Assembly (NCBI GenBank): GCA_012842565.1
Contig: DUSO01000157.1
Span: 1-41,914 of the forward strand
Length of the DNA: 41,914 nt
Direction of reading: 5' to 3'
Source: Bacillota bacterium
GTDB taxonomy: Bacteria; Bacillota; SHA-98; Ch115
The notes under the pieces are model-generated. The model was not told where the DNA came from. It did no database searches and worked only from the letters and a program-made list of their open reading frames with translations. The stretch's first letter is position 1, and each line of letters begins with the position of its first letter. A program made the position numbers and the translations under genes. Shown piece after piece: positions 1-41,914 of the stretch.

Positions 1-752
1 AAGTGCGGGTGAACGGACGCGTCGAGGACAAGCCCGGCACCATGGTCCCCGTTGACTGCGACATGGAGGTCCGGCCAACCTCCGGGCGATATGTAAGCCG
101 AGGGGGCCTGAAGCTCGAGGGAGCCCTCAGGGACCTCGACATTGATGTGAATGGCAAGATCGCAATCGACGTGGGCGCATCCACGGGTGGATTCACCGAT
201 TGCCTGCTAAAGCACGGGGCCCGGAAGGTCTACGCCGTCGACGTCGGGCGCGGGCAGCTCGAATGGGGGCTCAGGAAAGACCCCAGGGTTGTCGTAATCG
301 AGGGCGTGAACATCCGGCTCGCAACGCCCGAGCTGTTCGAGGAAAAGGCGGATATCATCACCGTTGACGTCTCGTTCATCTCAGTGACCAAGTTCCTGGG
401 CCTTCTCGCGACCTTGATCCACCCTGGCGGGGAGATACTCCTGCTTGTCAAACCCCAGTTTGAGGCGGGCCGCGAGCGGGTTGGAAAACACGGGGTCGTG
501 CGGGACCCTGCGGTTCACGAACAGGTCATAAAGGAGGTTATCATGGCCGCTCGTGACGCGGGCCTGACGGTGAGGGGACTTACCTTCTCTCCAATTAAAG
601 GACCCATGGGGAATATAGAATTCTTCTTGCTGCTGGGGCCTCAGGGAGGCCAACCGGTCTTCCGCGGGCAAGGCGAGTTATCTACTGATGCTGTCGACGA
701 TGCCATCCGTCACGTTGTAGAGGCGGCGCACCGGGAGCTATCGGAGAAGTGA
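1..752 (+). CDS. tlyA: TlyA-family rRNA 2'-O-methyltransferase (5' end cut by window)
   Basis: SAM-dependent RNA methyltransferase of the TlyA/hemolysin A family; characterised members 2'-O-methylate cytidines in 16S and 23S rRNA. The reading frame is open to the window edge, and its first ~25 residues look like the end of an S4 RNA-binding domain (VNGRV, DKPGT), so the true start lies upstream. After the S4 remnant comes SRGGLKLEGAL, then the SAM-binding loop (DVGASTGGFTDCLL) and the DVSFIS motif typical of the FtsJ/RrmJ-like fold. It is the first of tlyA-nadK-argR-recN, a common Bacillota order, with 18 bp to nadK. The family is sure; the modified nucleotide is not visible from sequence. 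Confidence 0.93.
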   Translation, partial: VRVNGRVEDKPGTMVPVDCDMEVRPTSGRYVSRGGLKLEGALRDLDIDVNGKIAIDVGASTGGFTDCLLKHGARKVYAVDVGRGQLEWGLRKDPRVVVIEGVNIRLATPELFEEKADIITVDVSFISVTKFLGLLATLIHPGGEILLLVKPQFEAGRERVGKHGVVRDPAVHEQVIKEVIMAARDAGLTVRGLTFSPIKGPMGNIEFFLLLGPQGGQPVFRGQGELSTDAVDDAIRHVVEAAHRELSEK

Positions 753-770
753 GGGAAATCACAGTATTTC

Positions 771-1628
771 ATGATCAGAATTGGAATAATACCACACCTT
801 GGTAAGAAAGACGCCCTTGCGGCCACCCGCGAGCTTATGGGCCTCATAGAGGACCTGGGGGGTAAGCCCTTAGTCGATCCCGAGACGGCTGAATTCTTCG
901 GGATGAGAGAGGCTTCCTTCGGCTCTGAGGACGTCGGGAAGAGAATAGACCTGGCCGTTGTACTGGGGGGCGACGGGGCCCTGCTCGCCACCGCCAGAAA
1001 CCTTGCCGGCAGCGGTGTCCCGATCCTCGGGGTAAACGTAGGGCACCTCGGCTTTCTTACGGAGGTGGAATTGCCGCAGCTGAGGGACGCGCTTTCCCGG
1101 CTCATATGCGGCAACTATTCTGTCGAAGAGAGGATGATGCTTGACTCCCGGATAATCCGGGACGGGGAGGAGATAGAGAGTTTTGTGGGCCTCAATGACA
1201 CGGTTGTCACGAAGGGCGCCTTCGCCCGGATGATCCGGCTCGAGACCTACATAGATTCCCATTACATCGGGACTTACCCGGCCGATGGGGTGATAGTCGC
1301 TACACCAACGGGCTCCACCGCCTATTCACTTTCTGCCGGTGGGCCAATAGTCAACCCGATGATGCACACACTCATCGTGACTTTCATCTGTCCTCACACC
1401 CTCTTTGCAAGGTCCATCGTGGCGTCAGAGGATGAATCTGTGCGGGTCGTGGTAATTGCAAGCCACGATGAGGTCATGCTCACTGTTGATGGGCAGGTTG
1501 GGTTTAAGTTGATGGATAAGGATGAGGTCGTGGTCAGAAAGGCGCCCCATGTGACCAGGCTGGTGCGCCTGGGCGACCGAAGTTTCTACGAGGTCTTGAG
1601 GGCCCGCCTGGCCGAGGGCCGGATATAG
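771..1628 (+). CDS. nadK: NAD kinase
   Basis: Phosphorylates NAD to NADP in the cytosol, using ATP or polyphosphate. At 285 residues it has normal family length. The diagnostic GGDGA loop is at residues 66-70, followed by GVNVGHLGFLTE. The NE/D pair appears as N142-D143, and the glycine-rich TPTGSTAYSLSAGGP segment is at about 178-192. The start ATG has only a distant purine tract (GAGGGAAA, about 14 bases away), so initiation may be weak. The usual tail phrase LSxRPIV reads LFARSIV here, a small deviation away from the active site. It lies between tlyA and argR, as in many Bacillota. Confidence 0.96.
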   Translation: MIRIGIIPHLGKKDALAATRELMGLIEDLGGKPLVDPETAEFFGMREASFGSEDVGKRIDLAVVLGGDGALLATARNLAGSGVPILGVNVGHLGFLTEVELPQLRDALSRLICGNYSVEERMMLDSRIIRDGEEIESFVGLNDTVVTKGAFARMIRLETYIDSHYIGTYPADGVIVATPTGSTAYSLSAGGPIVNPMMHTLIVTFICPHTLFARSIVASEDESVRVVVIASHDEVMLTVDGQVGFKLMDKDEVVVRKAPHVTRLVRLGDRSFYEVLRARLAEGRI

Positions 1629-1683
1629 AGGCACCTATCCCGGCCGGGCCGGGGCGGGTGCTGGTGAAGGCAGGTGCTGACTG

Positions 1684-2136
1684 TTGAAGGCTGCCCGGCA
1701 TGCCAAAATACTGGAGCTCATAAAGGAAAAAGAGATCGAAACACAGGAGGAACTGGTCAGGGAGCTCAACAACCACGGGTTTCATGTAACCCAGGCTACT
1801 GCTTCCAGGGATATCAAGGAACTCCACTTGGTCAAGCTCCCGACCGGTGACGGGCGTTATCGATATGCGGTACCCTATGAACGTTCGGCTCATGACTCCC
1901 ACAGGCGGTTGGCCCAACTGTTCAAGGATTCAGTCGTGAGCGTTGATTTCAGCGAAAACCTGATCCTGGTGCGCACCTTGACGGGCAATGCCCATGCGGT
2001 GGCCGCTGCCATTGATGCTGTCGAATGGGATGGGATTATAGGCACTATCGCGGGAGATGATACGATCCTGGTCGTTGTGAGGCCGAAGTCCAGGGTGGAA
2101 GAGCTGCTAGAGAGATTCAACAAGCTGAGAGGGTAG
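1684..2136 (+). CDS. argR: Arginine repressor ArgR/AhrC
   Basis: Arginine-responsive hexameric transcription regulator: it represses arginine synthesis and in Bacillota can activate catabolism. The 150 residues match the family length. The N-terminal winged helix-turn-helix covers about 1-70 (TQATASRDIKELHLVK is the recognition region). The C-terminal oligomerisation and arginine-binding domain carries GTIAGDDTILVV at about 120-131, whose GDD binds arginine in known ArgR proteins. It starts with TTG; upstream are the GGTG-containing stretch and the nadK tail. No ARG box is obvious in the 55-bp gap before it. Linkage to recN is conserved in Bacillota. Confidence 0.96.
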   Translation: MKAARHAKILELIKEKEIETQEELVRELNNHGFHVTQATASRDIKELHLVKLPTGDGRYRYAVPYERSAHDSHRRLAQLFKDSVVSVDFSENLILVRTLTGNAHAVAAAIDAVEWDGIIGTIAGDDTILVVVRPKSRVEELLERFNKLRG

Positions 2137-2163
2137 ATCCCGGCTAAGCGGGGATGGGCAAGG

Positions 2164-3900
2164 ATGCTTCAGGAGCTTCATGTCTGTAATTTCGGGCTTA
2201 TCGATGACCTTGTAATAACATTTGACAAGGGGCTCAACGTGCTCACAGGGGAAACCGGGGCTGGCAAGACCATGGTAGTTGATGCCATAAGCGCCGTCCT
2301 TGGGGGGCGGATCTCCCCTGATCAGGTACGGTCCGGCGCGGATAGTTGCCTCATTGAGGCTGTCTTCTCAATTCCTCCCGAATCCCGCCTCGCAAGGCGC
2401 CTTGAGGAGGAGGGGTACGCCGTTGATCCCGACGGGCTCCTCATCCTTTCGCGTGAATTCAGCCGCCAGGCGAGATCCCGGTGCCGGATAAACGGCCGCA
2501 TTACGAACGCCGCCTCGTTATCCCAGATAGGGGCATACCTGGTGGATATCCATGGCCAGCATGAGCAACAATCCCTGCTGAAGCCCGAAAGGCAGCTGGA
2601 CCTACTGGACGCCTTCATAGGTGAAAAGGCCCTTTCTTTGAGGTCCAGGGTGGAGGAACTGGTGACAAGACTACGGGACGCAAGGCGAGAGCTTTGCCGG
2701 CTTTCGAACGAAGAAAAGGAGGCCTCCCGCAGGGCTGAGTTCTTGAGATTTCAGCAAAACGAGATACAGTCCGCGAAGCTTTCGGAGGGTGAGGAAGCGA
2801 ACCTCCTGGCCGAGAGGTCGGTGCTGGCCAGCGCAGAAAAGCTATTCTTCCATGCCACCGGGGCATACACCCTCCTTTACTCTGACGAGGCCGGGGGAGT
2901 GTCATGCCAGGAACTCATGGCAAAAGCCCTCGGCGAAGTGGAGAGCGCTGCAAAGGTAGATGCGAGGCTTGCCCCGCTGGTAGAAGTGCTGCAATCCGCC
3001 CTGGCCTCGGTCCAGCAAGTATCCAGGGACCTACGAGGCTATATAGATAAGATTGAGTTTAACCCTTCCCGGCTCTCCCTCATCGAGGAGAGGCTTGCAT
3101 TCCTGCAGGAGCTAAAACGAAAGTATGCGATGACAATCCCCGAGATCATCCAATATGGCAAGACAATCTCCCAGGAACTCGAGCACATATCCATGGGAAC
3201 GGAGAGGATAGCCCAGCTTGAACGCGAGATCCCGGAAATGACAGCAAGCCTCGGGCAACTCTGCATGGAGCTGTCCTCGCTGCGCAAGGACGCCGCCAGT
3301 GCGCTTGCAGCCAGTATCACCCGGGAGCTTGCCGGGCTCGCCATGCCCGGGGCTACCTTTCACATCAGCTTGACCTCCGTTGAAGACCCGGAAGGGGTGC
3401 CGGTAGGAGGAAGGCGAGTCCAGGTGGGCCCCAGAGGGTGCGACATGGTGGAATTCCTTGTGTCATCCAACCCGGGCGAGGCACCCCGCCCGCTGGCGAG
3501 GGTCGCGAGCGGCGGCGAACTCTCCCGGATTATGCTGGCGATTCGCGCGATCCTGGCTGAGTCTGATGAGATTCCCACCGTAATATTCGATGAGGTCGAT
3601 GCAGGAGTGGGAGGGCGGGCCGCCGCGAACGTGGCACAGAAACTCGCTGCGATCGGGCGGGCGAGGCAGACCCTTTGCGTTACGCATCTCGCGCAGATAG
3701 CGAGCGTGGGCGACGCTCATTTCTACATATCCAAGGAGGTGGTAGGGGAAAGGACCAGGTCGAAGGTGGTAAAGCTCGACAGCGAAGAGCGGGTCGTCGA
3801 GCTTGCCCGTATGCTATCCGGCGACACAATGAGCGACATAACGCTTCAGCATGCCCGGGAAATATTGAATAGCGCATACCTTCTCAAGACGGCCATCTAG
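2164..3900 (+). CDS. recN: DNA repair ATPase RecN
   Basis: SMC-like ATPase that acts early in double-strand-break repair, probably tethering DNA ends. It has 578 residues, close to the family norm. Walker A (GETGAGKT) is at 29-36, followed by VDAISAVLGGR. The middle is coiled coil rich in Leu, Glu and Arg (about 150-380). The ABC signature (ASGGELSR) and Walker B (PTVIFDEVDAGVGGR) lie in the C-terminal third, with the H-loop region TLCVTHLAQIA after them. It begins 27 bp after argR. In most spore formers spoIVB and spo0A follow recN; here an amidase fusion gene does. Confidence 0.97.
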   Translation: MLQELHVCNFGLIDDLVITFDKGLNVLTGETGAGKTMVVDAISAVLGGRISPDQVRSGADSCLIEAVFSIPPESRLARRLEEEGYAVDPDGLLILSREFSRQARSRCRINGRITNAASLSQIGAYLVDIHGQHEQQSLLKPERQLDLLDAFIGEKALSLRSRVEELVTRLRDARRELCRLSNEEKEASRRAEFLRFQQNEIQSAKLSEGEEANLLAERSVLASAEKLFFHATGAYTLLYSDEAGGVSCQELMAKALGEVESAAKVDARLAPLVEVLQSALASVQQVSRDLRGYIDKIEFNPSRLSLIEERLAFLQELKRKYAMTIPEIIQYGKTISQELEHISMGTERIAQLEREIPEMTASLGQLCMELSSLRKDAASALAASITRELAGLAMPGATFHISLTSVEDPEGVPVGGRRVQVGPRGCDMVEFLVSSNPGEAPRPLARVASGGELSRIMLAIRAILAESDEIPTVIFDEVDAGVGGRAAANVAQKLAAIGRARQTLCVTHLAQIASVGDAHFYISKEVVGERTRSKVVKLDSEERVVELARMLSGDTMSDITLQHAREILNSAYLLKTAI

Positions 3901-3931
3901 AATCTCGAGTCCCGCTACGACCAGGCAACAT

Positions 3932-3959
3932 TTGAGCCCGCATTGGAATATCCTATATT
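3932..3959 (+). promoter_or_regulatory. Candidate sigma-A promoter before the amidase fusion gene
   Basis: TTGAGC at 3932-3937, a 16-bp spacer, and TATATT at 3954-3959 resemble a sigma-A promoter (4/6 and 5/6 matches). It lies in the 104-bp gap after recN. If real, transcription starts near 3966, which supports translation from the GTG at 4005 rather than the GTG at 3960. Confidence 0.35.
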
Positions 3960-4004
3960 GTGTGCCCATTTTCACAACTTGACCTGGGTGAAAGGGGAAG
4001 CGCA

Positions 4005-5573
4005 GTGGTTAAGGGCAGGGTCACCAATGTATGGGCTTCAAGGCGTAACAATCCCGCGCTCCGGGCGACCGTCTCGGAGATTGTCGTCGAGTCACTATCC
4101 CCTCTGACCTGGCATATACGAGATAAGAGCGCCTCCAGGATCTCCGTGGAATTCCCCAATTGCGAAATCAGCCTGCCCCAGCAGAGAATATCATACTACG
4201 ACGGGGTCGTATCAGGCCTTGAGGTGAAGGACGGGGGGCAGGGGTGCGTCACCCTCACCATTCACCTCGATCGCCCGGCGGAATTGACAGTGTCCCGGGC
4301 CGGGAGCGGCTTCCCGCACCGGTGTGTACTGCAGCTTTCTCATACCCTGGTTCACGAGGTAATGAGCCACCGGGTCGTCGTGGTCGACCCGGGCCATGGA
4401 GGACATGACAAGGGTGGGCGCGGCCCGGTAAACCTCCTTGAGAAGGATGTCGTCCTGGACATCGCATACTACCTTTACAAACTCTTGAGGCAGTCGGGTG
4501 CCATCCCCGTAACCACAAGGCGCGAGGACAGGTCTATATCCATGGCCGAGCGCATAAGGATAGCTAGGACCCACCGGGCTGAAGCCATTGTAAGCGTGCA
4601 TACCCATTCCTCGTCTCACGAGAGTGTAAATGGCGCGAGGACCATCTATGATCCCAGGGCGGCTGAAAGTCAGAGACTCGCAGAGCTGATCCAGAGGGAC
4701 ATCATAAGGCGGCTCGGCATCGGTGACCGGGGCATCGGGCCCGGCGCCGTCGGCGCCGGATCCATACCCTCTTGCCAGGTAGAAGTGGTGGCCATAACCA
4801 ACTGGGTGGAAGAGGGAATGCTCAGAAGCCCTGTCTTCAAGGAGAGGGCTGCTCTTGGCATCTTCTGCGGGCTGGTTGATTTCTTCTCCGAGATTGGTCG
4901 CAGGCCGGCGCTCGCAGGCGTGGATAAGATTCCCATAAGGACGCATGTGATCTCAGAAAATGACGATATCGTGGAGGTGGTCGGGCATTATGTCAGGGAT
5001 ATTGTAAGGCCTGGCGACCTCATCTGTGTCGCCGAGAGCGTAGTTGCAATCACCCAGGGGAGGGCGGTACTCCCCAAGGATGTCCGGCCATCCATCCTCG
5101 CCAATTTCCTTTGTAAATTCCCTGGCAAGGACGGGAGCCTTGCCACTCCGCCTGCGATGCAGCTGGCCATCCAGGAGGTGGGTGCCCCACGCGTTGTCTT
5201 GGGGTCCGTCGCCGCAGGCCTGGGGCGCCTCATCGGCAGGAAGGGCGACTTTTACAGGATTGCGGGCAGGTCCCTTGCCCTGATCGACGATATCGCTGGC
5301 ACAATGCCTCCCTTTGACAAGCACGTGATCTTGGGGCCTGCTCACCCCGAGCAGGTAGCATCCAAGATCAGGGATGTCACACAAACCCACGCCCTGATTG
5401 CGGATGTAAACGACAAGGGATGTGTCGACGTGCTGGCCTGCACCGCGCCCGTCCCGGCAGAGGTGATTGAGCTGGTCCTGAGCGATAATCCTTTCGGGAA
5501 CGATGACCAGCAGACTCCCATTGTCATAGTAAGAGGGCTCCTCACAGGCGAGGGAGGCCCGGCTAAAGGGTAA
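4005..5573 (+). CDS. N-acetylmuramoyl-L-alanine amidase fused to an F420-0:gamma-glutamyl-ligase-like domain
   Basis: Three parts, numbered from the upstream in-frame GTG at 3960. About 15-130 resembles an AMIN-like beta domain. About 138-312 is an Amidase_3 zinc amidase with all expected ligand and catalytic residues: H146 in DPGHGG, E161 in LLEKD, H214 in VSVHTHS and E275 in VEVVAITN. About 325-527 resembles the CofE/F420_ligase family (PF01996), with a PGDLICVAESVVAITQGRA stretch, GRKGDFYRIAGR, IADVNDKG and a QTPIVIVRG ending. I prefer the GTG at 4005 because AAAGGGGAAG precedes it at proper spacing; the GTG at 3960 has no ribosome site and adds 15 residues. Neither start gives a signal peptide, which is odd for a wall amidase. 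It sits between recN and a SpoVB-like flippase. The domain calls are good; the substrate is unknown. Confidence 0.8.
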   Translation: MVKGRVTNVWASRRNNPALRATVSEIVVESLSPLTWHIRDKSASRISVEFPNCEISLPQQRISYYDGVVSGLEVKDGGQGCVTLTIHLDRPAELTVSRAGSGFPHRCVLQLSHTLVHEVMSHRVVVVDPGHGGHDKGGRGPVNLLEKDVVLDIAYYLYKLLRQSGAIPVTTRREDRSISMAERIRIARTHRAEAIVSVHTHSSSHESVNGARTIYDPRAAESQRLAELIQRDIIRRLGIGDRGIGPGAVGAGSIPSCQVEVVAITNWVEEGMLRSPVFKERAALGIFCGLVDFFSEIGRRPALAGVDKIPIRTHVISENDDIVEVVGHYVRDIVRPGDLICVAESVVAITQGRAVLPKDVRPSILANFLCKFPGKDGSLATPPAMQLAIQEVGAPRVVLGSVAAGLGRLIGRKGDFYRIAGRSLALIDDIAGTMPPFDKHVILGPAHPEQVASKIRDVTQTHALIADVNDKGCVDVLACTAPVPAEVIELVLSDNPFGNDDQQTPIVIVRGLLTGEGGPAKG

Positions 5574-5591
5574 GCGAGGGAGGTCGGGACG

Positions 5592-7172
5592 GTGGAGCGA
5601 CAGTCCTTTCTCCGGGGGGCTATCCTCCTCACCTTCGCGGGCCTTGCAAGCAAGGTCCTGGGGGCGATATATCTCGTGCCCCTCACCCGCCTTATAGGAC
5701 CCGAGGGTGTCGGGCTCTACCAGATGTCGTACCCTATATACGGGATTATGCTCGTCCTCTCCGCCTCTGGACTCCCGGTTGCCATTTCAAAGATGGTGGC
5801 CGAAAGGGCCGCACATCACGACCATGCGGGCGCAGAGCGCGTATTCAGGGTGGCATTTTTCTTCTTGCTCCTTGCCGGCCTGGTGTTCTCCATCTTGCTC
5901 TATGGAGCCGCGGGCTTTATTGCCCGGCGCTTCCTCGGCGACCCCCGCTCTTATTATACCGTGAAGAGCATCGCCCCGGCCGTCTTTCTCGTAGCTGTGA
6001 TGTCGGCTTTCAGGGGCTATTTCCAGGGCCTTGGGACCATGCTGCCGACGGCGCTTTCCCAGCTTAGCGAGCAGGTGGTGAGGGTCGTGCTGGCGCTCGC
6101 CCTCGCTTACATCTTGCTGCCTAAAGGAGTTGAATTCTCGGCCGCCGGTTCGGCGATGGGCGCTGTGGGGGGAGCTTTGACGGGGTTTGTCGTCCTCACG
6201 GTCATCTACCTTAAGGACAAGCAATCGGGGCGTCACCCCCATCATATGGGGCATCACCCGGTGGAGAGCCATCTATCGCTCACAAAGAGCCTTCTCGCCT
6301 TTGCAATCCCTGCCACCATCGGCTCCCTTGTAGCTCCTGCCGCCGACCTGGCAAACGCCGCGATCATCCCGGCCAGGTTCCAGGCAGCCGGGCTTGACGT
6401 GCGGGAAGCCACCAGCCTCTATGGCCAGCTTGCGGCCATGGGTATGAGCCTGATCTCCTTCCCGACGGTATTCACCACGGCCTTTGCAACGAGCCTTGTA
6501 CCAGCCATCGCGGGGAGCATTAGCACAGGTGACATCATGAGCGCCAGGGCAAGGGCACAGGAGGCCATGAGATTCACCCTGATGATAGCTGTGCCATCTT
6601 TTGTGGGGCTGAGAGAGCTTGCGGCGCCCATCGCCGACCTGCTCTTCGGTTGTCCCGGGGCGGGCGCCCCTCTGGCCGTCCTGGCCCCCGGCACGGTATT
6701 CCTCTGCATACAGCAGACATCATCGGGGATACTGCAGGGCCTGGGCAAGCCTGCCCAGAGCGCGCGAAACCTCCTCATAGGGCTGGGGTCCGGTGTGGTA
6801 TTGAATTACTACCTGGCAGGAGTACCTTCTCTCACGGTGAGAGGTGCCGCCTTGGGAATCGTGGCCGGTCTTGCCATAGCATGTCTCCTCAATTTCGCCA
6901 TGGCAAGTAGGCTCTTGGGTGGCATCATTAGCACCGTCTCTACAGCCAGGGTGCTTCTGGCAAGCGTCCTCATCCAGCCGGTTATAAGGTATGCTTATTC
7001 CTACATGCTGTCCTGGTCCCCATCGAGATCTATGGCCACGGCATCCTGCATATTAGTCACAGTCATATCCTATTTCGCCATCCTTCTCCTGACCCACGAA
7101 ATAACGCCCGGCGAATTTGCGGGGCTGCCCTACATAAGCAGGCTGGTAGCCGTATTCCATCGCCGTACTTGA
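5592..7172 (+). CDS. spoVB: SpoVB/MurJ-like polysaccharide (lipid II) flippase
   Basis: Integral membrane transporter of the MATE/MOP superfamily, in the SpoVB-like group of polysaccharide biosynthesis proteins. Relatives flip lipid-linked wall precursors; SpoVB itself is needed for spore cortex. The 526 residues hold about 12-14 hydrophobic segments from residue 8 (GAILLTFAGLASKVLGAIY) to the C-terminus. The N-terminal phrase LIGPEGVGLYQM is typical of SpoVB/YtgP proteins. GTG start behind GGGAGG, 18 bp after the amidase fusion, so co-transcription of two wall-related genes is likely. A YtgP/MurJ-type vegetative role cannot be separated from a sporulation role by sequence alone. Confidence 0.85.
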   Translation: MERQSFLRGAILLTFAGLASKVLGAIYLVPLTRLIGPEGVGLYQMSYPIYGIMLVLSASGLPVAISKMVAERAAHHDHAGAERVFRVAFFFLLLAGLVFSILLYGAAGFIARRFLGDPRSYYTVKSIAPAVFLVAVMSAFRGYFQGLGTMLPTALSQLSEQVVRVVLALALAYILLPKGVEFSAAGSAMGAVGGALTGFVVLTVIYLKDKQSGRHPHHMGHHPVESHLSLTKSLLAFAIPATIGSLVAPAADLANAAIIPARFQAAGLDVREATSLYGQLAAMGMSLISFPTVFTTAFATSLVPAIAGSISTGDIMSARARAQEAMRFTLMIAVPSFVGLRELAAPIADLLFGCPGAGAPLAVLAPGTVFLCIQQTSSGILQGLGKPAQSARNLLIGLGSGVVLNYYLAGVPSLTVRGAALGIVAGLAIACLLNFAMASRLLGGIISTVSTARVLLASVLIQPVIRYAYSYMLSWSPSRSMATASCILVTVISYFAILLLTHEITPGEFAGLPYISRLVAVFHRRT

Positions 7173-7197
7173 CACGGCGGGCTTCGAGTGATACATT
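7169..7197 (+). promoter_or_regulatory. Candidate sigma-A promoter of leuC-leuD-ilvD
   Basis: A consensus -35 (TTGACA, 7169-7174, overlapping the spoVB stop codon), a 17-bp spacer and TACATT (7192-7197, 4/6 match) form a plausible promoter. Transcription would begin near 7204 and leave a leader of about 120 nt before leuC. Confidence 0.5.
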
Positions 7198-7220
7198 AAC
7201 GATTAAACCTACCCTGACTT

Positions 7221-7272
7221 GCGGGACCGCCTTCTCGCCACTCGGACGCCGGATGCGTCGTGCGGGAGGGCG
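7221..7272 (+). promoter_or_regulatory. Structured leader of leuC with competing hairpins
   Basis: An 11-bp stem (7228-7238 with 7262-7272, two G-U pairs) encloses a small perfect hairpin, GACGC/GCGTC (7245-7249 with 7255-7259). The same TCTCGC (7233-7238) can instead pair with GCGGGA just upstream (7221-7226), because GCGGGA recurs at 7262-7267. The two folds exclude each other, as in attenuators. There is no T-tract, so translational rather than transcriptional control would fit better. No T-box core motif (GGTGGTACCGCG) and no leucine-rich leader peptide are visible. Confidence 0.4.
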
Positions 7273-7326
7273 TTACTGTAAATGGGCCGGGTCGCGTTTA
7301 ATGCTATTGGGAGAGGGTGACCGGAT

Positions 7327-8601
7327 GTGCCATTCACCATAACAGAGAAAATCCTTGGTGCGCACTCCCCTGTCGGGGAAGCGAGGGCAGGGGATTTCGT
7401 AAACTGCAGGGTTGACCTGGTCCTGGGCAACGACGTTACCGCCCCGGCTGCTATCAAGGAATTTGACAGGATCGGGGCCGGGCGGGTCTTTGACAAGGAC
7501 AGGATCGCCCTTGTCCCGGACCATTTCGTGCCCAACAAGGACATAAAGTCGGCGGAGCAGTGCAGGCTCATGAGGAGGTTCGCCCGGGAGCAAGGGATAA
7601 CCCACTATTTCGAAGTGGGGCGCTCCGGCATCGAGCATGTGCTCCTGCCGGACCTGGGAATGGTTGCCCCCGGAGACCTTGTAATAGGCGCGGACTCTCA
7701 CACATGCACCTATGGCGCACTGGGGGCGTTTTCCACCGGTGTCGGGAGCACCGACATGGCATGTGCCATGGCCACAGGAGAGATATGGCTCAAGGTCCCG
7801 GAGACCATTCGCTTTATCTACTTTGGCAAATTGCGTCCCTGGGTCGGGGGGAAGGACCTGATCTTGAGGACGATCGCCCACATAGGCGTCGACGGCGCCC
7901 TCTACAGGGCCATGGAGTTTACAGGCGAGACGCTAAAGCACCTTCCCATGAGCGACCGTTTCACAATGGCCAATATGGCCATTGAGGCTGGCGCGAAAAA
8001 TGGCATTTTTGAGCCTGACGATATCACCCTTGATTACCTGCGCGGGAGAGTGTCTCGAGAATTCAAGGTCTACCATTCTGACCCGGACGCGCACTACATA
8101 GATACAATCGAGCTCGACGTGAGCGATATTGAGCCACAGGTTGCCTTCCCCCACCTCCCGGAAAACTCGAAACCCGTAAGCGAGGCTCGGGACGTCGAGA
8201 TAGACCAGGCGGTGATCGGGTCATGCACAAACGGCCGCCTGGAGGACTTGAGGATCGCGGCCAGGGTGCTTAAGGGGAAGACCGTGCACCCCAATGTACG
8301 CCTTATAGTCATCCCTGCGACGCAGGAGATATACAGGAGGGCCATGGACGAAGGCCTCCTCTCCATATTCATCGATGCGGGGGCCGCAGTCAGCACGCCT
8401 ACGTGCGGCCCGTGCCTGGGAGGCCATATGGGCATCCTTGCCGAAGGTGAGAGGGCCATTGCCACCACAAATCGCAACTTTGTGGGCCGCATGGGTCATC
8501 CCAAGAGCGAGGTCTACCTGGCCAATCCTGCTATTGCCGCCGCATCGGCGATCCTCGGGCGCATCGGGAGCCCTGAAGAACTGGGGGTGGAACCTCAATG
8601 A
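7327..8601 (+). CDS. leuC: 3-isopropylmalate dehydratase large subunit (LeuC, HacA-type)
   Basis: Aconitase-family subunit that, with LeuD, isomerises 2-isopropylmalate to 3-isopropylmalate in leucine synthesis. The 424 residues fit the shorter prokaryotic/archaeal-type LeuC/homoaconitase group. The iron-sulphur cysteines are C300 (GSCTNGR) and C360/C363 (PTCGPCLGG). An early DHFVPNKD motif and [13 protein letters not shown] (the substrate region) are present. GTG start, with GAGAGGGTGA six bases before it. The stop overlaps the leuD ATG (ATGA), so the two subunits are translationally coupled. Homoaconitase activity cannot be excluded, but the leuD-ilvD context favours leucine synthesis. Confidence 0.95.
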
Positions 8602-9191
8602 TAAAAGGTAGAGTATGGAAGTTCGGAGATGATATCGATACAGATGTCATCATCCCGGCCCGGTATCTCAACACCTCCGACCCGGCGGAGCTTGCAAAGC
8701 ACTGCATGGAGGACAAGGACCCCGACTTTGTGAAAAAGGTATCTCCCGGCGATATCATAGTGGGCGGGGCCAATTTTGGGTGTGGGAGCTCGAGAGAACA
8801 TGCCCCCGTGGCGATAAAGGCTAGCGGCGTGGCATGTGTAATCGCCAGGTCCTTCGCGCGTATTTTCTTTAGAAACGCCATCAATATCGGCCTTCCGGTC
8901 TTTGAATCCGAAGAGGCAAGTGAGAAGATCAGGGAGGGTGACACAGTGGAGGTGGACCAGGCAGCCGGGACGATAAAAAACCTCACAACGGGAGAGATCT
9001 ATTCATTCCATGCGTTTCCCAGGTTCATGGAAGAGATCATAAAGGCAGGCGGACTTATCCCCTATACAAGGCGAAGGCTAGAGCAGCTGGGCGCCGCGAC
9101 CGAGGCCCCTGGGGGAATCGTGCCCCCCGGGCACGGAACGGCCATGCCTGCGGCTGCCGATGCGAAAGGGGGTGACCGGCTTGCCAAGTGA
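8598..9191 (+). CDS. leuD: 3-isopropylmalate dehydratase small subunit
   Basis: Swivelling-domain partner of LeuC. The family core spans about residues 1-160: [15 protein letters not shown], then [10 protein letters not shown] at 61-70 (substrate-contacting loop) and [18 protein letters not shown]. At 197 residues it is about 30 longer than usual small subunits of this type. The extra tail is a Gly/Ala/Pro-rich, low-complexity stretch (about 163-197). The end of the gene overlaps ilvD by 11 bp, and its last codons contain the ilvD ribosome-binding site, so ilvD translation is probably coupled to leuD. Confidence 0.95.
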
Positions 9192-10851
9192 TCTTGCCAA
9201 GCTCGGGATTGAGAGGGCCCCTCACAGGTCCCTCATGAAGGCCATGGGCTACGATGACAGCGACATCTCAAGGCCCTGGGTTGGCATCGTAAGTACGCAC
9301 AGCGAGATCATCCCCGGGCACATTCACCTCGCAAGGCTTGTAGAAGCTGTAAAGCTGGGCGTTTCATCGAACGGCGGCACCCCGATAATGTTTTCGACCA
9401 TCGGCGTGTGCGATGGTATCGCCATGAACCACGAGGGGATGAAATACTCCCTTCCAAGCAGGGAACTCATCGCCGACAGCGTAGAGGTCATGGCAAGGGC
9501 ACACCAGTTCGATGCGCTCGTGATGGTATGCAACTGCGACAAGATCGTGCCCGCCATGGTGATGGCTGCGGCCAGGCTCAACATCCCGAGCATAGTGGTT
9601 AGCGGGGGCCCGATGCTGGCCGGCAGGTGGCGTGGCAAGGATGTTGACCTGAGCACCATGTTTGAGGCAGTGGGGGCTGTGAAGGCCGGTCGGCTGGCCG
9701 AGGACGAACTCTATGAGCTTGAAAACGCGGCATGTCCCGGGTGTGGTTCGTGCGCCGGGATGTTCACGGCGAATACCATGAACTGCCTGGTAGAGGCCCT
9801 TGGAATGGGGTTGCCCGGCAACGGGACCATCCCTGCAGTGATGGGACACAGGGTCCGCCTTGCCAAGGAGGCGGGGCGGCGAGTCATGGACCTTCTCAGG
9901 ATGGGAATCAAACCGCGGGATATCCTGACCCGTGAGGCCTTTGAAAACGCCATAGCCGTTGATGTCGCCCTGGGCGGGTCAACCAATACCGTGTTGCACC
10001 TCACCGCCATAGCCCATGAGGCCGGGGTGGGGCTTGACCTCGATGTCTTTGACAGGATAAGCCGCAGGACGCCACACATATGCAACATGAGCCCAGGTGG
10101 GCCGCATCACATACAGGACCTCTACTATGCGGGCGGGATACAGGCCGTCATGAAGATATTGCAATCGGGAGGCCTTATCAACGACGAGTGTCTCACCGCC
10201 ACAGGGAAACCTGTGCGGGAAAACCTGGAGAGGGCCAGAGTCATGGACCATGAGGTAATAAGGCCGCTCGATCGAGCATACCATCGGGAAGGGGGGTTGG
10301 CAATCCTTCGCGGAAACCTGGCTCCTGAAGGTGCAGTAGTCAAGCAGTCTGCCGTACTCCCCGAGATGATGACCTATGTGGGAAAGGCGCGGAGCTTTGA
10401 CTCGGAGGACGAGGCTACGCGGGCAATTTTCGAGGGGCGGATAAAGCCGGGCGACATCGTGGTGATCCGCTACGAGGGACCTCAAGGCGGGCCCGGTATG
10501 CGCGAGATGCTCACCCCAACCTCGGCGCTGGCGGGGATGGGTCTTGATAGCCGGGTAGGCCTCATAACCGACGGGAGGTTTTCTGGTGCCACCAGAGGTG
10601 CTGCTATAGGGCATGTCTCGCCGGAGGCGGCTGCCGGTGGGCCCATCGCTGTGGTGCAAGACGGCGACGAGATAGAGGTGGATATCCCCAATCGACGGCT
10701 TACGCTCAAGGTCCCCGGCGAGGAGCTGGAGCGCCGGCTCAAGGCATGGCGGCCTGTCCCGGGTAAGGCAATGGGTGGCTACCTTGCCAGGTATTCAAGG
10801 GCCGTGGAGTCAGGAAGCAAAGGAGCTATATTTGGCAGCGAGCACCGGTAG
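9181..10851 (+). CDS. ilvD: Dihydroxy-acid dehydratase
   Basis: Iron-sulphur dehydratase giving the 2-keto acids for valine, isoleucine and (through valine) leucine. I choose the TTG at 9181: AAAGGGGGTGA ends five bases before it, and the protein then begins like relatives ([21 protein letters not shown]) with 556 residues. An ATG at 9160 is in frame but has no ribosome site. Cluster-region cysteines occur in NCDKIVPAM (C119) and in [12 protein letters not shown] (184-195); the late GRFSGATRG and PGPRG-like GGPGMRE motifs are also seen. Third gene of leuC-leuD-ilvD. leuA, leuB, ilvBN and ilvC are not in the window. Confidence 0.97.
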
Positions 10852-10923
10852 CCTGATGATTTTGCATTGGTAGTCTAATTGATTCTCGGGTAGCTTCATA
10901 ATTCTCAGGAAGAAGGGGTTAGG

Positions 10924-11844
10924 ATGGCAACACCGTATGCTTTTATGGGCGGGCAGTATCTCCCACTCGAAGATGCCAAGATAAGCATAATGACTCATGC
11001 CTTCTTATATGGCACGGCCTGTTTCGAAGGTATCAGGGCCTACTGGTCTCCCGAAGAGGAAGAGCTCTTCATCTTCAGGATGAGGGAACACTACGAAAGG
11101 CTTGCGAATTCTTGTAAGATACTACAGATAGGCCTTAAGTTCTCAATAGATGAAATGTGCGATGCGACCATCCAGGTGCTTAGAAAGAGCGAGTTCAAGG
11201 AGAATGTCTACATACGTCCGGTTGCTTACAAGAGCACAAAGGCAATAGGGGTAAAGCTCGCCGGCCTCGATGATGATTTCCTGGTATTCGGCATACCCTT
11301 TGGAGACTACCTTGACGTCAACAAGGGGATAAGGGTGCAGGTCTCAACGTGGAGGCACCTCGAGGATAACATCATCCCAGCCCGGGCAAAGGTAAACGGG
11401 GCGTACGTCAATGCGGCCCTTGCCAAGAGCGAGGCTCTCCAGAACGGCTACGATGAGGCCATTTTCCTGTCAGGTGATGGCCATGTGGCAGAGGGCAGCG
11501 CCGAAAACCTCTTTCTCGTCAAATGCGGCAAGCTAGTCACGACGCCCACCACGGAGGATATCCTCGAGGGGATCACCCGTGCGACCTTGATTGAGCTCGC
11601 CAGGAATGAGCTGGGCATTGAGACAATAGAGCGCCGCATTGACAGGACGGAGCTGTATACGGCGGACGAGTGTTTCCTGTGTGGGACCGGCGCCCAGATA
11701 TCGCCCATATCCGAAGTCGACCACAGGATTGTGGGTGACGGCGGGGTTGGTCCGATTACGAGGAAGCTCCAGGCGCTTTACGATGATGCAGTCCACGGCA
11801 GGCTGCCCAGGTATCGTCACTGGTGTACGCCTGTCTACCGGTAA
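10924..11844 (+). CDS. ilvE: Branched-chain amino acid aminotransferase (class IV, PLP)
   Basis: Transfers the amino group from glutamate to branched-chain 2-keto acids, the last step of Leu/Ile/Val synthesis. The 306 residues match bacterial IlvE. The PLP lysine is K156 in the AKVNGAYVNAALAKSEA region, followed by DEAIFLSGDGHVAEGSAENLF and EGITRATLIELA (phosphate-binding loop). Start ATG, with GAAGAAGGGGTTAGG just upstream. A 72-bp gap separates it from ilvD; I found no convincing promoter or terminator there, so read-through from the leuC promoter is possible. Base composition in its first third is slightly AT-richer than its neighbours. Confidence 0.95.
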   Translation: MATPYAFMGGQYLPLEDAKISIMTHAFLYGTACFEGIRAYWSPEEEELFIFRMREHYERLANSCKILQIGLKFSIDEMCDATIQVLRKSEFKENVYIRPVAYKSTKAIGVKLAGLDDDFLVFGIPFGDYLDVNKGIRVQVSTWRHLEDNIIPARAKVNGAYVNAALAKSEALQNGYDEAIFLSGDGHVAEGSAENLFLVKCGKLVTTPTTEDILEGITRATLIELARNELGIETIERRIDRTELYTADECFLCGTGAQISPISEVDHRIVGDGGVGPITRKLQALYDDAVHGRLPRYRHWCTPVYR

Positions 11845-11878
11845 GGGGCCTTTATGCTTGCAAAAGCGCGGTGAGGTT

Positions 11879-12679
11879 ATGGCATCGCTGGCGAGGGTAG
11901 GCCGCGTAGGCATCGCACTAAGTGCAGGTTCGGCGCGCGGAATTGCCCACATTGGCGTCCTGAAAGTGCTCACGGAGGCTGGTGTGCCCATAGACTGTAT
12001 TGCGGGCACCAGTGCCGGGGCGGTGATTGGTGGCATCTACGCGGCGACCCTCAACCTCAACCTCATGGAGAGGCTGGCCTGCCATATCAAATGGGACATC
12101 CTGGTGGACCTCTGTGTCCCAAGGTTGGGGCTCGTAAGTGGCGAGAAGATAAAGGAGTTTCTCCGTCTCCTTACTCACGACAAGACATTTGCCGAGCTTG
12201 CCATCCCCTTTGCCGCCGTTGCCTGCGACCTTGAGGAAGGCACGGAGGTTGTCTTAAGGGAAGGCCCGGTGGCCGAGGCCATAAGGGCCAGCATAAGTAT
12301 CCCGGGCATTGCTGTGCCTGTGCGCCTGGGCGGGAGACTCCTGGTGGATGGCGCCGTCCTCAACCGGGTGCCGGTAAACGCGGTGCGTGCTATGGGGGCC
12401 GACTACGTGATCGCGTGTAACCTCACCGGAAGGGCCGGGCGGGCCAGGGTCAGGGTTGAGAACATATTTGACGTGATAACCACCGCAATCGAGCTCATGG
12501 AGATGGAGATCCTAAAGGGCAAGATCGTCGAGGCGGACATCGTGATCTCGCCGGACGTAGGCGACATAGGTCCCACCCGCCTGGACATGGCGCCCGAGCT
12601 GATCAAGAGAGGAGAGGAGGCTACCCGCGAGGCACTCCCGCGAATTCTCGAGGAAATCGGGGTGAATGAACCCTCATGA
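11879..12679 (+). CDS. Patatin-like serine hydrolase (RssA/YlbK type)
   Basis: Patatin-fold acyl hydrolase with a Ser-Asp dyad. The nucleophile is S45 in GTSAG, the aspartate D157 in VDGAVLNR, and the oxyanion stretch is AGSARG at 16-21, with the usual GGGxRG first glycines replaced. From the ATG at 11879 it has 266 residues. The frame is open further upstream, but that part overlaps ilvE in another frame and looks non-coding. The stop overlaps the next ATG (ATGA). The same pair, a patatin then a PDZ-Lon protein, occurs as ylbK-ylbL in Bacillus subtilis, also near yceD (ylbN) and rpmF. The substrate is unknown. Confidence 0.88.
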   Translation: MASLARVGRVGIALSAGSARGIAHIGVLKVLTEAGVPIDCIAGTSAGAVIGGIYAATLNLNLMERLACHIKWDILVDLCVPRLGLVSGEKIKEFLRLLTHDKTFAELAIPFAAVACDLEEGTEVVLREGPVAEAIRASISIPGIAVPVRLGGRLLVDGAVLNRVPVNAVRAMGADYVIACNLTGRAGRARVRVENIFDVITTAIELMEMEILKGKIVEADIVISPDVGDIGPTRLDMAPELIKRGEEATREALPRILEEIGVNEPS

Positions 12680-13716
12680 GACGATCGGTCCCGGCCCGGG
12701 TCAAGAGACAGGTCCTCTTCTTTGCCCTCCTGGCTGTCATCCTGGGGGCGTCAGCCCAGTCATTCCTTTACAGGTACTACCTAGTGCTGATGCCGGGCCT
12801 GACCCTTGATCTCAGCAAAATAGTGACAGTTGAAGAGGGCATCAAGGATTCAGCCGGAAAATTCCTTCTCACCTCTGTTTCGAGCCAGCCTGCGACCCCA
12901 ATATCCCTGATATATGCCGCCTTCTCCCCCGCTACCGACATCGTGCCAAAGTCCCAGGAAATACCACCGGGCATCGATATGGAGAGATACCTCCGGATAA
13001 TGAAAAACCTCATGGAAGAAAGCCAGATGATTGCACAGGCTGTCGCGCTGAAGCGGTTAGGGTACTCTGTCAAGATGGAGGCACAGGTCAAAGTCGAGGA
13101 CCTCCTCCCCGGCAGTCCCGCCAAGGATAAGGTTATGGCGGGCGACATCATCCTGGCTGTAGATGCAAAGCGCGTCCGCACCGCCCAGGAAGCCATCGAT
13201 ATCATTCAGGACCGAAAGGTAGGACAGGACGTGATGCTAACCTTAGTCAGGGAAGGCCGGGTCATTACTACGAGGGTGGCTACCATCCCCCGGCGGGAGG
13301 ATAGGATGAAGGCAGCCATTGGTGTCTTGATCTCGCCTTACATCAAGTATGAATTTCCGGTAAAGATAAAAATGGATGCCCTGGATATCCGGGGCTCCTC
13401 TGCTGGCATCATGTTTTGCCTGGAAGTCCTCGACCAGCTTACGGCCCGGGACCTGACGAAGGGGCATGTGATAGCCGGGACAGGTACCCTTGACATTGAC
13501 GGGAGGGTAGGGCCCATAGCCGGTGTGAGACAAAAAGTCAAGGCCGCAGAGAGGGCCGGGGCGGAATATTTCCTCGTACCACGGCAGAATTCAGCGGAGG
13601 CGAGGGAGGCCGGCGCACGGATCAAGATTGTGCCGATTGGTTCGCTGGACGACGCTTTGAAATTTTTGGATGAGATACCGGGGAGGAAAACCCGGGGCGA
13701 TGGTGAATCTATGTAG
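12676..13716 (+). CDS. ylbL: Membrane-anchored PDZ-Lon protease (YlbL/SepM family)
   Basis: Serine-lysine protease facing outside the membrane. One N-terminal transmembrane segment (about 12-30) is followed by a PDZ domain (about 125-205, VEDLLPGSPAKDKVMAGDIILAVD region cut by a short loop) and a Lon S16 catalytic domain (about 225-325). The catalytic dyad is S242 (RGSSAG) and K287 (RQKVKAAERAG). The 346 residues match YlbL. In B. subtilis, YlbL helps remove the cell-division inhibitor YneA; whether that target exists here is not visible. It starts inside the patatin stop codon, so the two are translated together. Confidence 0.93.
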   Translation: MRRSVPARVKRQVLFFALLAVILGASAQSFLYRYYLVLMPGLTLDLSKIVTVEEGIKDSAGKFLLTSVSSQPATPISLIYAAFSPATDIVPKSQEIPPGIDMERYLRIMKNLMEESQMIAQAVALKRLGYSVKMEAQVKVEDLLPGSPAKDKVMAGDIILAVDAKRVRTAQEAIDIIQDRKVGQDVMLTLVREGRVITTRVATIPRREDRMKAAIGVLISPYIKYEFPVKIKMDALDIRGSSAGIMFCLEVLDQLTARDLTKGHVIAGTGTLDIDGRVGPIAGVRQKVKAAERAGAEYFLVPRQNSAEAREAGARIKIVPIGSLDDALKFLDEIPGRKTRGDGESM

Positions 13717-13763
13717 GGGCGGAAACGTAAGGGATTGAACCTCGGCGGAGGGAGGAGGGGGGT

Positions 13764-14555
13764 TTGGCTAGAGGTAACTCCATAAGACACGTGCGCCTTG
13801 CCTTAAGCCTCGTGTTTATGCTTGCCGGGCTCTTTGTTACCGGGGCCTGTGCCTGCGGCGTTGCTTTTGCCGCTGGGTCCACGTCCAGGCCCACTATAGG
13901 CCCCGGGGCCAGGGGTGAGGTGGTGAAGGAGCTCCAGCGCAAGCTCAAAGCGCTCGGGTTTGATGCCGGCCGGGTGGACGGGCATTTCGGGACGGCTACA
14001 GAAAGGGCCGTGAGGGAATTCCAGGAGGCCTTCAAGCTCACAGTGGATGGGGTTGTGGGCTTGAACACATGGTCGCGCCTGGAAAAGGAGCTGCAAGTCA
14101 GCCGCGGCGGGAGACCGGCGATCCCTGCCGGAACGCGTGAGGACACGGCAGGCGAGGTTGAGCTGGTATCGTGGTCTACAGTCAATCGCCTCTATACCGG
14201 TATAGCTACGGTCATTGACATAGAGACCGGCCTGAGGTTCAAGGTGAGGCGACGCGGCGGCCACTATCATGCCGATTCGGAGCCCCTGACCAAGGAGGAT
14301 ACGGTTATCCTAAAGCGAATCTACGGCGGCGGGTGGAGCTGGGACAGGAGGGCGGTCATCTTGGAGGTCGGGTCGCGCCGGATCGCCGCTTCCATGAACG
14401 GAATGCCTCACGGCAATGATGAGATCCAGGGGAACGGCTTCGATGGCCATTTCTGTATTCACTTCCTCGGGAGCAGGATACACAGCTCCGGCCGTGTCGA
14501 CCCCGAACACCAGAGGATGGTCCGCCTGGCTGCCAGGATCGGCAAGCATTATTGA
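13764..14555 (+). CDS. Secreted peptidoglycan-binding protein with unassigned His/Cys C-terminal domain
   Basis: TTG start behind a very strong GGAGGAGGGGGG. Residues 1-38 form a signal peptide (hydrophobic core about 11-34, likely cut near AFA). Residues 46-108 are a PG_binding_1 repeat (LQRKLKALGFDAGRVDGHFG, then AVREFQ). Residues 133-263 form a domain that I recognise only as one found on other peptidoglycan-binding proteins. It has conserved-looking HYHADSEP (H169, D171), WSWDRRA, MNGMPHGN (H216), FCIHF (C231, H233) and GSRIH (H240). The HG...GHFCIHF pattern recalls the HG...SHGCIRL signature of YkuD L,D-transpeptidases, but similarity is weak. Its stop codon lies in the first copy of the repeat before yceD. 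Confidence 0.8.
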   Translation: MARGNSIRHVRLALSLVFMLAGLFVTGACACGVAFAAGSTSRPTIGPGARGEVVKELQRKLKALGFDAGRVDGHFGTATERAVREFQEAFKLTVDGVVGLNTWSRLEKELQVSRGGRPAIPAGTREDTAGEVELVSWSTVNRLYTGIATVIDIETGLRFKVRRRGGHYHADSEPLTKEDTVILKRIYGGGWSWDRRAVILEVGSRRIAASMNGMPHGNDEIQGNGFDGHFCIHFLGSRIHSSGRVDPEHQRMVRLAARIGKHY

Positions 14556-14585
14556 TCATTGATTGACACTGATCATTATTGACAC
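14553..14585 (+). repeat. Tandem 17/16-bp direct repeat duplicating the -35 region
   Basis: Copy 1 (14553-14569) and copy 2 (14570-14585) are TGATCATT(G)ATTGACAC; copy 2 lacks one G. Each contains a TTGACA. The first TGA of copy 1 is the stop codon of the preceding gene. Only the second TTGACA is properly spaced from the -10 box. Confidence 0.85.
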
Positions 14586-14607
14586 TGGGCAAGGGTATCT
14601 CTATAAT
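14579..14607 (+). promoter_or_regulatory. Perfect-consensus sigma-A promoter of yceD-rpmF
   Basis: TTGACA (14579-14584), a 17-bp spacer and TATAAT (14602-14607) match the vegetative consensus exactly. Predicted transcript start is near 14614, about 29 nt before the yceD GTG. High constitutive output suits a ribosomal-protein operon. Confidence 0.9.
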
Positions 14608-14642
14608 GGAACCCGGTGGCCCCGGGGCCCGAGGTGTGACAG

Positions 14643-15257
14643 GTGAGAATAGATGTTTCCCCGATTCTGGATGAGAAAGGCAAGAAAGCCCGATACCACC
14701 TTGTCGAGATGCCGGGTGTGCTTCTCGCAGGTGGTAGAGATGTAAGGCTCAAAGATCCCGCGGATATCGATGTAGAAGCCACCAATACCGGCGGCGGGGT
14801 AATCCTGGTGCGGGGCAGCGTAAGGGCTCGTGTGCCGGTTACATGCGACAGGTGCCTTACTGCCTTTGAACTACCGGTGAAGGCCGATTTCGAGGAGGAA
14901 TTCAAGAGGGCATTCAGGCCGCGCGAGAGTTCAGGCGGCCCCGCGGGGGATGGCTGCGGGCGCCCGGGCCGCGAAGGCGCGGAGCCGGACGGGACGGCCG
15001 GCGAGTGGACAGAGGACGGGACGGCCAGGACTTTTTGCGGAAACCATATCCAGTTGCGGCCTGTGGTAGAGGAAGCCTTAACTCTCTCGCTGCCTATGAA
15101 GGTCATATGCAGGGAGGAGTGCAAGGGCCTGTGCCCTCGATGCGGCAAGGATCTCAATCTGGGTCCCTGCAATTGCCGCCCTGACAGCCCTGACGTCAGA
15201 ATGGCCCCCTTTGCAGGACTATTGGAGAAGATGCAAATACCGGAGCATGAAGATTGA
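14643..15257 (+). CDS. yceD: YceD/DUF177 family protein
   Basis: DUF177 proteins are encoded next to rpmF in most bacteria and have been linked to 23S rRNA metabolism. Recognisable parts are CDRCLTAFELPV near residue 77 and a zinc-ribbon-like C-terminus, CREECKGLCPRCGKDLNLG plus a final CNC. At 204 residues it is some 30 longer than typical. The excess is a Gly/Asp/Glu/Arg-rich low-complexity insert at about 97-137, between the two conserved blocks. GTG start, with GAGGTGTGA upstream. It is the first gene of the yceD-rpmF operon, 32 bp before rpmF. Confidence 0.9.
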   Translation: MRIDVSPILDEKGKKARYHLVEMPGVLLAGGRDVRLKDPADIDVEATNTGGGVILVRGSVRARVPVTCDRCLTAFELPVKADFEEEFKRAFRPRESSGGPAGDGCGRPGREGAEPDGTAGEWTEDGTARTFCGNHIQLRPVVEEALTLSLPMKVICREECKGLCPRCGKDLNLGPCNCRPDSPDVRMAPFAGLLEKMQIPEHED

Positions 15258-15289
15258 TTCTTTGCGCTCGGCGATGAGGAGGTGTCAAG

Positions 15290-15487
15290 ATGGCAAACCC
15301 CAAAGGACGATTTGGCAAGTCCCGGACCCGCAAACGGCGCGCTAACTGGAAGATCGAAGCCCCTAAGCTCGCCGAGTGCCCGAGGTGTCATGCGCCAAAG
15401 CTGCCGCACAGGGTATGCCTTGAATGCGGTTATTATAATGGGCGTGAGGTAATCAAGGTCGAGGAGGCAGCTGCAAAGGCCAAGTGA
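15290..15487 (+). CDS. rpmF: 50S ribosomal protein L32 (zinc-ribbon form)
   Basis: Small ribosomal protein of 65 residues. It begins MANPKGRFGKSRTRKRRA, close to MAVPKxxxSKxRxxxRR of L32, and has four zinc-ribbon cysteines in CPRCH and CLECGYY. This is the C+ (zinc-binding) paralogue type. Ribosome site GAGGAGGTG, ATG start. An intrinsic terminator begins 18 bp after the stop, separating it from fapR. Confidence 0.97.
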   Translation: MANPKGRFGKSRTRKRRANWKIEAPKLAECPRCHAPKLPHRVCLECGYYNGREVIKVEEAAAKAK

Positions 15488-15505
15488 CCTGGCGGTTACG
15501 GAAAT

Positions 15506-15537
15506 GGGTGGCGTTTCCCACGCCTCCCTTTTTTATT
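15506..15537 (+). terminator. Intrinsic terminator after rpmF
   Basis: GGGTGGCG (15506-15513) pairs with CGCCTCCC (15521-15528), with one T-T mismatch and a 7-nt loop, and TTTTTT follows at once. Confidence 0.85.
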
Positions 15538-15568
15538 GCCCTTGCGCCGGCGCGGAATATGCGGTATA

Positions 15569-15600
15569 TTTAGTATCAGGTTATAATACCTGGTGGTAAA
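15569..15600 (+). promoter_or_regulatory. Putative FapR operator overlapping the -10 of the fapR operon
   Basis: A 32-bp imperfect palindrome: TTTAGTATCAGG (15569-15580) and CCTGGTGGTAAA (15589-15600), 9 of 12 arm positions complementary, around TTATAATA. The centre holds TATAAT (15582-15587), so a bound repressor would block the promoter. TTAGTA plus CCTG elements resemble known Bacillus FapR sites as I remember them. No good -35 is present. The fapR start follows 12 bp later. Confidence 0.6.
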
Positions 15601-15611
15601 ATTGCGGGGTA

Positions 15612-16226
15612 GTGTCTTTGGACAGTCAAAGACGCATGCGCCGGCCTGAAAAGGCCAGGCGCCAGGAGGCCCTGGCCAGGGCCATATCCGATGACCCATT
15701 CGTAACTGACAGGGAGCTGGCCCGAAAGCTGGGCGTCAGCGTGCAGACGGTGCGCCTCGACAGGCTCGAGCTGGGCATCCCGGAGGCCCGCGAACGTATA
15801 AGAAGGCTCGCACGAGATGCCTACTCCAAGGTCAAGGCTATCGAGACCGGCGAGCTGGTAGGAGAGCTCATAAGCCTCAAGCTCGGGGAGGAAGGCATGT
15901 CCATACTCGACACCACTCCGGAGATGAGCTTTAAGAGGACGCGTATCGTGAGGGGCCATCATATCTTCGCTCAGGCCAATTCGCTGGCGGTTGCCGTGAT
16001 CGACGCAAAGGTAGCCCTGACCGGGTCGGCAACCATCAGGTTTAAGCGGCCCGTTTACGCAGGAGACAGGCTGGTAGCAAGGGCACGTGTCGTATCGAAG
16101 GATAACGGCAAGTACGGGGTGCATGTTGTTACCAGCGTTGCAAAGACCGAGGTATTCTCGGGGGATTTTGTCGTATTCGATGTCATGCGGGATATCTCCC
16201 CGGAGGGCAAGGAGGGGCCGGAATGA
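15612..16226 (+). CDS. fapR: FapR transcription repressor of fatty-acid and phospholipid genes
   Basis: Malonyl-CoA-sensing repressor of lipid synthesis. The 204 residues comprise an N-terminal helix-turn-helix (about 22-60, TDRELARKLGVSVQTVRLDRLELGIPE cut here as TDRELARKLGVSVQTVRLDR) and a hot-dog effector domain (about 85-195, with RGHHIFAQANSLAVAVID and GSATIRFKRPV). Start GTG at 15612; an in-frame TTG at 15618 is an alternative. The stop overlaps the plsX ATG (ATGA). It heads plsX-fabH-fabD-fabG-acpP-fabF, and a palindrome matching its expected operator lies directly upstream, so autoregulation of the whole cluster by malonyl-CoA level is likely. Confidence 0.94.
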   Translation: MSLDSQRRMRRPEKARRQEALARAISDDPFVTDRELARKLGVSVQTVRLDRLELGIPEARERIRRLARDAYSKVKAIETGELVGELISLKLGEEGMSILDTTPEMSFKRTRIVRGHHIFAQANSLAVAVIDAKVALTGSATIRFKRPVYAGDRLVARARVVSKDNGKYGVHVVTSVAKTEVFSGDFVVFDVMRDISPEGKEGPE

Positions 16227-17299
16227 GAATAGCTGTAGACGCTATGGGCGGTGATTTCGCTCCACACGAGATCGTTCTTGGCTCATTTTCTGCCGCAACG
16301 GACTTTGGCTGCGATGTCGTCCTGGTGGGAGACAGGGACCGCCTCGCAAGGGAGCTTGCCTCGCTGGATCCCGGGAGTCATGGTGCCGATGACCGTAAGG
16401 CTACGGGGCGCGGGCGACTCAGTATCGTCCATGCGTCACAGGTGGTCCCGATGGACGAACATCACCCCGCAGAAGCCCTCCGGCATTACCGGGACTCTTC
16501 CATCCTCGTAGCGTGCGGGCTGGTGGCCGGGGGAGAGGCCGATGCCGTCGTCTCGGCAGGCAATACGGGGGCCGCTTTCGCCGGCGCTTTATTACGAATA
16601 AAGCGTATCCCCGGCATCGACCGCCCCGCTATCGGCACCGTCTTTCCGACCGTCTCCGGAGCCTGCTTCTTGATCGATGCAGGGGCGAACGTCGACCCGA
16701 GGCCGCATCACCTCCTTTCGTTCGGGCTCATGGGGGATCTCTATGCCAAAAGGGTCCTCGGTATAAAAAACCCCAGGGTCGCGCTCCTGAGCAACGGCGA
16801 AGAGGAAGGGAAGGGCAACGAGCTCGTGTACGAGGCCTTTCATCTCCTCAAATCCAGCAGACTCAACTTCATAGGCAACATCGAGGGTAAGGACATCCCT
16901 TTGGGTGGGGCCGACGTGGTGGTGACAGACGGGTTTACCGGAAACGTCGTCCTCAAGCTCGCGGAAGGGTTGGGCGGCGCCATCATCTCTATGCTCAAGG
17001 AAGGCATAGAGTCAGGGGTACTTACCAGGCTGGGCGGCCTCCTCATGATGCCGGCTTTGAAAACGCTGAAAAAGAAGATGGACTACGCTGAATACGGCGG
17101 CGCGCCGCTTCTCGGCGTAAATGGCGTTGTAATCATCGCCCACGGCAGGTCCAGGGCCAGGGCCGTAAGGAACTCCATCAAGGTAGCGGTAGATGCCGTG
17201 ACCGCCCGCGTGGTAGAGGAGATCCGGGATGGCGTGGCGGGGCTCCCGGAGCCAGCGCCACGGGGAGAATTCATGAAACCAGGTGATACAGCATGGTAG
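16223..17299 (+). CDS. plsX: Phosphate acyltransferase PlsX
   Basis: Makes acyl-phosphate from acyl-ACP, the first step towards phosphatidic acid in the PlsX-PlsY route. It is a peripheral membrane enzyme. The protein starts MRIAVDAMGGDFAPHEIVLG and has SAGNTGAAFAGALL and TDGFTGNVVLK motifs typical of PlsX. Its 358 residues are slightly longer than the usual ~330. A short insert around 50-65 (HGADDRKATGRGR) and a tail past residue 335 account for this. The start overlaps the fapR stop; the end overlaps fabH by 7 bp. Confidence 0.97.
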   Translation: MRIAVDAMGGDFAPHEIVLGSFSAATDFGCDVVLVGDRDRLARELASLDPGSHGADDRKATGRGRLSIVHASQVVPMDEHHPAEALRHYRDSSILVACGLVAGGEADAVVSAGNTGAAFAGALLRIKRIPGIDRPAIGTVFPTVSGACFLIDAGANVDPRPHHLLSFGLMGDLYAKRVLGIKNPRVALLSNGEEEGKGNELVYEAFHLLKSSRLNFIGNIEGKDIPLGGADVVVTDGFTGNVVLKLAEGLGGAIISMLKEGIESGVLTRLGGLLMMPALKTLKKKMDYAEYGGAPLLGVNGVVIIAHGRSRARAVRNSIKVAVDAVTARVVEEIRDGVAGLPEPAPRGEFMKPGDTAW

Positions 17300-18327
17300 T
17301 TACAACGAATGGGACGACTGCTGAGGTGAGGGGGCGGGGCGCCGGCGTGGCCGGTATCGGGAGCGCTGTCCCGGAGAAGGTCCTTACCAATTTTGATCTC
17401 GAGAAAATGGTTGATACAAGCGACCAGTGGATCGTCGAGAGGACGGGGATTCGCGAAAGGCGCATCGCCCCTCATGGGGTCGCAACTTCCGACCTCGCAG
17501 AGCTTGCAGCGAGGCGCGCCCTTGAGGACGCAGGCATCGCGCCGGAGGATGTGGACCTGATAATTGTAGCAACCGTAACCCCTGATATGATCTTCCCGTC
17601 CGCCTCCTGCATCGTCCAGGCCAAGCTTGGAGCCGGCAAGGCGGCCGCCTTTGACATCTCCGCCGGGTGCTCCGGGTTTATCTATGGTCTCGTAACGGGG
17701 GCCCAATTCATAAGTGCCGGCACCTATGACACCGTCCTGGTCATTGGTGCGGAGGTCCTCTCGCGAATAGTGGACTGGTCCCACCGCAATACGTGCGTCC
17801 TTTTTGGGGACGGTGCCGGAGCCTGCGTCTTGCGCCCGGCCGGCGGGGGCGATGGCATAATCTCCGCCGTCATCGGCGCCGATGGCAGCCGCGGAGATAT
17901 GCTCAAATTACCAGCGGGTGGGTCTCTCCTTCCTGCCTCCCAGGATACTGTGGCGGGCCGCCTCCACTACATTCACATGGAAGGCAACCAGGTGTATAAA
18001 TTCGCCGTGAGGATCCTGGCCGATGCCTCGCGGCAGGCCCTGGAGGCAGCCGGGGTTACGGCCGAAGACTTAAGCCTTTTTATCCCCCACCAAGCAAACC
18101 GCAGGCTAATGGATATAGCCGCTGAGAGGCTCGGGGCCCAGGACAAGGTGTATTCCAATGTAGAACGCTACGGCAATACATCTGCCGCTTCCATCCCGAT
18201 CGCCCTCGATGAGGCGGTGCGAGAAGGCAGGGTGAAGGATGGTGACCTCATCCTCCTGACCGCATTCGGGGCCGGGCTCACCTGGGGATCGACCGTCATA
18301 AGGTGGTGCAAGGACAGGCTCAAGTAA
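17293..18327 (+). CDS. fabH: Beta-ketoacyl-ACP synthase III
   Basis: Condenses acetyl-CoA (or branched acyl-CoA) with malonyl-ACP to start fatty-acid synthesis. The catalytic triad is C126 (AGCSGF), H266 (PHQANRR) and N295 (GNTSAAS). Its 344 residues include about 16 extra at the N-terminus before GVAGIGSAVPEKVL. It overlaps plsX by 7 bp. Because leu/ilv genes are near, branched-chain priming is conceivable, but nothing in the sequence proves it. No fabK follows, although many Clostridia have one at this point. Confidence 0.97.
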   Translation: MVVTTNGTTAEVRGRGAGVAGIGSAVPEKVLTNFDLEKMVDTSDQWIVERTGIRERRIAPHGVATSDLAELAARRALEDAGIAPEDVDLIIVATVTPDMIFPSASCIVQAKLGAGKAAAFDISAGCSGFIYGLVTGAQFISAGTYDTVLVIGAEVLSRIVDWSHRNTCVLFGDGAGACVLRPAGGGDGIISAVIGADGSRGDMLKLPAGGSLLPASQDTVAGRLHYIHMEGNQVYKFAVRILADASRQALEAAGVTAEDLSLFIPHQANRRLMDIAAERLGAQDKVYSNVERYGNTSAASIPIALDEAVREGRVKDGDLILLTAFGAGLTWGSTVIRWCKDRLK

Positions 18328-18364
18328 TGGATAGCCCTTTGGTGCAACGTCAAGGAGGTTTCGT

Positions 18365-19309
18365 GTGAGGAGAAAAGTAGCATTCCTTTTCCCGGGACAA
18401 GGATCGCAGTATGTGGGAATGGGGCGGTCTCTTTACGAGGAGAGCGCAGATGCGCGGGCGGTATTTGATGAAGCGGACGAGGTTCTGGGCTTTGCCCTGT
18501 CGGAAATCATATTTTCCGGCCCGGAGAGCGCCTTAAACCTTACTTACAACACACAGCCCGCCATACTTACAATGAGCATCGCCATCCTCAGGACGCTCGA
18601 GCATGAGGGTATCCAGGCAGACGTCGTGACGGGCCACAGCCTCGGCACCTATGGAGCACTGGTGGCGGCCGGGAGCATGGATTTCTCGGATGCAGTCAAG
18701 GTCGTGAGGAGGCGTGGTCGCCTGATGCAGGATGCCGTGGAGCCGGGTCTCGGAGCCATGGCGGCCATTATAGGCCTCGATGCCGGGGCCGTGAGCTTGG
18801 CCTGTGAGAGGGCGAGCCGGTTGGGCGTCGTCGCGCCCGCGAACTTCAACGGACCGGACCAGGTCGTGATCTCCGGGGAGCGAGAGGCTGTCGAGAATGC
18901 CGTCCAGGAGGCAAAAGGACTCGGGGCAAGGAGAGCAGTTTTCCTGCCTGTGAGCGGCCCGTTTCATTCGAGCCTCATGGCAGGCGTTGAGGCCCCACTC
19001 TTGGATTTCCTCGAAGGCGTCGTCATTTCACGTCCCCGGGTACCTTTTGTCGCCGATACTGAGGCTAGATATCTGCAGGACCCCCTGGAGATACGCCGCT
19101 ACCTTGCACGCCAGGTGGCAAGCCCGGTGAGGTTTACCGAGGTGCTCAGGTTGCTTTCTGCCGAAGGGGTGGAGGTCTTTGTAGAGGTGGGGCCAGGCCA
19201 AGTCTTGAGCGGATTTACGAAAAGAACCATAGAAAACTCAAGCGTGTTTTCCCTCGATCCCTGTAAGGGTGGCAAGGCCGCACTTGAGTTTCTGAGGGAG
19301 GTCCTATAG
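18365..19309 (+). CDS. fabD: Malonyl-CoA:ACP transacylase
   Basis: Loads malonate from CoA onto ACP. It starts with GTG behind AAGGAGG and has 314 residues. FPGQGSQYVGMG (9-20) and the nucleophile S92 in GHSLG are present, as is the histidine region PVSGPFHSSLM. The usual GHSLGE(Y/F) motif reads GHSLGTY: threonine replaces the near-invariant glutamate after the nucleophile elbow. The arginine expected at about 117 is within VVRRRGRLMQDA. It lies 37 bp after fabH and 1 bp before fabG. Confidence 0.95.
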   Translation: MRRKVAFLFPGQGSQYVGMGRSLYEESADARAVFDEADEVLGFALSEIIFSGPESALNLTYNTQPAILTMSIAILRTLEHEGIQADVVTGHSLGTYGALVAAGSMDFSDAVKVVRRRGRLMQDAVEPGLGAMAAIIGLDAGAVSLACERASRLGVVAPANFNGPDQVVISGEREAVENAVQEAKGLGARRAVFLPVSGPFHSSLMAGVEAPLLDFLEGVVISRPRVPFVADTEARYLQDPLEIRRYLARQVASPVRFTEVLRLLSAEGVEVFVEVGPGQVLSGFTKRTIENSSVFSLDPCKGGKAALEFLREVL

Positions 19310-19310
19310 T

Positions 19311-20054
19311 ATGAAGCTGGCAGGCAGGGTTGCCATCATAACCGGGGCGTCAAAGGGGATTGGTAGGGCCGTGGCGCTTGCCATGGCATCGGAGGGTGCC
19401 GGTGTCATTGCCCTGGGAAATACCGATGTGGCAGGGGCGGAGGATGTAGCCAGGCGCATAGTCGAGGGTGGCGGGCAGGCCCTTGCCATGAAGGCGGATG
19501 TGAGGAACGCCGACGAGATACAGGCTGTGCTCCGCGCCGCCCTTGAGCGATTTGGGTCGGTGGACATACTGGTCAATAATGCGGGGATAACGAGGGATAA
19601 CTTCATCTTCAGGATGACCGAGGATGAATGGCTGGAGGTCATGGATGTCAACCTCAAGGGGGCATTCCTCACAACCAAGATCATCGGCCACCAGATGTTC
19701 AGGCAGAGGGCCGGGAGGATCATAAACATCTCGTCTGTTGTCGGACTTAGGGGGAATCCAGGCCAGGCAAACTACTCGTCGTCCAAGGCGGGGATCATCG
19801 GCCTGACCAAGACCGCGGCGCGTGAGTTTGCAGGGCGCGGGGTAACGGTAAATGCGATTGCGCCGGGTTTCATCGCTACGCAAATGACCGAAAGGCTGCC
19901 AGAGGCTTCCAAGACTGCGCTCTTGAGCCTTGTACCACTGGGGCGGCCGGGTACTCCCGAGGAGGTCGCCAGGGTGGCGGTATTCCTGGCATCTGACGAT
20001 GCGTCGTACATAACCGGGCAGGTTATCTGCGTCGATGGCGGGATGACCATGTAA
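19311..20054 (+). CDS. fabG: 3-oxoacyl-ACP reductase
   Basis: NADPH-dependent short-chain dehydrogenase that reduces beta-ketoacyl-ACP. The 247 residues have the Rossmann motif TGASKGIG (12-19), NNAGIT, the active-site serine region NISSVVGLRGNPGQANYSSS, and YSSSKAG carrying the catalytic Tyr-Lys pair. The C-terminal VDGGMTM is typical of FabG. It is 1 bp from fabD, so translation is coupled. Confidence 0.97.
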   Translation: MKLAGRVAIITGASKGIGRAVALAMASEGAGVIALGNTDVAGAEDVARRIVEGGGQALAMKADVRNADEIQAVLRAALERFGSVDILVNNAGITRDNFIFRMTEDEWLEVMDVNLKGAFLTTKIIGHQMFRQRAGRIINISSVVGLRGNPGQANYSSSKAGIIGLTKTAAREFAGRGVTVNAIAPGFIATQMTERLPEASKTALLSLVPLGRPGTPEEVARVAVFLASDDASYITGQVICVDGGMTM

Positions 20055-20087
20055 TACTCGAGGGGCACCGGAAAGGGGGTGACTCTT

Positions 20088-20354
20088 GTGGAGGAGGAAC
20101 TCGACGCCATGAGTCAAGAGATTTACGATAAGGTGAAGAAGATAATCGTGCGTGAGGCTAGAGTCGATGAGTCGTTGGTGACGCTTGATGCCACAATGAA
20201 CGACCTATATGCTGATTCAGCCACGCGGATGAGCATTGCGGATGAGCTCGATCGCGAGTATAACCTCGGCACGCTAGACGTGGAAATAGCCGAGGATACG
20301 ACGGTTGGGGATATAGTCAGTTATATCCGCGAGCACCTGGAGGACCAGGAGTAA
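20088..20354 (+). CDS. acpP: Acyl carrier protein, divergent at the phosphopantetheine motif
   Basis: Small four-helix carrier in the normal acpP slot between fabG and fabF. AAAGGGGGTGA ends five bases before the GTG at 20088 (88 residues). An internal ATG at 20109 (81 residues, MSQEIYDKVKKII) behind GGAGGAGG is an alternative. The phosphopantetheine serine is kept, but the universal DSL motif reads DSA (gat tca gcc at 20214-20222). The region before it is LYAD rather than LGAD, and helix II (TRMSIADELDREY) lacks the usual acidic DTVELVMALEEEF pattern. The C-terminal TTVGDIVSYI is standard. It may be the main ACP of a divergent lineage or a specialised carrier. Confidence 0.85.
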   Translation: MEEELDAMSQEIYDKVKKIIVREARVDESLVTLDATMNDLYADSATRMSIADELDREYNLGTLDVEIAEDTTVGDIVSYIREHLEDQE

Positions 20355-20380
20355 GCGCGACTGTTTCTGGGGTGAGGGAA

Positions 20381-21622
20381 TTGAGCCGTAGAGTGGTGAT
20401 CACCGGTATCGGCGTCGTAAGCCCGATAGGTATCGGGAGGCAAGCCTATTTTGATGCCCTGTCTCGTGGCAAGAATGGAATAGACAGGGTTACGAGCTTC
20501 GACGCCTCCCCTTTTCGAACGCAGATGGCGGGCGAGGTAAAGGGCTTTGATCCCGAGGCCTACATGGGCCCGCGCGAGGCCTATAGAATGGATCGCTTCG
20601 CCCAGTTTGCCGTTGCCAGCGCAAGGCAGGCAGTAGAAGACGCAGGTCTCACCATAAGCCCGGAGCTGAGAGACAGGGCCGGTGTAGTCATGGGGTGCGG
20701 GATCGGGGGCATCAGAACCCTCGAGGAGCAAGCAAAGGGCCTCCATGTTGAAGGCCCCCGGAGGGTGAGCCCGTTCTTTGTCCCCATGATGATTTCCAAT
20801 ATGTCCTCGGGACAGGTCGCCATTTCTCTCAACCTGCGGGGTCCCAATATCACTCTTACCACGGCATGCGCGGCATCTACGCACGCTATAGGCGAGGCTT
20901 TCCGCATCATCGCTCGCGGCGAAGCCGACGTCATGATCGCGGGGGGGACAGAAGCAGCGGTCACGCCGCTAGGATTTGCGGGCTTCTGCGCCCTCCGCGC
21001 CATGTCGCGGCGCAATGATGACCCCACCCGCGCCATGAGGCCTTTTGACAAAGACAGGGATGGCTTCGTGATGGGCGAAGGGGCAGGGGCCATCGTAATG
21101 GAATCCTTAGAACATGCTCTTTCACGCAATGCAAACATCTATGCGGAGATGGCCGGTTACGGGCAGACCTGTGATGCTCACCATATAGTTGAACCTGACC
21201 CAACAGGAGAACAGCCGGCGAGGGCGATGGCGCTTGCCCTGCGTGATGCCGGCCTCACCCCGACGGATGTAGATTATATAAACGCCCATGGCACTTCCAC
21301 GGTCCTTAACGACCGCTGCGAGACCCTGGCCATCAAGCGCGTGTTCGGAAGCCATGCATACAAGTTGAAAGTCAGTTCGACCAAGGGCATGACGGGCCAC
21401 CTCCTAGGCGCTGCGGGGGCCGTGGAGGCAATCGCCTGCGTGTTCGCGATAGCCACGGGAATCGTCCCGCCCACCATAAACTATGAGACACCTGACCCCG
21501 AACTCGACCTCGACTACGTGCCAAATTCGGCGGTCAAGGCCGACGTAAGGGTGGCGATGTCTAACTCCTTTGGGTTCGGCGGACATAACGCTGTTATCGT
21601 GATGAAGAGGTTCGAACCTTGA
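20381..21622 (+). CDS. fabF: Beta-ketoacyl-ACP synthase II
   Basis: Elongating condensing enzyme. I choose the TTG at 20381, since GGTGA sits five bases upstream and the protein then begins SRRVVITGIGVVSPIG like its relatives (413 residues). A GTG at 20372 is in frame but lies inside the ribosome site. The catalytic triad is C163 (TACAAS), H303 (NAHGTST) and H340 (MTGHLLGAAG). It is the last gene of the fab cluster, followed after about 100 bp by rnc. fabZ and an enoyl reductase (fabK/fabI) are missing from this cluster and must be elsewhere. Confidence 0.97.
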   Translation: MSRRVVITGIGVVSPIGIGRQAYFDALSRGKNGIDRVTSFDASPFRTQMAGEVKGFDPEAYMGPREAYRMDRFAQFAVASARQAVEDAGLTISPELRDRAGVVMGCGIGGIRTLEEQAKGLHVEGPRRVSPFFVPMMISNMSSGQVAISLNLRGPNITLTTACAASTHAIGEAFRIIARGEADVMIAGGTEAAVTPLGFAGFCALRAMSRRNDDPTRAMRPFDKDRDGFVMGEGAGAIVMESLEHALSRNANIYAEMAGYGQTCDAHHIVEPDPTGEQPARAMALALRDAGLTPTDVDYINAHGTSTVLNDRCETLAIKRVFGSHAYKLKVSSTKGMTGHLLGAAGAVEAIACVFAIATGIVPPTINYETPDPELDLDYVPNSAVKADVRVAMSNSFGFGGHNAVIVMKRFEP

Positions 21623-21724
21623 GAGACTTGACGGATTTGATCCCCAGTGAGCCGCCGGGCGGCATCCTGCGGCGGGAGCCAGGCAAACCCCGCGAAGGCG
21701 GCTTACGGGATGGGAGGTTGAAGC

Positions 21725-22426
21725 TTGGTGGAACCTGATCTCGGTGAGCTTGAGAAAGCTCTCGGGGTCTCATTCAAGGCCAAGGATTTACTGCTGCGCG
21801 CCATAACTCATAGCTCCTACGAGGGGCCAGCCGGCTCTTGCGACAATGAGCGTCTCGAATTCCTGGGCGATGCAGTGCTGAAGCTCGCCCTCTGCGACTA
21901 CGTATTCGAGAGCTACCCGGAGGCCGATGAGGGTGAGCTGTCGAGCCTGGTAGCTTTTGGGGCAAGCGAGGCTACCTTGTCCCGCGTGGCCTCCCGGATG
22001 GGGCTCGGTAGCTTCCTTCGCATCGGCAAAGGCCTCGAGCTTGCCGGAGGCCGCCAGCAACCCTCGATACTCGCCGACCTTTTTGAGGCCATCCTGGGCG
22101 CTGTCTATTTAGACAGGGGGTTTGACGTAGCAAGCCTCTTTGTGAGGCGTGAACTTGCCCCGGAGTTGCCATCCCCCACTCGCGTAAAACCATGGAAAAC
22201 CAATAAGACAAAGCTGCAAGAGATACTCCAACGAGAGCGGAGGCGCGTCCCTACCTACGAGTGCATCTCACAGCACGGACCCGACCACGCCAAGGTCTTC
22301 AAGGTAAGGGCCATGCTGGGGGAAGTGATACTGGGCGAAGGCACGGGCAAGAGCAAGAAAGAAGCCGAGGAGAATGCAGCCGGAGAGGCCATTGCCCGGC
22401 TGTGGGAAATCGGTATATTTCGTTAG
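21725..22426 (+). CDS. rnc: Ribonuclease III
   Basis: Double-strand-specific endonuclease for rRNA processing and RNA turnover. The signature NERLEFLGDAVL is at 41-52, giving metal ligands E42, D49, D118 and E121. A dsRNA-binding domain spans about 160-230 (KTKLQEILQ start, GTGKSKKEAEENAAGEAI end). It starts with TTG behind GGGAGG; a GTG three bases later is equally possible. 233 residues. rnc normally directly precedes smc in Bacillota, but here spoVS and a sigma factor lie between them. Confidence 0.97.
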   Translation: MVEPDLGELEKALGVSFKAKDLLLRAITHSSYEGPAGSCDNERLEFLGDAVLKLALCDYVFESYPEADEGELSSLVAFGASEATLSRVASRMGLGSFLRIGKGLELAGGRQQPSILADLFEAILGAVYLDRGFDVASLFVRRELAPELPSPTRVKPWKTNKTKLQEILQRERRRVPTYECISQHGPDHAKVFKVRAMLGEVILGEGTGKSKKEAEENAAGEAIARLWEIGIFR

Positions 22427-22456
22427 TGCGTCAAGATCCGAGAAATTCTGTATATT

Positions 22457-22485
22457 GAAGGACAAAATGGGAAAACGTTGAATAG
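22457..22485 (+). promoter_or_regulatory. Candidate SigH-dependent promoter of spoVS
   Basis: The B. subtilis SigH consensus is RnAGGAwWW, 11-12 bp, RnnGAATww. Here GAAGGACAA (22457-22465), an 11-bp spacer and GTTGAATAG (22477-22485) match at every position but two of the weak W/w sites. B. subtilis spoVS is also SigH-dependent, and a SigH-like factor is encoded just downstream. Confidence 0.6.
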
Positions 22486-22507
22486 TACATAGAAGGAGAT
22501 AGCCCAG

Positions 22508-22519
22508 ATGGAACCCTGA
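22508..22519 (+). other. Possible 3-codon leader ORF before spoVS
   Basis: GAAGGAG (22492-22498) lies nine bases before ATG GAA CCC TGA. It would encode only Met-Glu-Pro. spoVS has its own GGGGGGAT site, so this may be a decoy, a coupling device or chance. Confidence 0.25.
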
Positions 22520-22540
22520 AGCCTTAGGGGGGATAGGCGA

Positions 22541-22801
22541 ATGGAGGTACTAAAGGTATCAGCTCAATCCAAACCCAAATCTGTTGCGGGTGCCCTTGCC
22601 GCCGTGGTCAGGGAAAGGGGTTCCGCCGAAGTCCAGGCTGTGGGGGCGGGAGCAGTAAATCAGGCCATAAAAGCCATCGCGATCACAAGGGGTTTTGTCG
22701 CACCCAACGGGATCGACCTCGTTGCCATTCCTGCGTTTGCCGAGATCCAGATCGATGGGGAGGAGAGGACGGCAATCAAGTTTATCGTTGAACCTCGTTA
22801 G
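22541..22801 (+). CDS. spoVS: Stage V sporulation protein S
   Basis: Small Alba-like-fold protein of 86 residues, strongly conserved among spore formers; in B. subtilis it influences septation and coat assembly. The sequence begins MEVLKVSAQSKPKSVAGALA and keeps VQAVGAGAVNQAIKAIAI and IDLVAIPAF, which are diagnostic. It starts with ATG behind GGGGGGATAGGCG. A SigH-type promoter lies about 60 bp upstream and an intrinsic terminator about 50 bp downstream, so it looks like a single-gene transcript. SpoVS also occurs in some non-spore-formers, so it is not proof of sporulation. Confidence 0.96.
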   Translation: MEVLKVSAQSKPKSVAGALAAVVRERGSAEVQAVGAGAVNQAIKAIAITRGFVAPNGIDLVAIPAFAEIQIDGEERTAIKFIVEPR

Positions 22802-22853
22802 GCTTCACACCGCTTGACATATCTGCCGTGCCGGGTCCTTGCACGCGCGCCCT

Positions 22854-22897
22854 GCCCGTTGCCCGGGGTTTCCCCTGGAGGGACGGGCTCTTTTGTT
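22854..22897 (+). terminator. Intrinsic terminator after spoVS
   Basis: GCCCGT (22854-22859) pairs with ACGGGC (22883-22888). CCC/GGG and GGGG-TTT-CCCC stems lie inside, and a TCTTTTGTT tail follows. Confidence 0.75.
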
Positions 22898-22996
22898 CCG
22901 TTCGAGTATATCCGCCAGGTGTGAATATATCCCGGGGGTTGCAAATATACATTTAGGGAAAGGCTTGACCACGTTTCGCCTCCGGGAGGGATAAGC

Positions 22997-23680
22997 GTGA
23001 CTAACCAGGAAAGGGACGTCGAGCTCTTGACCAGGGCACGGCAGGGGAATGAGCAAGCTAAGGAGACCCTGGTAAAGAAGTACATGCCGATGGTAAGGCA
23101 CATAGTGACGGGCTACTGCCCCTATGGCTCACCAGAGGCCGAAGACATGGTCCAGGAGGGCCTGATAGGGCTGCTTGACGCTGTAAACGAATACGATTGC
23201 GGGCAGGATAAAGTCAAGTTTAGCTCCTTTGCTTATCTCTGCGTTGTCCGAAAGATATATAACTATATACGCCGGGCCAACAACAGCAAGCACAGGGCCC
23301 TGACGGGCGCTATATCGCTCCAGTCATATATCGATGGAGACGAGGGCCGGACCGTGATGGACCTTCTCAGCAGCTCGCAGCTGGATCCTGTCGAGGAATA
23401 TGAGGAGAAATGGACAAGCCAGAGGCTCCGCCAGGTTTTACATAACCACCTCTCGATGTTTGAATACGCAGTGGTGGTACTGCTCCTCAAGGGCTTTTCA
23501 CTCCGGGAGATCCAGCGAAAGGTAGGGGTTGACGTAAAGTCGATTGACAATGCCAGGACCCGCGCCCGGGCGAAACTGAGTCGAATCATGAACAGGTACG
23601 GTTCCCTTGTCAGCCACGAGGTCCCGGACAGGGTCAGAAAGCGTCAGGACCTCTACCTGAAGGTGAGAGTTACCCTGTGA
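22997..23680 (+). CDS. sigH: Sigma-70 family factor of the SigH type
   Basis: RNA polymerase sigma factor of 227 residues. Region 2 is ARQGNEQAKETLVKKYMPMV through EDMVQEGLIGLLDAVNEYD and FSSFAYLCVVRKIYNYI; region 4 is LLLKGFSLREIQRKVGV. Two phrases match SigH specifically: GRTVMDLL...LDPVEEY in the linker and VDVKSIDNARTRARAKL near the end. GTG start behind GGGAGGGATAA. In Bacillota the main sigH sits near rlmB and secE, so this copy beside spoVS and smc may be a paralogue or a relocated gene. The C-terminal ~25 residues are Arg/Lys-rich and unlike typical SigH. The specificity call is moderate; the family call is sure. Confidence 0.85.
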   Translation: MTNQERDVELLTRARQGNEQAKETLVKKYMPMVRHIVTGYCPYGSPEAEDMVQEGLIGLLDAVNEYDCGQDKVKFSSFAYLCVVRKIYNYIRRANNSKHRALTGAISLQSYIDGDEGRTVMDLLSSSQLDPVEEYEEKWTSQRLRQVLHNHLSMFEYAVVVLLLKGFSLREIQRKVGVDVKSIDNARTRARAKLSRIMNRYGSLVSHEVPDRVRKRQDLYLKVRVTL

Positions 23681-23846
23681 CCTCGTGACTCCCGGAAGGT
23701 CCCCCGATGGGCACTCAGGGAACTGCGTCGCGGTAACGGGGGGCGGCTATATAATCGAATCGCTGTATCCTCACCCACCGCGCGCATGCCGCCCGTCCAC
23801 CCGCAGGGGCCCAGCCGCAGGGGGTGTTTCCTTTTATGGGGTCCTA

Positions 23847-23855
23847 TGCTACAAT
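23847..23855 (+). promoter_or_regulatory. Candidate extended -10 promoter of smc
   Basis: TG-C-TACAAT (TG at 23847-23848, TACAAT at 23850-23855) is a good extended -10. The -35 position (about 23827-23832) is poor. It would give a ~150-nt leader that contains the repeat array. Confidence 0.4.
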
Positions 23856-23910
23856 ACAGGTGCGGTATCCAGGGTTTTGAAGGTGCCTCCGCGTATCCGC
23901 ATGGCCCTGC

Positions 23911-24000
23911 CCCGGGGCCTGCACCCGGGGGCTTGTATCCCGGGGTGCCTTGTGTCCCGGAGCCTGCGTCTCGGGATGTCTTGTGTCCCCGGGGGCTTTG
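23911..24000 (+). repeat. Six degenerate 13-17-bp tandem repeats ending at the smc ribosome site
   Basis: Units begin at 23911, 23924, 23939, 23956, 23970 and 23987. The consensus is CCCGGGGnCTTGTGT. Most units hold a self-complementary CCCGGG, so any two can pair and several hairpins are possible in the mRNA. The last unit ends one base before the GGGGGGAG ribosome site. Confidence 0.7.
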
Positions 24001-24014
24001 CGGGGGGAGAGATA

Positions 24015-27000
24015 TTGTACATAAAGAAGCTGGAAATATTCGGATTCAAGTCCTTTGCCAACCGCGTCGAGCTTGAGCTGGGGCCCTGGCTTACTGCAAT
24101 TGTCGGTCCCAACGGGAGCGGCAAGAGCAACATCGCTGACGCCATCAGGTGGGCGCTTGGGGCGGATAGTGCCCGGCTCATCCGGGGAACCCGGATGGAG
24201 GACGTGATCTTCGCGGGCAGTGACGGCAGGAAAGGACTGGGGATTGCAGAGGTCACTGTCATACTTGACAACACCCCCGGCAGGGTGCCCATTGACTTCA
24301 GTGAGATAGCCATAACCCGCAGGGTATACCGGTCCGGTGAGAGTGAATATTTTATAAACAAGATACCCTGTAAACTGCGCGACATCCAGCGCCTCCTCGC
24401 CGGCACCGGGCTCGGCAGGGACGGCTATTCTGTGGTCGAACAGGGCAAGATAGACGCGATATTGAGCTCGAGGCCCGAAGATCGGAGGGCCTTTTTTGAG
24501 GAAGCCTGCGGCATTGCCAGGTCGCGACTTAAAAGGAGCGAGGCAGCAAAAAGGCTGGGCGAGGTAAAGGTCAGCCTCACTCGCATTCTCGACATCCTCG
24601 GGGAGATCGAACGCCAGCTGGGACCTCTGGCAAGTAAGGCGGAGGCGGCGAACCGGTTCGCCAGGTACAAGGCCGAGCTTGACTCCCTCGAGATATCCAT
24701 GTATGCCGACAGCCTTATCAGGGCCGTCGAGGCGTATGAGGCCAGCCTTGCAAGGGCCCGGGAGCTTAGAGATGCGGCCCTGGCAACTGAGGCCGGGCTC
24801 CAGGAGGCCCGCGAATGCCGTGAGGCGGCAAGACAAGAGCTGGAGACATTGGGCCAGAGGAGGGAGTCGCTCCAGAGGGAGCTTGTAGATACCAGCTCCG
24901 CCCTGGAAAGGGCTGCGGGCGACATGAGGATATATGAGGAGCGGCTACATTCCTTCAGAGAGAGCCTCTCCAATCTCGAGGCGGCGCTGGACGAAAACAG
25001 GAGGAAGTATGACGCCGTCTTGCTGGAATTAAACGCTTGCAGGGAGCGGATCAAGGCGGCTTCCTCCAGGCTCGAGCAAGAGGAGAAGGCGCTGGGACTC
25101 CTGGAGGCTGGCCGGGCCAGGCTCATGGACGCCATATCCGACCTCTCGGCGCGCAAGGAAGCGGCAAAGACCGATGTCATCGAGGTACTTTCCAGGATCT
25201 CCGAGATAAAGAACGATCTCATGGCCATCAAGGCGGCCCGGGAGTCCCTGCACCGGACCTACGACCGCGCAAGCCAGGAATATAGCCGGCTCTCAGCCGA
25301 AAGGTCCTCTCTCGAGTCTGAGGCCTCGTCTCTCGGGGAATCCTGTGCAAGGCTCAAGGGCGAACTGGACGAGATAGAGAATGCCCTAGTAAACGCCCGG
25401 TCTCTCGAGGAGCAAGAGGCAGGTCGCAAGGCGGCCTTCGGGGCCAGGAGACAGTCCGTCTTGAGCGATATAGCCGCAATGAAATCGGAAATCAAGGTCC
25501 TGAGGGATGCCATTGCGCGTTATGACAGCTATTCTGCCGGCGCGCGCACGGTCCTTGCACTAGCGGCCCGTGGCACTCTCACCGGCATCGTGGGCCCTGT
25601 AGGCGAAATCCTCAGAGTCAAGGAAGGGTATGAAGCGGCGATAGAGGCCGCCCTGGGAAGGGCCGTCGAGAATATTGTGGTGGCATCCGCCGAAAATGCC
25701 AGGGAGGCCATCGACTACCTTCGCTCCCACTCCGCGGGGAGGGCCACGTTTCTTCCCCTCGACTTAGTACGCCCTCAGGCGCTTTCCGGCCATGACCTAA
25801 GCGCCCTGGACATCCCCGGCATCATCGCCTGTGCTTCATCGCTGGTGGACTGCCGGGAAGAGCACGCCTGCATCCGTGATTACCTCCTGGGCAGGGTGCT
25901 CGTTGCAAGAGACCTCAACGCGGCTATCGCCTGTGCACGACATACAGGATCAAGGCTCAAAATAGTCACCCTGGACGGGGACGTTATCCATGCAGGAGGC
26001 GCAATTAGCGGAGGGCATACTAAGACCGGCGCGGAGGGGATATTCCACCGTCAGAGGGCGCTCAAAGTCAGGCTGTCGGAGATGGCCAGGAGGGAGCAGT
26101 CGCTGAAGGAACTCGAGGCGGAAGAAAGGGACATTACGGCGCGGCTTGACTCCGTCCGGTCTCGTATCAGCGTGCTGGAGGCGAGGCGGGGCCAGTTGAG
26201 GGAGGAGGTTGTGCGGCTGGAGTCGCGGAGGGCACAACTCAGGAGAGACCTTGAGCGGGTTGACAGGGCACTTTGTGCTCTGGGGCAAGAACTCGGTGAG
26301 GGGAAAGAGAGGTCTCTTTGCGAGGACAGACGCGAGGCGGAGCTCACCGCGGAGTTGGAACAGCTCGTCGCCCAGCGGGCAAGGTGTGAAGAGGCTGTCA
26401 TAAGCCTGACACAAGAGGAAAGCCTTAAGCAGAAAGAACTCTCGGAGATGGATGCCCGAGCTACTGAGGCGCGTGTGGAGGTAGCTCGGCTCTCCCAGGA
26501 AAAGGCCGGGCTCTCTGATACCATACGCAGGCTCGAGGAGACGTTGAAAGAGGTCTCTCTTTCCATAGAAAAGGCTGAACGGGAAGCCGGCGGGCTCAAG
26601 GCAAAGATAGAAGAAACGAAGGGAAAAGAACGGGTGGCGGCGGAAACCTACGAGAGGCTCTCATCGAGAACCCGGGAAATCACGACGCAATTACAGGAAA
26701 CCGCTTCCGCCTTGAGCAGTTGCGAGGCGCGGGTCAGGCAGGTTGAGTCCGAATATAACGACCTTCACCGTGAGCTTGAAGCCATAAGGACGAAGCTGCA
26801 TGAGTCCGAACTCGAGAGCACCAGGCTCAAGGCTAACCTGTCACAGGTGGAGGAACGCCTTCTCGAATCTTACGGGGTAACCCGAGATGATGCTATGGCC
26901 CGCGGGCTTCTCCAGGTGGACCGCCAGGAAGTCCAGAGGAGAGTTTCCAGGCTCAGGGCACAACTCGAGGAGATTGGTCCCGTTGATATGGGCGCAATCG

Positions 27001-27593
27001 AGGAACATGCCGCGCTCCTCTCCCGGTTTGGTGCCCTTTCACGAGATTATGGAGATATCTCCGGCGCGGTCGAGTGGGTCACCAAGACCCTGGATGTCAT
27101 AGACCGTATATCGGCTGCCAGGTTTCGTAACACCTTCCTCGACATCCGCCGGGAATTCAGGGAGGTATTCACGCGGCTATTCGGCGGCGGGCATGCTGAC
27201 CTCCAGCTGGAGGACCCCGCCAACCCTCTGGAGACGGAGATCAGAATAGTCGCCCAGCCTCCGGGCAAGCGCCTCGAGACCATGTCGCTCCTGTCAGGTG
27301 GCGAGCGAGCGCTCTTGGCAATAAGCCTGATATTTGCCATCCTGAAGGTCAGGCCTGCCCCGGTTGCCATCCTCGACGAGACTGATGCGGCTCTCGACGA
27401 GGCCAACCTCCGCCGCTTCGCCGAACTCTTGCGGGAATTGTCAGCACGATCGCAGTTTATCGTCGTCACGCACCGCAAGACCACAATGGAGACTGCCGAG
27501 GTCATATATGGCGTGACCATGGAAGAGTCGGGCATCTCCAAGGTTATCTCGATAAGCCTGCAAGATCGAGAGGCCGGTCAGGAGGCCTTATGA
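24015..27593 (+). CDS. smc: Chromosome segregation protein SMC
   Basis: Condensin ATPase that compacts and separates sister chromosomes with ScpAB. I start it at the TTG (24015): GGGGGGAG precedes it by five bases and the protein then begins LYIKKLEIFGFKSFANRVEL (1192 residues, near the ~1190 norm). Walker A GPNGSGKS is at 31-38. Coiled coils cover about 165-500 and 660-1010. The hinge is about 515-640 (TGIVGPVGEIL through GRATFLPLDL). The C-terminal head has the LSGGERAL signature, the Walker B AILDETDAALD, and VTHRKTTME. It is followed by ftsY as in most Bacillota. The repeat-rich leader upstream is unusual. Confidence 0.97.
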   Translation: MYIKKLEIFGFKSFANRVELELGPWLTAIVGPNGSGKSNIADAIRWALGADSARLIRGTRMEDVIFAGSDGRKGLGIAEVTVILDNTPGRVPIDFSEIAITRRVYRSGESEYFINKIPCKLRDIQRLLAGTGLGRDGYSVVEQGKIDAILSSRPEDRRAFFEEACGIARSRLKRSEAAKRLGEVKVSLTRILDILGEIERQLGPLASKAEAANRFARYKAELDSLEISMYADSLIRAVEAYEASLARARELRDAALATEAGLQEARECREAARQELETLGQRRESLQRELVDTSSALERAAGDMRIYEERLHSFRESLSNLEAALDENRRKYDAVLLELNACRERIKAASSRLEQEEKALGLLEAGRARLMDAISDLSARKEAAKTDVIEVLSRISEIKNDLMAIKAARESLHRTYDRASQEYSRLSAERSSLESEASSLGESCARLKGELDEIENALVNARSLEEQEAGRKAAFGARRQSVLSDIAAMKSEIKVLRDAIARYDSYSAGARTVLALAARGTLTGIVGPVGEILRVKEGYEAAIEAALGRAVENIVVASAENAREAIDYLRSHSAGRATFLPLDLVRPQALSGHDLSALDIPGIIACASSLVDCREEHACIRDYLLGRVLVARDLNAAIACARHTGSRLKIVTLDGDVIHAGGAISGGHTKTGAEGIFHRQRALKVRLSEMARREQSLKELEAEERDITARLDSVRSRISVLEARRGQLREEVVRLESRRAQLRRDLERVDRALCALGQELGEGKERSLCEDRREAELTAELEQLVAQRARCEEAVISLTQEESLKQKELSEMDARATEARVEVARLSQEKAGLSDTIRRLEETLKEVSLSIEKAEREAGGLKAKIEETKGKERVAAETYERLSSRTREITTQLQETASALSSCEARVRQVESEYNDLHRELEAIRTKLHESELESTRLKANLSQVEERLLESYGVTRDDAMARGLLQVDRQEVQRRVSRLRAQLEEIGPVDMGAIEEHAALLSRFGALSRDYGDISGAVEWVTKTLDVIDRISAARFRNTFLDIRREFREVFTRLFGGGHADLQLEDPANPLETEIRIVAQPPGKRLETMSLLSGGERALLAISLIFAILKVRPAPVAILDETDAALDEANLRRFAELLRELSARSQFIVVTHRKTTMETAEVIYGVTMEESGISKVISISLQDREAGQEAL

Positions 27594-27644
27594 GAAACAT
27601 GATGCATGGCAGGCAGCACAATTTGCAGCGAGGAGACCAGGGCT

Positions 27645-28577
27645 ATGGATCAGGGAAAACAGCAACGTACCGGCATCTTTTCCCGGTTGAAAGAGGGGCT
27701 TGCAAGGACCCGGGACGGACTCGTGGGCCGCATAAACTTACTGGTGGGCGGGAGGGCCAGACTCGACCAGGACACCCTGGACCAGATAGAGGAAATACTG
27801 ATCGAGGCGGATATAGGCGCCGTGCGAGCAAGCCAACTGGTCGAGAAATTGCGGGATGAAGTGAAAAGGTCGGGCAACGGCACCCGGGTCAATGATATAA
27901 TCAAGAATGACCTCCTGGAGATATTGGGACAGGGGAATGCCGAGATCACCCGTGCTGAGCCCGGGACACCTACGGTAATCATGTTCGTCGGAGTAAACGG
28001 GACCGGCAAGACCACCACAGTTGCCAAGCTTGCCTTTCACTACCGGACCCGGGGTCACAAGGTGATGATGGCCGCGGCGGATACTTTCAGGGCGGCCGCC
28101 ATCCAGCAACTGGAGGCATGGGGCAAGAAGGTCGGCGCTATGGTGGTAAGCCACGAGGAGGGAGGGGACCCTGCCGCAGTCGCCTACGACGCCGTGCAGG
28201 CGGCAAAGGCCAGGGGCGTTGACTACCTCTTGGTAGATACCGCCGGGCGCCTTCATACCCGGGTTAACCTCATGGAAGAATTGAAGAAGATCAAGAGGGT
28301 GATTGCCAGGGATCTCCCGGGAGCTCCCCACGAGGTCCTGCTGGTGATAGATGCCACTACCGGCCAGAATGCCATCTCGCAGGCCAAGGTCTTCTCGCAG
28401 GAGATAGGGGTTACGGGGATAGCACTCACCAAGCTCGACGGCACTGCCAAGGGCGGGATAGTGGTGGCGATCAAGGACGAGCTCGGTATCCCGGTCAAGC
28501 TCGTAGGGATAGGAGAAGGGCCGGAGGACCTGAAGCCTTTTGACCCGGTCATGTTTGTAAATGCCCTCTTTGAATGA
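27645..28577 (+). CDS. ftsY: SRP receptor FtsY
   Basis: GTPase receptor that docks SRP-ribosome complexes at the membrane. The ATG at 27645, nine bases after AGGAG, gives 310 residues. A 13-residue upstream extension from 27606 lacks a ribosome site. A short N domain (about 5-85) precedes the NG GTPase: G1 GVNGTGKTTT at about 116, ADTFRAAA, DTAGRLHTR and TKLDGTAKGG. There is no long acidic A domain, as is normal for Gram-positives. It follows smc by 51 bp. A YlxM-type gene often lies between ftsY and ffh but is absent here. Confidence 0.97.
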   Translation: MDQGKQQRTGIFSRLKEGLARTRDGLVGRINLLVGGRARLDQDTLDQIEEILIEADIGAVRASQLVEKLRDEVKRSGNGTRVNDIIKNDLLEILGQGNAEITRAEPGTPTVIMFVGVNGTGKTTTVAKLAFHYRTRGHKVMMAAADTFRAAAIQQLEAWGKKVGAMVVSHEEGGDPAAVAYDAVQAAKARGVDYLLVDTAGRLHTRVNLMEELKKIKRVIARDLPGAPHEVLLVIDATTGQNAISQAKVFSQEIGVTGIALTKLDGTAKGGIVVAIKDELGIPVKLVGIGEGPEDLKPFDPVMFVNALFE

Positions 28578-28676
28578 TGGCTAATAGTGGCTGTCCCGCC
28601 TGGCGACCACTTACAGGGCGGGCGTCCGGTGTGCTGGTAACGAACTGCCGGTTAGCCAGGGCCGCCAATTAGTCTA

Positions 28677-28705
28677 TTGACTTTGTAGCTCTGGGATTGT
28701 ATACT
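28677..28705 (+). promoter_or_regulatory. Sigma-A promoter of the ffh-rpsP-trmD operon
   Basis: TTGACT (28677-28682), a 17-bp spacer and TATACT (28700-28705): 5/6 matches in each box. Predicted start near 28712, about 63 nt before the ffh ATG. Two short GC-rich hairpins without T-tracts lie just upstream in 28595-28660. Confidence 0.8.
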
Positions 28706-28774
28706 CTGTTTGTTCATGGGAACTTGCTCCATCGGAACATCCATGCTGGTAGACAGGCAGAGGGGGTGAGTGGG

Positions 28775-30118
28775 ATGTTTGATAGCCTTACAGCGAAGCT
28801 ACAGGAGGCCCTGAGAAGGCTTCGCGGCAAGGGAAAGCTCTCGGAAAAGGATGTCGATGAAGCCCTCCGCGAGGTCCGGCTTGCTCTCCTGGAGGCAGAC
28901 GTCAACTTTAAGGTGGTCAAGGATTTCATCTCTGAGATAAAGCAAAAGGCTATCGGACAGGAGGTCCTCACGAGCCTGACCCCCGCCCAGCAGGTCGTTA
29001 AGATCGTGCTCGAAGGTCTGACAGCACTCATGGGCGGTAAGGAGGCCAGGATAGCTTTTGCCTCCACCCCCCCAACTGTGATAATGCTGGTTGGACTTCA
29101 GGGCTCCGGCAAGACCACCACGGCGGCGAAACTTGCCCGTATGCTGAAGGGGCAGGGGAGGCGCCCCATGATGGTTGCGTGCGACACCCAGCGACCCGCC
29201 GCAATCACCCAGCTGGAGGTCCTCGGCCAGCGCCTCGATATTCCGGTCTTTTCAATGGGAGACAAGGTTGCTCCTGACAAGATCGCAAAGGCCGGGTTAT
29301 CCAGGGCGGCCGACATAGCAGCCGATGTGGTGATTGTCGACACGGCAGGCCGTCTCCATATTGACCAGGAGCTCATGGACCAGCTGCGTGACATACGGCA
29401 GTCTGTGACGCCTCACGAGGTCCTCTTGGTGGTTGACGCTATGACCGGGCAGGATGCCGTAAATGTAGCAAAGGCATTCAACGAGACTATCGGCATCGAT
29501 GGCGTCATCTTGACAAAACTCGACGGCGATGCAAGGGGCGGCGCGGCCCTTTCCTGTCGTGCAGTCACCGGCAAGCCTATCAAGTTCGTAGGCGTCGGGG
29601 AAAAGCTCGATGCCCTCGAGCCGTTTTACCCAGATCGCATGGCATCCCGCATCCTGGGGATGGGGGATATCCAGAGCCTGATCGAGAAGGCTGAGGCCGC
29701 AATAAGTGTGGGCGAGGCGCAAAAGCTCGCCCAGAAAATGGCCTCACGGGAATTCAGCCTTGAGGATTTCGTGGAACAACTCAGACAGGTGCGCCGCATG
29801 GGGCCCCTGGACCAGCTGCTGGCCATGATCCCTGGATTCGGGACTTCGAAAGCCTTAAAGGACCTGAAGGTCGATGAAAAACAGCTTCAAAGGATAGAAG
29901 CCATAGTATGCTCGATGACCCCCGGCGAACGCCGGAATCCGTCCATAATCGACGGAAGCAGGCGCAGGCGGATTGCCCGGGGCAGCGGAACCTCTATACA
30001 GGAGGTAAATTCGCTCTTAAAGCAGTTCGAACAGGTGAAGCGGCTGATGGGGCAGCTGGGAGACATGCAGAAATATGGACGAAGGGGAATACGCCTGGAT
30101 ATCCCATATCTCAGGTGA
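28775..30118 (+). CDS. ffh: Signal recognition particle protein Ffh
   Basis: SRP54 homologue: binds signal peptides and 4.5S/scRNA and targets ribosomes to FtsY. The ATG at 28775 with GGGGGTGA five bases upstream gives 447 residues. The frame is open to 28697, but that part overlaps the promoter. N domain about 1-90; G1 [10 protein letters not shown] at about 107; [16 protein letters not shown] and [10 protein letters not shown] follow. The methionine-poor M domain (about 325-435) keeps the RNA-binding [18 protein letters not shown]. It starts an operon through rnhB, with very short gaps. Confidence 0.97.
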
Positions 30119-30167
30119 TAGCGCTGCGAGATCTTGCCTTCTGTCCCGGCGAGAGGGGGTGAAATAC

Positions 30168-30437
30168 ATGGCAGTGAGGATCCGGTTGATGCGAATGGGC
30201 GCTAAAAAACAGCCATCATATCGGGTTGTTGTTGCAGATTCGAGGAGCCGGAGGGATGGGCGTTTCATTGAGCTATTAGGGCACTATAACCCCGGGACCA
30301 ACCCCGCTACCATAAAGATTGACGAGGAAAAGACGCGCGGGTGGCTAGCCAAGGGAGCGCTACCGTCTGATGCCGTCAAGGCGATTCTCGCGCAAGCCGG
30401 CATCATGGAGCGCGTGGATCAGCGGAGGTCTGGATAG
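30168..30437 (+). CDS. rpsP: 30S ribosomal protein S16
   Basis: Small-subunit assembly protein of 89 residues, beginning [20 protein letters not shown] and containing [15 protein letters not shown] behind GAGGGGGTGA with the five-base spacing seen in several genes here. It lies 49 bp after ffh, and its stop codon touches the khpA ATG. Confidence 0.97.
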
Positions 30438-30671
30438 ATGAAAGAGCTTGTAGAGTTCATGGCCAAATCTCTTGTAGATAAGCCTGACGAGGTAAGGGTG
30501 GATGAGGTCGAGAAGGAGGACGCCACTGTCATTGAATTGAGGGTGGCCCCGGAAGACATGGGCAAGGTCATAGGAAAGCAGGGAAGGACTGCAAAGGCCA
30601 TGCGGCAACTGGTCAAGGCCGTGGGGGCGCGCAGTGGCAAGAGGGTAATGGTAGAGATTGTAGAGACCTAG
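30438..30671 (+). CDS. khpA: KH-domain RNA-binding protein KhpA (YlqC)
   Basis: 77-residue single-KH protein. The KH loop is GKVIGKQGRTAKAMR (about 47-61), followed by KRVMVEIVE. KhpA partners with KhpB/Jag in Gram-positives and affects cell size and mRNA stability. Its ATG follows the rpsP stop directly. In most Bacillota rimM comes next; here trmD follows after only 12 bp. Confidence 0.95.
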   Translation: MKELVEFMAKSLVDKPDEVRVDEVEKEDATVIELRVAPEDMGKVIGKQGRTAKAMRQLVKAVGARSGKRVMVEIVET

Positions 30672-30683
30672 CTGGTGTTGATC

Positions 30684-31433
30684 GTGAGAATTGATATCCT
30701 GACGATCTTTCCCGGCATGTTCAGCGGGCCCTTCTCTGAAAGCATCCTCATGCGCGCCCAGGAATCCGGGGCACTTCAAATAGAAGTGCATAACATCCGG
30801 GATTTTGCTCTTGACAAGCACAAGACCACCGACGATTATCCTTTCGGCGGTGGGCCGGGCATGGTGATGAAGCCGGAGCCGGTCTTCCTCGCGGTTGAGC
30901 ATGTAAAGGAGCTGGCGCGGCAGCGGGGAGTGCAGCCTTGGGTCATCCTGATGTGCCCCCAGGGCCGCCGGCTGGACCAGGCTCTGGTGGAGCGCCTGGC
31001 AAAACTAGAGCACATCATCATCATATGCGGGCATTATGAGGGAGTCGACGAGAGAATCAGGCAATACCTTGTGGATGAGGAGATATCGATAGGTGATTAT
31101 ATACTGACCGGGGGCGAGCTGCCTGCCATGGTCCTCACCGATGCCGTGGCCAGGCTCTTGCCGGGGGTCATAAGCGAGGAATCCACGCTGCAAGAATCAT
31201 TTCGCGACGGGTTCCTCGAATATCCTCAGTATACCAGGCCCCAGGACTTTCGCGGCATGAAGGTCCCGGAGGTGCTGCTGAGCGGCGATCACGAGAAGGT
31301 GAGGCTGTGGCGTCGAAAGGAATCCCTCAGGAGGACGCTCATGAGGAGGCCTGATCTGCTCGAATCTCGCGACCTATCGCCGGGTGATCTCGCCCTCTTG
31401 AAGGAGATCGAAAGGGAGATGTTGGGAGGTTAG
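30684..31433 (+). CDS. trmD: tRNA (guanine37-N1)-methyltransferase
   Basis: SPOUT-class enzyme making m1G37 in tRNAs, which prevents frameshifting. The GTG at 30684 gives VRIDILTIFPGMF, as in relatives (249 residues); a GTG at 30675 would add three residues and GGTG lies just there. The SAM-knot motifs YPFGGGPGMVM and GHYEGVDERI plus ISIGDYILTGGELPAM are clear. It is normally preceded by rimM, which is missing. rplS follows after 6 bp. Confidence 0.97.
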   Translation: MRIDILTIFPGMFSGPFSESILMRAQESGALQIEVHNIRDFALDKHKTTDDYPFGGGPGMVMKPEPVFLAVEHVKELARQRGVQPWVILMCPQGRRLDQALVERLAKLEHIIIICGHYEGVDERIRQYLVDEEISIGDYILTGGELPAMVLTDAVARLLPGVISEESTLQESFRDGFLEYPQYTRPQDFRGMKVPEVLLSGDHEKVRLWRRKESLRRTLMRRPDLLESRDLSPGDLALLKEIEREMLGG

Positions 31434-31439
31434 GGCAAA

Positions 31440-31796
31440 GTGAACCTGATAGATATCGTAGAAAAATCCCAGCTGAAGCAGGGGATACCCGATTTTGGCC
31501 CCGGGGACAACGTGCGGGTCCATGTAAAGGTCATCGAAGGCGGGCGCGAACGGACGCAGGTCTTCGACGGGATCGTCCTCGGCCGTAAGGGCAGGGGCGC
31601 GACCGAGACCTTTACGGTAAGGAAGCTGTCTTCCGGGATCGGGGTCGAGAGGACTTTCCCCGTGCACTCGCCAAACATCGAGAAGATAGAGGTAATCCGG
31701 GAAGGCCGGGTGCGCAGGGCAAAGCTCTACTACCTCAGAGAACGAGTCGGTAAGGCCGCGCGGGTACGGGAGAAACGCAGGGAAGAACAAGGATGA
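31440..31796 (+). CDS. rplS: 50S ribosomal protein L19
   Basis: Large-subunit protein at the 30S interface, 118 residues, beginning [18 protein letters not shown] and holding [12 protein letters not shown] and [19 protein letters not shown] start with GGGAGGT about 10 bases upstream, inside the end of trmD. Its stop overlaps the lepB ATG (ATGA). Confidence 0.97.
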
Positions 31797-32533
31797 TCCG
31801 CGTCATGGACGAAGACAAGCCCATCCAAGAGGTTGACGATGTCCTTCAGGCCATGGGGGAAACCCCTGCCGCAGGAGTAACTAAGGCCGCAGGTGCCGCC
31901 CCCGCCGCGGGCGCAGCCCCGTCCGCGGGCACGACCAGCCCCGCGCAGCCGGAGCCGATGGAAGGGGTCCCCGGGGGCGACGTCCGAGGGGGCGGCACCA
32001 CGCTAAAATCCGAGTTGCTTGAATATCTCCAGGCGTTTTTGATTGCAATCATCCTGGCAGCTTTCATAATCACCTTCGTGGCCCAGTCGTTCGTGGTGCA
32101 GGGCAGCTCAATGGAGCCGACACTGCACAACGGTGAACGCCTTTTGGTGAATAAGTTCATCTACCGTTTTTCCGAGCCGGAGCGAGGGCAGATCATCGTG
32201 TTCCGTTTCCCGGCAAACCCAAAGCGAAAGTTTATCAAACGGGTGATCGGGATTGCCGGGGACATCGTGGCGGTCAAGGACGGCAAGGTGATCTTGAACG
32301 GGAAGCCCCTCGACGAGCCTTATATACTGGATTCGACGCTCGGGGATTGGGGCCCGGAGATCGTGCCGGACGGCAGGGTCTTTGTGCTTGGCGACAACAG
32401 GAATAATAGCGAAGATTCGAGGTATCCTGATGTGGGGTTTGTGCCGATCAAGAATGTGGTAGGCCAGGCCTTTGTGATCTACTGGCCTCCCACCAGGATA
32501 GGCCTTGTGCGGCGCGCCCCAATAGGACCCTAG
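31793..32533 (+). CDS. lepB: Signal peptidase I with an Ala/Pro/Gly-rich N-terminal extension
   Basis: Membrane protease that removes signal peptides from exported proteins. The catalytic pair is S106 (GSSMEPTL) and K149 (KFIKRVIG); the C-terminal box [11 protein letters not shown] is present. One transmembrane helix spans about 80-98. Unlike compact Gram-positive SipS-type enzymes, about 70 residues precede that helix, dominated by AAG/AAP repeats (about 25-66) and predicted cytosolic. An ATG at 31805 could trim four residues only. It overlaps rplS by 4 bp, so it is translated with it. Its place before rbgA and rnhB is conserved. Confidence 0.95.
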
Positions 32534-33383
32534 TGGACCCTGTCTCGGCCCTGATTGACCATGGTTGATCTTGCTGAGCTAGCCCGTCAGGTAGATGTAG
32601 TTATTGAGGTCAGGGATGCCCGCATACCGCTTACAAGTGCGATGCCAGTCCTTGACCGGATCGCCGCCAGCAAGCTGCGGTTCGTTGTGCTCTCCAAGGC
32701 GGACCTGGCCAGCAATACAGGCACACGAATGTGGCAGGAATCCATGCGCCGGGAGGGGCTCGAGTCCTTTGCTGTCAACTGCCGGACCGGCGATGGGGTG
32801 GGGGCCCTGAGAGGGGCCCTTGCGCGTGCGGGGGCGGGCAAGCGCTGGCGGGCGGGTGCAGGTGTTGGTCATGGGATGGTCCGGGCCATGGTGGCAGGGA
32901 TACCTAATGTGGGCAAGTCGTCATTGCTCAACAGGCTTGCCGGGGAGAAAAAGGCGCGAGTCGGCGCCCGTCCAGGCATCACCCGGGGCAGGCAGTGGGT
33001 TATGGTGGGCGACAGGATAGCCCTGCTGGATACCCCGGGCGTGATCAGGCCGGATCATGTCGATGGCCTCGCCCGCGTTTACCTGAGCGCCATCGGCGCC
33101 ATTCCCGACGACGCCGTCGACACGGTAGTTGTTGCCGGTGAGCTGCTCGGAATCCTCAAGGGCACTGCCCCGGAGGGCCTGATTGCACGCTATGGACCTG
33201 ATATCCTTGACCTGCCCCGGGACATGACCTTGTCAGAAATCGGGCGCAGGCGCGGGTGCCTTGGTCCGGGCGGCCGCGTCGACCTCAGCCGGGCAGCGCT
33301 GGCCGTGCTCATGGATTTCCGCGAGGGAAAGCTCGGGAGGGTTACCCTTGAAACCCCGCTTGACCTTGAATCCCCCGTGCACG

Positions 33384-37734
<4,351 letters not shown>

Positions 37735-37772
37735 CCCGGGGCCAAAAGCCTGCATGGTCGGGGAGCATCATA

Positions 37773-37803
37773 TTTAGGAGGGGGCGAGACGCCCCCTCCT
37801 AAA
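37773..37803 (+). terminator. Perfect 14-bp hairpin after nifJ
   Basis: TTTAGGAGGGGGCG (37773-37786) pairs perfectly with CGCCCCCTCCTAAA (37790-37803) around an AGA loop. No T-tract follows on the + strand beyond the stem itself, so it may stabilise the nifJ 3' end rather than terminate. It reads the same on the - strand. Confidence 0.6.
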
Positions 37804-37807
37804 ACAT

Positions 37808-37896
37808 TCCCCTGAGGGTGAGATCATCTTTCGGAGATCTGACCGATCTCGTTGCTGGTCTTCCCTCAAATTGTTGTCGGAAAAGATGCCACGGTC
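37808..37896 (+). ncRNA. Candidate structured RNA between nifJ and yraN
   Basis: Nested pairings: TGAGGG/CCCTCA (37813-37818 with 37863-37868), GAGATC/GATCTC (37820-37825 with 37845-37850), and ATCT/AGAT (37826-37829 with 37835-37838). GACC (37841-37844) can alternatively pair with GGTC at 37857-37860 or 37893-37896. TCCCCT at 37808-37813 is complementary to AGGGGA in the terminator stem that follows, as in an antiterminator. I recognise no known riboswitch class. It could be a leader controlling yraN or the 3' part of a small RNA. No promoter is obvious. Confidence 0.35.
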
Positions 37897-37926
37897 AAAG
37901 GGGAGCTGTCTACGGCTCCCCTTTTT
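37897..37926 (+). terminator. Intrinsic terminator before yraN
   Basis: AAAGGGGAGC (37897-37906) pairs with GCTCCCCTTT (37915-37924) around an 8-nt loop and ends in five Ts. The stem is strong and perfect. Confidence 0.85.
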
Positions 37927-38014
37927 CGAGAATTGAGATATGCTGGAAGGAGATTGATGGTTAAGGTAGAATATAGAAACATAGGTATATAATGGTTAAG
38001 ACGGGAAGAGGGCG
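37927..38014 (+). promoter_or_regulatory. AT-rich spacer with a TATAAT before yraN
   Basis: This is the AT-richest stretch nearby. TATAAT is at 37988-37993, within TATATAAT, but the -35 position (about 37965-37970) is poor. It may hold the yraN-comM-dprA promoter. With the repeats, hairpin, candidate RNA and terminator above, it fills the 337-bp gap between nifJ and yraN; I see no gene there. Confidence 0.35.
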
Positions 38015-38413
38015 GTGCATGTGGCGGGTAAGATGGCGCTTGAGGTGGGCGCCCGCGGCGAGGAAGCAGTCGTAGCCCACCTGGAATCCTGCGGGTATAA
38101 GGTGCTTTGTCGCAATTACCGCACGCGCCGGGGCGAGATCGATATTGTGGCACTCGACGGCGACACCCTGGTATTCCTCGAGGTCAAGGCTACGGCTGCG
38201 GGAGGGGCTACCGACCCCTTTGAAAGGGTGAACCGGGAAAAGAGAAGGCGTATAGTGATGGCCGCCCGTCACTATCTTGCCGCGATGGGAGGGGCGGGCG
38301 CGGCGTGTCGCTTCGATGCCGCCGTGGTGCAGCTCGACAGGGAGAATGCACCGCAGGCGGTTACCATAGTTCGCGACTCATTCAGCCTTGACCGGATGCG
38401 GGGAGCTTTCTGA
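38015..38413 (+). CDS. yraN: YraN/UPF0102 endonuclease-like protein
   Basis: Small PD-(D/E)XK nuclease-fold protein of unknown role, usually next to rnhB or comM/dprA. The catalytic-type motif is RRGEIDIVALDGDTLVFLEVK, seen here as GEIDIV and FLEVK. GARGEEAVVAHLE near the N-terminus is typical. Start candidates are GTG 38015, GTG 38021 and ATG 38033; GGGAAGAGGG favours 38015 or 38021. 132 residues at most. Its stop overlaps the comM ATG (TGATG), so the two are coupled. Confidence 0.92.
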   Translation: MHVAGKMALEVGARGEEAVVAHLESCGYKVLCRNYRTRRGEIDIVALDGDTLVFLEVKATAAGGATDPFERVNREKRRRIVMAARHYLAAMGGAGAACRFDAAVVQLDRENAPQAVTIVRDSFSLDRMRGAF

Positions 38414-39978
38414 TGTTGTCGAAGGTATACAGCGGGAGCGTGCTCGGGATACAGGGCTATATCGTTGAGGTAGAGGTGGATGTCTCCGGGGGCCTGCCCG
38501 ACTTTACAATTGTCGGGCTTCCCGATGCAGCCATCAGGGAATCTCGCGAACGCGTGAGGGCGGCCATAAGAAATGCGGGCTGGGGTTTTCCCGCAAGGCG
38601 CATCACGGTAAATCTGGCCCCCGCCATCATAAGAAAGGCCGGCACGGGCTTTGACCTGGCCCTTGCGATTGGGATACTCGGGGCCACAGGACTAATATCG
38701 GGGCCCGTCGCCGGGTTCCTGGTAGTCGGAGAGCTTGCACTGGACGGGACGGTGAAGCCGGCAACGGGGGTGCTGTGCATCGCGCTTGCTGCCAGGGAGG
38801 CAGGCTGGAAAAAGATTATCGTGCCCCGGGCCAACTGGCAAGAGGCGGCGGCGGTGGATGGACTCGATGTCTACCCGGTGAAGTCCCTTCGTGAGGCCTT
38901 TGATGTGATACGAGGAGGCCGGGCCGGCCATATCATAAGGGATGGGATGTCCTGCAAGGCCCCGTCCTGCGGAGGCTTCCCGGGTCTTGAGTCACCGGAC
39001 ACCGGGGAGACCCCGGCGGACATTTCTGATGTAAAAGGCCAGGTCCACGCCAAACGCGCTCTTGAGATCGCGGCCGCCGGGTGGCACAGCGTGCTCCTGT
39101 CAGGCCCGCCGGGCTCGGGCAAGACCATGCTGGCCAATAGGCTCGCCACTCTCCTGCCCCCCATGACGAAAGAGGAATCCATCGAGGTGACTGCGATATA
39201 CAGCGCAGCGGGGCTTCTCGCGGATGGCCACGGTCTGGTCGAGCACCGACCCTTCAGGTCGCCGCACCATACTTCATCAATACAGGGGATGGTAGGAGGG
39301 GGGAGGCTCTTGAGGCCGGGAGAGATAACCCTCGCTCACAGGGGTGTCCTTTTTCTGGATGAACTACCCGAATTCAGAAGGGACGTCCTAGAGGCCCTGA
39401 GGCAGCCCCTCGAGTCGGGTCGGGTCATCCTCTCCCGGGCTATAGGTGCGGTCGTCTTCCCCGCCCGGGTCCTGCTCATATGTGCAAGAAATCCTTGTCC
39501 CTGCGGCTTCCTGGGGGACGCCCGTAGGGAGTGTCGCTGCAGCCCGAGGGCTATCGCGGCATATGATGGGAGGGTGTCAGGACCCTTTCTCGACAGGATA
39601 GACCTCCACGCGGAAGTACCCGGCCAATATAACGGAGAAATGACGCAGGATATGGCCTCTGAGACCTCCGGCAAGGTGTTCAAGAGGATCATGGTGGCAA
39701 GGGCGGTCCAGGCCGAGAGGTTTTGCGGCGAGGGCATATCATTCAACGGAGAGATGAGTCCTTCGCAGGTAAAGAAGTATTGCCACATGACAGACGGCGC
39801 AAAATCTCTCATCACGAGGGCTCTCAATTCCCTCGGGTTGAGCGCGCGAGCCGGTGCCCGAATTCTCAAGGTTTCCAGGACGATAGCGGACCTGGCAGGC
39901 CGGGATGTAATTGCAGAGGAGCATGTGGCGGAGGCCATAAGTTATAGGAACCCCCAAAGACAAATCTATCCGCCCTGA
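38413..39978 (+). CDS. comM: ComM/YifB Mg-chelatase-like AAA+ ATPase
   Basis: AAA+ helicase-like protein; ComM promotes branch migration during natural transformation in Haemophilus and Vibrio. The 521 residues have an N-terminal Lon-like/ChlI domain (about 1-165, with LPDFTIVGLPDAAIRESRER cut to VGLPDAAIRESRER) and Walker A GPPGSGKTML at about 231-240. The RPFRSPHHTSS and FLDELPEF (Walker B) motifs and a zinc-like CPCGFLGDARRECRCSP follow. The C-terminal Mg_chelatase_C domain ends the protein. It lies between yraN and dprA, a conserved DNA-uptake context. Confidence 0.96.
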   Translation: MLSKVYSGSVLGIQGYIVEVEVDVSGGLPDFTIVGLPDAAIRESRERVRAAIRNAGWGFPARRITVNLAPAIIRKAGTGFDLALAIGILGATGLISGPVAGFLVVGELALDGTVKPATGVLCIALAAREAGWKKIIVPRANWQEAAAVDGLDVYPVKSLREAFDVIRGGRAGHIIRDGMSCKAPSCGGFPGLESPDTGETPADISDVKGQVHAKRALEIAAAGWHSVLLSGPPGSGKTMLANRLATLLPPMTKEESIEVTAIYSAAGLLADGHGLVEHRPFRSPHHTSSIQGMVGGGRLLRPGEITLAHRGVLFLDELPEFRRDVLEALRQPLESGRVILSRAIGAVVFPARVLLICARNPCPCGFLGDARRECRCSPRAIAAYDGRVSGPFLDRIDLHAEVPGQYNGEMTQDMASETSGKVFKRIMVARAVQAERFCGEGISFNGEMSPSQVKKYCHMTDGAKSLITRALNSLGLSARAGARILKVSRTIADLAGRDVIAEEHVAEAISYRNPQRQIYPP

Positions 39979-39996
39979 GAAGGAGACAGGCAGGCG

Positions 39997-41130
39997 GTGT
40001 GGAAGTATTATGTGCTGTTTAATATGGTGGAGGGAATCGGCCCGAAGAGGATTGAAAAGCTCAAGGTGCATTTTGGCAGCCTCGAGCGGGCCTGGGAAGC
40101 GCCGCCTGAGGAAATACGGGCGGTAGCCGGCCTCCCCGACACAGTCATCGAAGGGCTGATCCGCGCCCGGAGCAGGCTGCGGGTGGATGACGAGCTCGAG
40201 AGGGCGAGGAGGGCAGGGGCGAGGATCATCACGGTAGAACACGAGGCCTATCCTCAAAACCTGAGGGACATCTACGATCCCCCTCCGGTGCTCTATGTCA
40301 AGGGAGACCTGGCGGCCGCGGACCGTGCGGCCTGCGCCATAGTGGGCACGAGACGGGCAAGCAGCTACGGTTGTGCTGTCGCATCGCAATTTGCATACGA
40401 GCTTGCGGCAAACGGGGTCACTATAGTGAGCGGGCTGGCCCTGGGGGTAGACTCTGCGGCCCACCGCGGCGCCCTCAAGGCTGGGGGCCGTACCATAGCT
40501 GTGCTGGGGAGCGGTGTGGATTGCACATACCCGCCCGAAAATTCCAGGTTGTGCCGGGAGATTATCGAGTCCGGGGCCGTGTTGAGCGAGTTCCCTATGG
40601 GCACTGCGCCACTCAAGGGCAACTTTGTGGCGCGCAACAGGGTGATCAGCGGTCTGTCGGTTGCCTGCATCGTCGTCGAGGCACCGGAGCGGAGTGGCGC
40701 GCTCATAACCAGCTATTTCGCCATGGAGCAGGGCCGGCCCGTCTTCGCCGTCCCGGGAGACATACGGAGAGCGCAGTCCCGGGGGACACACGCCCTCATA
40801 AAGGATGGCGCGACTCTGGCAAATGACGTCGACGAGATCCTGGAGACTATATATGCGCAACTCGGGATGCCATTGATGCATATGCCCGGGCCTTTGCGTC
40901 ATGATATGGTTGGCAGGGATCCGGCAACCGCAGGACATGGCCCGATAGAATCCTTGATTCTCGAGGTGCTGGACGACTTTGAGCCTGTAAGCAGGGACGA
41001 GATATATGAGCGCGCCGGCCCGCATGCTAAGTCGGGAAACGGCGAGATTGAGCTTGCGTTGCTCAATCTACAGATGTCGGGAGCCATCAGGCCTTTGCCG
41101 GGGGGATCCTTTGTGAGGGTTGGTAGCTAG
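39997..41130 (+). CDS. dprA: DNA-processing protein DprA (Smf)
   Basis: Loads RecA on incoming single-stranded DNA. It has an N-terminal HhH/SAM-like region (about 5-65, VEGIGPKRIEKLKVHFGS), a Rossmann-like core (about 75-285: VGTRRASSYG, VSGLALGVDSAAHRGAL, GSGVDCTYPPEN, FPMGTAPLKGNFVARNRVI), and a C-terminal winged helix (about 305-370). 377 residues. GTG start with AAGGAGA upstream. It follows comM by 18 bp. The genes for the DNA-uptake machine are not in the window. Confidence 0.96.
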   Translation: MWKYYVLFNMVEGIGPKRIEKLKVHFGSLERAWEAPPEEIRAVAGLPDTVIEGLIRARSRLRVDDELERARRAGARIITVEHEAYPQNLRDIYDPPPVLYVKGDLAAADRAACAIVGTRRASSYGCAVASQFAYELAANGVTIVSGLALGVDSAAHRGALKAGGRTIAVLGSGVDCTYPPENSRLCREIIESGAVLSEFPMGTAPLKGNFVARNRVISGLSVACIVVEAPERSGALITSYFAMEQGRPVFAVPGDIRRAQSRGTHALIKDGATLANDVDEILETIYAQLGMPLMHMPGPLRHDMVGRDPATAGHGPIESLILEVLDDFEPVSRDEIYERAGPHAKSGNGEIELALLNLQMSGAIRPLPGGSFVRVGS

Positions 41131-41214
41131 AGGGGCCCCCGCTCAGGGCGTGTGTGTGTAGATTTCCCGATTCCGGTTGTGCTCCCCAATTCTGGGTCTG
41201 TGGAGGGGGCTTTT

Positions 41215-41685
41215 GTGAACGAAAGGGTCATGGAAATCGTCAACCTCCTTATAAAGCTGATCCTGCAAGACGGCAGGCTTCCCGACAGCGGGGCTACCCT
41301 GGTCAACGACCTTCTTGCCAGGGGCTATGAGGCGTCGGAGATAGATGCCGCCTTTAACCTGGTATTCTCGCTGCCTGACATCTCCCTGAAGCCTGGGGCC
41401 ACTGAGTCCCCTCCGCCCAGGCGGGTATTGGATGCCGAGGAACGAATGAAACTAAGTGTCGGGGCCCAGGGGGCACTCGAGACGCTGTCGCGATTAGGCA
41501 TTATTACCGTGGGTGAAATGGATGAGCTTTTGTTTTATTTGAGCCAGATAGATGCCGTTGAATTGGACCTGCCTGACATAATGTGGCTCCTGGAGCGCGT
41601 GATCCGTGACAGGGACCGGCTCAAGATGGCCCTCGGCTTTGACTGGAGCACAAAGGGCAGGCATGGGCGCAGGCGGGTTCACTAG
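41215..41685 (+). CDS. DUF494/Smg-like protein
   Basis: Tentatively Smg family (DUF494). From the GTG at 41215 (GGAGGGGGC four bases upstream) it has 156 residues. An upstream extension from 41152 lacks a ribosome site. The N-terminal helix block MEIVNLLIKLILQDG and LLARGYEASEIDAAF fit DUF494, as does a C-terminal block with RLGIITVGEMDELLFYL and LPDIMWLLERVI. In proteobacteria smg directly follows dprA, which supports the call. The role is unknown. There is no transmembrane segment or signal peptide. Confidence 0.7.
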   Translation: MNERVMEIVNLLIKLILQDGRLPDSGATLVNDLLARGYEASEIDAAFNLVFSLPDISLKPGATESPPPRRVLDAEERMKLSVGAQGALETLSRLGIITVGEMDELLFYLSQIDAVELDLPDIMWLLERVIRDRDRLKMALGFDWSTKGRHGRRRVH

Positions 41686-41785
41686 GTCGGGGAGAGATCG
41701 CAGGTCGCGGAGGGAAGAAGCCGGGAGAAGAGGGCGTGATTCTCGTGTGGCCATCCTGATGAGGGATGGTTAATTTCTGTGTTAT

Positions 41786-41791
41786 TATAAT
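41786..41791 (+). promoter_or_regulatory. Lone -10-like box in the last intergenic gap
   Basis: TATAAT inside GTTATTATAATAAG, about 93 bp before the last start codon. No acceptable -35 is 16-18 bp upstream, so this is weak. Confidence 0.3.
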
Positions 41792-41883
41792 AAGGCATGA
41801 CAGGGTTGCGTCGCCCCATGACAGGGCTGCCCGGGTGCATTTTGTTCACCTGTCACTATGTACGCACGAAAGGAGAAAGGAGA

Positions 41884-41914
41884 ATGCCCGCGACGCTCCT
41901 CGTTCTTGCGGCGG
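41884..41914 (+). CDS. Start of a gene cut by the window end (possibly topA)
   Basis: ATG behind AAAGGAGAAAGGAG opens MPATLLVLAA and runs off the window. dprA is often followed by topA in Bacillota, and TopA begins M(A)KTLVIVESP, which resembles these residues slightly. Ten residues cannot settle the identity; a signal-peptide start is another reading. Confidence 0.4.
   Translation, partial: MPATLLVLAA

Follow-up and report, generated by a model that had tools for sequence, protein, structure and literature searches.

The window, a stretch of 41,914 nucleotides from a Bacillota bacterium, was found to carry a gene in which an AMIN-like domain, an Amidase_3 domain and a CofE-like ligase domain are joined, and which we consider a strong candidate for the still missing enzyme of polyamine attachment to the bacterial cell wall. 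We judge there to be an even chance that its product is a cytoplasmic two-headed enzyme, part polyamine ligase and part amidase, that modifies the peptidoglycan precursor before flipping. The wider proposal is more tentative, and we consider it slightly likelier to be wrong than right: that a CofE-derived family, widespread in Bacillota, polyaminates peptidoglycan precursors prior to flipping, that its cytosolic AMIN-amidase partner has become fused to it at least two times, and that it is the missing ligase of the cadaverine and putrescine walls of the Negativicutes.

Reading frame, domains and location of the fusion protein

A single open reading frame extends from 3960 to 5573 of the window with no internal stop, its first GTG lying at 3960. 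The likely start of the gene is the GTG at 4005; AAGGGG sits just 5′ of this codon, and a comparison of N-termini revealed that most homologues begin at the matching point (‘xxRITNIWSKV’). Residues are numbered from 4005 throughout. An earlier note on this DNA, made from the sequence, had given the coordinates of the gene correctly and had rightly named the four catalytic residues of the amidase, its H146, E161, H214 and E275 (counted from 3960) being H131, E146, H199 and E260 here. The fusion of Amidase_3 to PF01996 that it described was also borne out, both families exceeding their Pfam cut-offs with no stop between the domains (Table 1), though the N-terminal AMIN-like domain had been missed.

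Table 1. Coordinates of the fusion gene, its domains, its neighbours in the window and the transmembrane protein of Negativicutes loci
Feature	Position	Strand	Details
AMIN-like + Amidase_3 + CofE-like (F420_ligase) fusion gene	4005..5573	+	522 aa from GTG 4005; AF2 pLDDT 85.3
N-terminal AMIN-like beta-sandwich (about residues 1-112), no signal peptide seen	4005..4340	+	seen by fold only
Amidase_3 catalytic domain, zinc ligands H131, E146, H199, catalytic E260	4377..4874	+	PF01520 115.8 bits (Pfam cut-off 27)
CofE-like ligase domain, invariant D428, D467, N469, D470 and NPxG motif	4905..5573	+	PF01996 39.3 bits (Pfam cut-off 25)
SpoVB/MOP-superfamily flippase gene, 18 bp downstream of fusion gene	5592..7172	+	PF01943 110 bits
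recN, upstream neighbour of fusion gene, context only	2164..3900	+	PF02463
~180-aa transmembrane (TM) protein	L105:4449-4988; L087:4390-4962		homologues in L201, L209, L213-L215, L217, L225, L227, L229

The three zinc ligands of the amidase half were conserved in all 30 aligned relatives and the catalytic glutamate in 28 of these, and Foldseek searches with the AF2 model matched this half to AmiC, CwlV and AmiC2. Identity with the spore cortex amidase CwlD was rejected, as the protein scored 83.2 bits against an equivalog cut-off of 221.55. A Pfam search of the fusion protein gave no match for the N-terminal part, which is predicted to be AMIN-like by its fold only: it is all-beta in the AF2 model, and its weaker Foldseek matches included the AMIN domain of PilQ. 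The whole model (pLDDT 85) had as its best match the AMIN and amidase domains of E. coli AmiC (7e-20), with a separate match to CofE (3e-6).

Neither a signal peptide nor a transmembrane segment was seen in the fusion protein or its close amidase relatives by sequence inspection and hydropathy. In the closest amidases the first AMIN strand (‘RITNIWSKV...SRVVIEST’) stands at the very start, and a hydrophobic N-terminus is lacking. The maximal 19-residue Kyte-Doolittle score over the first 60 residues did not exceed 1.06 in AMIN-type amidases of the surveyed loci, whether fused or beside the ligase; three amidases from the same loci that do have hydrophobic N-termini scored 1.96-2.33. A secreted amidase with a mis-called start was also considered, and was rejected because the open reading frame has no hydrophobic segment upstream and relatives in many genera start alike. 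A cytosolic location, previously suggested for the window protein, thus looks conserved as judged from sequence, and the remodelling of cytosolic muropeptides that had been put forward as a role is possible for the amidase half.

The C-terminal half is a relative of the CofE-fold ligases and is not itself a CofE. An AF2 model of this domain, built from an alignment with 75 relatives (pLDDT 91.8), had CofE as its sole significant PDB match (five chains, TM about 0.65, E 2.4e-9), whilst the PF01996 match spans positions 2-132 only of the 218 in the profile. Four residues (D428, D467, N469 and D470) were invariant in the 75 relatives, and the family has motifs of its own (DD..GTMPP, DVND and DNPxGN..QTP). 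In an hhalign profile alignment, in which the A. fulgidus CofE sequence was identical to that of the PDB entry, D467 aligned with D150 of CofE; the alignment ended at CofE residue 168 of 249, with no aligned counterpart to the later part. CofE forms amide bonds via an acyl phosphate, using GTP and two Mn ions, and its long hairpin and R234 touch F420 (PMC10861534).

On a reading taken from the earlier note, the amidase would be joined to a gamma-glutamyl ligase whose substrate is F420 or a gamma-glutamyl adduct, and PF01996 membership speaks for this. The fusion protein, however, scored about a tenth of the cut-off or little more against the CofE equivalog models (24.8 bits versus 274, and 23.9 versus 180.65), the part of CofE that contacts F420 is unaligned, and a search of the window genome for CofH gave nothing above cut-off. 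The fusion gene is the only PF01996 gene in that genome. Of the F420 genes whose presence had been raised as a check, CofH thus gave a negative answer, and the one CofD-family match is uninformative, as the same family also matches in E. coli. A direct CofE role was rejected on these grounds, and we regard the F420 or gamma-glutamyl reading as very improbable; the neighbouring genes direct attention to polyamines and lipid II instead, neither of which that reading had taken into account.

Distribution and gene neighbourhoods

The fusion was also present in 15 other genomes of the window's class, and further fused genes were found in Thermanaeromonas and in Bacillota MAG-73 (locus L061). This recurrence argues that the fusion is not a sequencing or assembly artefact, nor a chance event. 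In the tree, the fused genes of the window's class formed one group (support 93/88) and that of Thermanaeromonas represented a second, separate fusion event. The two halves are separate adjoining genes in Pelotomaculum, Moorella, Ammonifex, Thermaerobacter and Limnochorda, and the amidase and ligase genes overlap by four bases in several Pelotomaculum. Two contigs labelled Deltaproteobacteria (L035) and Armatimonadetes (L044) hold amidase-ligase loci that resemble those of Desulfotomaculum/Pelotomaculum, and are probably mis-binned. The fusion is the repeated joining of a widespread pair of neighbouring genes, which suggests that the two halves act together. No report of an AMIN/Amidase_3/CofE-like architecture was found in a literature search that most subscription papers lay outside, and the earlier note likewise knew of no described system.

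The surroundings of 80 ligase genes in genomes of the phylum were surveyed, each over a 20-kb stretch or as far as the contig reached, with 60 loci in the set that includes the window's class and 20 in a divergent subfamily. The genes surveyed were mechanical open reading frames scored by BLAST to seeds from annotated loci, a procedure that may miss small or diverged neighbours. A polyamine-forming decarboxylase was encoded within 3.5 kb of the ligase in 25 of the 60 loci and at 3.5-9.5 kb in none (402 versus 613 kb searched). These 25 comprised 15 pyruvoyl arginine decarboxylases (PvlArgDC; PF01862) and ten Orn/Lys/Arg decarboxylases (OKR_DC; PF01276), two unrelated families whose assignment was confirmed on examples by Pfam/NCBIfam. 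The linked loci were spread over 11 family groups and several gene orders, the decarboxylase gene being upstream, downstream or divergent relative to the ligase, and in the tree they fell in one clade (support 100/100). Under uniform placement, the probability of all 25 lying inside 3.5 kb is about 1e-10, or about 4e-5 if the 11 family groups only are counted. The presence of PvlArgDC outside the window's class did not track that of the ligase (about 5/11 versus 9/33, scored by eye in 61 genomes), hence the polyamine argument rests on adjacency and not on co-occurrence. In the divergent subfamily, no decarboxylase, AMIN-type amidase or racemase lay near the ligase in any of its 20 loci. This F420_ligase-like subfamily (L239-L258; ‘SEKATAITQGR...PYTLPPYN’) is common in the phylum, and a MOP flippase adjoins in three instances.

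Genes of wall precursor synthesis and flipping also recurred. An AMIN-type amidase gene adjoins the ligase in about 25 of the 60 loci and is fused to it in nine more. The window flippase (TIGR02900 spore_V_B, 351 bits versus a cut-off of 372) is probably encoded in one operon with the fusion gene, and their adjacency is conserved in the class, in agreement with the tie to wall metabolism drawn previously. Flippases for lipid II are found repeatedly beside the ligase and come from unrelated families, namely Amj (PF10997, about 300 bits) in seven Desulfotomaculum-type loci and SpoVB/MOP proteins in the window's class and the OKR_DC lineages. In Moorella-type loci the distance to GatD-MurT-MurJ is 3-9 kb, and a glutamate racemase (TIGR00067, above cut-off) is encoded two genes from the ligase in many Negativicutes. 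Linkage of this kind, both to polyamine synthesis and to precursor synthesis and flipping genes, is what would be expected of a peptidoglycan polyamine ligase. The supply of D-Glu, the supply of polyamine, the flipping of lipid II and a MurNAc-L-Ala amidase point to the peptidoglycan precursor as their common compound.

Other neighbours were more variable. Many spore-formers have spoIVB-spo0A after recN; in the window recN directly precedes the fusion gene (3900-4005), and spoIVB-spo0A was not seen there. The recN and fusion genes adjoin in genomes G001-G003 and are 8-9 kb apart in family f3. Hydantoinase/oxoprolinase and histone-deacetylase-family genes accompany the ligase in Moorella and Negativicutes in differing arrangements (L053, L126 and L105:5845-8965).

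Veillonella parvula SKV38, a bacterium with a known polyaminated wall, has a homologue of the ligase (L105:5001-5651, NZ_LR778174.1), which lies near a glutamate racemase gene. The peptidoglycan of V. parvula carries putrescine or cadaverine on D-Glu; polyamine on the D-Glu alpha-carboxyl is a known wall modification of Negativicutes and tethers the outer membrane of Veillonella and Selenomonas via SLH porins (PMC10628300). No gene for peptidoglycan polyamination was found in a literature search that left most subscription journals outside its scope. The corresponding activity of Selenomonas and Veillonella is named lipid intermediate:diamine transferase. The Negativicutes ligase had no adjacent AMIN-type amidase, and matches in eight genomes never covered the AMIN-like part. 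In these organisms, a protein of about 180 residues with an N-terminal transmembrane segment (Table 1) is encoded directly before the ligase where the cytosolic amidase is absent; that of V. parvula gave no Pfam match. This protein and the cytosolic amidase never occurred together among the 60 loci, and it may be a functional stand-in for the amidase.

Proposed function and alternative explanations

The window genome contains PvlArgDC-speE-speB, and its organism is thus predicted to make polyamines. Genes for TamB-like, BamA (PF01103), OmpH-like and LpxD-like proteins were observed in the same genome (L266, contig C1:1-14000, and L262), along with a secreted SLH-coiled-coil protein that has a C-terminal TM helix and resembles an outer-membrane tether. 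From its gene content the organism looks like a diderm Bacillota, in which a wall-borne anchor would have a use, given the outer-membrane gene cluster and the SLH-coiled-coil protein. MurT is encoded in the window genome, where a GatD-like gene adjoins it, and in the three nearest relatives, whilst 13 genomes of family f3 gave no MurT match. The idea that the ligase substitutes for MurT/GatD in the window genome was rejected, as both systems are present.

In the function that we propose, the CofE-like domain would act as an NTP- and divalent-metal-dependent amide ligase, activating a carboxylate of a muramyl peptide as an acyl phosphate on UDP-MurNAc-peptide or lipid I/II; the D-Glu alpha-carboxyl is the likeliest target. 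The activated carboxylate would be coupled to an amine of agmatine, putrescine, cadaverine or spermidine, and the modified lipid II would then be flipped by the neighbouring SpoVB/MOP protein, or elsewhere by Amj or MurJ. The AMIN-like/Amidase_3 part may recognise the MurNAc-L-Ala-D-Glu region, and would either position the substrate or hydrolyse wrong or unmodified precursors. Precursor polyamination before flipping is suggested by CofE-type chemistry taken together with the known D-Glu polyamine of Negativicutes and the ligase in V. parvula.

Several points weigh against a polyamine ligase. MurT/GatD, which amidates the same D-Glu carboxyl in other bacteria, is also encoded in the window genome; the decarboxylase is not adjacent to the fusion gene in the window's class; and the amine substrate of CofE is normally glutamate and not a diamine. 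Unless it were regulated, an active amidase would break down the very substrate proposed, and the Negativicutes ligase has no AMIN-type amidase beside it. We know of no report of a polyaminated wall in most of the bacteria that carry the ligase, many of which are apparently monoderm.

The intact amidase residues and the lack of a signal peptide would also suit peptidoglycan recycling, in which an AmpD-like amidase cuts MurNAc from imported muropeptides and the ligase re-ligates or caps the peptide, polyamines being incidental; cytosolic muropeptide amidases are known in other bacteria (PMC4946905). We think this unlikely, as it leaves the linkage to decarboxylases, glutamate racemase and flippases unexplained and as Negativicutes keep the ligase with no amidase adjacent. 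The strong decarboxylase linkage, which involves two unrelated families, together with acetylpolyamine-deacetylase-like (PF00850) neighbours in Moorella and Negativicutes, would fit a ligase of polyamine metabolism whose soluble product, a glutamyl- or acyl-polyamine, would serve storage or detoxification and not the wall. A peptidoglycan amidase fused to or beside the ligase, together with the neighbours Amj, SpoVB, MurI and MurT/GatD/MurJ, renders such a role improbable. CwlM, a homologue of Amidase_3 enzymes located in the cytosol, activates MurA (PMC4946905). The fusion could be a similar regulator, one that senses precursors and controls either their synthesis or the flippase, its CofE-like domain serving as the sensor that binds nucleotide. 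The adjoining flippase gene and an Amidase_3 homologue apparently lacking a signal peptide are in keeping with this, yet we hold it to be decidedly improbable: the zinc ligands lost in some CwlM clades are invariant here, the ligase residues are likewise invariant, and the ligase occurs alone in Negativicutes.

Implications and comparison with known systems

If the polyamine ligase proposal is true, the ligase behind the polyaminated peptidoglycan of Veillonella and Selenomonas would be identified, and the tethering of the outer membrane in diderm Bacillota could be approached genetically. Such walls would exist in many more bacteria, and would be predicted in Desulfotomaculum, Moorella, Limnochorda and their relatives, whilst the ‘F420 ligase’ annotation would be corrected in bacteria that lack F420.

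The ligase domain shares with CofE and the N-terminal domain of FbiB (PF01996) its fold, an acidic residue equivalent to D150 and a probable NTP- and metal-dependent formation of amides, but the fusion lacks the F420-contacting region, has its own motifs and scores far below the CofE equivalog cut-offs. The order of an AMIN-like domain then Amidase_3, with an intact zinc site, is that of the AmiC/CwlV-type amidases, from which the window protein differs in having no signal peptide and in the CofE-like ligase fused or adjacent to the amidase. Mycobacterial CwlM is an Amidase_3 protein of the cytosol, as the fusion appears to be, and is linked to the synthesis of peptidoglycan precursors (PMC4946905), though it activates MurA and its amidase activity is not essential, whereas the fusion has invariant zinc ligands and a ligase domain. 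MurT/GatD, which amidates the D-Glu alpha-carboxyl of lipid II, resembles the fusion in the proposed carboxyl and substrate stage, but is an unrelated type of enzyme and coexists with the fusion in the window genome. The closest parallel in the proposed reaction is the D-Glu polyamination of Selenomonas and Veillonella, where the V. parvula homologue lies near glutamate racemase; the Negativicutes ligase differs in not being fused to an amidase.
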